From assembly GCA_903909215.1 (NCBI GenBank), contig CAIVUX010000038.1:1-64000 (forward strand): a stretch of 64,000 nt of DNA, read 5' to 3'. Below are positions 1 through 64,000 of this stretch, piece after piece. A program made the position numbers and the translations under genes. The DNA comes from an uncultured Ferrovum sp. (GTDB lineage Bacteria > Pseudomonadota > Gammaproteobacteria > Burkholderiales > Ferrovaceae). Positions within the stretch are counted from its first letter, which is position 1. Every line of letters starts with the position of its first letter. The notes beneath the pieces were generated by a model. That model was not told where the DNA came from. It saw only the letters and a list, made by a program, of their open reading frames with translations, and did no database searches.

Positions 1-7
1 CCTACTA

Positions 8-19
8 GGGTCTGACCCC
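8..19. repeat. Degenerate copy of the GGGGTC(A/T)GACCCC palindrome
   Basis: The sequence AGGGTCTGACCCC followed by AATT matches 12 of 13 bases of the family found throughout the window. It lies just beyond the stop codon of the Nudix gene and may be half of a pair whose other half lies outside the window. Confidence 0.6.
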
Positions 20-22
20 AAT

Positions 23-577
23 TCAGCCGAAGGCCTTCAGCCACAAGAGTCCCGCCACAGTCTTGGTGTCGTTGATGACGCCGTTCTCAATCCACTGATA
101 GGCCTGCTTTAGCGGCACAGGCACAGTCTCTAAGAACTCTTCCTCGTCCCTCTTATGGGCATCGAAGGTCAGCCCTTCGGCCACGAAGAAGGCGATCTGT
201 TCCGTGGAGTAGGAAATGCACATATCCAGCGTCGTTAAATGGCGCCAGTTCGCCGCCACATAACCGGTCTCTTCCAGCAACTCACGTTGCGCACTCTCCA
301 AGGCCGGCTCACCCACTTCCAACTTACCCGCAGGGATTTCGTAGTAATGCTGGTGGTTGGGGTAGCGGAACTGATACTCCATGATAATCGTCTCTTTATC
401 CAGCAGTGGAATCACCGCAGTGGCGCCATTGTGAATGATGAATTCGCGCGTGGCGGTTTTGCCATTGGGCAAGCGCACCATATCGCGGCGCACATCCAGC
501 AGCACGCCTTTAAAAATCTGTTCCGAGCTTAGGGTATGTTCAGTGAAGTCGTGTGGCAGTTTTGGAAAATCAGCCAT
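23..577 (-). CDS. nudF: Nudix hydrolase, ADP-ribose pyrophosphatase type
   Basis: A 184-residue Nudix protein. The Nudix box lies at about residues 84-106, starting GKLEVGE and continuing with RELLEETG, so the Mg-binding glutamates are present. The EIPAGKLE lead-in and the length fit the ADP-ribose pyrophosphatase branch, which splits ADP-ribose into AMP and ribose 5-phosphate in the cytoplasm. The start is 6 bp after the nuoN stop, so it is probably the last gene of the nuo transcript. Substrate is inferred from family resemblance; other nucleoside diphosphate sugars are possible. Confidence 0.85.
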   Translation of the reverse strand: MADFPKLPHDFTEHTLSSEQIFKGVLLDVRRDMVRLPNGKTATREFIIHNGATAVIPLLDKETIIMEYQFRYPNHQHYYEIPAGKLEVGEPALESAQRELLEETGYVAANWRHLTTLDMCISYSTEQIAFFVAEGLTFDAHKRDEEEFLETVPVPLKQAYQWIENGVINDTKTVAGLLWLKAFG

Positions 578-583
578 AAGACG

Positions 584-2038
584 TTAGCCTCTCAACGACT
601 GCGTGATGGCCATGGTGCATAAATCAATTAAGGGTTGGGGCAATATACCCAGAGCCAGAATAGCGGCGCCATTCACGCTGATCAACACGCGATGGTCTGT
701 ATCTGCAATCAACGGCGCGGCATCTGCAGGTTCGTCCATATACATGAGTTTAATCACGCGCAGGTAGTAGAAAGCACCGATTAAGGACATCAGTACCGCG
801 AACACCACCAACCAAGTCAGCCCTGCGTCTAGTGCCGCGCTCAACACCGACAGCTTGGCGAAGAAGCCCACGGACACCGGAATGCCGGCCATGGAGATCA
901 TCACCACCAACATCATGAAAGCGTACCAAGGACTGCGTTTGTTGAGGCCCTTCAAATCTTCCAAGCGGTCTGCTTCAAAACCTTCGCGGCTCATGAGCAG
1001 GATAATACCGAAGCCACCTAGGGTGGTCAGTACATAAGAAGCCACATAAAACATTGCCGAGGAGTAGCCCGCATCGGTACCGGACAGAATACCCAACAAC
1101 AAGTAACCCATGTGGGAGATGGTGGAATAGGCCAACATACGCTTGATGTTGGTTTGCGCGATGGCGGTGACGTTGCCCAATAGCATGGATAGTACAGACA
1201 CAATAATCAGCATGGGTTGCCAGTCGGTCACCATGCTGCCCATACCGCCCACCAGTAGGCGCATAAAGAAAGCAAAGGCGGCAATTTTAGGGGCTGAACC
1301 CACGAATAAGGTGACGGCCGTAGGTGCGCCCTCATACACATCGGGCACCCACATGTGAAAGGGCACCACGCCTAACTTAAACGATAAGCCCGCCACAATG
1401 AACACCAGGCCGAACACCAGAATAGCGGGGTCCGCAGTGCCGGACTGAATCACGCTGGCCACCACAGGGATTTGCAACGAGCCCGTGGCGCCATAGAGCA
1501 TAGACATGCCGTAGAGCAACATGCCGGACGCCAAGGCCGCCAACACAAAGTACTTCATGGCTGCTTCCGTGGCGCGCACTGCATCGCGCTGCAAGGCAAT
1601 TAAAGCGCAGAGTGACAGAGACAATAGTTCCAAGCCCAGATACAAAACCAAGAAGTGATTGGCAGACACCATCACCATAATGCCCAACAAGGCAAACAGC
1701 ACCAGCACATAAAATTCGCCGCGACTAAGACCGCGAGAACTGTTATAGCTGCGTGAATAGGCCAACATGAGGGCCACGGCCAGAATAGCAAAAATCTTTA
1801 AGGTGCGCGCCATGGGGTCATCAATAAACATGCCCTCAAAGGTGCTGATGGGCGCACCTGTGGCACCCATCACCAAAAGGCCCGCGGTCACCACCAAGGT
1901 GAGTTGCGAGAAGGCATACACCAAGAAGCGATTGGCTTCACTCACAAACAAGTCCAAAATTAAAATGGCACAGAGGGCTGTGAGCAGAAAGATTTCCGGG
2001 AGTACCGGGACCAAATTAGGAAAGGCGAAAGTCATCAT
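584..2038 (-). CDS. nuoN: NADH-quinone oxidoreductase subunit N
   Basis: A 484-residue polytopic membrane protein of the antiporter-like family, one of three proton-pumping subunits of complex I with NuoM and NuoL. Conserved stretches include the helix-breaking region [20 protein letters not shown] and [12 protein letters not shown], with the lysines and glutamate expected for proton channels. Length is normal for the family. It is the last nuo gene, starting 7 bp after nuoM, in the standard nuoL-M-N order. Confidence 0.97.
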
Positions 2039-2045
2039 CGCTCCA

Positions 2046-3524
2046 TCAGTACTTCGGTATCGAAGTGTGCTGAATCAGTTGTTGCACAGAGGCATGCATG
2101 GTGTCGGTAAATATTTTGGGGTAGAGGCCCATGGCCAGTACCAGAATGGCCAGAATGCCTAGGAAAGCTTTTTCTCGACCATTGATATCGGTGAGTTTGG
2201 CTACATGATCATTGGCCACATCACCAAACACCACGCGTTTATACATCCACAGAGTGTATGCCGCACCGAAGATGAGTGTGGTGGCGGCTAAGGCGGCGTA
2301 CCAAAAGTTCACCTGAATAGCGCTTAACACCACAATAAATTCACCGATGAAGCCGCTCGTGCCCGGCAGGCCCGCATTGGCCATGGCGAAGAACATAAAG
2401 AAAGCAGCGAAAATGGGCATGGTATTCACCACACCGCCGTAGTCGGCAATTTGGCGGGAATGCATGCGGTCGTACAACACGCCGATGCATAAGAACATGG
2501 CGCCGGAAATAAAGCCGTGGGAAATCATCTGCAACAAACCGCCCTCAAGCCCCATAGCGTTGAACATAAAAATACCCAACGTTACAAAACCCATATGCGA
2601 AATGGAGGAATAGGCCACCAGTTTCTTCATGTCATTTTGCACCAGGGCCACGAGGCCAATGTACACCACGGCAATCAGCGAGAGCGTAATAATAAAACCG
2701 GAGAGCGCGTGGCTGGCGTCCGGTGTAATGGGCAAGTTAAAGCGCAGAAAACCATACGCGCCAATTTTTAAAGTAATGGCCGCCAAAATCACCGAACCAC
2801 CGGTAGGGGCTTCCACGTGGGCGTCGGGCAACCAGGTGTGCACAGGCCACATGGGCACCTTTACAGCAAAGGACATAAAGAAGGCGATGAAGATGAGAAT
2901 CTGCACGCCCAGCGGCAAGGGGAGCGCGTGAAACTTCAAAATTTCGAAAGAGCCGCCGGTTTCAAAGTATAGGTAGATGAAGGCCGCCAGCATCAATAGC
3001 GACCCCAGTAAGGTGTAGAGGAAAAACTTCATGGCGGCATACACGCGACGCGGGCCACCCCATATACCGATGATGAGGAACATGGGGATCAGCATGGCTT
3101 CAAAGAACACGTAGAACAAAATGGCGTCTAAGGCGGCGAACACCCCATTGATGAGGCCGGACATAATTAAGAAGGCGGCAAAATATTGCGATAAGCGTTT
3201 TTCTATCACCACCCAACCGGCCATGATCACCAGCACCGTCATGAAACTGTTCAGCAACACAAACCACAGGGAGATACCATCAATGCCCAGGTGGTAGTTG
3301 ATGTTGAAGGCGGGAATCCAATGGGCCATTTCCTCAAACTGCATGGCCGCCGTGTTATTGGCGAAGCCTAAGTAGAGCGGGATGGTGACCAAGAATGAGG
3401 CGATAGCACCCCCCATGGCAATCCAGCGCGTGCGACAGAGATTTTTTTCATTGCCGGTGGCCAGAACCAAAACACCCACTGCGATGGGCAACCAGATGGA
3501 GCACGATAATAAAAAGTTAGTCAT
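2046..3524 (-). CDS. nuoM: NADH-quinone oxidoreductase subunit M
   Basis: A 492-residue antiporter-like membrane subunit of complex I. Diagnostic stretches are [20 protein letters not shown] and [16 protein letters not shown]; about 14 transmembrane segments are expected. It acts in the membrane arm as a proton-pumping module between NuoN and NuoL. It sits 14 bp downstream of nuoL and 7 bp upstream of nuoN, so the three are surely co-transcribed. Length is usual and no key residue appears missing. Confidence 0.97.
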
Positions 3525-3538
3525 GGATATCCGCTCGG

Positions 3539-5494
3539 TTACGCCTTAATGAACCATAAGCTCATGAGGGCGAACACACCAAAAATCATTACAAAAGCAT
3601 AGTGGTAAATGTAGCCGGTCTGCACGCGACGCAGACGTTGGGATAAGCGTGCCACTGCATTGGCACTACCGTTCACCATACCCCCATCAATAATCTTTTC
3701 ATCACCGATACGCCATAGGCCGCCACCCAAAAGGCGTGCACCGCCGGCGAAGACGCGCTCATTAAAGCTGTCGAAGTAGTACTTGTTATCGAGCACGGTG
3801 AAAAGCGGCATGAGACGCGCTTTGATGAGCGCTGGCACATGGGTCCACTTTAAGTACAGTGCTGCGGCAGCCACGATGCCCGATACCGCCAACCAGAAGG
3901 GTAAGGACAAAAGCCCATGCTGTACGAAGTTGCCCACACCCTGCCACTCTTGGCGCATTTCATGCAGGCCGCCGTTTTCCGGCAACACAGTAATGGAGGC
4001 GCCAAAGTAATTACCAAATACCATGGGCTCGATGTACAGGTAACCCGTCAGTACAGAAGGAATGGCCAACAGAATGAGCGGCACGGTAATTACCCAGGGC
4101 GACTCATGTAAATGTTCGCGTACGTGGTGATCCATGCGCGGTTCACCGTGAAACGTCATGAACAGCATACGGAAGCTGTAAAAGGCGGTGATGAACACAC
4201 CGGCCAACACCGCGAAGCTGGCGTAACCGGCACCGGCAATATGAGTGGCTTGCACCGCTTCAATAATGGCGTCTTTGGAGAAGAAACCCGCGAAAGGCGG
4301 AATACCGGCCAAGGCCAAGGAGCCCACCACTGCAGTCCAATAGGTAATGGGCAAATATTTGCGTAAGCCGCCCATGTTGCGCATGTCTTGCTCATGGTGC
4401 ATGGCGTGAATAACAGAACCTGCCCCTAAGAAGAGCAGCGCTTTAAAGAACGCGTGCGTGCCCAAGTGAAAAATCGCCACGGGATAAGCGGAAGCTCCTA
4501 AGGCCACCGTCATGTAGCCCAACTGCGAGAGCGTGGAATAGGCCACCACACGCTTAATATCCGTTTGAATAATGCCTAAGAAAGCCATGAAGAGCGCAGT
4601 ACTGGCGCCAATCACCAACACCACGGAGCGCGCTGTTTCGGAGTACTCAAACAAGGGCGACATGCGCGACACCATAAAGATGCCGGCGGTGACCATGGTG
4701 GCCGCATGGATCAGTGCGGAGATGGGTGTGGGGCCTTCCATAGAATCGGGCAACCATACATGTAACGGCATCTGTGCCGACTTACCCATGGCGCCAATAA
4801 AGAGCAAGATGCACGTCACCGTCAGTAAGGACACGGGGCTGCCGGGAATCAGCTCAATGGTCTCTTTCGCCATTTGTGGCACCATGGAGAACACGGTGGC
4901 GTAATCCAAAGTACCAAAATGCGCCAACACCAAACCGATCCCTAACAAGAATCCAAAATCCCCCACGCGATTCACCAAGAAGGCTTTTAAGTTGGCGTAA
5001 ATGGCCGTGGGGCGGGTGTACCAAAAACCGATCAGCAAGTACGACACCAAGCCCACCGCTTCCCAACCAAAAAAGAGTTGCAAGAAGTTGTTGGCCATCA
5101 CCAACATCAACATGGAGAAAGTGAAGAGCGAGATGTAACTAAAGAAACGTTGATAGCCCGGATCTTCGTGCATGTAGCCGATGGTGTAGATGTGCACCAT
5201 AAGCGACACGAAAGTGACAATCAACATCAAGGTGACTGTCAGTGGGTCAATTAAGAAACCCACCACCAAAGACACGTTACCCGTGGACAACCACGTGTAG
5301 AGCGTGCCATTGAAAGAATGTCCGGCAAATACGTCCTGCGCAATCACAACCGACGCAATAAAAGAAATTGCCACACCCAGTATGGTGACCACATGGCTGC
5401 CGCGTCGGCCCAAGGTGCGCCCAAAGAAGCCTGCCACAACAGCACCCAGCAAAGGCGCCATAGGGACTAGCAGATAGAGGTCGTTCATACTCAT
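3539..5494 (-). CDS. nuoL: NADH-quinone oxidoreductase subunit L
   Basis: A 651-residue distal proton-pumping subunit of complex I, with the long C-terminal lateral helix that makes it larger than NuoM and NuoN. Motifs include SAQMPLHVWLPDSMEGPTP and VAYSTLSQLGYM. The first ATG has an AAGGA about 10 bases upstream; a second ATG two codons later is an alternative start. It lies between nuoK (6 bp away) and nuoM. Confidence 0.97.
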   Translation of the reverse strand: MSMNDLYLLVPMAPLLGAVVAGFFGRTLGRRGSHVVTILGVAISFIASVVIAQDVFAGHSFNGTLYTWLSTGNVSLVVGFLIDPLTVTLMLIVTFVSLMVHIYTIGYMHEDPGYQRFFSYISLFTFSMLMLVMANNFLQLFFGWEAVGLVSYLLIGFWYTRPTAIYANLKAFLVNRVGDFGFLLGIGLVLAHFGTLDYATVFSMVPQMAKETIELIPGSPVSLLTVTCILLFIGAMGKSAQMPLHVWLPDSMEGPTPISALIHAATMVTAGIFMVSRMSPLFEYSETARSVVLVIGASTALFMAFLGIIQTDIKRVVAYSTLSQLGYMTVALGASAYPVAIFHLGTHAFFKALLFLGAGSVIHAMHHEQDMRNMGGLRKYLPITYWTAVVGSLALAGIPPFAGFFSKDAIIEAVQATHIAGAGYASFAVLAGVFITAFYSFRMLFMTFHGEPRMDHHVREHLHESPWVITVPLILLAIPSVLTGYLYIEPMVFGNYFGASITVLPENGGLHEMRQEWQGVGNFVQHGLLSLPFWLAVSGIVAAAALYLKWTHVPALIKARLMPLFTVLDNKYYFDSFNERVFAGGARLLGGGLWRIGDEKIIDGGMVNGSANAVARLSQRLRRVQTGYIYHYAFVMIFGVFALMSLWFIKA

Positions 5495-5500
5495 GAGCCG

Positions 5501-5806
5501 TTATTCCTTAAGACTGTTCAGGTCATCCACGTTAATGGAGCGAATACTTCTAAACAGCACCACCAATATGGCCAAGCCGATAGCAGATTCCGCCGCGGCC
5601 ACCGTGAGAATAAAAAATACAAAAATTTGCCCGCTGATGTCATTCAAGTAGTGTGAGAAGGCAATGAAATTCAAGTTCACAGCCAACAGCATCAACTCAA
5701 TACACATCAACAAAATAATGACGTTCTTGCGGTTTAAGAAAATACCCACAATACTGATGGCAAACAGCACAGAGCCCAGCATCAGATAATCGGATAGGTT
5801 CACCAT
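5501..5806 (-). CDS. nuoK: NADH-quinone oxidoreductase subunit K
   Basis: A 101-residue membrane subunit with three transmembrane helices and the two conserved membrane glutamates (in [11 protein letters not shown] and [11 protein letters not shown]). It forms part of the proton path linking the quinone site to the antiporter-like subunits. Its start overlaps the nuoJ stop by one base, a tight coupling typical of this operon. Length equals the family norm. Confidence 0.97.
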
Positions 5807-6408
5807 TATTGGTCTCCCTCAGAGCGCATGGAGACAATGCGCAGGCGATCACTGGCTTTCACCAATACCTGCTGCGCGGGGTCCAGGTGTTTAGAGTCTT
5901 TGCGCTTGCGCAAGGTGAGCGCAATGGCCGCCACAATGGCCACCAACAAAATAACCGATGCCAATTCGAAGGGGTACACGTAGTGGGTGTAGAGCTGCAT
6001 ACCCAAATCCCGTGTGTTGCTGACAGTTTCGCTGGCAGGCTGTAAGTCGGCGCCCAATTTACTGAACTGCTTGCTGCTGACCACCAGCACCATTTCCGCC
6101 ACCATAATGAGTGCCACGCCAGCACCTAAGGGCAAGTGTTGCCAAAAACCTTCGCGCAGACGGTCTAGATCCACATTCAACATCATCACCACAAACAAGA
6201 ACAACACCATCACAGCGCCCACATATACCAGCACCAAGGTAATGGCCAAGAACTCCGCTTCCAACATCATCCACAGCCCGGCGCCCGTGAAGAAGGCCAA
6301 CACCAGAAACAAGGCGGCGTGCACCGGGTTGCGCGACAAAATGACACCCATGCCAGCGCCCAACAGCGTGAGTGCGAAAGCCGAAAAAATTACAGTGGTA
6401 AAGTCCAT
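5806..6408 (-). CDS. nuoJ: NADH-quinone oxidoreductase subunit J
   Basis: A 200-residue membrane subunit with about five transmembrane helices; [18 protein letters not shown] is the characteristic third helix. It sits in the membrane arm beside NuoK and NuoA. I chose the ATG at 6408 (protein begins MDFTTVIFS) because AAGGG lies six bases upstream; an in-frame ATG two codons earlier has poorer spacing. A charged cytoplasmic tail (RKRKDSKH) follows the last helix. Confidence 0.95.
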
Positions 6409-6417
6409 AATCATCCC

Positions 6418-6912
6418 TTATCGGAAGCGCGCATCTTCAGCGCGATCAGCGGCAATCTGCGCTTCGTGTAAATCGCCCACAGCCAAGAGTTTTTCTTTAG
6501 TCATGAGCAAGTCGCCGCGGTTCTCACCGTGATATTCAAAAATTCGGGTTTCAACAATAGAATCCACTGGACAGCTTTCCTCACAGAAGCCGCAAAAAAT
6601 ACATTTGGCCAGATCGATGTCGTAGCGCGTGGTGCGGCGGCTGCCGTCTTCGCGCAGTTCAGATTCAATGGTAATGGCCAAGGCGGGACATACCGCTTCG
6701 CAAAGTTTGCAGGCAATGCAGCGCTCTTCACCGTTGGGGTAACGGCGCAGCGCATGCAGACCGCGAAAGCGTGGTGAGATGGGGGTCTTTTCCTCGGGGT
6801 ATTGAATGGTGATCTTACGAGCAAAGAAATGCCGTCCGGTAACGCTCATTCCTTTGAGCAGTTCCGTCAGCATCAAACTTTTAACAAATTGTACGACTGC
6901 ACCCATTGCCAT
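6418..6912 (-). CDS. nuoI: NADH-quinone oxidoreductase subunit I (2x[4Fe-4S])
   Basis: A 164-residue iron-sulfur subunit carrying electrons from NuoG towards NuoB. Two ferredoxin-type cysteine motifs are intact: [12 protein letters not shown] and [12 protein letters not shown], each binding one [4Fe-4S] cluster. The N-terminal amphipathic stretch anchors it to the membrane. The start may be either of two ATG codons two codons apart, both behind AAGGA. It lies between nuoH (7 bp) and nuoJ. Confidence 0.97.
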
Positions 6913-6919
6913 AATCCTT

Positions 6920-7963
6920 TTAATGGAACCAGATGTTCAACACGGGCAAGCCGCGCAGAGGTTCTTGCATTAATATGCCCACCACCACCAGCCACACCAA
7001 GGTCACTGGGATTAACACCTTCCAACCCAACCGCATGATTTGATCGTAGCGATAGCGTGGGAAGGTGGCTCTAAACCATAAAAACAGGAACAGCACGAAG
7101 CTCATCTTGGCAAACAGCCACAGCATGCCGTCGGGCAAGAAACCCACGGGCGACAACCAACCCCCCATGAACATGATGGAGGTGAGCGCTGAAATAAGGA
7201 TCATGTTGGCATATTCCGCCAAGAAGAAGATGGCGAAGGTCATGCCGGAATATTCCACATGAAAACCCGCCACAATTTCAGATTCGCCTTCGGCTACGTC
7301 AAAAGGCGCACGGTTTGTTTCAGCAGTTCCGGCGATGACATACACCACAAACATGGGGAAGAGTGGAATCCAATTCCATTGCAAGAAGCCCAAGGGGCCT
7401 TGCTGCGCTTTGACGATTTCTAACAAGTTTAAGCTGTGCGACATCATAAGCACGGTAACCAACGCAAAACCCATGGCAATTTCATACGACACAATCTGCG
7501 CGGCAGAGCGCATGGCACCCAAGAAGGCATATTTAGAGTTAGAGGCCCAACCGGCAATCACCACGCCATACACGCCCATAGAGGTGATGGCCATAATGTA
7601 GAGCAAGCTGGCATCCACATTAGAGAGCACCAACTCCGGTGTAAAGGGAATCACCGCCCAAGCAGCCAAGGCCGGCATGATGGAGAGCACGGGGCCCAAT
7701 AAGAATAAAAATTTATCGGCACCGGCGGGCACCACAATTTCTTTCATCAAGAGCTTAATGGCGTCTGCAATGGGTTGCAGTAGTCCTAAGGGGCCCACGC
7801 GATTGGGCCCAATGCGAATCTGCATGTAGCCAATCACTTTTCGCTCAGCCAATGTAAGGTACGCCACCGCACCCATCATGGGCATGACGATGACAACAAT
7901 TTTAACCAAGGCCCATACTGCAGGCCAGAATGGGCCAAAGAAGTCTTGCAACATCAGCATCAT
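6920..7963 (-). CDS. nuoH: NADH-quinone oxidoreductase subunit H
   Basis: A 347-residue membrane subunit forming most of the quinone chamber. Conserved stretches are [20 protein letters not shown] and the loop [20 protein letters not shown] with its acidic residues. The ATG overlaps the nuoG stop by four bases and follows GGAGGGGG, so translation is probably coupled to nuoG. Length is usual. Confidence 0.97.
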
Positions 7964-10341
7964 GATGCCCCCTCCAAACTCACCACACCATTGGCGTCAT
8001 TCAATTGTGCTGTAAGAGGATGGCCCACCGGCACACGGGCGCTGCCATCGGGCACGGCATCATTCACGCGCAGCACGAGGTGGGCCACGCCCTGCCCTTG
8101 GCGCACGCGCACATTCTGACCACATTTCAGATTCAGTCGTGAGGCCAGCGCTGAATTGATTTGCACTTCCACGGTGCTACCCAGTCGACTGGCTTGCAAG
8201 GAGGGTGAACGGCGCACCAGAGCATCGGTTTGATACACCGGTACCTCACCAATGCGCTCGATTGTGCCTAGGGAGGCACGCACTTTTAATGCGGGTGCTG
8301 CCGCTAATTCATTACCCAAACTGTTTTTAGTTAAGGCTTTCAGATCGTGGCTTAACTCCGCGCGTATATCGTCCACGGACTCAAAATCGTAGCCTTGTAG
8401 TTCTAATAAATTGCCCAGCACACGCAGCACTTTCCAGGCCGGACGGGCTTGACCTTGAGGTGCCACTGCCCCTTTAAAAGATTGCACACGCCCCTCCATA
8501 CTAATGAAGGTGCCCGCGGTTTCTGTGAAGGGGGCAACGGGCAAAATAACAGAAGCCCAATTTGGGGTCTGACCCCTAAAGGCGGAAAGGGCCACCACAA
8601 AATCGGCACCCTTTAATGCCGCCAGTGCTGCAGCAGGGTTGGCACAATCCAGTTCAGGTTCTAGGCCCATCACCAAATATGCTTTGCGTGGGCTACTTAA
8701 CATGGCTTGCGCATCAAGGCCCGGTGCGTTGTGGGTTCCCAGTGGCCCGCGGTGCGGCACAGCACCCGCCAACACAGCGCCTACACTGTTGGCGGCTTCG
8801 CCCAACACACCAAAGGGGGCCTTAAGGATTCGCGCCAACTCAACAGTGACGGCGTAGAGCGTGCCGTAGGCCTCGTGGTGTTGCGCCAAGCAGCCCAAGA
8901 ATAAGGCGCATGAAGAATTATTGACCAAGCTTTCAGCAATGCCTTGCGCCACAGCGCTGGGTGCATGGCTCATGAGGGGTTGCAGTGCTGCGCTTACGGT
9001 AACGTTTTGCAGCGCAGCCACGGCTTGCAATACTTCCGCCAACAGTCCGGGCAATTGGCTGGGGGTGCCCACCAATTGATGGGCCACGGGCATGGCCAAG
9101 TCATCCACGAAGGGATTAATTAAATTAATCTGCGCACCATTGCGTACGGCTTCGCGCAAGCGTACCGCCAGCAAAGGTTGTTCAGCGCGTAAACTGCTGC
9201 CGATAATGAGACAAGATTTTAATTCAGGCCACTGCGCCACAGGCAGACCCAACCAAGGGATATTGGTTTGCACAGCGTCTAATGAAAAATCGCTTTGGCG
9301 CACGCGGTGATCAATATGGTGCGAGCCTAAGTCACGCAGCAATTTCTGCGCTAAGTACAATTCTTCTAAGGTTGAATTGGGGCTAACCAAGGCGCCTAAG
9401 GCATCCGCGCCCTGCACGTCTTTAATTTTGTTGAAAGCGTCCGCCACAATTTGCAAGGCTTCCACCCAAGTGGCTTCCACCCACTGGCCGTTTTCTTTAA
9501 TCAGGGGTGTGGTGAGGCGGTCCGCGCTGTTCAACCCTTCGTAGGAGAAGCGATCACGATCAGACAGCCAGCACTCGTTCACATCATCGTTATTGTTGGG
9601 CAACACACGCATCACTTTGGTATTTTGTTTTACCTGCACCACCACATTGCTGCCCAAGCCGTCATGGGCGCCAATGCTGTCATGTTGGGTGAGCTCCCAA
9701 GAGCGCGCGCTGTAGCGGAATGGCTTGCTGGTGAGTGCGCCCACGGGGCATAAGTCGATGGCGTTGCCGGAAATTTCGGAATCTACCGTTTGGTCCACAA
9801 AGGCCAGAATTTCAGAATGCTCGCCACGTCCGCCCACGCCCAATTCCATAATGCCGGCAATCTCTTGGCCAAAGCGTACGCAGCGCGTGCACAAAATACA
9901 ACGCGTCATGTCGGTGGCGATGAGCGGGCCTAAATCTTTGTTGGCCACCACGCGCTTCTCTTCTTTAAAGCGCGAGGCGCCCCCGCCATAGCCCACGCTC
10001 ATGTCTTGCAACTTACACTCACCGCCTTGATCGCAGATGGGGCAATCCAGCGGGTGGTTCACCAGTAAAAACTCCATCACCGCTTTCTGAGCATTCACCG
10101 CGTACTCAGAATGGGTGGACACCTTCATGCCTTCCGCGGCGGGTGTGGCGCAGGCCGGTAAAGGCTTCGGTGCTTTTTCCACTTGCACCAAGCACATGCG
10201 GCAATTGGCTGCGATAGAAAGCTTGCGGTGATAACAGAAGTGCGGAATTTTAATACCCAGCTGACGGGCCGCATCCATAACGGTGCGCCCACTCTCCACC
10301 TGGGTGGTTTGTCCATCCACTTCAATGTTTAACAGAGCCAT
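7960..10341 (-). CDS. nuoG: NADH-quinone oxidoreductase subunit G
   Basis: A 793-residue peripheral-arm subunit with an N-terminal ferredoxin domain ([2Fe-2S], [15 protein letters not shown]), a His-Cys [4Fe-4S] motif ([14 protein letters not shown]), a further [4Fe-4S] site ([12 protein letters not shown]) and a molybdopterin-oxidoreductase-like C-terminal domain. It carries electrons from NuoF/NuoE to NuoI. Near residues 588-595 (FRGQTPNW) a copy of the GGGGTC(A/T)GACCCC palindrome is translated in frame, at a poorly conserved spot just before [14 protein letters not shown]. It overlaps nuoH and lies 3 bp from nuoF. Confidence 0.97.
8564..8576. repeat. Single GGGGTCTGACCCC palindrome inside nuoG
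   Basis: An exact copy of the 13-bp palindrome within the nuoG reading frame, read on the minus strand as part of AGG GGT CAG ACC CCA (RGQTP). The flanks resemble those of the intergenic copies (CCAAATT on the minus strand). The frame used avoids the TGA that one of the six frames would contain. Confidence 0.85.
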
Positions 10342-10344
10342 TGC

Positions 10345-11631
10345 CTAAGCTGCCTTTTCCGAATGAGCGCTGCCCACCAAGCACCGCTTATGGGTGATGT
10401 GGTGTTCAAACTCCGCTCTAAAATGATTCACAAAACTGCGTACCGGCATGGCCGCAGCGTCGCCCAAAGCGCAGATGGTGCGTCCTTGGATGTTGTCGCT
10501 TAAAGACAGCAACAAATCAAGATCTTCCATGCGGCCCTGTCCATGCTCAATGCGGTGAATGATGCGGTACAACCAACCCGTACCTTCGCGGCAGGGTGTG
10601 CATTGACCACAGGATTCTTCATGATAAAACCACGCCAAGCGCTCCAACATGCCAACCATGCACGTGGTGTCGTCCATCACAATCACCGCGCCGGAGCCCA
10701 ACATAGAGCCCGCTTTGGCGATGGAGTCGTAGTCCATATCCGTTTGCATCATGATATGACCAGGCAATACCGGCATGGAGGAACCGCCCGGGATAACCGC
10801 TTTAATGGCGCGCCCGTCGCGCATACCACCGGCCATCTCTAGCAAGGTGGCGAAAGGAGTACCCATGGGCACTTCGTAGTTACCCGGTTTATTGACGTGA
10901 CCTGATACGGAAAACATCTTCGAGCCGCCATTGTTGGGACGACCAATTTCTAAAAACGCTTGCCCACCGTGCTGAATAATCCAGGGCACGCTGGCAAAAG
11001 TTTCGGTGTTGTTGATGGTGGTGGGTTTGCCATACAAGCCATAGGTGGCAGGAAAAGGGGGCTTGTAGCGCGGTTGCCCTTTCTTGCCCTCAATGGATTC
11101 CAGCAAGGCGGTTTCTTCGCCGCAAATGTAGGCGCCATAACCATGGTGGTTGTACAAGTTAAACGAGAACGATGAGCCTAAAATATTGTTACCCAAAAAC
11201 CCGGCGCTGCGCGCCTCTTCAATGGCTTCTTCACAGCGCTCGTACACAGACCAGATTTCACCGTGAATGTAGTTGTAGCCGCGCGTGGCGCCCATGGCGA
11301 AGGCGGCGATGATCATGCCCTCAATCAACGCATGGGGGTTATAGCGCAGAATGTCGCGGTCCTTAAAGGTGCCAGGCTCGCCTTCATCAGAATTGCACAC
11401 CACATATTTGTCGCCCACGTAGTTCTTGGGCATGAAGGTCCACTTCAACCCCGTGGGGAAACCCGCACCACCACGACCGCGCAAGGCAGAAGTCTTCACT
11501 TCGGTAATCACTTGGTCTGGTGTCATGCCGGACAGCACTTTACGCAAGGCTTCATAACCCCCGCGTGCCACATAGTCTTTGAGTCGCCAGGTGTTCTCGC
11601 CGTCGCAGCCGCCCATAATCACTTGGGTCAT
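10345..11631 (-). CDS. nuoF: NADH-quinone oxidoreductase subunit F (FMN, NADH-binding)
   Basis: A 428-residue flavoprotein that oxidises NADH. The glycine-rich FMN/NADH site [13 protein letters not shown] lies near residues 51-63, and the N3 [4Fe-4S] cluster motif [15 protein letters not shown] is intact. It forms the tip of the peripheral arm with NuoE and passes electrons to NuoG. Its ATG overlaps the nuoE stop by four bases, implying coupled translation of this pair. Confidence 0.98.
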
Positions 11632-12110
11632 GATTTAAGCTCCTTCAGCAACGCGTCTAATTTTTCTTCGGTCATAAAAGAATGCATGGTGTGATTGTTG
11701 ACGAGCAGCACCGGCGCATCGCCACAAGCGCCAAAGCATTGCCCCTCTTTAAGGCTAAATTCACCATCAGCAGTCACTTCATTAAAACCAATGCCCAGCT
11801 TCTTCTTTAAGCTTTCGCAGAAATGGTCGGCACCGGAGAGCGCGCAGGGCACGTTGGTGCATACGGTCAGCTTATGGCGCCCCATGGGCTTTAAGTTATA
11901 CATCTCATAGAAGCTTGCCACTTCAAACACGGCGATGGCGGGTAGTTCCAAATGTTCCGCCACGGAAGCCATCAGTTCGCGCGGCAACCAACCGTGCTGT
12001 TCTTGGGCAATGCGCAGCGCCGACATCACAGCCGAGCGTTTTTGATCCGCCGGATACTTGGCAATCTCGTGATCAATGCGTTGTATGGATTGAGGGCTTA
12101 AAAGACTCAC
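11628..12110 (-). CDS. nuoE: NADH-quinone oxidoreductase subunit E
   Basis: A 160-residue thioredoxin-fold [2Fe-2S] subunit of the NADH dehydrogenase module. The cluster cysteines are visible in [12 protein letters not shown] and [12 protein letters not shown]. It overlaps nuoD by four bases upstream and nuoF by four bases downstream. Length is normal. Confidence 0.97.
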
Positions 12111-13369
12111 CGGTCCACCTCCCCAAACACGATGTCTTGGGTGCCAATAATGGCCACCACATCTGCCAGCATATGCCCACGGGACATTTCGTCTAATCCT
12201 GCTATATGGGCAAAACCTGGCGCGCGAATTTTTAAACGGTAGGGTTTGTTGGCTCCATCGGACAATAGATAAATGGAGAACTCACCCTTGGGCGCTTCGA
12301 TGGCGGAGAGCGCTTCACCTTCGGGCACATGCATGCCTTCTGTGAACAGTTTGAAGTGGTGAATCAGCTCTTCCATGTTTTCTTTCATGTTAAGGCGTGA
12401 AGGCGGAGCCACTTTGTGGTTGTCAGTAATCACGGGGCCTGGGTTATGACGCAGCCAATGCACGCATTGTTTAATAATGCGGTTGGATTGCCGAAACTCT
12501 TCCATACGCACCAAGTAACGATCGTAACAATCGCCCTCTTTGCCTACGGGAATATCGAAGTCCATGGCGCCATACACTTCGTAGGGTTGTTTTTTACGCA
12601 GATCCCATTCCACACCAGAGCCACGCAACATGGGGCCAGTGAACCCCAAAGACAGCGCGCGCTCAGGGCTCACCACACCGATACCCACGGTGCGCTGCTT
12701 CCAAATACGGTTGTCGGTGAGCAGCGTTTCGTAATCGTCCACGTAACCAGGAAAACGGTTGGTGAAATCTTCAATAAAATCGAGCAAGGAGCCTTGGCGG
12801 TTTTCATTCAACACGCGCGCCTTGTTGGCGGAGCGGCCTTTGCGGCCCTTATCAATTAAATGCTGGGGCATGCGCTCGGGCAAATCGCGGTACACACCAC
12901 CGGGGCGATAGTAGGCGGCATGCAGACGGGCGCCGGATACCGCTTCATAGCAATCCATCAAATCTTCACGTTCGCGGAAGGCGTACAGGAACATGGTCAT
13001 AGCCCCCACATCCAAGGCATGGGCGCCAATCCACAAGAGGTGATTCAAGATGCGGGTAATTTCATCAAACATCACGCGAATGTATTGCGCACGCAGCGGC
13101 ACGTCTACTTGCAATAGTTTTTCCACAGCCAACACGTAGCCATGCTCGTTACACATCATGGACACGTAGTCCAAACGGTCGAGGTAGGGTACGTTTTGTA
13201 AATAGGTGCGGGTTTCGGCGAGCTTTTCTGTGGCGCGGTGCAATAGACCAATATGTGGGTCGGCACGCTCAATCACTTCGCCATCCAACTCCAGAACCAA
13301 GCGCAACACGCCGTGAGCGGCGGGGTGCTGGGGACCAAAGTTCATGGTGTAGTTACGAATTTCAGCCAT
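12107..13369 (-). CDS. nuoD: NADH-quinone oxidoreductase subunit D
   Basis: A 420-residue 49-kDa-type subunit lining the quinone site, related to the large subunit of NiFe hydrogenases. Motifs include [15 protein letters not shown] near the N-terminus and the C-terminal [10 protein letters not shown] place the start at 13369 (MAEIRNYT) because GGAGA lies upstream and this matches the family N-terminus; an in-frame ATG at 13387 lacks a ribosome site. The start overlaps the nuoC end by 8 bp. Confidence 0.97.
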
Positions 13370-13967
13370 GAGATTCGGTGTCTCCATAGTTTTCAGGACG
13401 CAAGGTGCGCGGCGTTATTTCACGGGGCACGATGGAAACCGGTTGATAGACCACGCGCTTTTGCTCGGGGTCGTAACGCATTTCCACGTGACCGGAAATG
13501 GGAAAATCTTTGCGGAAAGGATGGCCCACAAAACCGTAGTCCGTAAGCAGACGGCGCAAATCGGGGTGTCCATCAAACACAATGCCAAATAAGTCGAAGG
13601 CTTCACGTTCAAACCAGTTGGCCACAGACCATACGTTTACCACGGTGCCCACTACCGGCATGGCATCATCTTCAGCAAACACTTTCACACGCAGACGTTG
13701 GTTATGGGTAATAGATAACAAATGAACAACCACGCAGAAACGTTTTCCAGTCCAGTGACCGCCACCTTTCCAGCCGGAATAATCCACACCGCACAAATCG
13801 ATGAGTTGCTCAAACTGCAAATTATCGCGCAACGCGTGCGCGGCTTGCGGCCAAGCATCGGCACGTACGGTAATGGTTAGTTCATTTAAAGCCTGATGCT
13901 GCGCAACCAACGCGTCGCCTAGGGCGGGAATCAGTTTTTCGGAGAGAGTATTGAGTGAGAGCGACAT
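13362..13967 (-). CDS. nuoC: NADH-quinone oxidoreductase subunit C
   Basis: A 201-residue 30-kDa-type subunit of the hydrophilic arm. The family signature ERETFDLFGI appears here as [20 protein letters not shown], followed by [12 protein letters not shown]. It packs against NuoD. NuoC and NuoD are separate genes, unlike the fused form in enterobacteria. It starts 2 bp after nuoB. Confidence 0.97.
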
Positions 13968-13969
13968 CT

Positions 13970-14452
13970 TTATGCCACCCGCGCGATGGTGGAGGTGCGG
14001 CGAATTTTTTGTTGCAACTGAATAATGCCATACAGCAACGCTTCAGCAGTGGGTGGACAGCCCGGCACATATACATCCACCGGTACCACGCGGTCGCAGC
14101 CGCGCACCACCGAATAAGAGTAGTGGTAATAACCACCGCCATTGGCGCAAGAGCCCATGGACAGCACCCAACGGGGTTCCGCCATTTGGTCGTACACCTT
14201 GCGCAGAGCAGGTGCCATCTTGTTGCATAAGGTGCCCGCCACAATCATCAGGTCCGACTGACGGGGGCTGGGACGAAACACAATACCGAAACGATCTAAG
14301 TCGTAACGCGCGGCACCGGCTTCCATCATTTCTACCGCACAACAGGCCAGCCCAAAGGTCATGGGCCAGAGTGAACCGGTGCGGGTCCAATTAATCACCG
14401 TATCAAGACTGGTGGTGACAAAACCTTCTTTGAGGATACCTTCAAGCGCCAT
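13970..14452 (-). CDS. nuoB: NADH-quinone oxidoreductase subunit B (N2 cluster)
   Basis: A 160-residue subunit holding the terminal [4Fe-4S] cluster N2 that reduces quinone. The tandem cysteines ([10 protein letters not shown]), GSCANGGG and the CPP motif ([11 protein letters not shown]) are all present. The ATG at 14452 ([11 protein letters not shown]) has GGAG six bases upstream and matches the family N-terminus; a GTG four codons earlier is less likely. It lies 30 bp after nuoA. Confidence 0.97.
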
Positions 14453-14482
14453 GAGCTGCTCCACGCATTGCTGTGTTCAAAA

Positions 14483-14839
14483 TTAGTCCCATTCCAAGGC
14501 CCCTTTTACCCATTCGTAAACGAAGCCCACCACCAAGATCCCTAAGAAGATCATCATGGCCACAAAGCCAAACAGACCCACCTCTTTTAGCACCACGGCC
14601 CAGGGGAATAAAAAGGCAATTTCGAGATCGAAGAGAATGAACAGGATGGCCACTAAGTAATAGCGCACATCAAAACGCATGCGGGCGTCTTCAAAGGCTT
14701 CGAAGCCGCATTCGTAGGGGGAATTTTTTTGCGGGTCGGGACGACGGGGGCCCAGTATCCAGCCCAATAAAGGAGCAATGACTCCCACGCCGAGGCCCAC
14801 GAGGATGAATAGTAATACCGCTAAATAATTTTGAACCAT
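14483..14839 (-). CDS. nuoA: NADH-quinone oxidoreductase subunit A
   Basis: A 118-residue membrane subunit with three transmembrane helices and the conserved [20 protein letters not shown] loop beside the quinone channel. It is the first gene of the nuo series. A tRNA-Leu gene ends 20 bp upstream, so the nuo transcript probably includes or borders processed tRNA. Confidence 0.97.
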
Positions 14840-14859
14840 TGCACTCTCGCAAAGTTACA

Positions 14860-14944
14860 TGGTGCCGATGAGCAGACTCGAACTGCTACGGCTTTCGCCA
14901 CCGCCCCCTCAAGACGGCGTGTCTACCAATTTCACCACATCGGC
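14860..14944 (-). tRNA. tRNA-Leu (anticodon GAG)
   Basis: The minus strand reads GCCGATGTGGTGAAATTGG at the 5' end and CATCGGCACCA at the 3' end, giving a seven-base acceptor stem and an encoded CCA. The anticodon stem CCGTC/GGCGG encloses TTGAGGG, so the anticodon is GAG. A long variable arm (GGTGGCGAAAGCC) and the T loop GTTCGAGTC are present. At 85 nt it has the class II length expected for leucine. It lies between secG and nuoA on the same strand. Confidence 0.95.
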
Positions 14945-14995
14945 ATAACTTCCAGATGCGCCGGGAACAAACAGCACCCCGACATCAACAAGTCA

Positions 14996-15334
14996 CTACT
15001 TCGGTATTTCCGAAGATTTTGAGTCTGGAGCGGCAGGCACTCCGGGCGCCACGGCGGGCGTCTTAACCTCAGTTTGCTGCATAACACTGGAAACTTTTGA
15101 GCTGTGGCCTGAAAAATAGGTCAACAGTAAGCTGGTAGAAAAAAATACGGCGGCCAAAATGGCGGTGGTGCGGCTTAAAAAGTTGGAAGCGCCCGACGAG
15201 CCAAACAGGCCGCCTGCAGAACCGCTGCCGAAAGCAGCGCCCATATCGGCCCCTTTGCCGTGTTGCAGCAACACAAGGCCGATGACGGCCACCGCAGCCA
15301 ACACATGTACTAACCACACACCGTTTTCTAACAT
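14996..15334 (-). CDS. secG: Preprotein translocase subunit SecG
   Basis: A 112-residue inner-membrane protein with two transmembrane helices flanking LLQHGKGADMGAAFGSG, the SecG signature; it assists SecYE in protein export. The C-terminal part is rich in Ala, Pro and Lys and poorly conserved, as usual. It lies 20 bp after tpiA and upstream of tRNA-Leu, the order commonly seen in betaproteobacteria. Confidence 0.95.
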   Translation of the reverse strand: MLENGVWLVHVLAAVAVIGLVLLQHGKGADMGAAFGSGSAGGLFGSSGASNFLSRTTAILAAVFFSTSLLLTYFSGHSSKVSSVMQQTEVKTPAVAPGVPAAPDSKSSEIPK

Positions 15335-15354
15335 TCCGTAATTTCCTAACTAAA

Positions 15355-16113
15355 TCAAGCTGTTGCAGCAGCTCGACCAATATCCATAAAGTCATTTGCC
15401 ACAAGAGACGCTCCACCTACCAGCGCGCCATCCACATCGGGCAACCTCATCAATTCTAACGCGTTACTGGGCTTCACGCTACCACCATAGAGGATTTGTA
15501 TGCCCGCCCCCACCACCCAATCGCTGCTGGACACCCGGGAGCGCAAAGCCGCATGCACTTCTTGGGCCTGTTCCGGGGTGGCGCTTTTGCCCGACCCAAT
15601 GGCCCAAATAGGCTCATAGGCCAACACCGCATTGGCCAGGCGATGCACGCCCACTCCTTGAATAACGGCATCCAGCTGGCGAAACACCACTTGCAGGGTT
15701 TCTCCCCGTTCACGCTCGTCTAAGGTTTCGCCCACACAAACAATTGGGGTCAGCCCCCCCGCGATGGCGGCACTGGCTTTGGCGGCCACTCTTTGGTCTG
15801 ATTCTAGATGTCGAGCCCGTCGCTCAGAATGTCCGGTGATCACATAGCGACAGCCCGCTTCTTGCAGCATGGCTACAGATACTTCGCCCGTAAAAGGCCC
15901 GTTTTCTTCTTCGCTGACGTCTTGGCCCCCCCAGGCACAGGGCGAACCACTTAACAGAGTTTGGGTTTGAAACAGATAGGGCGCTGGAACCAACACTGCC
16001 ATGGCTACAGATTCTAGAGTGGCGGCGCCACAGGCCAGCGCTTTCAATAAAGCGGGATTACCGCCTAAGGAACCTTGCATTTTCCAGTTCCCCGCCACCA
16101 ACTTGACACGCAT
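15355..16113 (-). CDS. tpiA: Triosephosphate isomerase
   Basis: A 252-residue TIM-barrel enzyme interconverting dihydroxyacetone phosphate and glyceraldehyde 3-phosphate. Catalytic parts are visible: GNWKM near residue 8 (lysine), GHSERR (histidine), YEPIWAIGSG (glutamate and loop 6) and the phosphate-binding GGSV. It starts only 15 bp after pstB on the same strand, so it may be read through from the phosphate transporter operon. Confidence 0.97.
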   Translation of the reverse strand: MRVKLVAGNWKMQGSLGGNPALLKALACGAATLESVAMAVLVPAPYLFQTQTLLSGSPCAWGGQDVSEEENGPFTGEVSVAMLQEAGCRYVITGHSERRARHLESDQRVAAKASAAIAGGLTPIVCVGETLDERERGETLQVVFRQLDAVIQGVGVHRLANAVLAYEPIWAIGSGKSATPEQAQEVHAALRSRVSSSDWVVGAGIQILYGGSVKPSNALELMRLPDVDGALVGGASLVANDFMDIGRAAATA

Positions 16114-16128
16114 ACTGCCCCCGATAAA

Positions 16129-16911
16129 TTAACCGAACTTGCCGGTAATGTAGTCTTCGGTGGCCTTTTGGTTGGGTTTGGTGAAAATTTTGTCGGTTTG
16201 GTCAAACTCGATCAATTCGCCCAAATACATGTACGCCGTGAAATCCGACACCCGGGCCGCCTGTTGCATATTATGCGTCACGATGACCACGGTGTAATCA
16301 GTTTTAATTTCGTGGATTAATTCTTCGATGTGGGCGGTAGAGATGGGGTCCAGGGCCGAACAGGGTTCGTCCAACAAAATTACTTCCGGCTTAATGGCGA
16401 TGGAGCGGGCAATGCATAAGCGTTGTTGTTGCCCACCGGAAAGACCGTTGCCGCTTTGCTTCAGTTTGTCTTTTACTTCATTCCACAGCGCGGCTTTGGT
16501 CAGCGCCCATTCCACGCGCTCATCCATTTCGCTGCTTTTAAGGTTTTCATACAGCTTCACCCCAAAGGCAATGTTGTCGTAGATGGACATGGGGAACGGT
16601 GTGGGTTTCTGAAACACCATGCCCACACGGGCACGCAACATGGTGGGGTCGCTTTTGCTGTGCAACACGTTCTTGCCGTCCAGCAAAATTTTTCCGGTGG
16701 CACGATTTTGTGGATACAGATCATGCAAGCGGTTAAAGGTGCGCAATAAGGTGGATTTGCCGCAACCCGAAGGTCCGATAAACGCAGTCACCTTATTGGA
16801 CTGAATATCCATGGAGACATTCTTAATGGCGTGAAATTTACCGTAGTAAAAATTAAGGTCGCGCACCACTAAGACTAGGTTGGGGTCAGCAGGTTGATTT
16901 TGAGCATTCAT
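16129..16911 (-). CDS. pstB: Phosphate ABC transporter ATP-binding protein
   Basis: A 260-residue ATPase of the high-affinity phosphate importer. Walker [12 protein letters not shown] signature LSGGQQQR and Walker [13 protein letters not shown] are intact, and the protein ends GKFG as typical PstB does. It energises the PstC/PstA channel. It is 15 bp from pstA. No phoU follows; tpiA does. Confidence 0.97.
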
Positions 16912-16926
16912 AGCGTTTGCCTTGGG

Positions 16927-17787
16927 CTATTTTGATTGTTGAGTGAACATGACGCGCGCCAGAATATTAAGCCCCAGCACGCTTAGGGTAATGAGAATGG
17001 CACCACCCCAAGCAATGCGATGCCAATCGGCATAGGGGCTCATGGCGAATTGGAAAATCACCGCGGGTAAGTTGGCCATGGGCGCGTTCATATTAGAAGA
17101 CGTAAATTGATTGTTGAGCGCAGTAAACAAGAGCGGTGCTGTTTCGCCACTAATACGCGCCACAGCCAGCAACACACCGGTGGCAATGCCCGAACGTGCC
17201 GCGCGGTAGCTGATCATGGTAATCATTTTCCACTTCGGCGCCCCTAACGCTACCGCTGCTTCGCGCAAACTGTCCGGCACCAACTTCAGCATATCGTCCG
17301 TGGTATGCACCACCACTGGAATCACAATCAACGACAAAGCCAAAGCACCCGCAAATCCTGAAAAATGCCCCACTTGAGCCACGTACACGGTATAGACAAA
17401 CAGACCTAACACAATGGAAGGAGCGCTTAATAAAATGTCGTTCACAAAACGGGTGGCGGAAGACAGCCAACTGTGACGGCCATACTCGGCCAAATAGGTG
17501 CCCGCCAAGATGCCGATGGGAGTGCCAATAATGGTGGCCGTACCTGCCATCAGAATGCTGCCCAAAATGGCGTTGAACAAACCGCCATCACTGCCCGGCG
17601 GGGGAGTGGCTTTTGACAACAAGGTCCAGTTGATGGCCTCGATGCCGTTAATGGTGAGCGTGAATAAAATCCACACCAACCAAAACAATCCAAAAACCAT
17701 ACCGGCCATGGACAGCGCCATGCTGATTTTGTTTTTGCGCTTGCGTGCTTTATAAATCTTGAGCGCGGCTCTGGTTGTTTTTTGCAT
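16927..17787 (-). CDS. pstA: Phosphate ABC transporter permease PstA
   Basis: A 286-residue membrane permease with about six transmembrane helices. The ABC-permease coupling loop is [14 protein letters not shown], preceding [21 protein letters not shown]. It pairs with PstC to form the phosphate channel. Its start overlaps the pstC stop by one base, indicating tight translational coupling. Confidence 0.97.
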
Positions 17788-18824
17788 TAGCTGGCCGCTC
17801 CTTCCATACGCCCCAAACGCAGCAACATCATCTTAGCAATGGCCAACACGATGGTGGTGATGAGGAAAAGGATTAAGCCCAGCTCAATTAAAGATGAAGT
17901 GTACAAATCACCCACCGCCTCAGAAAATTCGTTGGCTAATGAGGAAGCAATACTATTGCCCGGGGCCAACAGCGAGGTGCTGAATCTTTGCGCATTACCA
18001 ATCACGAAGGTCACGGCCATGGTTTCGCCTAGCGCGCGGCCTAACCCCAACATAATGCCGCCCACTACTCCGGTTTTTGTGTATGGCAACACCACTTTCC
18101 ACACCACTTCCCAGGTGGTGGCCCCCAAACCGTAAGCGGATTCTTTCAGCACCGCAGGAACCAACTCAAACACATCGCGCATCACCGCTGAAATAAAAGG
18201 AATCACCATGATGGCCAAAATAATACCGGCGGTGAGCATGCCAATCCCCATGGGTGGGCCTTGGAACAGAGCCCCGATACCGGGAATATTCCCCAGCGTG
18301 CCAATGATTAACGGCTGCACATATTCGGAGAATACAGGAGTGAATACAAACAACCCCCACATACCGTAAATAATACTGGGAATAGCGGCCAATAACTCAA
18401 TAGCGGTACCCAAGGGTCGCTTTAACCAATTGGGCGCCATTTCGGTTAAGAACACCGCAATGCCAAAACTAATGGGCACCGCAATCAGCATGGCAATGAG
18501 CGAACTGACTAAGGTGCCGTAAATAGGAATCATGGCGCCGAATTGCTCGCGCACCGGATCCCAATCGTCGGAGAACAGAAAACCAAAACCAAACGCCTTG
18601 AGTGAGGGCATGCTGGTAATGACCAGTGAAATTAAAATAGCGATTAAGGTGGCCAACACCAGAAAGGCAAAAAAGCGCGTGACATTTTCAAAAATAATAT
18701 CACCCAACTGATACAACCGCTCCTTGGGAGAGCGGTTGACCGGTTGTTGTGGGCTTTTTTGATCGTGATTCGTCATCTTGTCGGTCTTAGCTGCTTGATG
18801 AAACGGAATGATCACTGCATCCAT
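17787..18824 (-). CDS. pstC: Phosphate ABC transporter permease PstC
   Basis: A permease of up to 345 residues with six or so transmembrane helices. The coupling loop is [17 protein letters not shown], followed by [19 protein letters not shown]. The start is uncertain: the ATG at 18824 is closest to pstS, but an ATG at 18776 (MTNHDQKS) is also possible; neither has a good ribosome site. Partner of PstA. Second gene of the pstSCAB operon. Confidence 0.95.
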
Positions 18825-18846
18825 TGGTATCAGCCATTATGCGCTA

Positions 18847-19887
18847 TTAATAAACAGGTTTTCCGGCGGCATCTTTAATCTGGCTTTTCCATGAATTAAT
18901 CACCAAAGCCGTTACAGCAGCAGGCATGGGGATGTAATCCAACTCAAGAGCAGATTTAGAACCATTCTTGTATGCCCACTCAAAGAAGTTTAATGCGGCT
19001 TTGGCATTTTCAGGTTTGTCTTGCACTTTTTGCATCAAAATAAAGCTGGCGCCGGTAATGGGCCAGCTGTCCTTACCGGGTTCATCGGTCAAGATTTCGT
19101 AGAAACCCAATTCTGCTTTCCAGCTGCCGTTGGCTGCAGCGGCACCAAAGGTTTTGTCATCGGGACCTACGAATTGACCGTCTTTGTTCTTCATTTGCGC
19201 GTAGGTCATTTTATTTTGCAGCGCATAAGCATATTCCACATAACCAATGGCGCCGGCTTGTTGGGTGACGTAAGAGGCCACGCCTTCGTTGCCCTTGCCG
19301 TTAATACCCACAGGCCATTTCACTGAAGTGTCGCTGCCAGGACCCGCCTTCCAATCGCTGCTGACTTTGGAGAGGTAGTTGGTGAAAACGAATGTGGTGC
19401 CTGAACCATCAGAACGGGCCACCACCACGATGTCTTGGTTGGGTAAGGTTAGGCCTTTGTTGATTTCTACAATGGCGGCATCATTCCACTTCTTGATTTT
19501 TCCTAAGTAAATGTTGGCCAGTACAGCGCCGGTCAATTTAAGGGCGCCCGGTTTAATGCCTTCCAAGTGAACCACAGGAACCACACCACCAATAATCATG
19601 GGCCATTGCACCAGGTTGTCTTTATCCAATTCTTCTTTGGTAAGGGGCTTGTCTGAGGCACCAAAGTCCACGGTCTTGGCTTTAATTTGTTTAATACCGC
19701 CGCCAGAGCCAATGGATTGGTAATTCAAGCCGTTGCCGGAGCTGGCCTTATAGGCTTCTGCCCATTTGGCGTAGATTGGGTAGGGAAAAGTAGCGCCGGC
19801 GCCGGTGATGTCGATGGCTTGCGCCATTCCGGACAATCCGACTGCAGCCGCAACAACCAGTGATTTTGCTATACGGGACAAGGACAT
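18847..19887 (-). CDS. pstS: Phosphate-binding periplasmic protein PstS
   Basis: A 346-residue periplasmic phosphate receptor with a clear signal peptide (cleavage after about residue 24, GMAQA). The mature protein begins IDITGAGATFPYPIYAKW, and phosphate ligands are in SGGGIKQI and RSDGSGTTFVF. GGAGAG lies just upstream of the ATG. First gene of the pst operon, with a candidate Pho box upstream; expression should rise under phosphate limitation. Confidence 0.97.
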   Translation of the reverse strand: MSLSRIAKSLVVAAAVGLSGMAQAIDITGAGATFPYPIYAKWAEAYKASSGNGLNYQSIGSGGGIKQIKAKTVDFGASDKPLTKEELDKDNLVQWPMIIGGVVPVVHLEGIKPGALKLTGAVLANIYLGKIKKWNDAAIVEINKGLTLPNQDIVVVARSDGSGTTFVFTNYLSKVSSDWKAGPGSDTSVKWPVGINGKGNEGVASYVTQQAGAIGYVEYAYALQNKMTYAQMKNKDGQFVGPDDKTFGAAAANGSWKAELGFYEILTDEPGKDSWPITGASFILMQKVQDKPENAKAALNFFEWAYKNGSKSALELDYIPMPAAVTALVINSWKSQIKDAAGKPVY

Positions 19888-19937
19888 AAAATCTCTCCAG
19901 TGAAATTAAAAAGCAGGAATGACGATTTAATTCGCCT

Positions 19938-19971
19938 AGACTACCGACTCACTGTTGCGTATTTATGACAG
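19938..19971 (-). promoter_or_regulatory. Candidate Pho box and -10 for pstS
   Basis: On the minus strand CTGTCAT matches the PhoB half-site exactly, then AAAT, then a weak second half ACGCAAC. Ten bases later comes TAGTCT as a -10 element, the spacing typical of PhoB promoters. The site overlaps the ppx stop codon and ends about 66 bases before the pstS start. The second half-site is poor, so this is a candidate only. Confidence 0.5.
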
Positions 19972-21501
19972 TTTTATGGCACGGGGCTGACGGGGCAGTT
20001 GCGACACCGGTACTTGCTGTACTTTTAGACTTAGTCCTAAAGATTGCCAATGACGGATTTCTATTTCTAGGTTGGCTTGCGTAAGGGGGTTTTTAGAGAG
20101 CCAGGCTCCGCCAATATCCAAATCAAAACCCCGTGTTTTCATCATGAGGCGCAAACGGGGAGCAGGAATATGGCTGCGATCGCGGTGCATCAGGGCTGAC
20201 AAGCGCAGACATAACACCATCAGCCAGCCTTCGCGGCCCGTTACGCGCGGCGACACCTTGCCCAAGCGGCCGCGTTGGGCCTGCAAGATACCGGCAATCA
20301 TGGCTTGCTCGGGTTTTGAAAAGCCGGGCATGTCGGCGTGATCAATAATGTAAGCCGAATGCTTATGGTAGCTCGCGTGGGCAATGGAAATACCAATTTC
20401 ATGCATGGCCGCCGCCCACGCCAAATATTGGGCGTATTGGGCGTAGGTTTCCCGCGAGGCGGCTTGCTTAAACAACGACAAACAAAGCCCGGTGACCCGT
20501 CGAGATTGCGCCATATCTACTTGATATCGTTGGCAAAATTCATTAACTGTCACGGCACGAATATCACGATGCTCAAAGCGTCCTATCATTTCATAGAGCA
20601 CCCCCTCGCGCAGCCCGCTCTCGGTGGTGGCCATTTCCTTAATTCCTAAGGCTTTAAACACGGCACACATAATGGCCAACCCACCGGGCAGTACCGGCAA
20701 ACGGTCTGCACGCAGGCCCGCCAAGGTCAATTTTCGCGGATCGCCAGCATCAATCAGCCGTTCACGCAAAAAGGCCAAGCCCTCCGGCGTAATGCCGCGC
20801 CCGGCAAAACCGTTTTGTTCCAACATTTCCATAAGGGCTTTGGCGGTGCCCGACGAACCCACGGCATGACCCCACTGGCCCGCCTTGAAGCGTTGCATTA
20901 ATACTTGCAGCTCCGTGGCGGCCACCAATTCAGCGGCACGGAAATTTTTAGCCGTCACCTGACCCTCGGGAAAATGCCTAGAGGTAAACGTGACGCAACC
21001 CATGTACAAGCTTTCCATGACCAAGGGTTTAAACTGTCGGCCAATAATAAATTCTGTGGAGCCACCGCCAATATCCACCACCAAACGTCGATCGCTGGCA
21101 CGCGGCATGCTATGAGCCACGCCAATATAAATAAGGCGTGCCTCTTCATGGCCGGCAATAATTTCGATAGGCACACCCAGCACAGCCTGTGCCTGCTCTA
21201 AAAATCGTGGCGCGTTTTTGGCCACGCGCAGTGTGTTGGTGCCCACGGCACGAATGGAATCTGGCGGCAAACCGCGCAAGCGCTCACCAAAACGGCGCAA
21301 GCAGTCTAGGGCACGGTGCTGCGAGTCTTCGTCTAGGGTTTTATCTTCACGCAAGCCGGCGGCCAAACGAATTGTTTCTTTGAGTGAGTCCAATGCATAC
21401 AACTGACCATTGACGACGCGCGACACTTCCAGCCTAAAACTGTTAGAACCCAAATCAACGGCAGCAATAATGGAATGAGGCGTCAAGAAATAATTACTCA
21501 A
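19963..21501 (-). CDS. ppx: Exopolyphosphatase (Ppx/GppA family)
   Basis: An ASKHA-fold phosphatase that removes terminal phosphates from polyphosphate or acts on pppGpp. The nucleotide-fold motif AAVDLGSNSFRLEV is at the N-terminus, VVDIGGGSTEFI further on, with a C-terminal HD-like helical domain (HEIGISIAHASYHKH). The start is uncertain: I take TTG at 21501 (AAGG three bases upstream); TTG at 21486 is another option. The open frame extends further and would overlap dgkA. It sits directly upstream of pstS. Confidence 0.9.
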   Translation of the reverse strand: MSNYFLTPHSIIAAVDLGSNSFRLEVSRVVNGQLYALDSLKETIRLAAGLREDKTLDEDSQHRALDCLRRFGERLRGLPPDSIRAVGTNTLRVAKNAPRFLEQAQAVLGVPIEIIAGHEEARLIYIGVAHSMPRASDRRLVVDIGGGSTEFIIGRQFKPLVMESLYMGCVTFTSRHFPEGQVTAKNFRAAELVAATELQVLMQRFKAGQWGHAVGSSGTAKALMEMLEQNGFAGRGITPEGLAFLRERLIDAGDPRKLTLAGLRADRLPVLPGGLAIMCAVFKALGIKEMATTESGLREGVLYEMIGRFEHRDIRAVTVNEFCQRYQVDMAQSRRVTGLCLSLFKQAASRETYAQYAQYLAWAAAMHEIGISIAHASYHKHSAYIIDHADMPGFSKPEQAMIAGILQAQRGRLGKVSPRVTGREGWLMVLCLRLSALMHRDRSHIPAPRLRLMMKTRGFDLDIGGAWLSKNPLTQANLEIEIRHWQSLGLSLKVQQVPVSQLPRQPRAIKLS

Positions 21502-21568
21502 AGGCCTTACTGTAACAAAAAATCCCGTACAGGTGCAGCGCAATATCGGCTGGTGTGAGAGGCTTATG

Positions 21569-21958
21569 TTAAAAGAACAGAATGAGCACCCAAGTAACCG
21601 CCACATTAATTAGGCTTACCAAAACTGCGGCACTGCCAATGTCTTTGGCACGCTTGGCCAAGTTATGGTCTTCTAATGAGATGCGATCCACGGTGGCTTC
21701 AATGGCAGAATTTAGAAGTTCTACCAACAGCACCAGAAGAATGCTGCTCACCATAAGGCCATGCCCAACACCCGTGGTGCTTATAAAAAAAGACACCGGA
21801 ATCAGTACGACCGAAAGCGTCACTTCCTGACGAAACGCGCTTTCGTGACGGTAAGCCACCCGAAAGCCGCTAATGGAGTAGCCTAAGGCATTCAGCACAC
21901 GACGAATGCCTGTTTTGCCCTTATGCGGGCTTTCAGAGTGAATGGGGTTTGTACTCAT
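21569..21958 (-). CDS. dgkA: Diacylglycerol kinase (DgkA, membrane)
   Basis: A 129-residue integral membrane kinase with three transmembrane helices that phosphorylates diacylglycerol to phosphatidic acid. The signature ELLNSAIEATVDRIS holds the catalytic glutamate, followed by AKDIGSAAVLVSL. Its start overlaps the upstream glycosyltransferase gene by 26 bp, so they are co-transcribed. In this neighbourhood it could return diacylglycerol, released from phospholipid, to phospholipid synthesis (inference). Confidence 0.95.
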   Translation of the reverse strand: MSTNPIHSESPHKGKTGIRRVLNALGYSISGFRVAYRHESAFRQEVTLSVVLIPVSFFISTTGVGHGLMVSSILLVLLVELLNSAIEATVDRISLEDHNLAKRAKDIGSAAVLVSLINVAVTWVLILFF

Positions 21959-22982
21959 TGGGCCTCATAGTACCCTCATCCGCTTCGGGCAAGGGTCGCA
22001 GGTGGTCAACAAATTGTTGTGTGGCGGCACGCCAAGAAAAATTCTCGGCATGAGCCCGCGCTGTGGCGCGTGGAATGCTGAGTGCACGCAAGCAGGCCGC
22101 TTGCAAATCCTCGTCCAACGCACCCGCAGCGGAATCACCAATCACATCCAGAGGCCCTGTTACCGGATAGGCCGCCACCGGGCAACCGCACGCCATAGCT
22201 TCTAGCAACACCAGACCAAAGGTGTCGGTCTTGCTGGGAAACACAAACACGCTGGCCGAGGCATACACTTCAGCCAATTGCGTTTGATTCAATACGCCTA
22301 AATAATTAATTTCTGGATACGCTTGCTTGATGCGCGCCATGGCGGGACCGTCTCCGGCCACCCATTTGCTTCCCGGCAATTCTAAGTTTAAAAATGCATC
22401 CACGTTTTTTTCTACCGCCACACGGCCCACATATAAAAATATTGGCGGTTCGGTGTTGAGCTTATTCACCTCTTGCATCTTAAAGATGTCCAAATCCACA
22501 CCGCGACTCCACAGCACCACATTGGTGAATCCGTATTTTTTTAAATCATTCACCACCACAGGCGTAGGGGCCATCACCGCATGAGATGGGTCGTGAAACC
22601 AACGTAAAAAGACGTAGGTCCAGGACAGCGGAATAGCAAAACGCGCTTTAACATATTCAGGGAATCGTGTGTGATAGGCTGTGGTAAAGGGGATGCCGCG
22701 CCGCTTGGCATGCGCTCTGGCCGACATACCCAAAGGGCCTTCCGTAGCAATATGCAAAGCATCAGGTGCGTAGTCTTCAATGCGTCGGCGCACACGTGCG
22801 CCCGGAAAAAGAGACAGTCGAATGTCGGGATAAGTGGGGCACGGTAAGGTGCTAAATTCTTGTGGCGTCAGCATATCCACAACATGGCCCATGGCTTCCA
22901 ATTCTTTGCGGGTATTTTTAAGGGTGCGCACCACGCCATTAACCTGCGGATCCCAGGCATCTGTGACAATCATAATTTTCAT
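21933..22982 (-). CDS. GT4-family glycosyltransferase, possibly lipid glycosyltransferase
   Basis: A 349-residue GT-B enzyme. The N-terminal domain begins KIMIVTDAWDPQVNGVVRTL; the nucleotide-sugar domain has FLYVGRVAVEKN and the E-x7-E motif within PSKTDTFGLVLLEAMACG, typical of retaining GT4 enzymes. It belongs near the MgtA/PimB-like and diacylglycerol glycosyltransferase (Agt-like) group. It is embedded between dgkA and a PlcP/LpxH-like phosphoesterase, overlapping both, so its acceptor may be diacylglycerol; this is inference from context. Confidence 0.85.
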   Translation of the reverse strand: MKIMIVTDAWDPQVNGVVRTLKNTRKELEAMGHVVDMLTPQEFSTLPCPTYPDIRLSLFPGARVRRRIEDYAPDALHIATEGPLGMSARAHAKRRGIPFTTAYHTRFPEYVKARFAIPLSWTYVFLRWFHDPSHAVMAPTPVVVNDLKKYGFTNVVLWSRGVDLDIFKMQEVNKLNTEPPIFLYVGRVAVEKNVDAFLNLELPGSKWVAGDGPAMARIKQAYPEINYLGVLNQTQLAEVYASASVFVFPSKTDTFGLVLLEAMACGCPVAAYPVTGPLDVIGDSAAGALDEDLQAACLRALSIPRATARAHAENFSWRAATQQFVDHLRPLPEADEGTMRPNEYKPHSL

Positions 22983-23851
22983 GATAAGACTCCTACCGCA
23001 ATTTCATCATCAAGAACCGTGGGTCCTAAATTAAGCGGGGCATCCACACGGCTGCGCCACTCCACAATTTTTAATTCGCCTTCAAAGGTTTCCACCAACG
23101 CCGTCAGGCTTTCTACCCAGTCTCCATCATTGCAATACAAGATGCCATCAATTTCTCTGATTTCAGCCTTGTGAATATGCCCACACACTACGCCCTGGCA
23201 ACCGCGACGGCGCGCCTCTTCTGTCATCACCTCTTCAAAGGCCGCAATGTAACTCACCGCGTTTTTAACCTGCTGTTTAAGGTATTGCGATACCGACCAG
23301 TAAGGCATGCCCAGCCGCGAGCGCACAGCATTAAACCATTGATTAATATTCAAAATAAAGGTGTAAAGCGTATCGCCTAAGTGCGCCAACCAACGGGCGT
23401 GCTGCGTAACACCGTCAAAAAGGTCGCCATGCACCACCCACAAGCGTCGCCCATCGGCCATGGTATGAATGGTGTCTTCCGCCACTTCAATTTCTCCAAA
23501 GGCCAAGCCCACAAACTGCCGCGCCAATTCATCGTGATTGCCGGGCACGTAGATCACGCGCGTGCCTTTGCGTGCCTTGCGCAATAGCTTTTGCACCACA
23601 TCGTTATGAGACTGGGGCCAGTACCAGCCTTTTTTAAGCTGCCAACCATCTAAAATATCGCCCACCAAATAAAACGTTTCGGCTTCATGGACGCGCAAAA
23701 ATTCGAGTAGGTAATCGGCTTTGCAACCGGGCGTTCCCAGATGAATATCAGAAATCCAAATGGCGCGGTAGTGGAATTCTTTCCCCTCTGTATGAACTTC
23801 CACAGGGGCGGCGGGGGACTGCTCTGGTGTGTGATGGCTGTTGTTTTGCAT
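22979..23851 (-). CDS. PlcP/LpxH-like metallophosphoesterase
   Basis: A 290-residue calcineurin-type phosphoesterase. Metal-binding motifs in order: SDIHLGTPG, GDILDGWQL, GNHDE, VVHGDLFD and CGHIHKAEI. Annotation pipelines commonly label such proteins UDP-2,3-diacylglucosamine diphosphatase, but the length (LpxH is about 240 residues) and its pairing with a GT4 gene also suit PlcP, the phospholipase C that strips head groups from phospholipids in phosphate-starved bacteria. The stop overlaps the GT4 start by four bases. Confidence 0.8.
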   Translation of the reverse strand: MQNNSHHTPEQSPAAPVEVHTEGKEFHYRAIWISDIHLGTPGCKADYLLEFLRVHEAETFYLVGDILDGWQLKKGWYWPQSHNDVVQKLLRKARKGTRVIYVPGNHDELARQFVGLAFGEIEVAEDTIHTMADGRRLWVVHGDLFDGVTQHARWLAHLGDTLYTFILNINQWFNAVRSRLGMPYWSVSQYLKQQVKNAVSYIAAFEEVMTEEARRRGCQGVVCGHIHKAEIREIDGILYCNDGDWVESLTALVETFEGELKIVEWRSRVDAPLNLGPTVLDDEIAVGVLS

Positions 23852-23922
23852 AAGACCTATAGGGTTTCATGCATTGGGCCATGCTGTGATGACTGCCTTG
23901 TTACAAAAAAATGAAGCTTTCG

Positions 23923-24690
23923 TTACAACGTCGGAGCAGACTCCTTCATGAAGTGGCGCGAATAGCGATGATCCATGTTTGCTGTGGGCAGCAACAGCAG
24001 GCAATCAGCGGTATTAAATTGTGGATCCCAAGCCGGCGCGCCGCACACATAGGCCCCCACTCGCAGATAGGCCTTAATCAATGCGGGCACTTCAGCATTC
24101 ACGCTGGCATCCAAATGTTCAAGCGGCAATGGGCAACGTGGAAACACACGCCACTCCGGGGGACTGGGGTGAAAGGAATTTAATTGATGGTAAATGCTGG
24201 CTGCAGCATGGCCGCCATCGGCCATGCTGATGCTGGCGCAGCCCATTAAGTACTGAACGTTATGGGCTTTGATGTAATCGGCAAGTCCAGACCACAGCAA
24301 TACCACAATGGCACCCTTGCGATATTCAGGGTGTACGCATGCACGGCCCATTTCCATAATATGGGGGCGCAGATTTTCTAGTCGAGACAGATCAAATTCA
24401 CTGTCGGAATAAAACCCTCCGGCCAGTTCGGCTTTCTGTGCATTTAAAATACGGTAAGTACCCACCACCTCATTGCTGCGCGTGTCACGCACCATGAGGT
24501 GGTCGCATAAGTGATCAAAACGGTCCAGATCGACCCCTGGCTCAGGGCTATCCAGATGCGCGCCCATTTCATCGGCAAACACGCGCCAACGCAACTTTTG
24601 CGCTTCACGCACCTCATAGGGGGTGCGGGCGTATTGAAACACCAAACGCGACTGTCTGGCTTCTTGCGTTTTATTGTCTAGATTTAACAT
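23923..24690 (-). CDS. OlsB-like GNAT N-acyltransferase
   Basis: A 255-residue GNAT-superfamily protein of the kind often called putative hemolysin. Conserved features: LRWRVFADEMGA, DRFDHLCDHLMV, VVGTYRIL, FYSDSEFDLS and MGRACVHPEYRKG. This group includes OlsB, which transfers a 3-hydroxyacyl chain from ACP to ornithine in making phosphorus-free ornithine lipids. No olsA is seen nearby, so the function is a family-level inference. It is the first gene of the group running to ppx, and divergent from ppk. Confidence 0.8.
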   Translation of the reverse strand: MLNLDNKTQEARQSRLVFQYARTPYEVREAQKLRWRVFADEMGAHLDSPEPGVDLDRFDHLCDHLMVRDTRSNEVVGTYRILNAQKAELAGGFYSDSEFDLSRLENLRPHIMEMGRACVHPEYRKGAIVVLLWSGLADYIKAHNVQYLMGCASISMADGGHAAASIYHQLNSFHPSPPEWRVFPRCPLPLEHLDASVNAEVPALIKAYLRVGAYVCGAPAWDPQFNTADCLLLLPTANMDHRYSRHFMKESAPTL

Positions 24691-24721
24691 ACTTGTAACG
24701 TCCCTAGATGACCATATGACG

Positions 24722-24758
24722 CTAATATGTCCCAGTCATGTTACTAATCCGTTATAAT
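24722..24758 (+). promoter_or_regulatory. Candidate ppk promoter with PhoB-like half-sites
   Basis: A perfect TATAAT lies at 24753-24758, only 14 bases before the ppk ATG, implying a very short leader. Upstream, CTAATAT-GTCC-CAGTCAT (24722-24739) resembles a Pho box, the second half matching 6 of 7 consensus bases. No good -35 is present, which would suit an activator-dependent promoter. Confidence 0.4.
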
Positions 24759-24772
24759 TTGATGAAGCTTTT

Positions 24773-26887
24773 ATGAAACCAGACACCTCACCTACCGGCG
24801 CTTTCTTCCTCAACCGCGAACTGGGGCTGTTGGCCTTTAACCGTCGCGTGCTAGAAATGGCCAAGTCCGACGCCACGCCTCTGTTAGAGCGCCTGCGCTA
24901 CCTATGCATCGTTAGCAGCAATCTAGATGAATTCTTTGAAATCCGCGTAGCTGGCGTTAAAGAGCAAATCAAGCAAGGGGTTGCGGTCTCCGGCCCCGAT
25001 AGGCTGTCACCCACTGAGGTATACCGCAAAGTCTGCGTCGAGGTGCACGAACTCATTAACCAGCAATATCTTTTGCTCAATGATGTAATACTGCCGCGCA
25101 TGGTAAAGGAAGGAATTGCCTTCCATCGGCGCGATCACTGGACGGACGCGCAGCGTGCGTGGGCGCGTGATTATTTCTTTAAAGAAATCCTGCCTGTCCT
25201 GACCCCCATTGGCTTGGACAATGCGCACCCCTTTCCGCGCATCTTAAACAAAAGCCTGAACTTTGCTGTGGATTTAAGCGGCAAAGACGCCTTCGGACGC
25301 AACCTCACCCATGCGGTGGTACAGGCTCCACGAACCCTGCCGCGTTTTATTCGCCTGCCAGAGAACATCGCCGGTTGCCCTTATGGCTTTATTTTTCTAT
25401 CCTCCATTCTGCATGCCAACGTGGGCGAGTTATTCCAAGGCATGGATGTATTGGGTTGCTATCAGTTCCGCGTTACACGCAACAGTGAGTTATTTTTAGA
25501 AGAAGAAGAAGCCAAGAACCTGCGCTTGGTGCTAGAAGGCGAGTTAAGCCATCGCCAATACGGCGATGAAGTACGCCTTGAGGTGGCCGATAATTGCTCG
25601 GAATCCATGGCTGAGTTTTTACTCAATACCTTTGGTTTAGGCCGTGATGACCTGTATCGCGTCCATGGGCCCGTTAATTTGGTGCGCTTAATGCAAGTGG
25701 CTGACATGGTAGACAGGCCAGATTTGCGCTTTCCCCGCTTTACTCAAAGCATCCCTCGTGAATTTGAAAAGAAAGAAGATATCTTTGAACTGCTGCGCAA
25801 ACGCGATGTGTTGCTGCACCACCCCTTTCAATCGTTTGCGCCGGTGGTGGAATTTGTACAGCGCGCGGCCAGCGACCCGCGCGTATTGGCCATCAAACAA
25901 ACCGTATACCGTGCTGGCACTGACTCTGAATTAATTGAGGCGTTGATTGAGGCCGCCCACCAAGGCAAGGAAGTGACGGTGGTGATTGAGTTGCTGGCAC
26001 GCTTTGACGAAGAGGCCAATATCAATTGGGCCTCGCGACTGGAAGAAGCAGGGGCCCATGTGGTGTATGGTGTGTTTGGCTATAAAACCCACGCCAAAAT
26101 GTGTATGGTAATTCGCCGTGAGGGGAATGCGCTACGCCGCTACGTGCATTTGGGCACCGGCAACTACCATTCCAAAACCACAAAACTGTACACAGACTTC
26201 GGCCTTTTTACATCCGACGCTGAAATTACCTCGGATGTAAATGAGGTGTTTTTACAGATTACGGGTCTCGGAAAACATGCAGGCTTAAAGCGCTTGTTTC
26301 AATCGCCTTTCACCTTGCATGAAGAGCTGATTAAAGCCATTGGTCGCGAAGCCCACCATGCGACCAACGGTCGATCAGGTCGCATTATTGCCAAAATGAA
26401 CGCCCTAACCGAACCCCATATTATTGAGGCGCTCTACTCCGCCTCCCAAGCGGGCGTGAAGATTGACCTCATCGTGCGCGGCGTATGCTTGCTGCGCCCC
26501 GGCGTGTCCGGACTGTCGGATTCTATTCGGGTGATTTCAATTATCGGTCGATTTCTAGAGCATCACCGCGTGTTTTATTTTGCCAACGATGGCGCCGAAG
26601 ACGTCTTTATTTCCAGCGCCGATTGGATGGAGCGCAATCTGCATCGTCGAATTGAAGTCTGTGTACCCATTTTGGATACCTGCATTAAGCGCCGCGTCAT
26701 TTCTGAGGGCCTGCGACCCTACCTGAAAGACAATGTGCGCAGCTGGGTCATGGATGCCGATGGCAATTACCATCAGCGCGTTTCGCGTAACGCGCAACCT
26801 TTTAGCGCCCATGACGCCTTATTAGAAAAATTATCTCCCACCGTGCTTCCACTAAAAACCCTGCCTCGAAAACGCCGTGGACATTGA
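24773..26887 (+). CDS. ppk: Polyphosphate kinase 1
   Basis: A 704-residue enzyme that reversibly transfers the ATP gamma-phosphate onto polyphosphate. It has the N-terminal FLNRELGLLAFNRRVLE and two phospholipase-D-like domains; the histidine expected to be phosphorylated is near residue 440 (GYKTHAKM), followed by HLGTGNYHSKTTKLYTDFG. Length is normal. Its stop overlaps the CYTH gene by 11 bp. It faces ppx and pst across a divergent promoter region, forming a polyphosphate locus. Confidence 0.97.
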   Translation: MKPDTSPTGAFFLNRELGLLAFNRRVLEMAKSDATPLLERLRYLCIVSSNLDEFFEIRVAGVKEQIKQGVAVSGPDRLSPTEVYRKVCVEVHELINQQYLLLNDVILPRMVKEGIAFHRRDHWTDAQRAWARDYFFKEILPVLTPIGLDNAHPFPRILNKSLNFAVDLSGKDAFGRNLTHAVVQAPRTLPRFIRLPENIAGCPYGFIFLSSILHANVGELFQGMDVLGCYQFRVTRNSELFLEEEEAKNLRLVLEGELSHRQYGDEVRLEVADNCSESMAEFLLNTFGLGRDDLYRVHGPVNLVRLMQVADMVDRPDLRFPRFTQSIPREFEKKEDIFELLRKRDVLLHHPFQSFAPVVEFVQRAASDPRVLAIKQTVYRAGTDSELIEALIEAAHQGKEVTVVIELLARFDEEANINWASRLEEAGAHVVYGVFGYKTHAKMCMVIRREGNALRRYVHLGTGNYHSKTTKLYTDFGLFTSDAEITSDVNEVFLQITGLGKHAGLKRLFQSPFTLHEELIKAIGREAHHATNGRSGRIIAKMNALTEPHIIEALYSASQAGVKIDLIVRGVCLLRPGVSGLSDSIRVISIIGRFLEHHRVFYFANDGAEDVFISSADWMERNLHRRIEVCVPILDTCIKRRVISEGLRPYLKDNVRSWVMDADGNYHQRVSRNAQPFSAHDALLEKLSPTVLPLKTLPRKRRGH

Positions 26888-27500
26888 AATTGAATTGAAG
26901 CTGGCGGCTCGCGCCGAGGATCTGCCTCACATCTTGGCACTGCCGGCCTTGCAACCCTTTATTAAAGTCCGCGCCGTTACCGCACAACTCACCAGTATTT
27001 ATTACGACACCCCTTCGCAAGAACTGCGTCAGCGCGACATGGCCCTGCGCCTGCGCCGCGCACAGGGCCATTGGGTGCAAACCCTTAAAACGAAAGGTTC
27101 TGAGATAGATGGCTTATTTACCCGCCAAGAATTGGAAACCCCTTCTGATGGACATGCACTGGACTTTTCCGTGGTGCAAGATATTGAGCTTCGATCGTAC
27201 TTGCAATCAGAGGCTTTGTTTAAAAAATTACATCCACGCTTCATTACCGAATTTACCCGTGTGGCACAATTGCTACAATGCGCGGATGGCACGGTGATTG
27301 AGTTGGCCTTAGATAAAGGTGAAGTGCTGGCAGGGAATGCCCGCGATGTTATTGCAGAAATTGAACTGGAGTTGAAGCACGGCAACCCACAGCGAATACA
27401 TGATATCGCCCTGTTGCTGCGCTCAGCATTTCATTTGCAGCCGGAGGCTCTCAGCAAAGCCGAGCGGGGTTACCGCTTACTGCCCACCGTGGAGCATTAA
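26877..27500 (+). CDS. CYTH-domain protein, probable inorganic triphosphatase
   Basis: A 207-residue CYTH (triphosphate tunnel metalloenzyme) protein; the ExExK signature is present as IEIELKLAARAE at the N-terminus, followed by YYDTPSQELRQRDMALRLRR. Such enzymes hydrolyse tripolyphosphate or related triphosphates. GTG start overlapping ppk by 11 bp; the stop overlaps the sixA ATG (TAATG). No CHAD domain follows, in contrast to many CYTH proteins of polyphosphate organisms. Confidence 0.85.
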   Translation: MDIEIELKLAARAEDLPHILALPALQPFIKVRAVTAQLTSIYYDTPSQELRQRDMALRLRRAQGHWVQTLKTKGSEIDGLFTRQELETPSDGHALDFSVVQDIELRSYLQSEALFKKLHPRFITEFTRVAQLLQCADGTVIELALDKGEVLAGNARDVIAEIELELKHGNPQRIHDIALLLRSAFHLQPEALSKAERGYRLLPTVEH

Positions 27501-27952
27501 TGGACCTTATTCTTTGGCGTCATGCAGAAGCGCACGACACCTTGCCCGATCATGACCGGCAGCTTACCCCTTTGGGCGAGCAGCAGGCCCAGCGAATTGC
27601 GCAATGGTTAAAGAGTTCCTTAGGGGATAGTGTTCGTGTCATTGCCAGTCCCGCGGCCCGCACACAAAGCACTGCCGCTGCGCTGACCGAGCATTATGAA
27701 ACCAGCCGTTTGGTAGGTGTGGGCTCCACCGCTGCAGAAATTCTCAAAATCGCACAATGGCCGCACTCCCCTCGGCCCGTGATCATTGTGGGTCATCAAC
27801 CCTGCATGGGTCGTACTGCTTCTTTTTTACTGTCCGGACAAGAAGATAACTGGAGTGTGCGCAAGGGGGCTATTTGGTGGCTTTCTTACCGAGAGCGTAA
27901 TGGCGCGGGACAAGTGGTATTGCGCGCAGTGCTCAACCCCGACTTCGTATAG
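27500..27952 (+). CDS. sixA: Phosphohistidine phosphatase SixA
   Basis: A 150-residue histidine-phosphatase-superfamily protein. The catalytic RHG-type motif is LILWRHAEAHD at residues 3-13, with ASPAARTQSTA and the second histidine in IIVGHQPCMGR. SixA removes phosphate from phosphohistidine proteins such as HPr-like phosphotransferases. It is the third gene of the overlapping ppk-CYTH-sixA unit; a role tied to polyphosphate is possible but unproven. Confidence 0.88.
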   Translation: MDLILWRHAEAHDTLPDHDRQLTPLGEQQAQRIAQWLKSSLGDSVRVIASPAARTQSTAAALTEHYETSRLVGVGSTAAEILKIAQWPHSPRPVIIVGHQPCMGRTASFLLSGQEDNWSVRKGAIWWLSYRERNGAGQVVLRAVLNPDFV

Positions 27953-27958
27953 GGGTGG

Positions 27959-27998
27959 AAATAGGGGTCAGACCCCTGGTGGGGTCTGACCCCTATTT
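27959..27998. repeat. Palindrome pair between sixA and glmM
   Basis: Two GGGGTC(A/T)GACCCC units in opposite orientation, spaced by TGGT, with AAATA/TATTT flanks. The whole forms a perfect 18-bp inverted repeat with a four-base loop between two convergent genes. The glmM stop codon (TAG) is supplied by the right arm. No T-run follows, so a classical intrinsic terminator is not evident, though the RNA hairpin would be very stable. Confidence 0.9.
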
Positions 27999-29327
27999 GA
28001 TGGCGGCGGCGATGGCATTGGCCCAATGGCGCACCAGCGCAGCGTCTTCCCCCTCCACCATTACACGAATCAGGGGCTCGGTCCCCGAGGGGCGTAACAA
28101 CACACGCCCCGCTCCAGACAAGGCCGTCTCCGCTTGGTTCACCAACCCCCAGAGCGCAGCGGCTGTTTCTAAATTAAATCCAGCTGGTGTTTTTACATTC
28201 ACCAGCAATTGCGGGTAAAGCGTCAGTTCACGGGTGTACTCTTCCAGTGTAGATTTTTGCGTGCATAAGGCTGCCAATACTTGCAAGGCAGACACAATGC
28301 CATCTCCTGTGGTGTGTTTATCAAGACAAATAATATGGCCAGAATTCTCGCCACCCCATAACCAGTGGCGCTCCACCAATGCCTCCAACACGTAGCGATC
28401 ACCTACCGCAGTACGCGTAAAGGGAATACTTAACTTCTTAAAGGCGTTTTCCACGGCCAGGTTGGTCATTAAGGTGCCCACCACACCACTGCTGGCGCCT
28501 TGTGTGGCGGCATGCTTCACAATGGCGTACAGCAGCTGATCACCATCGTAGAGCGCGCCTTTAGCATCTGCCATAATCAATCGATCACCATCGCCATCCA
28601 AGGCGATGCCCAGATGAGCCTGATGTTCACGCACCGCGGTTTGCATGGCAAGCGGCGCGGTGGCGCCAAAGCCGGCGTTAATGTTCATGCCATTGGGTTG
28701 ATGGCCAATGGCCACCACCTCCGCCCCTAACTCACGAAACACAGCGGGAGCAATATGATAGGTGGCGCCATGCGCGCAATCGACCACCAGCTTGAGTCCT
28801 TTTAAATTGAGCGCGGAGGGAAAAGTACTTTTGCAAAATTCGCTGTAGCGTCCCGCTGCATCGTCCAAGCGACTGGCGCGCCCCAGGGTGGCGGATTCAT
28901 GACAAACGAGGGGTTGATCGAGCAGCGCTTCAATTTCATGTTCGATGGCATCCGATAGTTTGGTACCATGCCCTGAAAAAAACTTAATGCCATTGTCTTC
29001 AAATGAATTGTGCGAGGCGCTGATCATGATGCCGGCTTGTAGGCGCAGCGCTAAGGTCAGGTACGCCACACCGGGTGTGGGCATTGGGCCCACCAACAAC
29101 ACATCCACACCGGCGGCTGATAGCCCCGCTTCGAGGGCAGACTCCAACATGTAACCCGATACGCGCGTGTCTTTGCCAATCATGACCCGTGGTCGATCAC
29201 CATTCTGATGTGTTTGGGTCAGCACGGTGCCCGCAGCAAAACCCAACTTCAGCATGAAGTCAGGGGTAATGGGTGCTACACCCACACGCCCACGAATACC
29301 ATCGGTGCCAAAATATTTGCGGCTCAC
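27993..29327 (-). CDS. glmM: Phosphoglucosamine mutase
   Basis: A 444-residue enzyme converting glucosamine 6-phosphate to glucosamine 1-phosphate for peptidoglycan and LPS synthesis. The active-site phosphoserine loop is [16 protein letters not shown]; the metal loop is [22 protein letters not shown] binds phosphate. I place the start at GTG 29327 ([13 protein letters not shown]), six bases after AAGGAGG; it overlaps the folP stop (GTGA). Its stop codon lies within a palindromic repeat. Confidence 0.97.
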
Positions 29328-30157
29328 AAAGCCCCTCCTTCTACCGCTTGCCATACGGCCAATGCGTTGGCAGTGGCTTTTACATCGTGCACGCGCAGCA
29401 TCCAAGCGCCGCGCTGAACAGCCAGCAGTGCGGCAGCTACACTGGCCGCCATTCGGTTGTCACCATCTTTGCCGATGATGGCTCCCAGTACTGATTTGCG
29501 CGATAGGCCGGCCAACACCGGATAACCTTGCGCTGCTAATGATTTTAATTCATGCAGTAACGCCAAATTATGCGCCACTGTTTTACCAAAGCCAAAACCG
29601 GGGTCCAGCAGTATGCGGTTACGCGCAATACCAGAACTTTCAGCGACAGCGGCACGCGCCAATAAAAAGTGGCGCACTTCGCTCACCACGTCGGTATAGG
29701 TGGGATTGTTTTGCATGGTAATGGGATCACCTTGCATGTGCATGAGACACACGCCCGCGTTGGAAGCGGCACAAGCGTCCAGGGCGCCCGGTGCTTGCAG
29801 TGCATTCACATCGTTAACTAAGGTGGCGCCTGCCGCCAAAGCAGCTTTCATCACTTCCGTGTGTCGAGTATCAATAGAAATAGGTACCGGACCACCGGCC
29901 AATTGTTCAATCACGGGAATCACTCGGCGCAACTCTTCTTTCAGTTCTACCGGTGTAGCGCCAGGGCGTGTGGACTCACCGCCCACATCCAGTACCGCGG
30001 CACCCTCTTCCATTAGGCGAAAGCCCTGATCTACCGCGCGCGCCACATCGGTAAATTGACCACCATCAGAAAAAGAATCCGGCGTGACATTGAGTACGCC
30101 CATGATAACGGGACGGTTAAGAGGAATGCGGTAATGACCGCAGTGAAAATCTGTCAT
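29324..30157 (-). CDS. folP: Dihydropteroate synthase
   Basis: A 277-residue TIM-barrel enzyme joining p-aminobenzoate to dihydropterin pyrophosphate in folate synthesis. Signatures: [35 protein letters not shown] and the sulfonamide-site GLSRKS. ATG at 30157 chosen (MTDFHCG); a TTG four codons earlier is possible. Its end overlaps glmM by four bases, so the pair is translationally coupled. Confidence 0.96.
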
Positions 30158-30178
30158 AGTGAGCGCCAAGCGGTTTTT

Positions 30179-30208
30179 GGGGTCAGACCCCCCCAGGGGT
30201 CTGACCCC
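30179..30208. repeat. Palindrome pair between ftsH and folP
   Basis: GGGGTCAGACCCC and GGGGTCTGACCCC spaced by CCCA, giving a 13-bp stem with a four-base loop. It lies in the 57-bp gap between two genes on the same strand (ftsH upstream of folP), so here it sits inside a presumed operon, where it could reduce read-through or stabilise the ftsH message. Confidence 0.9.
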
Positions 30209-30214
30209 TATTTC

Positions 30215-32113
30215 TCATGCGCCTTGTGCGGGTTGGGCGGCGCCAGGGGCCGAGCCCGTTGTGGGTCCTGCTGCCGCAGAGGGCGGCGGAATGGGCGTAG
30301 AGGGTTTGGGTGGGCGCGGAGGGCGTCCCGACATGATGTCCTCAATCTGCTCAGCATCAAGGGTTTCCCATTCCAGCAGCGCATGGGTCATGGCTTCAAT
30401 CTTATCGCGATTGGCTTCAATAAGGCGACGAGCCAAACCATATTGCTCATCAATGATGCGGCGAATTTCTCCGTCCACTTTTTGCATGGTGGATTCGGAT
30501 ACATTTTTATGCGTGGTAATGGAGCGGCCTAAAAACACTTCGCCTTCATTTTCGCCATACACTACGGGGCCCATGCTGTCGGACATGCCCCATTGGGTTA
30601 CCATGCGACGCGCCATTTCTGTGGCGCGTTCAAAGTCGTTACTGGCCCCGGTGGTCATTTGATTCATAAATACTTCTTCGGCGATACGGCCACCAAAGAG
30701 TACGGAAATGTTTTGCAGAATTTGATCGCGGTTCATGCTGTAGCGATCTTCTGTGGGTAATTGCATGGTCACGCCTAAGGCGCGGCCGCGCGGAATAATG
30801 GTGACCTTATGCACGGGGTCCGTGAGGGTCAGTAAGCGCGCCACCACAGCATGGCCAGACTCATGGTAGGCGGTGTTGCGACGCTCCTGTTCGGGCATCA
30901 CCATGGAGCGGCGTTCAGCGCCCATAATGATTTTATCTTTGGCGCGCTCAAAGTCTTCCATATCCACCAAGCGCTTATTAAAACGGGCGGCGAAGAGAGC
31001 CGCTTCGTTCACCAAGTTGGCCAAGTCGGCACCGGAAAATCCCGGTGTGCCACGCGCAATAATATCCGCACGCACGTCCGGTGCCAGCGGCACTTTACGC
31101 ATATGCACCAGTAAAATTTGTTCGCGACCGCGAATATCGGGCAAGGGCACCACTACTTGACGGTCAAAACGACCAGGACGCAAAAGGGCGGGATCTAACA
31201 CATCAGGCCGGTTGGTGGCGGCGATGACAATGACGCCCACAGTGCCTTCAAAACCATCCATCTCCACCAGTAATTGGTTGAGGGTTTGTTCTCGCTCATC
31301 ATTGCCGCCGCCTAAGCCTGCGCCACGCTGACGACCCACCGCATCAATTTCATCGATAAATACAATACAGGGGGCGGTTTTTTTGGCTTGCTCAAACATG
31401 TCGCGCACACGTGCCGCGCCCACGCCCACAAACATTTCTACAAAATCTGAACCTGAAATGCTAAAGAACGGCACCTTGGCTTCGCCCGCGATGGCCCGTG
31501 CCAATAATGTTTTGCCGGTACCAGGACTGCCCACCATCAGCACACCGCGCGGAATGCGGCCGCCCAGTTTTTGAAATTTACCGGGGTCGCGTAAAAACTC
31601 TACCAACTCACCCACTTCTTCTTTGGCTTCATCCACACCCGCCACATCAGCAAAGGTAACAGGGTTGGTGTTTTCATCCAACATGCGCGCACGGCTTTTG
31701 CCGAAAGAAAACGCGCCCCCCTTCCCACCCCCGTTTTGCATTTGGCGCATAAAGAAAATCCACACGCCGATCAGCAGCACCATGGGGAACCAAGACATCA
31801 AGAGGCTCATAAAAATGGAGGGTTCTTCTTCAGGCTTGGCCGATATAGCCACGTTGTATTTCAGCAGATCGCTCACCAACCAAGGATCGGACGGGGAATA
31901 GGAGGTAAAGGCTTTGCCGTCGGTTTTTTCACCGCGCAAGGCGCGCCCGTCGATCACTACCTTGGCAATATGGCCGGCTTTCATCTCGTCAATAAACGAG
32001 GAATAGGTCATAACATCAGTGGTAGGCGCGCGTCCCTGAAATTGATTGACCAACAGCATCAACACCACACCCACAAACAGCCAAACCAAAATGTTTTTGA
32101 AAATATTGTTCAA
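30215..32113 (-). CDS. ftsH: ATP-dependent zinc metalloprotease FtsH
   Basis: A 632-residue membrane-anchored AAA protease that degrades membrane and short-lived cytosolic proteins. Two N-terminal transmembrane helices (about residues 5-25 and 100-122) flank a periplasmic domain; Walker A GSPGTGKT near 195-202, Walker [11 protein letters not shown], and the zinc site HESGH near 417-421. The Pro/Ala-rich C-terminus is long. Start is a TTG at 32113 (MNNIFKN) eight bases after GGAGG. It is 81 bp after rlmE. Confidence 0.97.
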
Positions 32114-32194
32114 GACATCATCCTCCGCGCGCTGTGCGCAGTGCAAAGGCTTAAAAACAAGCCCAATCTATTATTGTAATCCTAAAAGCGACCT

Positions 32195-32854
32195 TTATTC
32201 ACCGTCTAAATGCCGGGTCAATACAGCCGCCGCATCGGGTTTGAGGGTTTTACCCAAAAGATACACTTCGGTACTGCGGTCGCGCGAAGCCAAAGGTTTG
32301 CGTGTGGCCACCTCTTCAAACACGCCCCGCATCAGCTTGACGAATCCTTCAAAGTCACTGCCGTGGAACACCTTTACCAAAAATTTTCCTTTTTGCTTCA
32401 AGGTGTTAACTGCAAATTCCAAGGCAGCCTCCCATAGTTCCGTGGCGCGCGCTTGGTCATATAGTGCTACCCCACTTATGTTGGGGGCTAAATCGGATAA
32501 AACAAGGTCTGCCTGAGAGGTGGGTAAGGAAGTTGCCAACTGCACCCGCACCGCAGGATCATTAAAGTCCCCTTGGATAAAGTCTACGCCCACCAAAGGG
32601 GCCATGGGCAGAATATCGATGGCCATAACGCGACCGTGGGTTTTAAGGCGCATGCGCGCCACCTGGGACCAACCTCCTGGCGTGGCACCCAAATCCACCA
32701 CTGTCATCCCTGACACCAAAAGATGGTCGCGGTCATCGATTTCCATCAGCTTGTAGGATGCGCGGGAGCGGTAACCTTCTAAACGCGCCTTAATGACAAA
32801 GGGGTCGTTAACATGTTCCCGCATCCAGCCTTTGCTGGTTCGTGTGGGTTTCAT
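32195..32854 (-). CDS. rlmE: 23S rRNA (uridine-2552-2'-O)-methyltransferase
   Basis: A 219-residue Rossmann-fold methyltransferase (FtsJ/RrmJ) that methylates U2552 in the ribosomal A loop. N-terminal RASYKLMEID, SAM-binding VVDLGATPGGWSQVA, and DLVLSDLAPNISGV with the catalytic aspartate are all present. The ATG overlaps the yhbY stop (ATGA). The rlmE-ftsH order is ancient and conserved in proteobacteria. Confidence 0.97.
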   Translation of the reverse strand: MKPTRTSKGWMREHVNDPFVIKARLEGYRSRASYKLMEIDDRDHLLVSGMTVVDLGATPGGWSQVARMRLKTHGRVMAIDILPMAPLVGVDFIQGDFNDPAVRVQLATSLPTSQADLVLSDLAPNISGVALYDQARATELWEAALEFAVNTLKQKGKFLVKVFHGSDFEGFVKLMRGVFEEVATRKPLASRDRSTEVYLLGKTLKPDAAAVLTRHLDGE

Positions 32855-33171
32855 CGGGGCCGATAAATAACCAACACTTTGCCGATCTGTTGTACGGGGG
32901 CGGCCCCTAAACGTTCGCAGAAGCTGTCGCTGATGGAGCGGCGCTCATCGCGCTCACCGCCCAACAGGCGAATTTTAATCAGCTCGTGAGAAATGAGTGC
33001 GCGATGGGCTTCTAGCAACACCGAATCGGTAAGGCCTGCGTTACCCACCATCACCACGGGGTTTAGGGCATGCGCACGGGCGCGCAAGGCGCTGCGTTCA
33101 GCAGGCGTCAGCTGTAAGGGCTTGGCGTTAAGGGGAAGCGTGTTAGCCGTATCGGACGTCGCGGATTTCAT
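32851..33171 (-). CDS. yhbY: CRM-domain RNA-binding protein YhbY
   Basis: A 106-residue CRM-domain protein associated with 50S ribosome assembly. The family stretch LTPAERSALRARAHALNPVVMVG is followed by LLEAHRALISHELIKIRL. I chose ATG 33171 because AGGAGGGG lies nine bases upstream; the upstream in-frame ATG at 33195 has none. The start lies 28 bp inside the greA end. Confidence 0.92.
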   Translation of the reverse strand: MKSATSDTANTLPLNAKPLQLTPAERSALRARAHALNPVVMVGNAGLTDSVLLEAHRALISHELIKIRLLGGERDERRSISDSFCERLGAAPVQQIGKVLVIYRPR

Positions 33172-33619
33172 ATTCTCGTACCCCTCCTGGTGCATTCACC
33201 TCTACCGTGTCACCGGCATATTTGCCAATCAGGGCTCGGGCGATGGGCGAACTAATAGAAATTTTTCCATCCTTAATATCGGCCTCATCTTCACCGACAA
33301 TTTGATAGGTAAACACATCACCCGAGGAAAGGTCTTCCACTTCAACAGTAGAGGCAAACACGCAGCGCCCCTCGGCATCCAATAGTTTGGGGTCAATAAC
33401 CTGCGCATTGGAGATCTTTGATTCCAATTCAATGATGCGCCCCTCAATAAAGCTTTGCCTCTCTTTGGCTGCGTCGTATTCCGCATTTTCGGAGAGATCG
33501 CCTTGGGCCCGCGCCTCACTAATGGCCTGAATCACTGCCGGGCGCTGCACATGTTTAAGGTTATGAAGCTCGGCCTTAAGGCGCTCCGCTCCCACAACCG
33601 TTAAGGGGACTTTAATCAT
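33143..33619 (-). CDS. greA: Transcription elongation factor GreA
   Basis: A 158-residue factor that rescues backtracked RNA polymerase by stimulating transcript cleavage. The coiled-coil N-terminus carries [22 protein letters not shown] with the acidic tip residues, followed by the FKBP-like C-terminal domain. Its ATG overlaps the carB stop (ATGA). Usual length. Confidence 0.97.
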
Positions 33620-36600
33620 ACTGGGGCTCCCGCCTGATCAATTTGCTTATGTAAACTTTGTAAATCGTAAATACCCAGACTTTTGCTTTTGGTCAGCTGC
33701 ATGCCCAAACAGGCGGCGCGAGCACCGGCTAAGGTGGTGTAGTACGTCACCCGCCCTTGCAAGGCAGCGTTACGAATGGACCAAGAATCTTGCACTGCAC
33801 GCGGCAGGTCTTCCACAGTGTTGATGATGAGGCTAATCTCGCCATTCTTCACCATGTCTACAATATGAGGACGGCCTTCAGCTACTTTATTCACGGGTGT
33901 GACTTTAAGGCCCGCCTCAAGCAACGCCGCGCAAGTACCCCGTGTAGCCACCAAAGCGAATCCCAACTCGCACAGATTACGGCCAATTTCAACCACGCGC
34001 AATTTATCGGCATTTTTTACGCTAATAAATGCTTTTCCGCCAGTGGGCAGCTTTACGCTGGCCGCTAATTGCGACTTCACAAAGGCTTCGGCAAAGGTGC
34101 TGCCCACTCCCATTACTTCGCCGGTGGACTTCATCTCAGGACCCAAAATGGTGTCCACGCCAGGGAATTTAATAAAGGGAAAAACCGCTTCTTTCACAGA
34201 GAAATGAGGTGGAATAATTTCGTGCAGCACGCCCTGCGACTTCAGGCTTTGGCCCACCATACAGCGCGCCGCCACCTTGGCCAGTTGTCGCCCAGTGGCT
34301 TTGGCCACATAGGGCACCGTGCGTGATGCCCGTGGATTAACTTCCAACACGTAAACTGTGTCCCCTTGAATGGCAAACTGCACATTCATAAGCCCCACCA
34401 CGCCCAACTCTTTGGCCATGGCCACGGTTTGGCGGCGCAACTCATTTTGCAAGTCTGCAGATAGACTAAAGGGGGGCAAGGAACAGGCCGAATCACCCGA
34501 ATGCACACCCGCTTGTTCGATATGCTCCATGATGCCGCCAATCACCACTTGTTCGCCATCGCAAACCGCATCCACATCCACTTCAATGGCGTCGTTTAAA
34601 AAACGATCCAGCAAGATAGGCGCGTCGCGCGTCACGGCCACTCCGTTCATACCATCGGTATCAGAGACCACATCGCGTAAATATTTTTCTAAATCAGCGG
34701 GGGTATGCACAATTTGCATGGCCCGCCCGCCCAACACATAGCTTGGCCGCACCACCATGGGGTAGCCCAAGTCTGCGGCCAAGGCCAGCGTAGAGGCGCG
34801 ATCAAAAGCCGTGCGGTTTTCTGGTTGACGCAGTTTTAAATCATGCAGCATTTGTTGAAAACGCTTGCGGTCTTCTGCGCGATCAATACTGTCCGGCGGC
34901 GTGCCAATAATGGGCACTCCTGCAGCCTCTAGGCCACGCGCCAACTTCAGTGGGGTCTGACCCCCAAACTGCACAATCACACCCGTGGGTTTTTCGATGG
35001 CCACAATTTCCAGCACATCCTCTAGAGTTAGTGGCTCGAAGTACAAGCGGTCTGAAGTGTCGTAGTCGGTTGACACTGTTTCGGGATTGCAATTCACCAT
35101 GATGGTTTCATAACCATCTTGGCGCAAGGCTAGCGCCGCATGCACGCAACAGTAATCAAACTCGATGCCTTGCCCAATACGATTGGGTCCGCCGCCCAAG
35201 ACCATAATTTTTTTGTTGTTGGTGGGCGCGGCTTCGCACTCTTCTTCGTAAGTGGAGTATTGATAAGCGGTGTTGGTAGAAAATTCTGCAGCACAAGTAT
35301 CCACGCGCTTATACACCGGACGCACCTTCATGGCATGGCGATGGGCGCGAACTTGATGCTCATCAGTGGCCAATAGTTCTGCTATGCGCCGGTCCGAGAA
35401 ACCTTTGCGTTTTAAGGCGCGCATTTTGGGCTCGTTGAGCGCGCTCAACGCTTGGCCGCGCAACGCTTCCTCTTCTTGAACCAAATCTTCAATTTCGGCC
35501 AAGAACCACGGGTCGATGTGGGACAGGCGATAAATTTCATCGCGCGTCATACCCAATCGGAATGCGCCCGCCACATGCCATAAGCGATAAGGTCCAGGGT
35601 TGGCCAATTCCGCTTCTACTTCCGCGCGATCGCCCGGTAGCTCATCCAACCCATTGGCCCCCGTTTCTAATCCGCGCAGAGCTTTTTGCAAGGACTCCTG
35701 AAAGGAGCGGCCGATGGCCATCACTTCGCCCACAGATTTCATTTGTGTGGTGAGGCGGTCGTTGGCTTGCGGAAACTTTTCGAAAGCAAAACGCGGCACC
35801 TTGGTCACCACGTAATCAATGCTGGGCTCAAAAGAAGCCGGTGTGGCACCGCCGGTAATGTCGTTCTTCAATTCGTCTAAGGTGTAACCCACGGCCAACT
35901 TAGCCGCCACCTTGGCAATGGGGAAGCCCGTGGCCTTAGAGGCCAATGCCGAAGAGCGCGACACGCGTGGGTTCATTTCAATCACGATCATGCGCCCATC
36001 TACGGGGTTGATGGCAAACTGCACGTTAGAACCGCCGGTTTCCACACCAATTTCGCGCAGCACCGCCAAAGAGGCATCGCGCATGATTTGATATTCTTTA
36101 TCGGTGAGGGTTTGTGCGGGCGCCACGGTGATAGAGTCGCCTGTATGCACACCCATGGCGTCCAAGTTTTCGATGGAGCAAATGATGATGCAATTGTCTT
36201 TGCAATCGCGCACCACCTCCATTTCAAATTCTTTCCAACCAATCACAGACTCTTCCACCAACAATTCACGGGTGGGAGATGCATCCAAACCCCGTTCACA
36301 AATTTCTAAAAATTCTTGTTGATTATAGGCAATACCGCCGCCACTGCCGCCCATGGTGAAGGAGGGACGAATAATGGCAGGAAAACCCACCAGGGCTTGC
36401 ACCTGCATGGCTTCTTCAAGGCTATGGGCAATGTTGGAGCGTGGGGTAGAAAGCCCAATGCGCGTCATAGCCGCCTTAAACTTTTCGCGATCTTCTGCTT
36501 TGTCGATGGCTTCTTTGCGCGCACCGATCATTTCTACATTGTATTTATCCAACACGCCTTCGCGCGCCAAATCCAGCGCGCAATTTAATGCCGTCTGTCC

Positions 36601-36873
36601 ACCCATAGTGGGCAGCAGCGCATCGGGGCGCTCTTTTTCGATAATCTGTTCGATGGTTTTCCAGGTGATGGGTTCGATGTACGTCACATCGGCCATTTCA
36701 GGATCGGTCATGATGGTGGCGGGATTGGAATTCACCAAAATGACCCGATAGCCTTCTTCGCGCAGCGCCTTACAGGCTTGCGCGCCGGAATAATCAAACT
36801 CACAGGCCTGTCCAATCACAATGGGACCGGCGCCGATGATGAGGATGGACTTAATGTCTAAACGCTTGGGCAT
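33616..36873 (-). CDS. carB: Carbamoyl-phosphate synthase large subunit
   Basis: A 1085-residue enzyme with two homologous ATP-grasp halves and a C-terminal allosteric MGS-like domain, making carbamoyl phosphate for pyrimidines and arginine. Each half begins with a typical loop: [20 protein letters not shown] and [27 protein letters not shown](A/T)GACCCC palindrome falls on the conserved motif [10 protein letters not shown] near residue 636. It follows carA by 8 bp and overlaps greA by 4. Confidence 0.98.
34952..34964. repeat. GGGGTCTGACCCC palindrome within a conserved carB motif
   Basis: An exact 13-mer read on the minus strand as part of GGG GGT CAG ACC CCA (GGQTP). Because GGQTPLKLA is a family-wide CarB motif, this copy is probably native codon choice and not an inserted element. 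Confidence 0.5.
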
Positions 36874-36881
36874 GGTTTTTT

Positions 36882-38045
36882 CTAGACTTTCGCGGCTTGC
36901 ATAAGGGATACAAAGTGATCGAACAATTCACCGGCTTCGTGCGGACCTGGGCTGGCCTCAGGGTGTCCCTGAAAACCAAAGGCCGGTTTGTCGGTGCGTG
37001 CGATGCCTTGCAAACTATCATCAAACAATGATTTATGCGTCACGCGCAGATGGGCCGGCAGCGTAGCAGGATCTACGGCAAAACCATGGTTCTGGCTGGT
37101 GATCATGACCCGCCCCGACTCCAAAGTTTGCACGGGGTGGTTGGCGCCATGATGACCAAATTTCATTTTTAGGGTGCGCGCACCGGAGGCCAGACCCAAC
37201 AGCTGGTGGCCTAAGCAAATGCCAAATAAGGGCACGGCAGCGTCTAAAAGTTCGCGAATGGCTTGAATGGCGTAATCGCAAGGTTCAGGGTCACCCGGGC
37301 CATTGGAGAGAAACACGCCGTGGGGCTTCATGCGCAGTACCTCTGCAGCCGGTGTGGTGGCGGGAACCACCGTCACCTCACAACCGCGATCCACCAGCAT
37401 GCGCAGAATGTTGCGCTTCACACCAAAGTCGTAAGCCACTACTTTGAAGGTAGGGGCGCTGAGTGTTATGGGCATCTGGCCCAAACGCCAACTGCCCTCG
37501 CTCCACAGGTACGGTTTTTTACAGGTCACCACCTTAGCCAAGTCCATGCCAGCCAGACCCGGAAATGCACGTGCCGCTTTAATGGCCTGTGCTTCATCGA
37601 GCAGCTCACCCTTCATGCCCGTCATGATGCAACCACTTTGCGCACCCTTCTCGCGCAGTAAACGCGTCAAGCGACGGGTGTCGATACCGGCAATGGCCAC
37701 CACCTTGCGCTGGGCCAAGTATTCCGGCAAGCCTTGCTGCGAGCGCCAGTTGGAAAGCAATCGTGGCAAATCACGAATAACAAGTCCCGCTGCGGCCACA
37801 ATGTCGGACTCGGCATCTTCTGCGGTAACGCCCACGTTGCCGATGTGCGGATAGGTGAGCGTGACTATTTGCTGGGCATAGGACAGGTCGGTGAGAATTT
37901 CTTGATAGCCTGTCATGGCGGTGTTAAAGACCACCTCCCCCACAGAACTGCCCAGCGCCCCGATGGATTGCCCCCGAAACACCGATCCGTCCGCCAATAC
38001 TAAAATGGCGGGCACGGTCGTTGTTGCGGTATTGGCATCAGCCAT
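36882..38045 (-). CDS. carA: Carbamoyl-phosphate synthase small subunit
   Basis: A 387-residue glutamine amidotransferase that supplies ammonia to CarB. The class I triad is present: nucleophile in [15 protein letters not shown], histidine and glutamate in [16 protein letters not shown]. The N-terminal domain begins [21 protein letters not shown] lies about ten bases before the ATG. It has its own promoter and a leader hairpin upstream. Confidence 0.98.
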
Positions 38046-38077
38046 TACAAGAGCGCTCCGATGGGGTTAGATATGCA

Positions 38078-38112
38078 AAACGGGAAGGACGCTGTGCGCG
38101 ACATTCCCGTTT
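38078..38112 (-). terminator. carA leader hairpin (attenuator-like)
   Basis: A perfect nine-base inverted repeat, AAACGGGAA/TTCCCGTTT, encloses a 17-base GC-rich loop. Read on the minus strand, the stem is followed by a further T (TTTT in all), like an intrinsic terminator. It begins only about six bases after the predicted transcription start of the carA promoter and ends about 32 bases before the carA ATG, so it lies in the carA leader as well as downstream of dapB. Confidence 0.55.
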
Positions 38113-38124
38113 CCGATTGGTGGA

Positions 38125-38153
38125 ATTATACCTCAAGCGTGGGTATGGATCAA
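38125..38153 (-). promoter_or_regulatory. Predicted sigma-70 promoter of carA
   Basis: On the minus strand TTGATC (-35) is followed after 17 bases by a perfect TATAAT (-10). Transcription would start near 38118, giving a leader of about 70 bases that contains the AAACGGGAA hairpin. Confidence 0.65.
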
Positions 38154-38169
38154 ATCCTGACGCAGGATT

Positions 38170-38979
38170 TTACAGTGCTTTTAGACCCAAAACATCCCGC
38201 ATATCGTATAAGCCCGCGCTGCGCTGGGCAATAAAACGAGCGGCTTGCAAGGCGCCCAAAGCAAAAGTAGCGCGGCTACTGGCTTTGTGAGTAATTTCCA
38301 CTCGCTCGCCCAGCCCTAAAAAGGCCACTGTGTGATCTCCTACCACATCACCACCGCGTACAGTGGCAAAGCCGATGGTGTTGGGATCCCGCTCGCCAGT
38401 CACCCCTTCGCGGCCATAAACCGCCACATCAGCCAGTTTTTGACCCCGTGCTTGGGCCACCGCTTCACCCATGCGCAACGCCGTACCGGAGGGCGCATCC
38501 ACCTTATGGCGGTGGTGCGCTTCGGTAATTTCCACGTCAAAACCCGGTTGCAACACGCGTGCCGCCAACTCCAGTAAGGCCAAGGTAACATTCACCCCCA
38601 TGCTCATATTGGGGGCAAAAACGATGGGAATATGGGCGCTGGCCTCTTGAATCAGCTTCTTTTGTTCGTCATTAAACCCCGTAGTGCCAATTACCATGCC
38701 GCATTTGGCTCTTTGGCACGCCGCTAAGTGGGCCAGAGTGCCTTCAGGGCGGGTAAAATCGATCAATACGGTATTGCGGGATAAAGCTTCCGCCACTTGA
38801 TCCGTAATCGTGATGGCGCAGGATTGCCCCACCCAATCCCCAGGATTGCGGCCCAACATGGGGTGCCCCTGTTGCTCGAGGGCGCCTGTCAGGACTAAGT
38901 CTTGTGCGCTCAATACCGCCTCAATCAGGGCGCGGCCCATACGGCCATTGGCACCGGCAATACAGACATTTGTTACCAC
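38170..38979 (-). CDS. dapB: 4-hydroxy-tetrahydrodipicolinate reductase
   Basis: A roughly 270-residue NAD(P)H-dependent enzyme of lysine and diaminopimelate synthesis. The dinucleotide fold is [17 protein letters not shown]; the substrate site is [18 protein letters not shown]. No ATG is available; I took the GTG at 38979, which overlaps the bamE stop, but GTG codons three and four positions further upstream are equally possible. It forms an operon with bamE. Confidence 0.95.
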
Positions 38980-39359
38980 GGCCACCACCAAGAACTCTTC
39001 TTCACCACAGGAGCGGGTAAAGGAGCGGGCTGCGGCGCCCCCTCAGGAGCCACGTAATTGGTCACAAAGCGCTCTAACTTCTCATCCTTGAAAAATACCG
39101 TGAGGTTTTGCGGTTGGTCCAACTTGCCGCCTTTGCGGGTGTAATACACATAATCCCATCGGTTGGCATGAAAGGGATCGGCCAAGAGGGGAGTGCCCAG
39201 GGTAAAGCTGACCTGGGCGCGCGTCATGCCCTCCTTGAGGCGAGCGGTCATTTCGGCGTCAATCACTACACCTTGCTGAATATTCACCTTATACGGCCTC
39301 AATGAGCAAGCGCCTAAGGTAAGGGTGGCCAGTAGCAGTACTAGGGCAAAACGAATCAT
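38973..39359 (-). CDS. bamE: Outer membrane assembly lipoprotein BamE (SmpA)
   Basis: A 128-residue lipoprotein of the BAM complex that inserts beta-barrel proteins. A signal peptide ends in the lipobox LTLGAC, and the conserved [19 protein letters not shown] and [11 protein letters not shown] follow. The mature protein should be anchored in the inner leaflet of the outer membrane. The tail ends WWWPW. It is divergent from fur, a conserved pairing. Confidence 0.95.
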
Positions 39360-39392
39360 GGGATGCACTCAACGAAATTCAGACAATCCGCC

Positions 39393-39398
39393 TATAAT
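39393..39398 (+). promoter_or_regulatory. Candidate -10 for fur, overlapping bamE promoter region
   Basis: A perfect TATAAT lies 28 bases before the fur ATG in a 67-bp divergent region; the opposite strand reads TATTAT at almost the same place and could serve bamE. No convincing -35 is visible. Confidence 0.4.
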
Positions 39399-39426
39399 AC
39401 CCCATCTTAACTCAAACCCCTCTCCC

Positions 39427-39852
39427 ATGAGCGCATCCCAAGACCTCAATGAAATGGGTCTCAAGGCTACCCTTCCCCGCCTTAAGGTGCTAAGCCTGTT
39501 TGAAAACTCAGACTCACGGCACTTAAGCGCCGAGGATGTGTACAAGCGGCTCATGCAAGAAGGTATGGAGATTGGCTTGGCCACGGTGTACCGGGTGTTA
39601 ACCCAATTTGAGCAGGCGGGTCTTCTGGTGCGCCACCATTTTGAAAGTGATAAGGCGGTGTTCGAGCTTAATCACGGCGAGCATCACGACCATCTGGTGT
39701 GCTTACAATGCGGTCATGTGGAAGAATTCTACGATGCTGAAATTGAAAAGCGCCAAGCCCGTGTGGCAAAAGATCGTGGCTTTGCCATTCACGATCACTC
39801 CCTCCACCTCTACGCTGATTGCCTAAAAGAAGACTGCCCCCACAAGAAATAG
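39427..39852 (+). CDS. fur: Ferric uptake regulator
   Basis: A 141-residue metal-dependent repressor. The winged helix holds [17 protein letters not shown]; metal sites are [18 protein letters not shown] and the C-terminal pair CLKEDC, which with the first pair likely binds structural zinc. The start is the ATG at 39427 ([11 protein letters not shown]), though the ribosome site is weak. Divergent from bamE; converges with sucD across a palindrome pair. Confidence 0.96.
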
Positions 39853-39858
39853 GGAGTA

Positions 39859-39888
39859 GGGGTCAGACCCCACCCGGGGTCTGACCCC
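39859..39888. repeat. Palindrome pair between fur and sucD
   Basis: GGGGTCAGACCCC and GGGGTCTGACCCC spaced by ACCC, a 13-bp inverted repeat in the 45-bp gap between two convergent genes. It could serve as a bidirectional stop signal, though neither side has the T-run of a classical terminator. Confidence 0.9.
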
Positions 39889-39897
39889 AAAAAGAGG

Positions 39898-40773
39898 CTA
39901 CAGTACAGAAAGCAAGGTTTTACCCATCTCCGCTGGATTTCGGGTCACCTTAATGCCGCACTCTTCCATCACAGCCAACTTTTCTTGAGCAGTTCCCTTG
40001 CCACCGGAAATAATGGCCCCCGCGTGACCCATGCGTTTTCCTGGAGGAGCGGTAATCCCTGCAATGAAACCAATCACGGGTTTGGTCATATGTTCTTTAA
40101 TCCAGTACGCGCACAGCTCTTCATCGCTGCCGCCAATCTCACCCACCATAATCACCGCTTCGGTTTCGGGATCGTCATTAAATAACTTCAACACATCAAT
40201 ATGCTTCATGCCATTCACGGGATCGCCCCCAATACCCACGCAAGAGGATTGGCCCAGCCCCAATTCACGCAGCTGCCCCACGGCTTCGTACGTTAACGTG
40301 CCCGAACGCGACACCACGCCAATGGGGCCTTTTTTGTGAATGTGGCCCGGCATAATGCCAATTTTAATTTCATCTGGCGTAATTAAACCGGGGCAATTAG
40401 GCCCAATCAAGCGGGTTTTACGGCCCTGCATTTTATAGCGTGTGCGAATCATGTCGCGCACCGGGATGCCTTCGGTAATACAAATCACCAAATCCAAATC
40501 AGCCTCTACCGCTTCATCAATGGCAGCAGCGGCAAAAGGGGGCGGCACGTAAATAACCGACACGGTGGCGCCGGTGGCTTCTTTGGCCTCTTTCACATTT
40601 TCAAAAATGGGAATGCTTTCATAGAATTGTCCGCCCTTCTTAGGCGTGACACCTGCCACAAAACAGTTGGCCCCGTTGGCGTACTCTAAACACATCTTGG
40701 TGTGAAACATCCCAGTCTTTCCGGTGATGCCCTGAGTGATCACGCGTGAATTTTTATTAATTAAGATAGACAT
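39898..40773 (-). CDS. sucD: Succinyl-CoA synthetase alpha subunit
   Basis: A 291-residue subunit that binds CoA and carries the phosphohistidine intermediate of the citric acid cycle enzyme. Motifs: [15 protein letters not shown] at the CoA site and [17 protein letters not shown], with the phosphorylated histidine. It starts 1 bp after the sucC stop. The standard sucC-sucD order is kept. Confidence 0.98.
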
Positions 40774-40774
40774 G

Positions 40775-41938
40775 TTATTTCCTTATGGCTTCTACTACTT
40801 TCGCAGCAGCATCGGCCATATTAGAAGCCGAGATAATGGGAAGGCCGGAATCGACTAGAATTTTTTTGCCCAGTTCTACGTTAGTGCCTTCCAAGCGCAC
40901 CACCAGCGGCACCGACAGTTTCACTTCACGCGCCGCAGCCACCACCCCTTCTGCAATCACATCGCACTTCATGATGCCGCCAAAGATATTCACCAGAATA
41001 GCCTTGACGTTGGAGTTATTCAGCATCAACTTAAACGCTTCGGTGACTTTTTCGGTGGTGGCGCCGCCGCCCACATCTAAGAAGTTGGCCGGGCTGCCGC
41101 CGTAGAGTTTGACGATATCCATGGTGGCCATGGCCAATCCAGCCCCATTCACTAAGCAGCCGATGTTGCCATCCAGTGAGATGTAGGAAAGGTCAAATTT
41201 TGAGGCGGCAATTTCATTGGGATCTTCTTCATCCAAATCGCGTAAGGCGGTAATTTCGGGATGACGATAGAGTGCATTAGAATCAAAATTCATTTTCGCA
41301 TCCAGCGCCACCACACGTCCGTCGCCGGTCACCACCATGGGATTAATTTCTGCCAAGCTGGCATCGGTTTCATCAAAGGCGCGATACAGACCTTGCAGTA
41401 ACACACGCGCCTGCGGCACCAGTTCGGCGGGCACACCAATCTTAGTGGCCACGGAATCGGCGTCTTTATCCAACAGCCCTTTCATGGGGTCAATAAAAAT
41501 AGTGTGGATTTTTTCTGGTGTGTGGGCAGCCACTTCTTCAATATCCATGCCGCCCTCGGAGCTGGCCATGAGTGCCACGCGCTGCGTGCCGCGATCCACA
41601 ACCATGCCAATATAGAGTTCTTTCTTAATATCCGCGCCCTCTTCAATCAGTAGGCGACGCACTTTCTGACCCTCAGGTCCGGTTTGGTGTGTGATGAGCT
41701 GCATGCCAAAAATATCCTTAGCAAAGGCTTCCAATTCAGCAGGGGACTTGGCCACTTTAACGCCGCCGCCCTTACCGCGCCCACCGGCGTGAATTTGCGC
41801 TTTCACCACAGCCACGGGCCCACCTAGGGTTTTGGCGGCAGTAATGGCCTCTGCCACAGAAAAACAGGGAATGCCGCGCGGGGTGACCACGCCGTAATGA
41901 CGCAGAATTTCCTTGGCTTGATATTCATGGATCTTCAT
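40775..41938 (-). CDS. sucC: Succinyl-CoA synthetase beta subunit
   Basis: A 387-residue ATP-grasp subunit that binds succinate and nucleotide. It starts [12 protein letters not shown], which fixes the start at 41938 (AAGG upstream); [17 protein letters not shown] is the ATP-grasp lead and [11 protein letters not shown] occurs here as [11 protein letters not shown]. Forms ATP or GTP while converting succinyl-CoA to succinate. No other TCA genes are near. Confidence 0.98.
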
Positions 41939-42065
41939 TAATGAGCCTTTATTATCGGTTAAGGTTGTCAGGCCACGAGGGGCCATCACCATTCATGTTG
42001 CCGTAAAAAACAAATGATTCTACCAAACGCTGGGGAGTAAAAAATTGACGGTTATCAACATCACC

Positions 42066-42605
42066 CTATGATTTTGGCAAATACCACTTGGGATAATACT
42101 TTGCCACCACAGGTCCTTGGGTATCGAGCGCATGGCAACCGTCCAAATGGGGCGGCTTATGCTCGCTGCCCGATTCTGCAGAGCCATAGCGGGTTTGAAA
42201 CGCCACCGTAGCCAATGTGCCAATTAATTCCGTGAGATGGGTGCAGCCGCGCACGCCTCCAAACAGCTCTTTTACCGCCCGCGTAAAGCCTGGGGCTATG
42301 CTCAACCCCTTCAATTTGCCGTAATGCGGGGTGATGTTTTCGCAGCTGCCCTCGTAGGGGCGCGCCACCGTGCTGGCCTTTGCATCACGAATGATCATAT
42401 GGTCATCGATGGTAATGCTCAGCCACATGTCGTGAATGGGCTCGCCTGTTTTGCGAATGCCATTAGATACGGGAAAGTCGTAGCCCTTAATGTCCACCAA
42501 ATGGCCTTCAATATCGTAGAGACCGTCTTCGCGCTGAAACCCCTCTACAGAAATACTGCGGCGATGGAGTAACGTGCGAGCAACGGGCTGGTGGGATAAC
42601 GCCAT
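42066..42605 (-). CDS. DUF2889 family protein
   Basis: A 179-residue cytosolic protein of unknown function. It resembles the DUF2889 family, with the stretches HRRSISVEGFQREDGLYDIEGHLVD, IHDMWLSITIDD and the cysteine-containing SCENITPHYGKLKGLSIAPG and RGCTHLTELIG. No signal peptide or membrane segment is seen. GGAAG precedes the ATG. It stands alone between sucC and the divergent slt. Confidence 0.8.
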   Translation of the reverse strand: MALSHQPVARTLLHRRSISVEGFQREDGLYDIEGHLVDIKGYDFPVSNGIRKTGEPIHDMWLSITIDDHMIIRDAKASTVARPYEGSCENITPHYGKLKGLSIAPGFTRAVKELFGGVRGCTHLTELIGTLATVAFQTRYGSAESGSEHKPPHLDGCHALDTQGPVVAKYYPKWYLPKS

Positions 42606-42729
42606 GGTATCTTCCTTATAAAAACAACCGCACTAACGTCCAAAAACCCTCATGATACGCCAAATAGGCTCAAAATAGCCCTGTTTAACCCCTCCGCCCG
42701 CCCCCGCAGCGCAGGGGGTTATTTGCCCC

Positions 42730-42735
42730 TATAAT
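42730..42735 (+). promoter_or_regulatory. Candidate -10 for slt
   Basis: A perfect TATAAT 36 bases before the slt start; the expected -35 position lies in GC-rich sequence (CCCCCGCAGCGCAGGGGG, a small hairpin at 42701-42718) and does not match the consensus. The rest of the 165-bp gap shows nothing further that I can identify. Confidence 0.35.
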
Positions 42736-42770
42736 CAAGATCTACAGCCCTTAAGGCAAAGGACAATCCA

Positions 42771-44735
42771 TTGCAATCTGCAGCACCCATTTGTCGAGCG
42801 CTGGCGAGTCTGCTGCTGGCCGGCCTCCTACTGACAACCACACCAGCAACGGCCACTCCAGCCGATGATGCGCTGCTTGCTGCTCACGACTCGTGGGCTT
42901 TGCGCGACGTGGCAGGCGTTCAGCGCGGCATTAAAAACATGGGGTCAGACCCCTTAATCGACTATCCCGAGTATTGGTTGTTGGATTTGCGCTTAGCGCA
43001 ACCCGGCCCTCCCCCTAGCGCGGATGTAAAAGGCTTTTTGACACGCTACCCCAACAGCCCCTTATTGGAACCCTTGCGCATCACATGGCTGAAAGCCCTA
43101 GCACGCGCACAGGATTGGGATACCTTTGCAGCGCAAGTCACGCAAAATGCTTTAGAAGACACGGAGGTAGCCTGCGATCATTTTCAAAACAGGCTGCTCA
43201 AGCAAGACAGCTCCGTGGCGCGCGATGTGCGCGTGTTGTGGTTTTCCAATAAAATTTTGCCCGACAGTTGTGTGACCGTATTTCACCAATTGGCCAGCAA
43301 CGGATCGCTGAGCAATGACGATGTTTGGGCCGCCCTGCGCCAAGCCTTAAGCGATGCCAATTTAAACTTAGCACATGTCATCATGGGGTTTTTGCCTAGC
43401 GCACAGGCACCTGGCGAACTGGATTTGTCTACCGCCTATAACCGTCCGCTGCGTTTCTTAGAAAGCTGGAAAATAACCGATGCCTCACCGGCCACACATG
43501 AACTGGCCTTGTTTGCTCTGGCGCAATATGCTGCCCATTCACCGGAACTGGCCATAGCGCAATTAAACCGTTTGGCGCCGCGCTTGAACGCCCACGAAAT
43601 ATCTTATGCTTGGTTACAGATTGCTTATCAGGGCGCCTTGGCCTTAAACCCCAAAGCCATTATTTGGTTTCGCAATGTAACCGACCCATTGACCAATGAT
43701 GTGATGCGCACTTGGCGCATTCGCGCAGCATTGCGCGCACAAAATTGGGATGAACTATTAAACGGCATATCACAATTGTCTGGCACAGAGGCGCGACAAC
43801 CGGTGTGGCGTTATTGGAAGGCGCGAGCCCTGAGCGCGTTAAATAAAGCCGATGAGGCGCAAGCCTTACTTGCCGAACTTGCACAAGAACCCGGTTTTTA
43901 TGGATTGCTGGCACTGGAGGATTTGGACGGGCAATTTCAGGCCCCTATCGCACCTCCAGCGGCACAAGCCGATGAAATGATGGCTGTGGCGCCCCGCTTT
44001 GAGCGCGCCTTTAGACTGCATCAATTGGGGCTTGCCACCGACGCGCAATTTGAATGGAAGGCGGCAGATCGCCCATTAAACAGCCGTGAACATCTGGCAG
44101 CAGCCACCTGGGCCGCACAAGTCCTGTGGATAGACCGCTCCATCTACAGTATTGAGCGCGCCGGCGATCAGCAAGATTACGCGTTGCGTTACCCCTTACC
44201 CTACCGCGACGAAATACACAATTGGGCCACGCAAAATCAATTGGATGAAGCGTGGGTGTACGGCTTAACACGACAAGAAAGCCATTTCTTTCCTGAAGCC
44301 CGTTCGCGCTCCGGCGCCTTGGGGTTGATGCAGCTGATGCCCGCTACCGCCCGCTGGATTGCACGACGCATTTCATTAAAAGGGTTTCAACCCGCCGCCG
44401 CCACGCGCATTGACGTAAACCTTCAGCTGGGTTCGGCCTATTTACGCTATCTGCTCAACGTCACAGGCAACCCCGTATTGGCAACGGCTGCTTACAATGC
44501 AGGCCCCCACCGGGTGCGTGGTTGGATGCTCGAAGCCCCGCTTGAAGCCGCCTTGTTTATTGAAACCATTCCGATCACAGAAACACGCAACTACGTGAAG
44601 CATGTGCTCTACAACAGCACGGTTTACAATCAACGCTTGGGATTGCCCGTCGTATCATTAAAACAACGGTTGGGCGCGCTTTCTGGTGCGAAACCTGCAC
44701 GTGACAAGGACATTGATCCGGTGGTTCAACCATGA
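42771..44735 (+). CDS. slt: Soluble lytic murein transglycosylase
   Basis: A 654-residue periplasmic enzyme that cleaves peptidoglycan to 1,6-anhydro products. A signal peptide is followed by a long helical superhelix and a C-terminal goose-lysozyme-like domain: the catalytic glutamate is in VYGLTRQESHF, then SGALGLMQLMPATARWIA and AAYNAGPHRVRGW. Start is a TTG eight bases after AAGGA. A palindrome copy is read as MGSDP near residues 57-61. Overlaps cca by 4 bp. Confidence 0.95.
   Translation: MQSAAPICRALASLLLAGLLLTTTPATATPADDALLAAHDSWALRDVAGVQRGIKNMGSDPLIDYPEYWLLDLRLAQPGPPPSADVKGFLTRYPNSPLLEPLRITWLKALARAQDWDTFAAQVTQNALEDTEVACDHFQNRLLKQDSSVARDVRVLWFSNKILPDSCVTVFHQLASNGSLSNDDVWAALRQALSDANLNLAHVIMGFLPSAQAPGELDLSTAYNRPLRFLESWKITDASPATHELALFALAQYAAHSPELAIAQLNRLAPRLNAHEISYAWLQIAYQGALALNPKAIIWFRNVTDPLTNDVMRTWRIRAALRAQNWDELLNGISQLSGTEARQPVWRYWKARALSALNKADEAQALLAELAQEPGFYGLLALEDLDGQFQAPIAPPAAQADEMMAVAPRFERAFRLHQLGLATDAQFEWKAADRPLNSREHLAAATWAAQVLWIDRSIYSIERAGDQQDYALRYPLPYRDEIHNWATQNQLDEAWVYGLTRQESHFFPEARSRSGALGLMQLMPATARWIARRISLKGFQPAAATRIDVNLQLGSAYLRYLLNVTGNPVLATAAYNAGPHRVRGWMLEAPLEAALFIETIPITETRNYVKHVLYNSTVYNQRLGLPVVSLKQRLGALSGAKPARDKDIDPVVQP
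42941..42953. repeat. Single GGGGTCAGACCCC palindrome inside slt
   Basis: An exact 13-mer in the slt reading frame (ATG GGG TCA GAC CCC, MGSDP) near the start of the mature protein, in a loop-like stretch before DYPEYWLLDLRL. Confidence 0.8.
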
Positions 44736-45886
44736 AAATTTATGAAGTAGGCGGGGCCGTGCGCGATGAGTTGCTGGGTCTTGTGGTTCAAGACCGCGAC
44801 TGGGTGGTGGTGGGCGCCACACCTGAGGAAATGGAGGCGCAAGGCTTTAAACCCGTGGGTCGCGACTTTCCCGTTTTTCTGCACCCCAAGACCCACGAAG
44901 AATATGCGTTGGCGCGCACCGAACGCAAAACGGCGCCGGGCTATCGCGGCTTTACACTGCACGCCAGCCCCGAAGTCACTCTAGAAGAAGATTTGCAGCG
45001 GCGCGACCTCACCATTAATGCCATGGCCCGCGAACCCGGTGGCGCACTGGTAGATCCTTTTGGGGGTATCAATGATTTACGCCATCGCATCTTGCGTCAT
45101 GTAAGCGCAGCATTTGGTGAAGACCCGGTGCGGGTGTTGCGTGTGGCACGCTTTGCGGCACGCTTTAAGGAGGGATTTAACTTTACCGTGGCCCCGGAAA
45201 CCTATGCTTTGATGGAAAAAATGGTAGAGCACGGTGAAGTGGACGCCTTGGTGCCTGAGCGTGTGTGGCAAGAACTCTCGCGCGGCCTGAATGAATCTAC
45301 GCCCTCCGAATTATTTCATGTGCTTCATCGCTGTGGCGCCTTAAGCCGCGTAACACCTGAATTAATGAGCGCATGGCCTGAGCGATCAGAGCTGGCCTTA
45401 GAGACCGTGGACCATGCCGCGGCCATGCGCCATCCCCTGGGTGTGCGCTGGAGCGCGTTTCTGGTTAACTTGTTGCAAGATCATTTGCACAGCGGACGTG
45501 AAGTGATTGTGCCCTTGTGCGAGCGCATTCGCGTCCCCACGGAGATTCGCGATTTGGCACGTATCACCGCCGAGAACTTTGTCCACATCAGCTCCATTAC
45601 AGACGCTTCCGCGGAAAAATTATTAACCGTGATTGAGCGCACCGATGGCGTGCGCCGCCCGCAACGTTTTGAAGAAATATTGGCCACTCACGCATGCTGT
45701 ATGCAGGCGCGTGAAGGAAGCATGGCTCAGGCCCAAGAGGACACGGTGTGGGGGCGTTTAAACCGCGCGCTGCAGGCCACACTAAAAGTACCTACCGGTG
45801 AGATTATTCAAGGGGCGGAACCAGCAGACATTCCAGTGCGCATTCGTGCAGCGCGACTGCACGCCATTGCAGAAACCTTACATTAA
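44732..45886 (+). CDS. cca: CCA tRNA nucleotidyltransferase
   Basis: A 384-residue class II nucleotidyltransferase that adds or repairs the CCA end of tRNA. The head domain has VGGAVRDELLG and RDWVVVGATPEEM with the catalytic acidic pair, and RRDLTINAMA. The C-terminal part aligns with the HD domain of E. coli Cca (RIRVPTEIRDLARITAENF) but the HD motif is absent: where HDLGK is expected the sequence is VNLLQ. It probably lacks the phosphohydrolase activity. Converges with midA, overlapping by 9 bp. Confidence 0.95.
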   Translation: MKIYEVGGAVRDELLGLVVQDRDWVVVGATPEEMEAQGFKPVGRDFPVFLHPKTHEEYALARTERKTAPGYRGFTLHASPEVTLEEDLQRRDLTINAMAREPGGALVDPFGGINDLRHRILRHVSAAFGEDPVRVLRVARFAARFKEGFNFTVAPETYALMEKMVEHGEVDALVPERVWQELSRGLNESTPSELFHVLHRCGALSRVTPELMSAWPERSELALETVDHAAAMRHPLGVRWSAFLVNLLQDHLHSGREVIVPLCERIRVPTEIRDLARITAENFVHISSITDASAEKLLTVIERTDGVRRPQRFEEILATHACCMQAREGSMAQAQEDTVWGRLNRALQATLKVPTGEIIQGAEPADIPVRIRAARLHAIAETLH

Positions 45887-47044
45887 ACCCAGCAGCGATT
45901 GCGCGTGCTTTGATGCCGCCCCCTTTCCCAATACCAAAACTTTAAACAGCTCTCCCATTTCTGCCGGACTGAGTAGCTTTTGTACCGCCGAGATGGTGGC
46001 GAAATGTTGTCGGGTGTCTTGTGCCGACAGATTGGTCATGTGATCAGTAATTCCCGCATCAATCAGCCACGCCGCTTGAGTGGCATAGTCTTGCACCGTT
46101 AAGCCTTGCTGCTGCGCGGCACGTGCCACGGCCGTAAAGTCCACATGTGCCGTAATGTCTTGCAAGCCCGGATAGATAAAAGGGTTGCCATGGGCGTGGT
46201 GACGAATGTGACACATGAGTGTGCCTTCATTGCGTTGTGGATGGTAATACTCGCGTGCTGGAAAGCCGTAATCAATAAAAATGGCGCAGCCCGCATTTAA
46301 TGACGCGGCTAAATTCACCATTAAATCGCCTGCCGATAAGTTGACCTCGGTGTCGTAATGATCGACCTCCATGGGGGTGATGAATATTTTTGCCAAGGCG
46401 TCCATCAGCCTGATGTTTTGTAAGGGGTGCTCGCGCCACGCAAACGCATTGTTTTCCATGACAACACCCAGTTCCACCCAATGATCCTGGCGCCAACCCA
46501 CACGGTGCACCGGAAAAGCGTCCAGTACTTCGTTGGCCAGCACCACACCGCTAATATCCTTAGGCCATGCATCGCACCAAGTAATGCGCCCAGCAAGTTC
46601 TGCGGGCAAGGTGGCAAGCATCTGTTGCTGACGCGCGCGCAGCTCGGGACTGACTTCCAAAATACGGTAATGGCGCGGCAAGGTTTTTAATTCATGCAGC
46701 GCCAGCAACAGGTCGTGGGCCAAGCGCCCACTGCCCGCTCCCATTTCTAAAATGTCGCTGTCTTCAATATGGCTAAGCGTTTCTGCCACGGGGCCTGCCA
46801 CGGTTAGTGCAAAAAGCGGCGTCATTTCAGGAGCAGTAACAAAGTCCCCGGCGGCACCCAACTTAGCCGACCCTGCGCTGTAATACCCCAGACCGGGGGC
46901 ATAAAGGGCCAAGGCCATGTACTGCGCAAAGTCGATCCAGCCCCCCTGAGCCGCAATAACGCGCGCAATCTCGGCCTGCAGCACCAGGCTATGGGCCTGC
47001 GCTTCAGCACCCGGGATCAGGTTGTGCGGTAAAATAGCGGTCAT
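45878..47044 (-). CDS. MidA/NDUFAF7-family SAM-dependent methyltransferase
   Basis: A 388-residue methyltransferase (former DUF185). The SAM site is [17 protein letters not shown], with [12 protein letters not shown] before it and [21 protein letters not shown] later. The eukaryotic homologue methylates an arginine on the NuoD-like subunit during complex I assembly, so a link to the nuo operon in this window is attractive but inferred. Start at 47044 (MTAILPHN), 30 bp from the divergent ttcA start. Confidence 0.85.
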
Positions 47045-47073
47045 TTCAGAATACGGGCTTCCATAAGGGCTAT

Positions 47074-47979
47074 ATGTTAACGGTTGAACGACCTCCTTCG
47101 GCAAATTTCATTCGCCTGCAAGAACGGCTATGCAGTGCCGTGGGTCGCGCCATTGGTGATTTTAATTTAATCGAGGAAGGCGATACGGTGATGGTGTGCG
47201 TAAGCGGCGGCAAGGATTCCTATGCCCTGCTCACTATTCTGATGGCTTTGCGCAAGCGCGCACCGATTAATTTTAAACTCATTGCGGTTAACTTGGACCA
47301 GAAGCAGCCCGGCTTTCCGGAGGACGTGCTGCCCGCTTATCTGGCTTCCTTGGGCGTAGATTACCGCATCATTGAAGCCGACACTTATTCCATCGTGCGT
47401 GAAAAAATCCCCTTGGGCAAAACCACCTGCTCGCTGTGCTCTCGTTTGCGCCGCGGCGTGCTGTACCGCGCGGCCAAAGAACTGGGGGCCAACAAGATTG
47501 CCTTGGGGCATCACCGCGACGACATTATCGAAACTTTTTTCTTGAACATGTTCTATGGTGGACGCATGAAGGCCATGCCGCCCAAGCTTGTCAGCGACGA
47601 TGGGCACCATATGGTGATTCGCCCACTGGCCTATTGTTTGGAAAAAGATTTGGCGAGTTTTGCCCGTCGCAAAGAATTCCCGATTATTCCTTGTGACTTA
47701 TGCGGCTCGCAAGAAAACTTAAAACGGCAAGAAATTAAAGCCTGGTTGGTACAAATGGAGCGCGATTTTCCGGGGCGCGTGGACAATATATTTTCCTCGC
47801 TACAGTCCGTGACCCCCTCTCACTTAGCGGACACCCGCTTATTTGACTTCGTGGGCTTAAAGTCCAGCCACATGGAGTGCATTGATGGCGACACTTTGTT
47901 TGACCCAGAAGAATTGGAGCGGGGCGCGTTGCGCCTGTCCAGCGCCACAACGGATCGCATTCATTTCATCAGGAAATAG
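47074..47979 (+). CDS. ttcA: tRNA 2-thiocytidine(32) biosynthesis protein TtcA
   Basis: A 301-residue PP-loop ATPase that thiolates cytidine 32 of certain tRNAs. The PP-loop is [21 protein letters not shown] and PCDLCGSQ supply the iron-sulfur cluster cysteines. Length is normal. AAGGG precedes the ATG. Converges with metF across a palindrome pair. Confidence 0.96.
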
Positions 47980-47990
47980 GTGTGGAAATA

Positions 47991-48020
47991 GGGGTCAGAC
48001 CCCCCCTGGGGTCAGACCCC
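47991..48020. repeat. Palindrome pair between ttcA and metF
   Basis: Two GGGGTCAGACCCC units spaced by CCCT in the 46-bp gap between convergent genes. Unlike the other pairs both units have the same central base, so the stem they form has one mismatched centre. AAATA precedes and AAAT follows. Confidence 0.9.
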
Positions 48021-48025
48021 AAATC

Positions 48026-48880
48026 TCAGCGAGAAGAGAGGTGCAGACGGTCCCAAATGACGCTGGTGAGTCCAGCGGAATTCATGGTGTAGAAATGCAG
48101 CCCCGGCGCACCGGCTGTGAGCAGGCGATCGCACAACTGCGTGACAACATCCAACCCGAATGCTTTGATGGATGCAGTGTCATCGCCATAGCCCAACATT
48201 TTCATGCGTACCCAACGGGGGATTTCAGCTCCGCACGCTTCAGAGAAGCGACTGAGCTGAGAAAAATTAGCAATCGGCATAATGCCGGGCACGATAGGTA
48301 GGTTAATTCCTTCCGCTTCACACTCATCTACGAAGCTGAAATAAGCATCGGGGTTGTAAAAATACTGGGTGATGGCGGCATTCGCCCCCGCGTCCACTTT
48401 GCGCTTGAAGTGCGCAATATTTTCTTGGGCGGAACGGGCTTGCGGATGAACCTCTGGATAAGCCGCCACTTCAATATAGAAGTGGTCCCCCGTCTCGGCG
48501 CGAATGAATTCTACCAATTCATTGGCGTAACGAAACTCACCACCACCAAAAGTGCCCGAGGGCAAATCACCGCGCAAGGCCACCACGTGACGAATGCCGT
48601 TTTCTTTGTACTGCGCCAGCACCTCCGCCAATCCTTCACGTGTAGAACCGATGCAAGAAATGTGCGGGGCTGCAGGATAGCCCGCCCGTTGAATTTCTAA
48701 CACCGTGCCCAGCGTCAATTCGCGCGTGGAACCTGCCGCACCATAAGTAACAGAGAAGAAACCAGGCTTGAGCTGTGCCAGCTGACGCCAGGTTTGACGC
48801 AGCTTTTCAGCGCCCTGTTCTGTTTTGGGCGGAAAGAATTCAAAGCTAAAAATCTTCTTTAGGGCTTGCTGGCTTTGCAC
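48026..48880 (-). CDS. metF: 5,10-methylenetetrahydrofolate reductase
   Basis: A 284-residue flavin-dependent TIM-barrel enzyme that makes 5-methyltetrahydrofolate for methionine synthesis. Features: FSFEFFPPKTEQG with the catalytic glutamate, and RHVVALRGDLP. It is the last gene of metK-ahcY-metF, starting 13 bp after ahcY, so the methyl cycle genes are co-expressed. Confidence 0.97.
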   Translation of the reverse strand: MQSQQALKKIFSFEFFPPKTEQGAEKLRQTWRQLAQLKPGFFSVTYGAAGSTRELTLGTVLEIQRAGYPAAPHISCIGSTREGLAEVLAQYKENGIRHVVALRGDLPSGTFGGGEFRYANELVEFIRAETGDHFYIEVAAYPEVHPQARSAQENIAHFKRKVDAGANAAITQYFYNPDAYFSFVDECEAEGINLPIVPGIMPIANFSQLSRFSEACGAEIPRWVRMKMLGYGDDTASIKAFGLDVVTQLCDRLLTAGAPGLHFYTMNSAGLTSVIWDRLHLSSR

Positions 48881-48893
48881 AGTGTTTAAAGTC

Positions 48894-50207
48894 TCAATAA
48901 CGGTAATGGTTCGGCTTGTAAGGGCCGGCCGGACTAATGCTTAAGTACTCTGCTTGCGCGGATGTAAGGGCTGTAAGCTTAGCGCCAATCTTCTTCAAAT
49001 GCAGGCGCGCCACTTTCTCGTCCAAATGCTTAGGCAAGATGTACAGACCCACAGGGTACTTACCGGGATTGTTCCACAACTCAATTTGCGCCATCACCTG
49101 GTTGGTAAATGATGCTGACATCACAAAGCTGGGGTGGCCCGTACCGCAGCCTAAATTCACCAAGCGCCCTTCTGCCAAGACAATAATGCGGCGCCCATCA
49201 GGAAATAGCACATGGTCCACTTGGGGCTTGATGTTTTCCCAAGTGTATTGGCGCAAGGAGGCGATGTCGATTTCAGAATCGAAGTGGCCGATGTTGCACA
49301 CAATGGCGTCATGCTTCATGGCGCGCAAGTGCTCGTGTGTGATAACGCCTACGTTGCCAGTGGCGGTGACAAAAATATCGCCCAAGCCGGCCACATCATC
49401 CAAGGTAACCACACGATAGCCTTCCATGGCCGCTTGCAACGCGCAGATGGGGTCGATCTCCGTAATCCATACGGTAGCCCCCATGCCGCGGAAGGCTTGC
49501 GCGCAACCCTTGCCCACATCGCCGTAACCCGCCACTACGGCAATTTTTCCCGCAATCATCACATCTGTGGCGCGCTTAATGCCATCGAGCAATGATTCGC
49601 GACAGCCGTAGAGATTGTCGAACTTCGATTTGGTAACCGAATCATTCACATTAAAGGCCGGGCATTTCAGCTCGCCCTTCTTCAGCATTTCGTTTAAGCG
49701 ATGAACGCCCGTGGTGGTTTCTTCTGAAATGCCGCGAATATGCGCCAACAGTTCGGGGTACTTGTCGTGCATGATGAGGGTTAAATCGCCACCATCATCC
49801 AAAATCATATTAGGCAACCAACCATCGGGGCCGAAAATGGTTTGCTCCACACACCACCAAAACTCTTCTTCCGTTTCACCTTTCCAGGCAAACACGGGGA
49901 TGCCGGCTTCCGCCATGGCGGCAGCGGCTTGGTCTTGTGTTGAAAAAATATTGCACGAGCTCCAACGCACTTCAGCGCCTAAGGCCACCAAAGTTTCCAT
50001 GAGCACCGCAGTTTGAATGGTCATGTGCAAGCAACCGGCAATACGCGCACCCTTCAACGGCTGGCTGCCGGCATATTCTTCCCGCAAGGCCATGAGGCCG
50101 GGCATTTCGTTTTCAGCAATATCCACTTCTTTTCGTCCCCAACGGGCCAAAGAAATGTCGGCTACTTTATAGTCGGGAATGTTCTGTGTTTTCGGTACGG
50201 CGTTCAT
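48894..50207 (-). CDS. ahcY: Adenosylhomocysteinase
   Basis: A 437-residue NAD-dependent enzyme that splits S-adenosylhomocysteine to adenosine and homocysteine. Signatures: [27 protein letters not shown] and the NAD site [13 protein letters not shown]; it ends KPNHYRY. The ATG at 50207 sits six bases after AAGGAG. Only 10 bp separates it from metK, leaving no room for a separate SAH riboswitch. Confidence 0.98.
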
Positions 50208-50217
50208 TTGCAACTCC

Positions 50218-51375
50218 TTAACTGTCTGATTTTAGGGCCTGCGCGCGGTCGCGAGCTTCCCAAGTAAATTCAGGCTCTTCGCGGCCGAAGTGGCCGTAGG
50301 CTGCGGTTTTGCTGTAAATGGGACGCAACAAGTCCAGCGCTTGAATAATGCCTTTGGGACGTAAATCAAAATGACGCAACACGCGTTGTGACAACTCTTC
50401 ATCAGGAATTGTTCCCGTGCCAAAAGTGTCTACCATCAAGCTCACCGGCTTGGCCACACCAATGGCGTAAGCCACTTGCACTTCACAGCGACGGGCCAAC
50501 CCAGCCGCCACAATGTTCTTGGCCACATGACGCATGGCATAGGCTGCAGAGCGATCTACTTTGGAAGGGTCCTTGCCCGAGAAGGCCCCACCCCCATGAC
50601 GCGCCATGCCGCCGTAGGTATCCACAATAATTTTGCGACCCGTTAGGCCGCAATCGCCCATGGGGCCGCCAATCACAAAACGACCCGTGGGGTTAATTAA
50701 GTAGCGTGTGTTCTTGCCCAGCAATTCAGGGGGCAGCACAGGCTTCACGATTTCTTCGATAACCGCTTCGGAGAGCTTATCGTGTGTGATGTCCGGGTTA
50801 TGCTGCGTGGACAGCACCACCGTGTCGATCTCTACCGCGCGCCCATTTTCATAGCGTACCGTCACTTGCGATTTGGCGTCGGGACGAAGAAAGGGCAGCC
50901 GGCCATCTTTGCGCAACTCTGCTTGGCGTTGCACCAGTCGGTGCGCCAAATGAATGGGGAGCGGCATTAAGGTGTCGGTTTCATCGCAGGCGTAACCAAA
51001 CATCAAACCCTGGTCGCCCGCACCCTGATCCAGATCCAACCCTGAGCCTTCGTTGACGCCCACGGCAATGTCCGGACTCTGGCGGTTGAGTGCCGTAAGT
51101 ACTGCGCAGGTTTGGTAATCAAAGCCGATGTCGGAGCTGTTGTAGCCGATGCGTCGAACCACATCGCGCGCCACATCAATGTAATTGATTTGCGCCTTGG
51201 TGGTGATTTCACCGGAGATCACGATCATGCCGGTGCTGGTGAGCACCTCACACGCTACACGGGCCTGAGGATCCTGGGCTAGAATAGCATCGAGTACTCC
51301 GTCGGAGATTTGATCGGCCACCTTATCAGGGTGACCTTCGGATACCGACTCCGAAGTGAAGAGATATTGACTCAT
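50218..51375 (-). CDS. metK: S-adenosylmethionine synthase
   Basis: A 385-residue enzyme making S-adenosylmethionine from methionine and ATP. Motifs: [29 protein letters not shown], and the phosphate loop [16 protein letters not shown]. First gene of the methyl-cycle operon, with its own promoter divergent from lpxL. Confidence 0.98.
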
Positions 51376-51416
51376 GGCGAACCCCGCCCTTTTTCATGGA
51401 AAAACGTTAGTCTTGG

Positions 51417-51422
51417 ATTATA
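51417..51422 (-). promoter_or_regulatory. Candidate -10 for metK
   Basis: A perfect TATAAT on the minus strand 42 bases before the metK ATG; a weak AT-rich -35 lies at the right distance. The leader ends GGGCGGGGTTCGCC immediately before the ATG, where GGCG and CGCC could pair and hide the ribosome site. Confidence 0.45.
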
Positions 51423-51495
51423 ACAGTAATTTACTGAGTTTAATGACGTGCAGGGGCCTATGCGTAGGGGTTTTAACGCCCGCTCAGGCCATCTT

Positions 51496-52371
51496 ATGAG
51501 CCTACGCCTGACACTGGCGTTGTTGTGGCTATTGCATTGGCTGCCGCTTCCTTGGCTGGCTGCCATGGGCAATGGTTTGGGGGCCTTGGCTTTCCGTTTG
51601 GCCCGTGAGCGTCGGCGCGTCACCTTAATCAATTTAAGGCTCTGTTTTCCTCAATGGACGCCCGAACAACGCCGCAGCGTAGCACGCCAGCATTTTCAGG
51701 AATTCATGACCAGCATTCTGGCGCAAGGCGTGGGTTGGTTCTCCCCCTTACCTGCTTTACAAAAGATTGTGCGCTACGAAGGTTTTGAGCATTTGCAAGC
51801 CGCAGTAAACGCGGGCCCTGTGATTATGATGACACCGCATTTTTTTGGGATAGACACCGCAGGCATTCGCCTCTCGGCGGATGTGGATATGATTTCTTTT
51901 CACACCCGTCACAAAAATTTAATCTTGGACGACATGATTCAGCGCCTACGTAAGCGCTGGAAGCGTGGCTTAATCTTTTCTAGGCAAGATGGCATTCGCC
52001 CAGTATTGCGTGCCTTAAAACCCGGTTGGGTGCTGTATTACTTCCCCGACCAAGATTACGGCCCTAAAGATTCCTTGTTTGTGGATTTCTTTGGCGTGAA
52101 GACCGCCACCATTCCCGCGCTCTCCTCCTTGGCACGTGTATCCGGTGCGCGCGTGGTGCCCTGTGTCATTCACCAAGACCTTCGGCACGGGCATTGCACC
52201 ATGCGTTTTTACCCCGCTTGGGAAAGCTTCCCCAGCGCCAGCGCGGCGGACGATGCGCTGCGCATGAATCAATTCATTGAAGCGCGCATCTTAGAGCACC
52301 CTGCCTTATATCTGTGGAGCCATAAGCGCTTTAAAACCCGCCCCCCAGGCGAGCCTTCTTTTTATGACTAA
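51496..52371 (+). CDS. lpxL: Lipid A lauroyl-type acyltransferase (LpxL/HtrB family)
   Basis: A roughly 291-residue inner-membrane enzyme that adds a secondary acyl chain to lipid A. An N-terminal membrane helix precedes the catalytic HX4D motif (TPHFFGID) and DQDYGPKDSLFVDFFGV. The start is uncertain: ATG 51496 (MSLRLTLAL) has a weak AGG, ATG 51460 has AGGGG very close. LpxL, LpxM and LpxP cannot be told apart with certainty from sequence alone. Confidence 0.88.
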   Translation: MSLRLTLALLWLLHWLPLPWLAAMGNGLGALAFRLARERRRVTLINLRLCFPQWTPEQRRSVARQHFQEFMTSILAQGVGWFSPLPALQKIVRYEGFEHLQAAVNAGPVIMMTPHFFGIDTAGIRLSADVDMISFHTRHKNLILDDMIQRLRKRWKRGLIFSRQDGIRPVLRALKPGWVLYYFPDQDYGPKDSLFVDFFGVKTATIPALSSLARVSGARVVPCVIHQDLRHGHCTMRFYPAWESFPSASAADDALRMNQFIEARILEHPALYLWSHKRFKTRPPGEPSFYD

Positions 52372-52442
52372 GCCTTATGAATACTGCGCGTGGACGCAAA
52401 ACGCGTTAGCATTCCTGTTATTCCTTTTCTTTGTAGAACATC

Positions 52443-53330
52443 ATGCGGCTTAGCTTTACCAAAATGCAGGGTCTGGGCAATGACTTCGTGGTGTTAGAAG
52501 GGTTGGCCGCGCCCGTAACGCTGAGCGCAGCGCAAATGCGTTGGCTGGCACACCGCCAATTGGGCGTGGGCTGCGATCAAATACTGATTGTGGAACCCGC
52601 GCAAGATGCGGCCAACCACTTTCGTTATCGCATCTTTAATGCCGATGGTGGTGAAGTGGAGAACTGCGGCAATGGAGCGCGTTGTTTCGCGCGCTATGTC
52701 ACCGAACGGGGCCTTAATAGGGGTCAGACCCCGAATCGGGGTCTGACCCCTATTCCTATTCGGGTGGAAACCTTGGGTGGGGTAATGACCTTAACCCTCA
52801 CAGAGGATCACCAAGTCATCGTAAATATGGGCGCACCGATATTTGAGCCCGCACGCATCCCTTTCATCGCAACCGCTCAAGCGCTGACCTATTCTTTGGA
52901 CGTGGCGGGGCAATTGCATGAATTTAGTGTGCTCTCCATGGGTAACCCCCATGCCGTACAAGTGGTGCTGTCTGTCAACACCGCACCCGTAGCAACAGAA
53001 GGACCTCTCATTGAAAACCATAAGGCCTTCCCACAACGCGTCAACGCAGGCTTTATGGAAATAGTGGACCGCACCCATATCAGGTTGCGCGTTTTTGAGC
53101 GCGGCGCCGGCGAAACCCTGGCTTGCGGCACCGGTGCTTGTGCTGCTGTGGTAGCCGGCATTACCCGCGGTCTGCTGGATGCGCAGGTTACTGTGGCCAC
53201 GCGCGGCGGCACCTTGACCATTGAATGGGCGGGGACCCATCAACCGGTGTTGATGACAGGTCCCGCTGAATTTGTATTTACCGGACAGATTGATCTACCC
53301 GAATTTCCTCAGGAGGCAACATGTTTTTAA
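52443..53330 (+). CDS. dapF: Diaminopimelate epimerase
   Basis: A 295-residue cofactor-free epimerase making meso-diaminopimelate for lysine and peptidoglycan. The two catalytic cysteines are in [13 protein letters not shown] (about residue 75) and LACGTGACA. It is about 20 residues longer than E. coli DapF, largely because a 39-bp palindrome pair is translated in frame as residues 92-104 (NRGQTP then NRGLTPI), between YVTERGL and PIRVETLGG. The DUF484 gene begins within its last 10 bases. Confidence 0.96.
52716..52754. repeat. In-frame palindrome pair inside dapF
   Basis: AATAGGGGTCAGACCCC, spacer GAATC, then the exact inverted complement ending CCCCTATT: a 39-bp perfect inverted repeat apart from the spacer. 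It equals exactly 13 codons and contains no stop in this frame, so it extends the protein without breaking it. Confidence 0.93.
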
Positions 53331-54004
53331 GCCCAGAATCGGTAGCGGCTTGGTTAAAAGAGCATCCCGATTTTTTTGATCAGCATTCCTCATTATTGAC
53401 CAACATCAACATTCCACACCCCCATGGTACGCACGCCGTATCTTTAAGCGAGCGACAAATTCTGGCGCTGCGCGATAAAACCCGCGCCCTAGAGTCTCGC
53501 TTAAACGAACTGATTGGCTATGCAGAAAATAATGACAGCATCAGCAATAAGGTGCATCAGTTGGCCCTTAAGTTGTCCGGTGTGCGCAGCCTAGAAGGCG
53601 TGTTGCATGTTGCTCAACATCAGCTGAAAGATGAGTTTTCCGTGCCGCATGTGGCGCTTCGTCTGTGGAATATTTTGGATGATCGACCTCACGATGCAGA
53701 AGGCGCCGAGTTTCATCCCGTGCAATCAGATTTGCGCAATTTCGTCGCCCACATGGAAGCACCGCATTGCGGCAACCACGCACCCTATGAAACCAGTCGC
53801 TGGTTTGATGACGAAGCTCCCAGTCTGCGCTCCTTCGCGTTGCTCCCCCTGCGCGATAAAAAAACATTTGGTGTGATGCTGCTGGCTTCGCCCGACGAAA
53901 AACGTTTCTACCCCGACATGGGTACGCTCTACCTCACCCGTATTGCCGAGTTGATTGGTGCCGCACTGCGTGCGCACAGCCATGCCCAAGACCTCAACGA
54001 CTGA
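53321..54004 (+). CDS. DUF484 family protein
   Basis: A 227-residue GAF-like protein of unknown function found between dapF and xerC in many proteobacteria. The N-terminal [15 protein letters not shown] is the family hallmark, followed by a helix with coiled-coil character and a GAF-like domain ([31 protein letters not shown]). AGGAGG precedes the ATG. Overlaps dapF by 10 bp and xerC by 23 bp. Confidence 0.9.
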
Positions 54005-54893
54005 AAGGCATCCACAGCAAGCGCTGGTGGTGGCGTATCTTAACCACCTGCGCACCGAACGGCGCCTATCGCCGCAGACCGAAATTCATTACGCCCGTGA
54101 TTGCGCAGTTTTACTGCGATTATGTGAAACGCGTCTTTTGGGGGATTTAAGCCCGCACGACGTGCGCCGCTTTGTGGCCGTGTTGCATGGACAAGGATTA
54201 TCCGGACGCAGTATTGCGCGCAGTCTCTCTGCCTGGCGCGGTTTTTATGAATACTTGGCGCGTGACCATGGTTTTACACATAACCCCTGTGCCGGCATGC
54301 GCCCTCCGCGCTCTGCACGCAAGCTACCCCACGCATTAAGCCCTGATATGGCCAATCAACTCATGCAGGTGAAGGGGGAAGATTTTTTAGCGTTGCGCGA
54401 TCGCGCCTTGCTGGAACTGCTTTATTCATCGGGATTGCGTCTGTCTGAGTTGGCCAATTTGGATGTGCAAGACGTAGACCATTCGGCACATACGGTAACG
54501 GTGACCGGTAAGGGCTCTAAAACCCGCATCGTGCCCGTGGGGCGCATGGCCTTGCAGGCCCTGAGCGCTTGGCTGCCCCAGCGAGACCGCGTTGGTGAAG
54601 ACAACGCCGCTTTATTTGTGGGCAGCACGGGGCGACGACTGGGGGTGCGCAGCATCGAAACCCGCGTGGCGCTGCGTGCCGTGCAATTGGGGCTGCCGGA
54701 AAAAGTGCACCCCCACATGTTGCGCCATTCCTTTGCTTCGCATGTGCTGCAATCCAGCGGCGACCTGCGCGCCGTGCAAGAAATGTTGGGGCACGCCAGC
54801 ATCACCTCCACGCAGGTGTATACCCATTTGGATTTTCAACATCTGGCCAAAATTTACGATGCGGCGCATCCCAGAGCCAAACGTAAACCCTAG
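53982..54893 (+). CDS. xerC: Tyrosine recombinase XerC
   Basis: A 303-residue site-specific recombinase that resolves chromosome dimers at dif with XerD. The core-binding domain is N-terminal; catalytic residues are in YSSGLRLSELANL (Arg), GKGSKTRIVPVG (Lys), HMLRHSFASH (His, Arg), LGHASITSTQVYTHLD (His, nucleophilic Tyr). Start at 53982 (MPKTSTTE), within the end of DUF484. It is a chromosomal XerC, not a phage integrase, judged by operon context. Its end overlaps the convergent receptor gene by 4 bp. Confidence 0.95.
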   Translation: MPKTSTTERHPQQALVVAYLNHLRTERRLSPQTEIHYARDCAVLLRLCETRLLGDLSPHDVRRFVAVLHGQGLSGRSIARSLSAWRGFYEYLARDHGFTHNPCAGMRPPRSARKLPHALSPDMANQLMQVKGEDFLALRDRALLELLYSSGLRLSELANLDVQDVDHSAHTVTVTGKGSKTRIVPVGRMALQALSAWLPQRDRVGEDNAALFVGSTGRRLGVRSIETRVALRAVQLGLPEKVHPHMLRHSFASHVLQSSGDLRAVQEMLGHASITSTQVYTHLDFQHLAKIYDAAHPRAKRKP

Positions 54894-57073
54894 AACAGGC
54901 GGCTCAACCCCACCATGATCGTGCGACGCTGTCCATATTGTGGGGCCCCCACTCCGATGCCGGTGCCGTCTCTTAGCTCATAGCTGCGATCAAGCGCATT
55001 AATTAATGTAAGCCGTCCTTCTAAAGTGCCAAAACTATCGGAGCGCACGGTGTGCATCGCCGCCAAATTAAGAGTGGCGTAAGCAGGCAACGTGTTCATG
55101 TTGGCAAATCCGCTGCGCAGCCCACTGCCAAAAACACCATCGGCACTAAAATTAGCCCAGTCGGCGTGATAGGTTACGCTGCCAGAGAGCGTATAGCGCT
55201 GATCGTGATCCAGATAAATCCAATGGTTGCTGATGTACGCCAGCTCCGTCGCTGAAAAATTAAACTGTCCGGTTTCAATGTTCTTGCCCTGCGCTCGACC
55301 GACGGCTATGTTGAGCGACTCACTCCAACGACCGTCATGATACGAACCCGTCGCCTCTACCCCATACGCGCGACCTTGCTGATAATTAAATGATGAAAAA
55401 ATCAGCGCATTGCCAAACTGCCCTTGATCTTGCAAGTGGCGCACCTGACGGTAATAGGTATCCACGTCCAACGTCAGATGGTCATTCACTTGATGCGAGA
55501 CACCAAAATCGAAATAGTCCGAACGCTCTGCCTTCACAGAAGTGTCGGCATTACTCGGTGTGGTATTGGTGGTATTGGCGAATGCCGTCACAGTGTTGCT
55601 GTTAATGAGTTCTGCTGGAGGCGGTGTAAAATATTCTGCAAATCCTGCGTGTAAGCGCGTGCGCTCTGTGGCATCCCACACCAAGGCCAAACGTGGGCTG
55701 ATTTGATGTTCGTCGGTGAGCACATTGCTTTGGTCAAAACGCACACCATAATTCATGGTGAGGTGCGGCACTAATGTCCACTCGTCTTGCAGCGAGATGC
55801 CCCAGAAGTGGCCCACACCGGCACTGTTGTCCGTGATGGCGGTGGGGGCCATGCTGGCGATGTTGCCGATGAGTTGACTGCCGCCGATGCACGCTGAAGA
55901 GGCGCCCGTGCAATACACTTGTGACGCATTGCTGGTCAGGTAACGCTCTCGTTGCACCATGAACCCTGTGCGCAACACATGATCGTCCATCCAATGCACG
56001 CCCACATCTGTTTGCACGCCCTCTGCTTCATTGCGGCGCGTGATATCACTACTGGCTCCGGTATAGAACAAGTCACCTAAGTTTGGGTCGGGACTGTAAT
56101 GCACATCTGTTATGCGATGATAAAAAGAGGTTTGATAGTCCACCAAAGCGTTGTCGTGCGATTGAAAGCTGGCCACTTCAAATTGATTGCGCTCTGTTTG
56201 GTTGGCGTTAAGCATTTGTGAAACGGGTGTGGGTGTGAGCGTTGAACCGTACTGCGCCACCAGTGCTGGTCGATCAGGAATTTGAAAAGCGTTTTCAGAA
56301 TGCCCAAAGGTTAGACTGATGCGCTGCTGAGGGTTAAGGTCGTAGGCCAAGAAGGCGAAGCCTTTGCCTTGCACACTGCGATCATGCAGGGCGTTTAACG
56401 CCGGGGTTGGGTTTTCAATACCCAATTCGGAGGTCAACCATGAGCCGGCCAAGTTGTAACTGAAAGCCCCTACAGAGCCATTTAGCACAGTGCCCATTTC
56501 GCCGTAGTTGCGACTGCCCCCGGTTACTGAAAACTCGCCGCCGGGTTCCGCGCCTGGTCCGCGCGTATGAATGTCTACTACCCCTGCAGTACGAAAACCA
56601 TATTGCGCAGGCAGGGCGCCTGTGATGACATTAATTTGATCAGCAAAGCGCGTATCAATCACTTGGCCAAAGCCGCTTATGGCCTCAGGAATAATCACGC
56701 CATTCACGCGATATTGCAAATTTCCGTGATCGCCGCGCACATGCACCTGACCAAAACCATCTTGCACAATGCCGGGCGCTTGCAGCAGCACTTGGTTGAG
56801 TGGCGTGGCGTTGCCTTGCGGTAAGTTGGCGATATCTGCATCGGAGAATTGATATTGCGAGGTGCCGGCATCTGACGAGAGTGCGTTGCGCGCGTTATCC
56901 AGTCGTCGAGAAATAACCGTGATGGTTCTTGCCTTCGCTACCGCATCCTCCCCCAAGCTGGGGTCTGACCCCGAATTGGGGTCAGACCCCAAAACAGGGG
57001 GCGCCCCAAAGGTGGTAACGCTAACCAAGGCCAACGCCGAGGCGCCTGCCTTCCACTTTTTTAACAATGACAT
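54890..57073 (-). CDS. TonB-dependent outer membrane receptor
   Basis: A 727-residue outer-membrane receptor: signal peptide (residues 1 to about 24), plug domain (VLLQAPGIVQDGFGQVHVRG, INVITGALPAQYG) and a 22-strand-type barrel ending in phenylalanine (GLSRLF). Start at 57073 (MSLLKKW) behind GGGAG. Substrate unknown; the neighbouring small His/Cys protein hints at a metal. A palindrome pair is translated near residues 29-40 (GSDP, SGSDPS), between the signal peptide and the plug. Confidence 0.92.
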   Translation of the reverse strand: MSLLKKWKAGASALALVSVTTFGAPPVLGSDPNSGSDPSLGEDAVAKARTITVISRRLDNARNALSSDAGTSQYQFSDADIANLPQGNATPLNQVLLQAPGIVQDGFGQVHVRGDHGNLQYRVNGVIIPEAISGFGQVIDTRFADQINVITGALPAQYGFRTAGVVDIHTRGPGAEPGGEFSVTGGSRNYGEMGTVLNGSVGAFSYNLAGSWLTSELGIENPTPALNALHDRSVQGKGFAFLAYDLNPQQRISLTFGHSENAFQIPDRPALVAQYGSTLTPTPVSQMLNANQTERNQFEVASFQSHDNALVDYQTSFYHRITDVHYSPDPNLGDLFYTGASSDITRRNEAEGVQTDVGVHWMDDHVLRTGFMVQRERYLTSNASQVYCTGASSACIGGSQLIGNIASMAPTAITDNSAGVGHFWGISLQDEWTLVPHLTMNYGVRFDQSNVLTDEHQISPRLALVWDATERTRLHAGFAEYFTPPPAELINSNTVTAFANTTNTTPSNADTSVKAERSDYFDFGVSHQVNDHLTLDVDTYYRQVRHLQDQGQFGNALIFSSFNYQQGRAYGVEATGSYHDGRWSESLNIAVGRAQGKNIETGQFNFSATELAYISNHWIYLDHDQRYTLSGSVTYHADWANFSADGVFGSGLRSGFANMNTLPAYATLNLAAMHTVRSDSFGTLEGRLTLINALDRSYELRDGTGIGVGAPQYGQRRTIMVGLSRLF
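56960..56990. repeat. In-frame palindrome pair in the TonB receptor gene
   Basis: GGGGTCTGACCCC, spacer GAATT, GGGGTCAGACCCC, read through in frame in the linker just after the signal peptide. Spacer length is five, as in dapF, whereas intergenic pairs have four. Confidence 0.92.
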
Positions 57074-57125
57074 GGACACTCCCAAAAACGAATCATTCCT
57101 CTCGAGTTGCGAGAGAGACGTTGGC

Positions 57126-57431
57126 TTAAACCGCAGATACTAAGCGATTGGGAGGAGCGCGGGTGTTGTAAGAAAGGTAATCGATGCGGCTAAAGCGCTG
57201 AGTACGTGAAACCTGGATAACCACAAAAAGGAAGAATAAGGCGGCTGCGAACAAGGCTACAGGTGGCAGCGCCCCGTCCAGCGCCTGATGCGCCAATACC
57301 TGACATACCGAACAGGACTGCTCCAGTGCGGCGGATTCGTGATGGTGCGACAGCTCGATGGCCTGCAGACCCAACAGGGCCACACAGAACGCTGCTAATA
57401 CCCAAAGCCGCATGATGTTTAAACGTTTCAT
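57126..57431 (-). CDS. Small His/Cys-rich membrane protein (DUF2946-like)
   Basis: A protein of about 101 residues with a signal or membrane helix (LWVLAAFCVALLGLQAIE), a cluster ELSHHHES, the pair CSVC, and a second membrane helix (PPVALFAAALFFLFVVIQV). It resembles the small DUF2946-like proteins that often accompany TonB receptors for zinc or copper. Starts possible at 57431, 57413 or 57449; I cannot decide firmly. It lies just upstream of the TonB receptor on the same strand, so they probably work together. Confidence 0.7.
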   Translation of the reverse strand: MKRLNIMRLWVLAAFCVALLGLQAIELSHHHESAALEQSCSVCQVLAHQALDGALPPVALFAAALFFLFVVIQVSRTQRFSRIDYLSYNTRAPPNRLVSAV

Positions 57432-57455
57432 TCCTGCATGAGAACACATTGGGGT

Positions 57456-57475
57456 TTTGGGCGCAATAGCCCAAA
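57456..57475. other. Short inverted repeat TTTGGGC-N6-GCCCAAA
   Basis: A perfect seven-base inverted repeat with spacer GCAATA in the 70-bp gap between the MATE gene and the small His/Cys protein gene. It may be an operator for the metal-related pair downstream or a weak terminator for the MATE gene; there is no T-run. Confidence 0.4.
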
Positions 57476-57501
57476 TAACAGACGCATGGGGTTGGTTTGG
57501 G

Positions 57502-58917
57502 TTAGCGAAAAAGATTAATTTTTTGCCATGCGCCCGAGCGCCAGCGCAACCACAAACCAAAACCCAGCACGGTGGTGTAAACCAAAGCGGCGGTCCAACC
57601 ACCAATGGCGCCCCAACCCCATTGCGGTAGAAAATGCACCCAGCCCTGCCCCGTGGGAAACGTGAGGGCGTGGCACAGTGGCAAGAACATGCCCCAAGAT
57701 AAAATGAGCAACATCACAGTAGGTACGCGCACATCCCCCGCACCGCGCAGGCAAAAGGCGCTGGCCAAATTGAGTGCATCAAAAATTTGATAGCCCGCGG
57801 CAATCCACAACAGCGGCAGTGCCAAAGCGGTGACGGCGGCGGCTTCAGCACCGTGACCAGACACAAAGAGTGGCACGATCCAACGCCCCGCCAAGGCCAA
57901 CCCCACACCCAGTACGCCCATGTACACCATGGCCATGCGCACGATGACACTGGCACAACGCATAGCCCAATCCTTATCGCCCGCCCCAATGGACTGCCCC
58001 ACCAAAGTGGTGCCCGCCAAAGCAATGCCGATGGCCGGCAAATAAGAAATGGAGGTCAGCATCATGACGATTTGTGTGGCCGCGCCATCCACAGGACTGA
58101 TGCGCACTTGCATCAGCTGAAAGAGCGCTAAGCCAATCACATCCATGGCGGGGAATAATCCCGTGGGAATACCCAGAGCAAACACCCGCTTAATGCCCGC
58201 CCAATCAGGACGCCAGGTGTGGCGCGTATTAAATTCGCTGTCAAACCCTTTGCTCCAAAAAATTGACAGTGCCACCAATGAACCCACCACCAAGGATAAG
58301 GAGCTGGCAATGGCTGCTCCCGCAATGCCGTAGCCCAGGTGGAACATAAACACTTCATTGAGTGCGGCATTGGTAATGGCCACCAGTACCATGGTCCAGA
58401 AGGTGTAGCGCGGGCGGCTGATGCCATTAAAAAATGAATTAAGTGAATAAAATACGGCGGAGACGGACCCCCCCAGCATGCGCGGCGTCCAGAACTCGTT
58501 GGCCAAAGTTTGAATGTGGTCCGATAAACCAAAGTTATTTAAGAACAGGGGGCCATTAAACGCCACCCACAGAAACAGAGGGGTGGTGAGCAAGGACCCC
58601 CAAATGCCACACCAAGCGGCATGCGCGGCATCAGATCGGCGTTGCGCACCAAAGGCCTGGGCCACCAAAGTTTGCACCCCCATACCCACGCCGCCCAACA
58701 AGAGAAAGAAGACAAAGATTAAAAAGTAACAGGCCCCCATGGCGGCCATGGCGTCTGTGGAAAGGCGACCAATAAACCAGGTGTCCGTGAGGTTTAAAAC
58801 CACCTGCAGGCTGCTGTTTAAAAAAAGAGGGAACGCCAAAGCAATCACCGCCCCCAAACTCACATGACGTTGACCTTGGGCATCAAGGCGCAGTGCGGGA
58901 AGAGGGTGCGCGCTCAC
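57502..58917 (-). CDS. MATE family efflux transporter
   Basis: A 471-residue inner-membrane protein with about 12 transmembrane segments in two similar halves, typical of multidrug and toxin extrusion antiporters driven by sodium or protons. Features: LNLTDTWFIGRLSTDAMAAMG and the second-half LVGQSIGAGDKDWAMR. Start is GTG 58917 overlapping the MFS stop (GTGA). Substrate unknown. Confidence 0.9.
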   Translation of the reverse strand: MSAHPLPALRLDAQGQRHVSLGAVIALAFPLFLNSSLQVVLNLTDTWFIGRLSTDAMAAMGACYFLIFVFFLLLGGVGMGVQTLVAQAFGAQRRSDAAHAAWCGIWGSLLTTPLFLWVAFNGPLFLNNFGLSDHIQTLANEFWTPRMLGGSVSAVFYSLNSFFNGISRPRYTFWTMVLVAITNAALNEVFMFHLGYGIAGAAIASSLSLVVGSLVALSIFWSKGFDSEFNTRHTWRPDWAGIKRVFALGIPTGLFPAMDVIGLALFQLMQVRISPVDGAATQIVMMLTSISYLPAIGIALAGTTLVGQSIGAGDKDWAMRCASVIVRMAMVYMGVLGVGLALAGRWIVPLFVSGHGAEAAAVTALALPLLWIAAGYQIFDALNLASAFCLRGAGDVRVPTVMLLILSWGMFLPLCHALTFPTGQGWVHFLPQWGWGAIGGWTAALVYTTVLGFGLWLRWRSGAWQKINLFR

Positions 58918-60212
58918 GAACGCCGCCACAGCGCGCTCATACCCGATAACAGCATGGGGCAGGCCAATACCAGTGCCGCCAAGGCCACGGCATTTATTAC
59001 GCCCACCATCAGAAATAAATTGGGGATAGTAAAGCCCTTGCCCAACAACCATACCGCCAGCAAGGAGGCCACCACCATAAACAAGGCGTTGAGTAAATTG
59101 GTGGTGCCCATCATACGTGCGCGGTGCGTTTCTGCCGTTCGGCTTTGAATCAGCACATACAGTGGCACGATGTAGGCCCCGGCGCTGAACCCTATAAGCG
59201 CGGTATCAACCACCACATGAACCCCACGCAGGCTGCTGATAAAAGCCATTACTGTAAAACTTCCCACGCTCATCACCACCCCATGGGCGCTGGCCAAGTC
59301 CATGGCGAAGAACGTCATGCCCAAGCCCCCCAAAGGCACCAAGGCGTAGCCCAGTTTTCCGCGGGCCAGACGCGCGCCCATCAAAGAGCCCGTGCCCACG
59401 GCCAAGGTCAGCACCGTCCACAGCAATGTGACCACCGCTTCGGTTGCGCCCAAAGTATCGCGGGTATAAGAAGGAAATTGGGTCAGGAACGTGGCACCAT
59501 AAAACCAAAACCACGAATTGCCCAGCAATGCCACCAACACCACGCGGTCCGCGCCCGCACGACGCAGATTGCGCCAGGCTTCACCCAAAGGATTAACACT
59601 TAGACGCAGATCGGGCATGGCAGAGGGCGCGGGGGGAATAGCGCGACTAAACCCATACCCTGTAATGGCCACCAATAACACCAGCACCGCCACAGCCATG
59701 CGGCCCGCCTCGCCCGCCCCCATGAGCAAGCCGCCCACGTTGGTGCCCAATAAAATCGCCACAAAGGTGCCCATCTCCACCCAACCGTTGGCCAGCAACA
59801 ATTGGTCCGCCGGCACATGCTGCGGCAGGATGGCAAACTTTAAAGGACCAAAGAACGCCGAGTGACAGCCCAATAAAAAAATCACCAACAACACCAATAT
59901 CAATTGATGCGTAATGAGCGACAAAGCCCCCACAGCCATCAAGATAATTTCCAATAGTTTAATCAGACGCATCAGGCGCGCCTTATCCCACTTATCGGCA
60001 CATTCGCCCGCGGTTACCGAGAACAGCAAGAAAGGCAGAATGAATAAGGCCGCCACAAGGTTAATCAGCAAGGCAGGAGGCATCCCAAAAAAGGACTGGC
60101 CCTCAAAGGCGATTAAAATAATGAGGGCATTTTTGTAGAGGTTGTCGTTAAAGGCGCCGCAGAATTGGGTGAAGAACAGCGGGCCGAAGCGCCGCTGCAG
60201 TAACAGATTCAA
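58914..60212 (-). CDS. MFS transporter, LplT-like (lysophospholipid transporter family)
   Basis: A 432-residue inner-membrane protein with about 12 transmembrane segments. The N-terminus [20 protein letters not shown] matches the LplT-type MFS branch, which flips lysophospholipids into the cytosol for reacylation. No fused or adjacent acyltransferase is seen, so lipid transport is only likely. ATG overlaps the tyrS stop by 4 bp. Confidence 0.85.
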
Positions 60213-61405
60213 TGGCAGACCACTCGGGCGTATTTGCGCTTGCCTACTTGCAACACCACGTTGGCCCCTGCGTGAAGCTTAAGCGCCTTATCGCTGACCC
60301 GCTCGCCATCTATGCGCACGCCGGCCGCCTCAATCATGCGCAGCGCTTCGGATGTACTGGCGCATAGGCCCGAGAGCTTTAACACCTGCGCAATGGGTAA
60401 CCCCTCAGCCCCCGCTTCCAATGAACATTCCGGCAAATCTTCTGGTATGGCGTTGCCGCGAAAGCGCGCCTCAAAATCTTCCAAGGCCGCCACACTGGCC
60501 GCTTGGCCGTGAAAGCGCGTCACGATTTCCTGCGCCAGCGCCACCTTAATGTCACGGGGGTTGCGCCCCTCATTCACTTCCTTCTTCCACGCACTCAAAG
60601 TGGTTAAGGACTCGAAGGAGAGCAGCTCCAAATAGCGCCACATGAGTTCGTCGGATATGGACATCAATTTGCCAAATTGTTCTGTGGGCGCCTCACTGAT
60701 GCCGATGAAGTTGTTCATGGATTTCGACATCTTGTTGATGCCGTCCGTACCCTCTAAAAGCGGCATGGTCAGAATGCATTGAGGCGTCTGGCCATAATGC
60801 TTCTGCAATTCGCGCCCCATGAGCAGATTGAATTTCTGGTCCGTACCCCCCAGTTCCAGGTCGGCTTTCAAGGCCACGGAATCATAGCCTTGCACCAGGG
60901 GATAGAGAAACTCATGGATGGCGATGGGCTGCTCGGCCTTATAGCGCTTAGAGAAATCGTCGCGCTCCAGCATGCGCGCCACAGTATGGGTGGCCGCCAG
61001 CTTAATCATGCCCGCCGCACCCAATTGGTTCATCCAGGTGGAATTAAAGGCCACAGTGGTGCGTTGGGGATCCAGAATTTTGAATACTTGGGCGGTGTAG
61101 GTGGCGGCATTGGCCTCAATTTGTTCCGGCGTTAAAGGCGGGCGCGTGGCATTGCGCCCCGTGGGGTCGCCAATCAAGCCGGTAAAGTCGCCAATGAGGA
61201 ACGTCACCTCATGGCCCAGATCTTGCATTGTTTTAAGCTTATTGATGAGCACCGTGTGACCCAAGTGCAGGTCAGGTGCGGTGGGGTCAAAACCCGCTTT
61301 TACGCGCAAGGGTTTGCCGGTTTTAAGACGAGAGATGAGTTCGGCTTCGGGCAAAATCTCTTCTGCGCCCCGTTTAATTTCGCTAAAGGTGCTCTCAAAC
61401 GTCAT
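60209..61405 (-). CDS. tyrS: Tyrosyl-tRNA synthetase
   Basis: A 398-residue class I synthetase charging tRNA-Tyr. The HIGH motif is HLGH (near residue 48), KMSKS is intact ([11 protein letters not shown]), and a C-terminal S4 domain follows ([16 protein letters not shown]). Start ATG 61405 (MTFESTF) with GGAG upstream. First gene of tyrS-MFS-MATE, divergent from the M23 peptidase gene. Confidence 0.97.
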
Positions 61406-61500
61406 TGTGTAGAGCTCCAAAAAATGCAATGGTTTTTGCTTACTACTTGATATTTCATGGGAATTTGTCTTGAGTCCTGGTTTCTGATAGAGTGTGCCTG

Positions 61501-62844
61501 ATGAAAATGATCAAAATTTGTGCGCAAGCGCTTAATCGTTGGATTTTAACGCAAAAATCCACCGTTAAGGCTTCCGATTCCCGTCGCAACGGCATGGTGG
61601 CCACCCTGCTGATCCTGTCTTTTGGTGTGGCCACTGCTTTTGGCCTCACGCCGGGCACCTCTTTAAGCCCCATACCGGTAAGCGCTGTGATTGAAGACAT
61701 TACCCGTGACAACCTCACTCCCACGGAAACGCCGGGCATCTATACCCAACAAGACTTGGTGCGCAGCGGTGACACCTTAGCCTCCTTGCTGTTTCGTATG
61801 GGCGTGGATGATCGCGCAGCGCTGGACTTTATGCGCACAAATGCCATCGCCAAAACCATTTACCAACAAATGTCTCCGGGCAAACCCATCCGCGTACAGA
61901 AACGCGCCAATGGCGACCTCATCTCCTTACGTTTTCCTCAGTCCGACAGCCACACCTTGGTGGTGGAGCGCTTGGGCGAGCAGTTTCAAGCCGCTAGCGT
62001 GGCGGTGGGCAGCCTGCGCCGTGTGGTACAGACCTCTGGCACCATTGAAAGCTCGCTTTTTGCCGCAGCTGATGCCGCTGGGCTACCGGACAATGTAACC
62101 CATCAACTGAGCAAACTCTTTTCTACGGATATCGATTTTCACAACGACCTGCGCGCGGGCGACACCTTCTCCGTGGTGTATGAAGCCGCCCAAGACGACT
62201 TCGACCAAGTGAAGCCCGGCAAAATCTTGGCCGCGGAGTTTGTGAACAAAGGCATTCCGGTGCGCCGGGTGTACTTTGATGGCCCTGAAGGGGGTGACTA
62301 TTACACCGCTGATGGAGTTGGTTCTCGTACCGCCTTTTTACGCTCCCCCATTGAGTTCTCGCGCGTGAGTTCCGGCTTCATGACCATGCGCCTGCACCCC
62401 ATTCTCAACACCATGCGCGCCCATCAGGGCATTGATTTGGCGGCCCCCACGGGCACGCCCGTGGTATCGGTGGCCAATGCCACAGTGACCTTTGTGGGTT
62501 GGCGCAACGGTTACGGCAACGTGATTGAATTGCACCACGCCATGGGAATAGATACGGTATACGGACATCTGTCACGCATTGCCACGGGCCTGCACGCGGG
62601 CAACCATATCCGTCAGGGCGACTTGATTGGTTATGTGGGGATGACCGGTTTGGCCACAGGCCCGCATCTGCATTACGAATTTAAGATCGCTGGCATTCAG
62701 CGCGACCCCCAAGGTCCTGAAGTGCCGCGCATAGCGTCCACCAATTTAACGGGACGCGCCAAGGCGCAGTTTATGAGCGCCACCGCCCCCTACATCACGT
62801 CTTTGAATGCCATCCGCGGATTAGCGCTCGCCAAGTTTGAATAA
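61501..62844 (+). CDS. M23 family metallopeptidase (peptidoglycan endopeptidase)
   Basis: A roughly 447-residue envelope protein with one N-terminal membrane or signal segment (about residues 28-50), an OapA/LysM-like region ([15 protein letters not shown]) and a C-terminal lysostaphin-type domain. Zinc ligands are present: HQGIDLAAP, then HLHYE, so the enzyme should be active. It resembles MepM-like endopeptidases that open peptidoglycan cross-links. GTG at 61492 is an alternative start. It lies 3 bp from anmK. Confidence 0.92.
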
Positions 62845-62847
62845 GTC

Positions 62848-63945
62848 ATGACGGACTGCTTTGTTGGCCTCATGTCCGGTACCAGCTTAGACGGCATTGA
62901 TGCCGTAGTGGTGGACTTCTCCGAAAAAAAACCCAAGGTTCTCTCTGAAGCATCGTTTCCCATGCCCCCACGTTTGCGTGTGGCGCTGCTGGACCTCAAC
63001 GATCCCGATGGTAAAAACGAATTGGACCGTGCCGCACGCGCCGGCGTAGAGTTGGCGCAGCATTATGCACGCATGGCGCGCGAAGCCATTGCCCGTTCAG
63101 GCTTAGGCCCTGGGCGCATCACCGCCATTGGTTGCCACGGACAAACCGTACGCCACCACCCGGAACTGGGTTACACCATTCAATTGGGTAATGGCGCGTT
63201 ATTGGCCGAGCTGTCGGGTATTACCGTGGTGACGGATTTTAGATCGCGTGATATTGCAGCTGGGGGACAAGGCGCACCCTTGGTGCCCGCCTTTCATGAT
63301 GCGGTGTTTCGCAGCGAGACCATCCCGCGCATGATTCTTAATTTGGGCGGCTTCTCTAACCTCACGCTGTTGCTACCCGGACGCGAAACCGGGGGCTATG
63401 ATTGTGGGCCCGCCAATGTGCTGCTGGATGGCTGGATTGAGCGCCACCGGGGGTTGTCTTTTGATGCGGATGGGGCTTGGGCGCGCACGGGTACCGTGTC
63501 TCAACCCCTCCTGCAAGCCTTGCTGTCGCACCCTCATTTCAAACGTTCAGCGCCGAAGAGTACCGGGCGCGATGAGTTTCATTTGCGTTGGCTGGACGCG
63601 CTGCCTCAAGTAGCGGGATTAAAACCAGAAGACGTGCAGGCCACCTTAGCGGAATTGAGCGCACAGGCGGCAGCAGTTTGTATTGCTGCGGAACAAGTGG
63701 CCGGGTTGGAAGTGTACTGCTGCGGTGGAGGCGCGTTTAATAATGTGGTGGTTGAGCGCATACAGGCGCTTTTGCCCGGTGTGACTGTACTCACCACAGA
63801 CGCTCTGGGTATTCCCGTGCATTTGGTGGAGGCCAGCGCCTTCGCGTGGCTGGCCAAAGCTTTGTTAGACCATCAACCGGGCAACTTGCCCGCCGTCACC
63901 GGCGCCCATGGGCCGGTGTTGCTGGGCGCCATCTACCCCGCCTAA
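62848..63945 (+). CDS. anmK: Anhydro-N-acetylmuramic acid kinase
   Basis: A 365-residue ASKHA-fold kinase that phosphorylates and opens 1,6-anhydro-MurNAc for cell wall recycling. Signatures: FVGLMSGTSLDGIDAVVVDF, GCHGQTVRHHP, and GGYDCGPANVLLDGW. Adjacent to the M23 peptidase; with slt elsewhere in the window (whose products it would reuse) it makes a muropeptide recycling theme. Confidence 0.97.
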   Translation: MTDCFVGLMSGTSLDGIDAVVVDFSEKKPKVLSEASFPMPPRLRVALLDLNDPDGKNELDRAARAGVELAQHYARMAREAIARSGLGPGRITAIGCHGQTVRHHPELGYTIQLGNGALLAELSGITVVTDFRSRDIAAGGQGAPLVPAFHDAVFRSETIPRMILNLGGFSNLTLLLPGRETGGYDCGPANVLLDGWIERHRGLSFDADGAWARTGTVSQPLLQALLSHPHFKRSAPKSTGRDEFHLRWLDALPQVAGLKPEDVQATLAELSAQAAAVCIAAEQVAGLEVYCCGGGAFNNVVVERIQALLPGVTVLTTDALGIPVHLVEASAFAWLAKALLDHQPGNLPAVTGAHGPVLLGAIYPA

Positions 63946-64000
63946 GTAGGCGTGTTGGCCCCGCGGTTGGCAGAGGCACCGCGAATCAACGTACCAATTC
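63942..64000 (-). CDS. Possible C-terminal end of a truncated gene
   Basis: An open frame on the minus strand enters from the window edge and ends TAG, overlapping the anmK stop; it encodes IGTLIRGASANRGANTPT at its end. Only 19 codons are visible. Genes for ErpA and a bactofilin commonly follow anmK in betaproteobacteria, but this end cannot be assigned to either. Confidence 0.3.
   Translation of the reverse strand, partial: IGTLIRGASANRGANTPT

Follow-up and report, generated by a model that had tools for sequence, protein, structure and literature searches.

A 39-bp palindrome in dapF of an uncultured Ferrovum as a possible local pair of a genome-wide 13-bp word

Is the palindrome that is translated as part of dapF in an uncultured Ferrovum sp. 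a repeat element that entered the gene, or did it arise there? We examined the locus in a window of 64,000 nucleotides (contig CAIVUX010000038.1 of assembly GCA_903909215.1, positions 1 to 64,000 of the forward strand), and the features discussed are collected in Table 1. The ORF list and the repeat search agreed with the first-pass annotation that a 39-bp inverted repeat is read in frame within the gene; each of its arms measures 19 nt, and a single nucleotide separates them. Its two 13-bp units have a spacing of 18 bp, and as an RNA hairpin the palindrome has a folding energy of -38.2 kcal/mol (z -6.1). Matches to the unit at up to two mismatches numbered 18 in the window, far above the 1.07 expected by chance. 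A direct repeat, CCTATT, was observed at the right end of the palindrome (52749-52760). The DapF motifs ENCGNG and ACGTGAC, whose cysteines we take to be catalytic, are intact, again as the annotation had held, and the conserved residues are present in the alignment; judged by its sequence, the product looks functional outside the palindrome. A structure model, which had been proposed as a check, was obtained with AlphaFold2 (pLDDT 91.3), and its fold matches solved DapF structures. Residues 89-105 are without helix or strand in this model and lie between a helix (76-88) and a strand (106-110), with a mean pLDDT of 63 for residues 91-100. The palindrome is thus predicted to sit in an unstructured loop.

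Table 1. Positions of dapF, its palindrome and other copies of the 13-bp unit in the window.
Feature	Position	Strand	Supporting evidence
Palindrome-bearing gene dapF (295 aa; diaminopimelate epimerase)	52443..53330	+	ORF list; Pfam DAP_epimerase 3e-60; best PDB matches DapF, 4.4e-86
39-bp perfect palindrome: two 13-bp units, 5-nt spacer GAATC, 4-nt flanks; codons 92-104	52716..52754	.	
Left unit GGGGTCAGACCCC, translated RGQTP; extra copy under the preferred parse	52720..52732	+	
Right unit GGGGTCTGACCCC, translated RGLTP, over relatives' native R-G-L-T codons	52738..52750	+	
18-spaced pair in N-terminal part of TonB-dependent receptor (LGSDPNSGSDP), just after signal-peptide-like N-terminus	56960..56990	.	
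Single in carB on native GGQTP, no indel	34952..34964	-	same residues in solved CarB chain 1bxr
Single in nuoG (FRGQT-PN), net gain none	8564..8576	-	
Single in lytic transglycosylase ORF (MGSDP)	42941..42953	+	
17-spaced hairpin pair, outside ORFs >150 aa	27964..27993	.	
17-spaced hairpin pair; script-counted as lying in an ORF (158-167 aa) that has no other support	30179..30208	.	
17-spaced hairpin pair without ORF across	39859..39888	.	
17-spaced pair, A-centred in both units, outside ORFs >150 aa	47991..48020	.	

The first-pass annotation had read the palindrome as a discrete 39-bp element that adds exactly 13 codons. Comparison with relatives contradicted both statements. DapF matches were obtained in 57 other genomes, of which 33 were aligned, and in all 33 the loop was shorter by 9 residues, not 13; solved DapF structures in the PDB showed the same shortfall of 9. 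In the DNA, 27 bp are missing in 8 relatives, with the right unit aligned to their native Arg-Gly-Leu-Thr codons. The empty allele that had been suggested as a check is therefore not short by exactly 39 bp. In 7 of the 8 relatives the right-unit site is the best match to the 13-mer in the stretch, at 2-4 mismatches; because the shuffle probabilities for single relatives range from 0.01 to 0.39, the placement on native codons is suggestive, short of proof. The parse is ambiguous, as the RGLN at the left could alternatively correspond to the native RGLT. The repeat search listed no direct repeat of at least 6 bp on both sides of the palindrome. From the gain of 9 residues, the alignment of the right unit to native codons and the absence of a two-sided repeat, we rejected a clean 39-bp insertion with target duplication, and with a net +9 residues instead of 13 the palindrome is not a discrete RPE-like element inserted in frame. 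In genus g3 (G002, G009; L027, L031), DapF carries a different extended loop at about residue 150, which has no relation to the palindrome.

The 13-mer GGGGTC(A/T)GACCCC is strongly over-represented genome-wide as a short exact word. We counted 329 exact copies in the 1.53-Mb genome, about 1 per 4.7 kb, vs. 0 for the reversed control, and 392 copies (control 4) at up to one mismatch, an increase of 19%. A further count, apart from these genome-wide figures, gave 21 near-matches at one mismatch (1.7 in controls) and 10 at two (16.5 in controls). A gradient of near-match enrichment, as reported for DUES, was not observed, since two-mismatch copies did not rise above controls. Within a collection of open-access papers, a search by exact sequence for GGGGTCAGACCCC gave no match, and searches with the 11-bp core in either form returned 16 papers, none of which, by title, concerns bacterial genome repeats. 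The arrangement of copies was analyzed in a sample of 461,374 bp, composed of the window and 20 further stretches of the same genome. The four commonest 10-mers of the sample are pieces of the 13-mer. Because the stretches were picked for holding matches, in many cases to the dapF pair, 18-spaced pairs may be over-represented in them. The sample contained 89 arrays, of which 31 had one unit, 45 two, 10 three and 3 four, with spacings mainly of 17 (46) and 18 (16) bp. Genes are represented here by ORFs, not curated. Under a strict rule an array was called internal within an ORF of at least 150 aa leaving 30 aa on each side; a looser ORF map was also used. Pfam was run on 40 of the 42 listed ORFs, with no match for L153:12195 and L161:10722. 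In a few cases (e.g., L155:14071, L156:2524, L163:17868) the array falls within an N-terminal extension that is possibly non-coding.

Single units were internal to ORFs in 18 of 31 cases (58%) under the strict rule vs. 76% of random positions, and 20 of 31 lay in ORFs under the looser map. This depletion is mild, far weaker than that of the 17-spaced doubles described below. Nine of the 18 internal singles, chosen by the homologues at hand, were compared with homologous proteins, and none showed a net gain. The single in aldehyde dehydrogenase lies on a native GGSDP, as that in carB does on its own motif (Table 1). Those in peptide deformylase (def), NadC, RfbA, PheT, MnmC (site B), NuoG and a FadB-like protein involve substitutions only, with no length added. 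For two of these the homologues are distant: NuoG is shorter by 1 residue vs. one homologue (37-43% identity), and the FadB-like protein differs by 0 vs. Azoarcus and -3 vs. Comamonas (52-56% identity). All nine are thus consistent with evolution in place by substitution inside genes, and single units seem, on these alignments, to arise base by base within coding sequence already present, not by insertion. Units in LspA, dUTPase and homoserine dehydrogenase, outside this count, also read as in place if we go by what we take to be the family motifs.

Results were different for sites with several units. Residues were gained in all six tested of the 25 internal multi-unit sites, likewise chosen by available homologues: +9 in dapF, +5 in a LeuB/tartrate-dehydrogenase-like gene, +6 in MnmE, +11 in Fmt (three units), and +12 at site A and +15 at site C of MnmC relative to the nearest relatives. 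These sites are variable loops, so that each figure carries error. Since the gains vary (5, 6, 9, 11, 12, 15 aa), no fixed element length was inserted. The mnmC gene (L161:4357-6309) combines three separate arrays, a 17-spaced pair, the in-place single and an 18-spaced pair. The earlier statement that the family inserts into coding sequence is thus too simple: the tested multi-unit sites gained residues, and the nine singles show no net insertion.

The two spacings are distributed differently. A spacing of 18 bp corresponds to six codons, and 13 of 14 18-spaced doubles were internal vs. 5 of 27 17-spaced doubles (strict rule, p=5.7e-6); under the looser map the counts in ORFs were 14/14 and 9/27. 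The 18 extragenic 17-spaced doubles lay between convergent (11), same-direction (5) and divergent (2) genes, while the background gaps comprised 20 convergent, 73 same-direction and 45 divergent (n=138). The units followed an A-then-T order in 23 of the 27 17-spaced pairs, and three such pairs, when folded, gave -30.6 to -37.5 kcal/mol. The fixed spacing and A-then-T order show that building or copying of hairpins also contributes to the pairs.

This behavior could be explained by a mobile hairpin of the REP/REPIN type, in which a RAYT-like transposase that has been lost, or that operates from another place, copies the 17- or 18-spaced pair and inserts it anywhere; in-gene survivors would be those that keep the frame, and singles would be decayed halves. 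This explanation would account for the constant spacing and order of the hairpin pairs, for the net gains at every tested multi-unit site and for the partition of the two spacings between ORFs and gaps, and intragenic REPs and RPEs are on record in the cited part of PMC3733652. Yet we obtained 0 matches to RAYT (Y1_Tnp) in the own genome with a control positive in 5 of 14 genomes, and a RAYT encoded in the own genome was accordingly rejected. The 11-bp core was found near a relative's Y1_Tnp at L149 alone among 20 loci. By eye, no constant GTAG/CGTC tag was seen beside the listed 13-mer copies. The mobile hairpin is also at odds with the nine singles without net gain, two of them on native conserved motifs, with gains that do not share one element length, and with the alignment of the dapF right unit to native codons. 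The mainly extragenic position of REPs/REPINs was not found for singles and 18-spaced pairs, which lie largely in ORFs, the 17-spaced pairs being mostly outside. Of the earlier idea that a REP-like unit became protein, the part that holds is that a large repeat family added residues to dapF; the REP-like status is contradicted by the missing RAYT and by the in-gene position of singles and 18-spaced pairs. We therefore regard the mobile hairpin as unlikely, and a sequence-specific drive with REP-like hairpin pairs fits better than an inserting REP.

The word also occurs in other genomes, in part in altered form. A one-letter variant, GGGGACAGACCCC, had 0 copies in the own genome and 78 (G006), 60 (G023), 3, 2 and 2 copies in genus g7, so that it is abundant in two of the five g7 genomes only (G006 and G023, e.g., L233, L236). 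Genus g8 had 0-1 copies, near control, and a genome of another family (G053) had 17. In G006 and G023, where the main form is not palindromic, the variant often occurs as inverted pairs with a spacing of 18. Relative to the palindromic 13-mer, GGGGACAGACCCC constitutes a dialect in a related taxon. G012, also of genus g7, has 28 near-matches of the palindrome, and another form may therefore dominate there. We inspected 18 neighboring-genus loci for ORFs, of which some contained a clear gene; variant pairs were seen in nadD-like and murE-like genes, and in the one gene aligned, acetohydroxyacid synthase of G027 (L229), a single GGGGACAGACCCC is in place. The 13-mer was present in 35 of 369 genomes of the class, with the own genome far ahead, followed by G166 (59) and G096 (48). 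In G043, of the same order, we counted 75 copies, some of them head-to-tail at a 13-bp spacing, spacer-free (L199, L200). G166 belongs to the same class and another order; its aconitase unit adds 1 residue vs. the Salinivibrio homologue, and a further unit-bearing gene presumably encodes homoserine dehydrogenase. Apart from its 59 exact 13-mers, this 2.0-Mb genome has a GGGGACAGACCCC pair (L207-L209). The paired unit was also present on two contigs of the IMG/VR viral collection (L245, L246), examined around the pair.

A second alternative is a signature comparable to HIP1, in which a protein that binds or modifies DNA (a methyltransferase, nucleoid or recombination factor) recognizes the palindrome, and selection on chromosome function, not uptake, enriches it. 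The motif is palindromic, genome-wide and in place within genes, its exact copies far exceed near-matches, as would be expected for a protein requiring the full site, and HIP1 itself offers a precedent (PMC4390886, cited in part). The non-palindromic main form in G006 and G023 and the resemblance of intergenic pairs to terminators are difficult to reconcile with such a site, and we consider it still more doubtful than the mobile hairpin. A third alternative, that selection at gene ends maintains the hairpins mainly for terminating transcription in both directions or for stabilizing RNA, with in-gene copies as by-products, is improbable: it agrees with the excess of 17-spaced pairs between convergent genes (11/18 vs. 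20/138 background gaps) and with their folding energies, but leaves the exact 13-mer, the singles in ORFs (20/31) and the 18-spaced pairs in ORFs (14/14) unexplained.

We tentatively favor a reading, a little short of probable, in which a sequence-specific drive lets a 13-bp motif accumulate in place across the genome and the dapF palindrome is one local pair of its units. The in-place singles on compatible native codons, the large excess of exact copies over near-matches and the one-letter change between genera point to a force favoring the exact word. Under this proposal base substitution on existing sequence would build the motif, which would accumulate in place because DNA carrying it exactly is favored (molecular drive). 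Biased DNA uptake with recombination, as for the DUS and USS of Neisseriaceae and Pasteurellaceae, is the best-known process of this kind, and by analogy could be what drives the motif, a role that is unproven. In dapF, native Arg-Gly-Leu-Thr codons at 2-4 mismatches from the motif would have become the right unit; a second, inverted unit would then have been added beside it, where the loop tolerates a change of length, perhaps through template switching or fold-back during copying, although the order of these events may have differed. The reading frame would have survived because both the 18-bp period of the units and the net gain of 27 bp are whole numbers of codons.

A candidate component of the uptake machinery, ComEC, was found in the genome (331 bits, cut-off 190). 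PilQ gave no match above its cut-off, the PilQ model scoring 167.8 bits vs. 284 on a GspD-like gene, and the secretins found resemble T2SS and Flp/Tad types. Despite ComEC, the lack of a PilQ match and of enrichment at two mismatches therefore leaves the class of process better supported than the agent. The genome holds Flp/Tad pilus genes (CpaB, secretin) and a T2SS cluster (L243, L153); in the latter, units are located in gspD-, gspM- and gspH-like genes.

Several observations weigh against a sequence-specific drive. The depletion of singles from ORFs is also expected of an inserting element, and the fixed arrangement in 17-spaced pairs, A first and T second in 23/27, resembles copying of a hairpin unit. 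The motif of the own genome is palindromic, its density is far under published DUS counts and PilQ was not found. The variant is abundant in just two of five g7 genomes, with 17 copies in another family (G053), and some comparisons rest on distant homologues (NuoG, FadB-like).

In its wider form the proposal is an unrecognized uptake-sequence-like drive beyond Neisseriaceae and Pasteurellaceae, acting through a 13-bp word that exists in dialects and forms a palindrome in one genus but not in the neighboring one. Such a drive would recode conserved enzymes in place and then turn some sites into hairpin pairs, making protein loops longer; the same word recurs in distant genomes of the same class (G166). 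We put this forward as a possibility, with less confidence than the reading of the dapF pair. If it is true, a DNA-level force altered NuoG, Def, PheT, RfbA and NadC by substitution in one genome, and the same force lengthened DapF, Fmt, MnmE and MnmC, with the neighboring genus as a natural comparison. Sequence-specific drive would then reach past the two families with established uptake words and would provide a test system for how uptake-like words begin, switch dialect and turn into hairpins. The idea that in-gene palindromes must be inserted elements would be corrected by the 13-mer.

Among known systems, the 13-mer resembles DUS and USS in being a single short exact word with dialects that is enriched across the genome, occurs within genes and in inverted pairs, and originates in place; it also includes the CTG core and shares GTCTGA with the Neisseria DUS. 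According to the cited part of PMC1939737, uptake sequences arise by point mutation, not insertion, about 10% are inverted repeats, and 65% of those in H. influenzae and 35% of those in N. gonorrhoeae are within ORFs. DUS dialects and their CTG core are described in the sections cited from PMC3630211, where all eight dialects keep an A two places after CTG, which the 13-mer does not have, and where allowing one mismatch adds 21% for kingDUS, close to the 19% obtained here. Further differences from DUS are the length of 13 bp, the palindromic form in the own genome (DUES are said to be non-palindromic), hundreds instead of thousands of copies, the lack of a PilQ match, pairs that lengthen proteins and the absence of the mismatch gradient past one that is reported for DUES.

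HIP1 (GCGATCGC, cyanobacteria) is likewise palindromic and highly iterated, and its copies occur inside genes. The 13-mer is another and longer sequence, so it is not GCGATCGC; it forms spaced hairpin pairs, and its g7 form is not palindromic. With REPs and REPINs it has in common palindromic units in inverted pairs, many of them extragenic and at gene ends, and differs in the own genome without a RAYT match, the singles in place in genes and the variable net gains. As PMC3733652 records REPs inside genes and Rickettsia RPEs, palindromes in proteins are not new. Like RPEs and intragenic GTAG/CGTC REPs, the 13-mer is palindromic DNA incorporated into proteins, conserved ones included. Here, however, a 13-bp word lies partly on native codons in place of a whole inserted element, and the in-gene pairs have an 18-bp period. 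What sets the 13-mer apart from intragenic REPs and RPEs is the in-place origin and the dialect.
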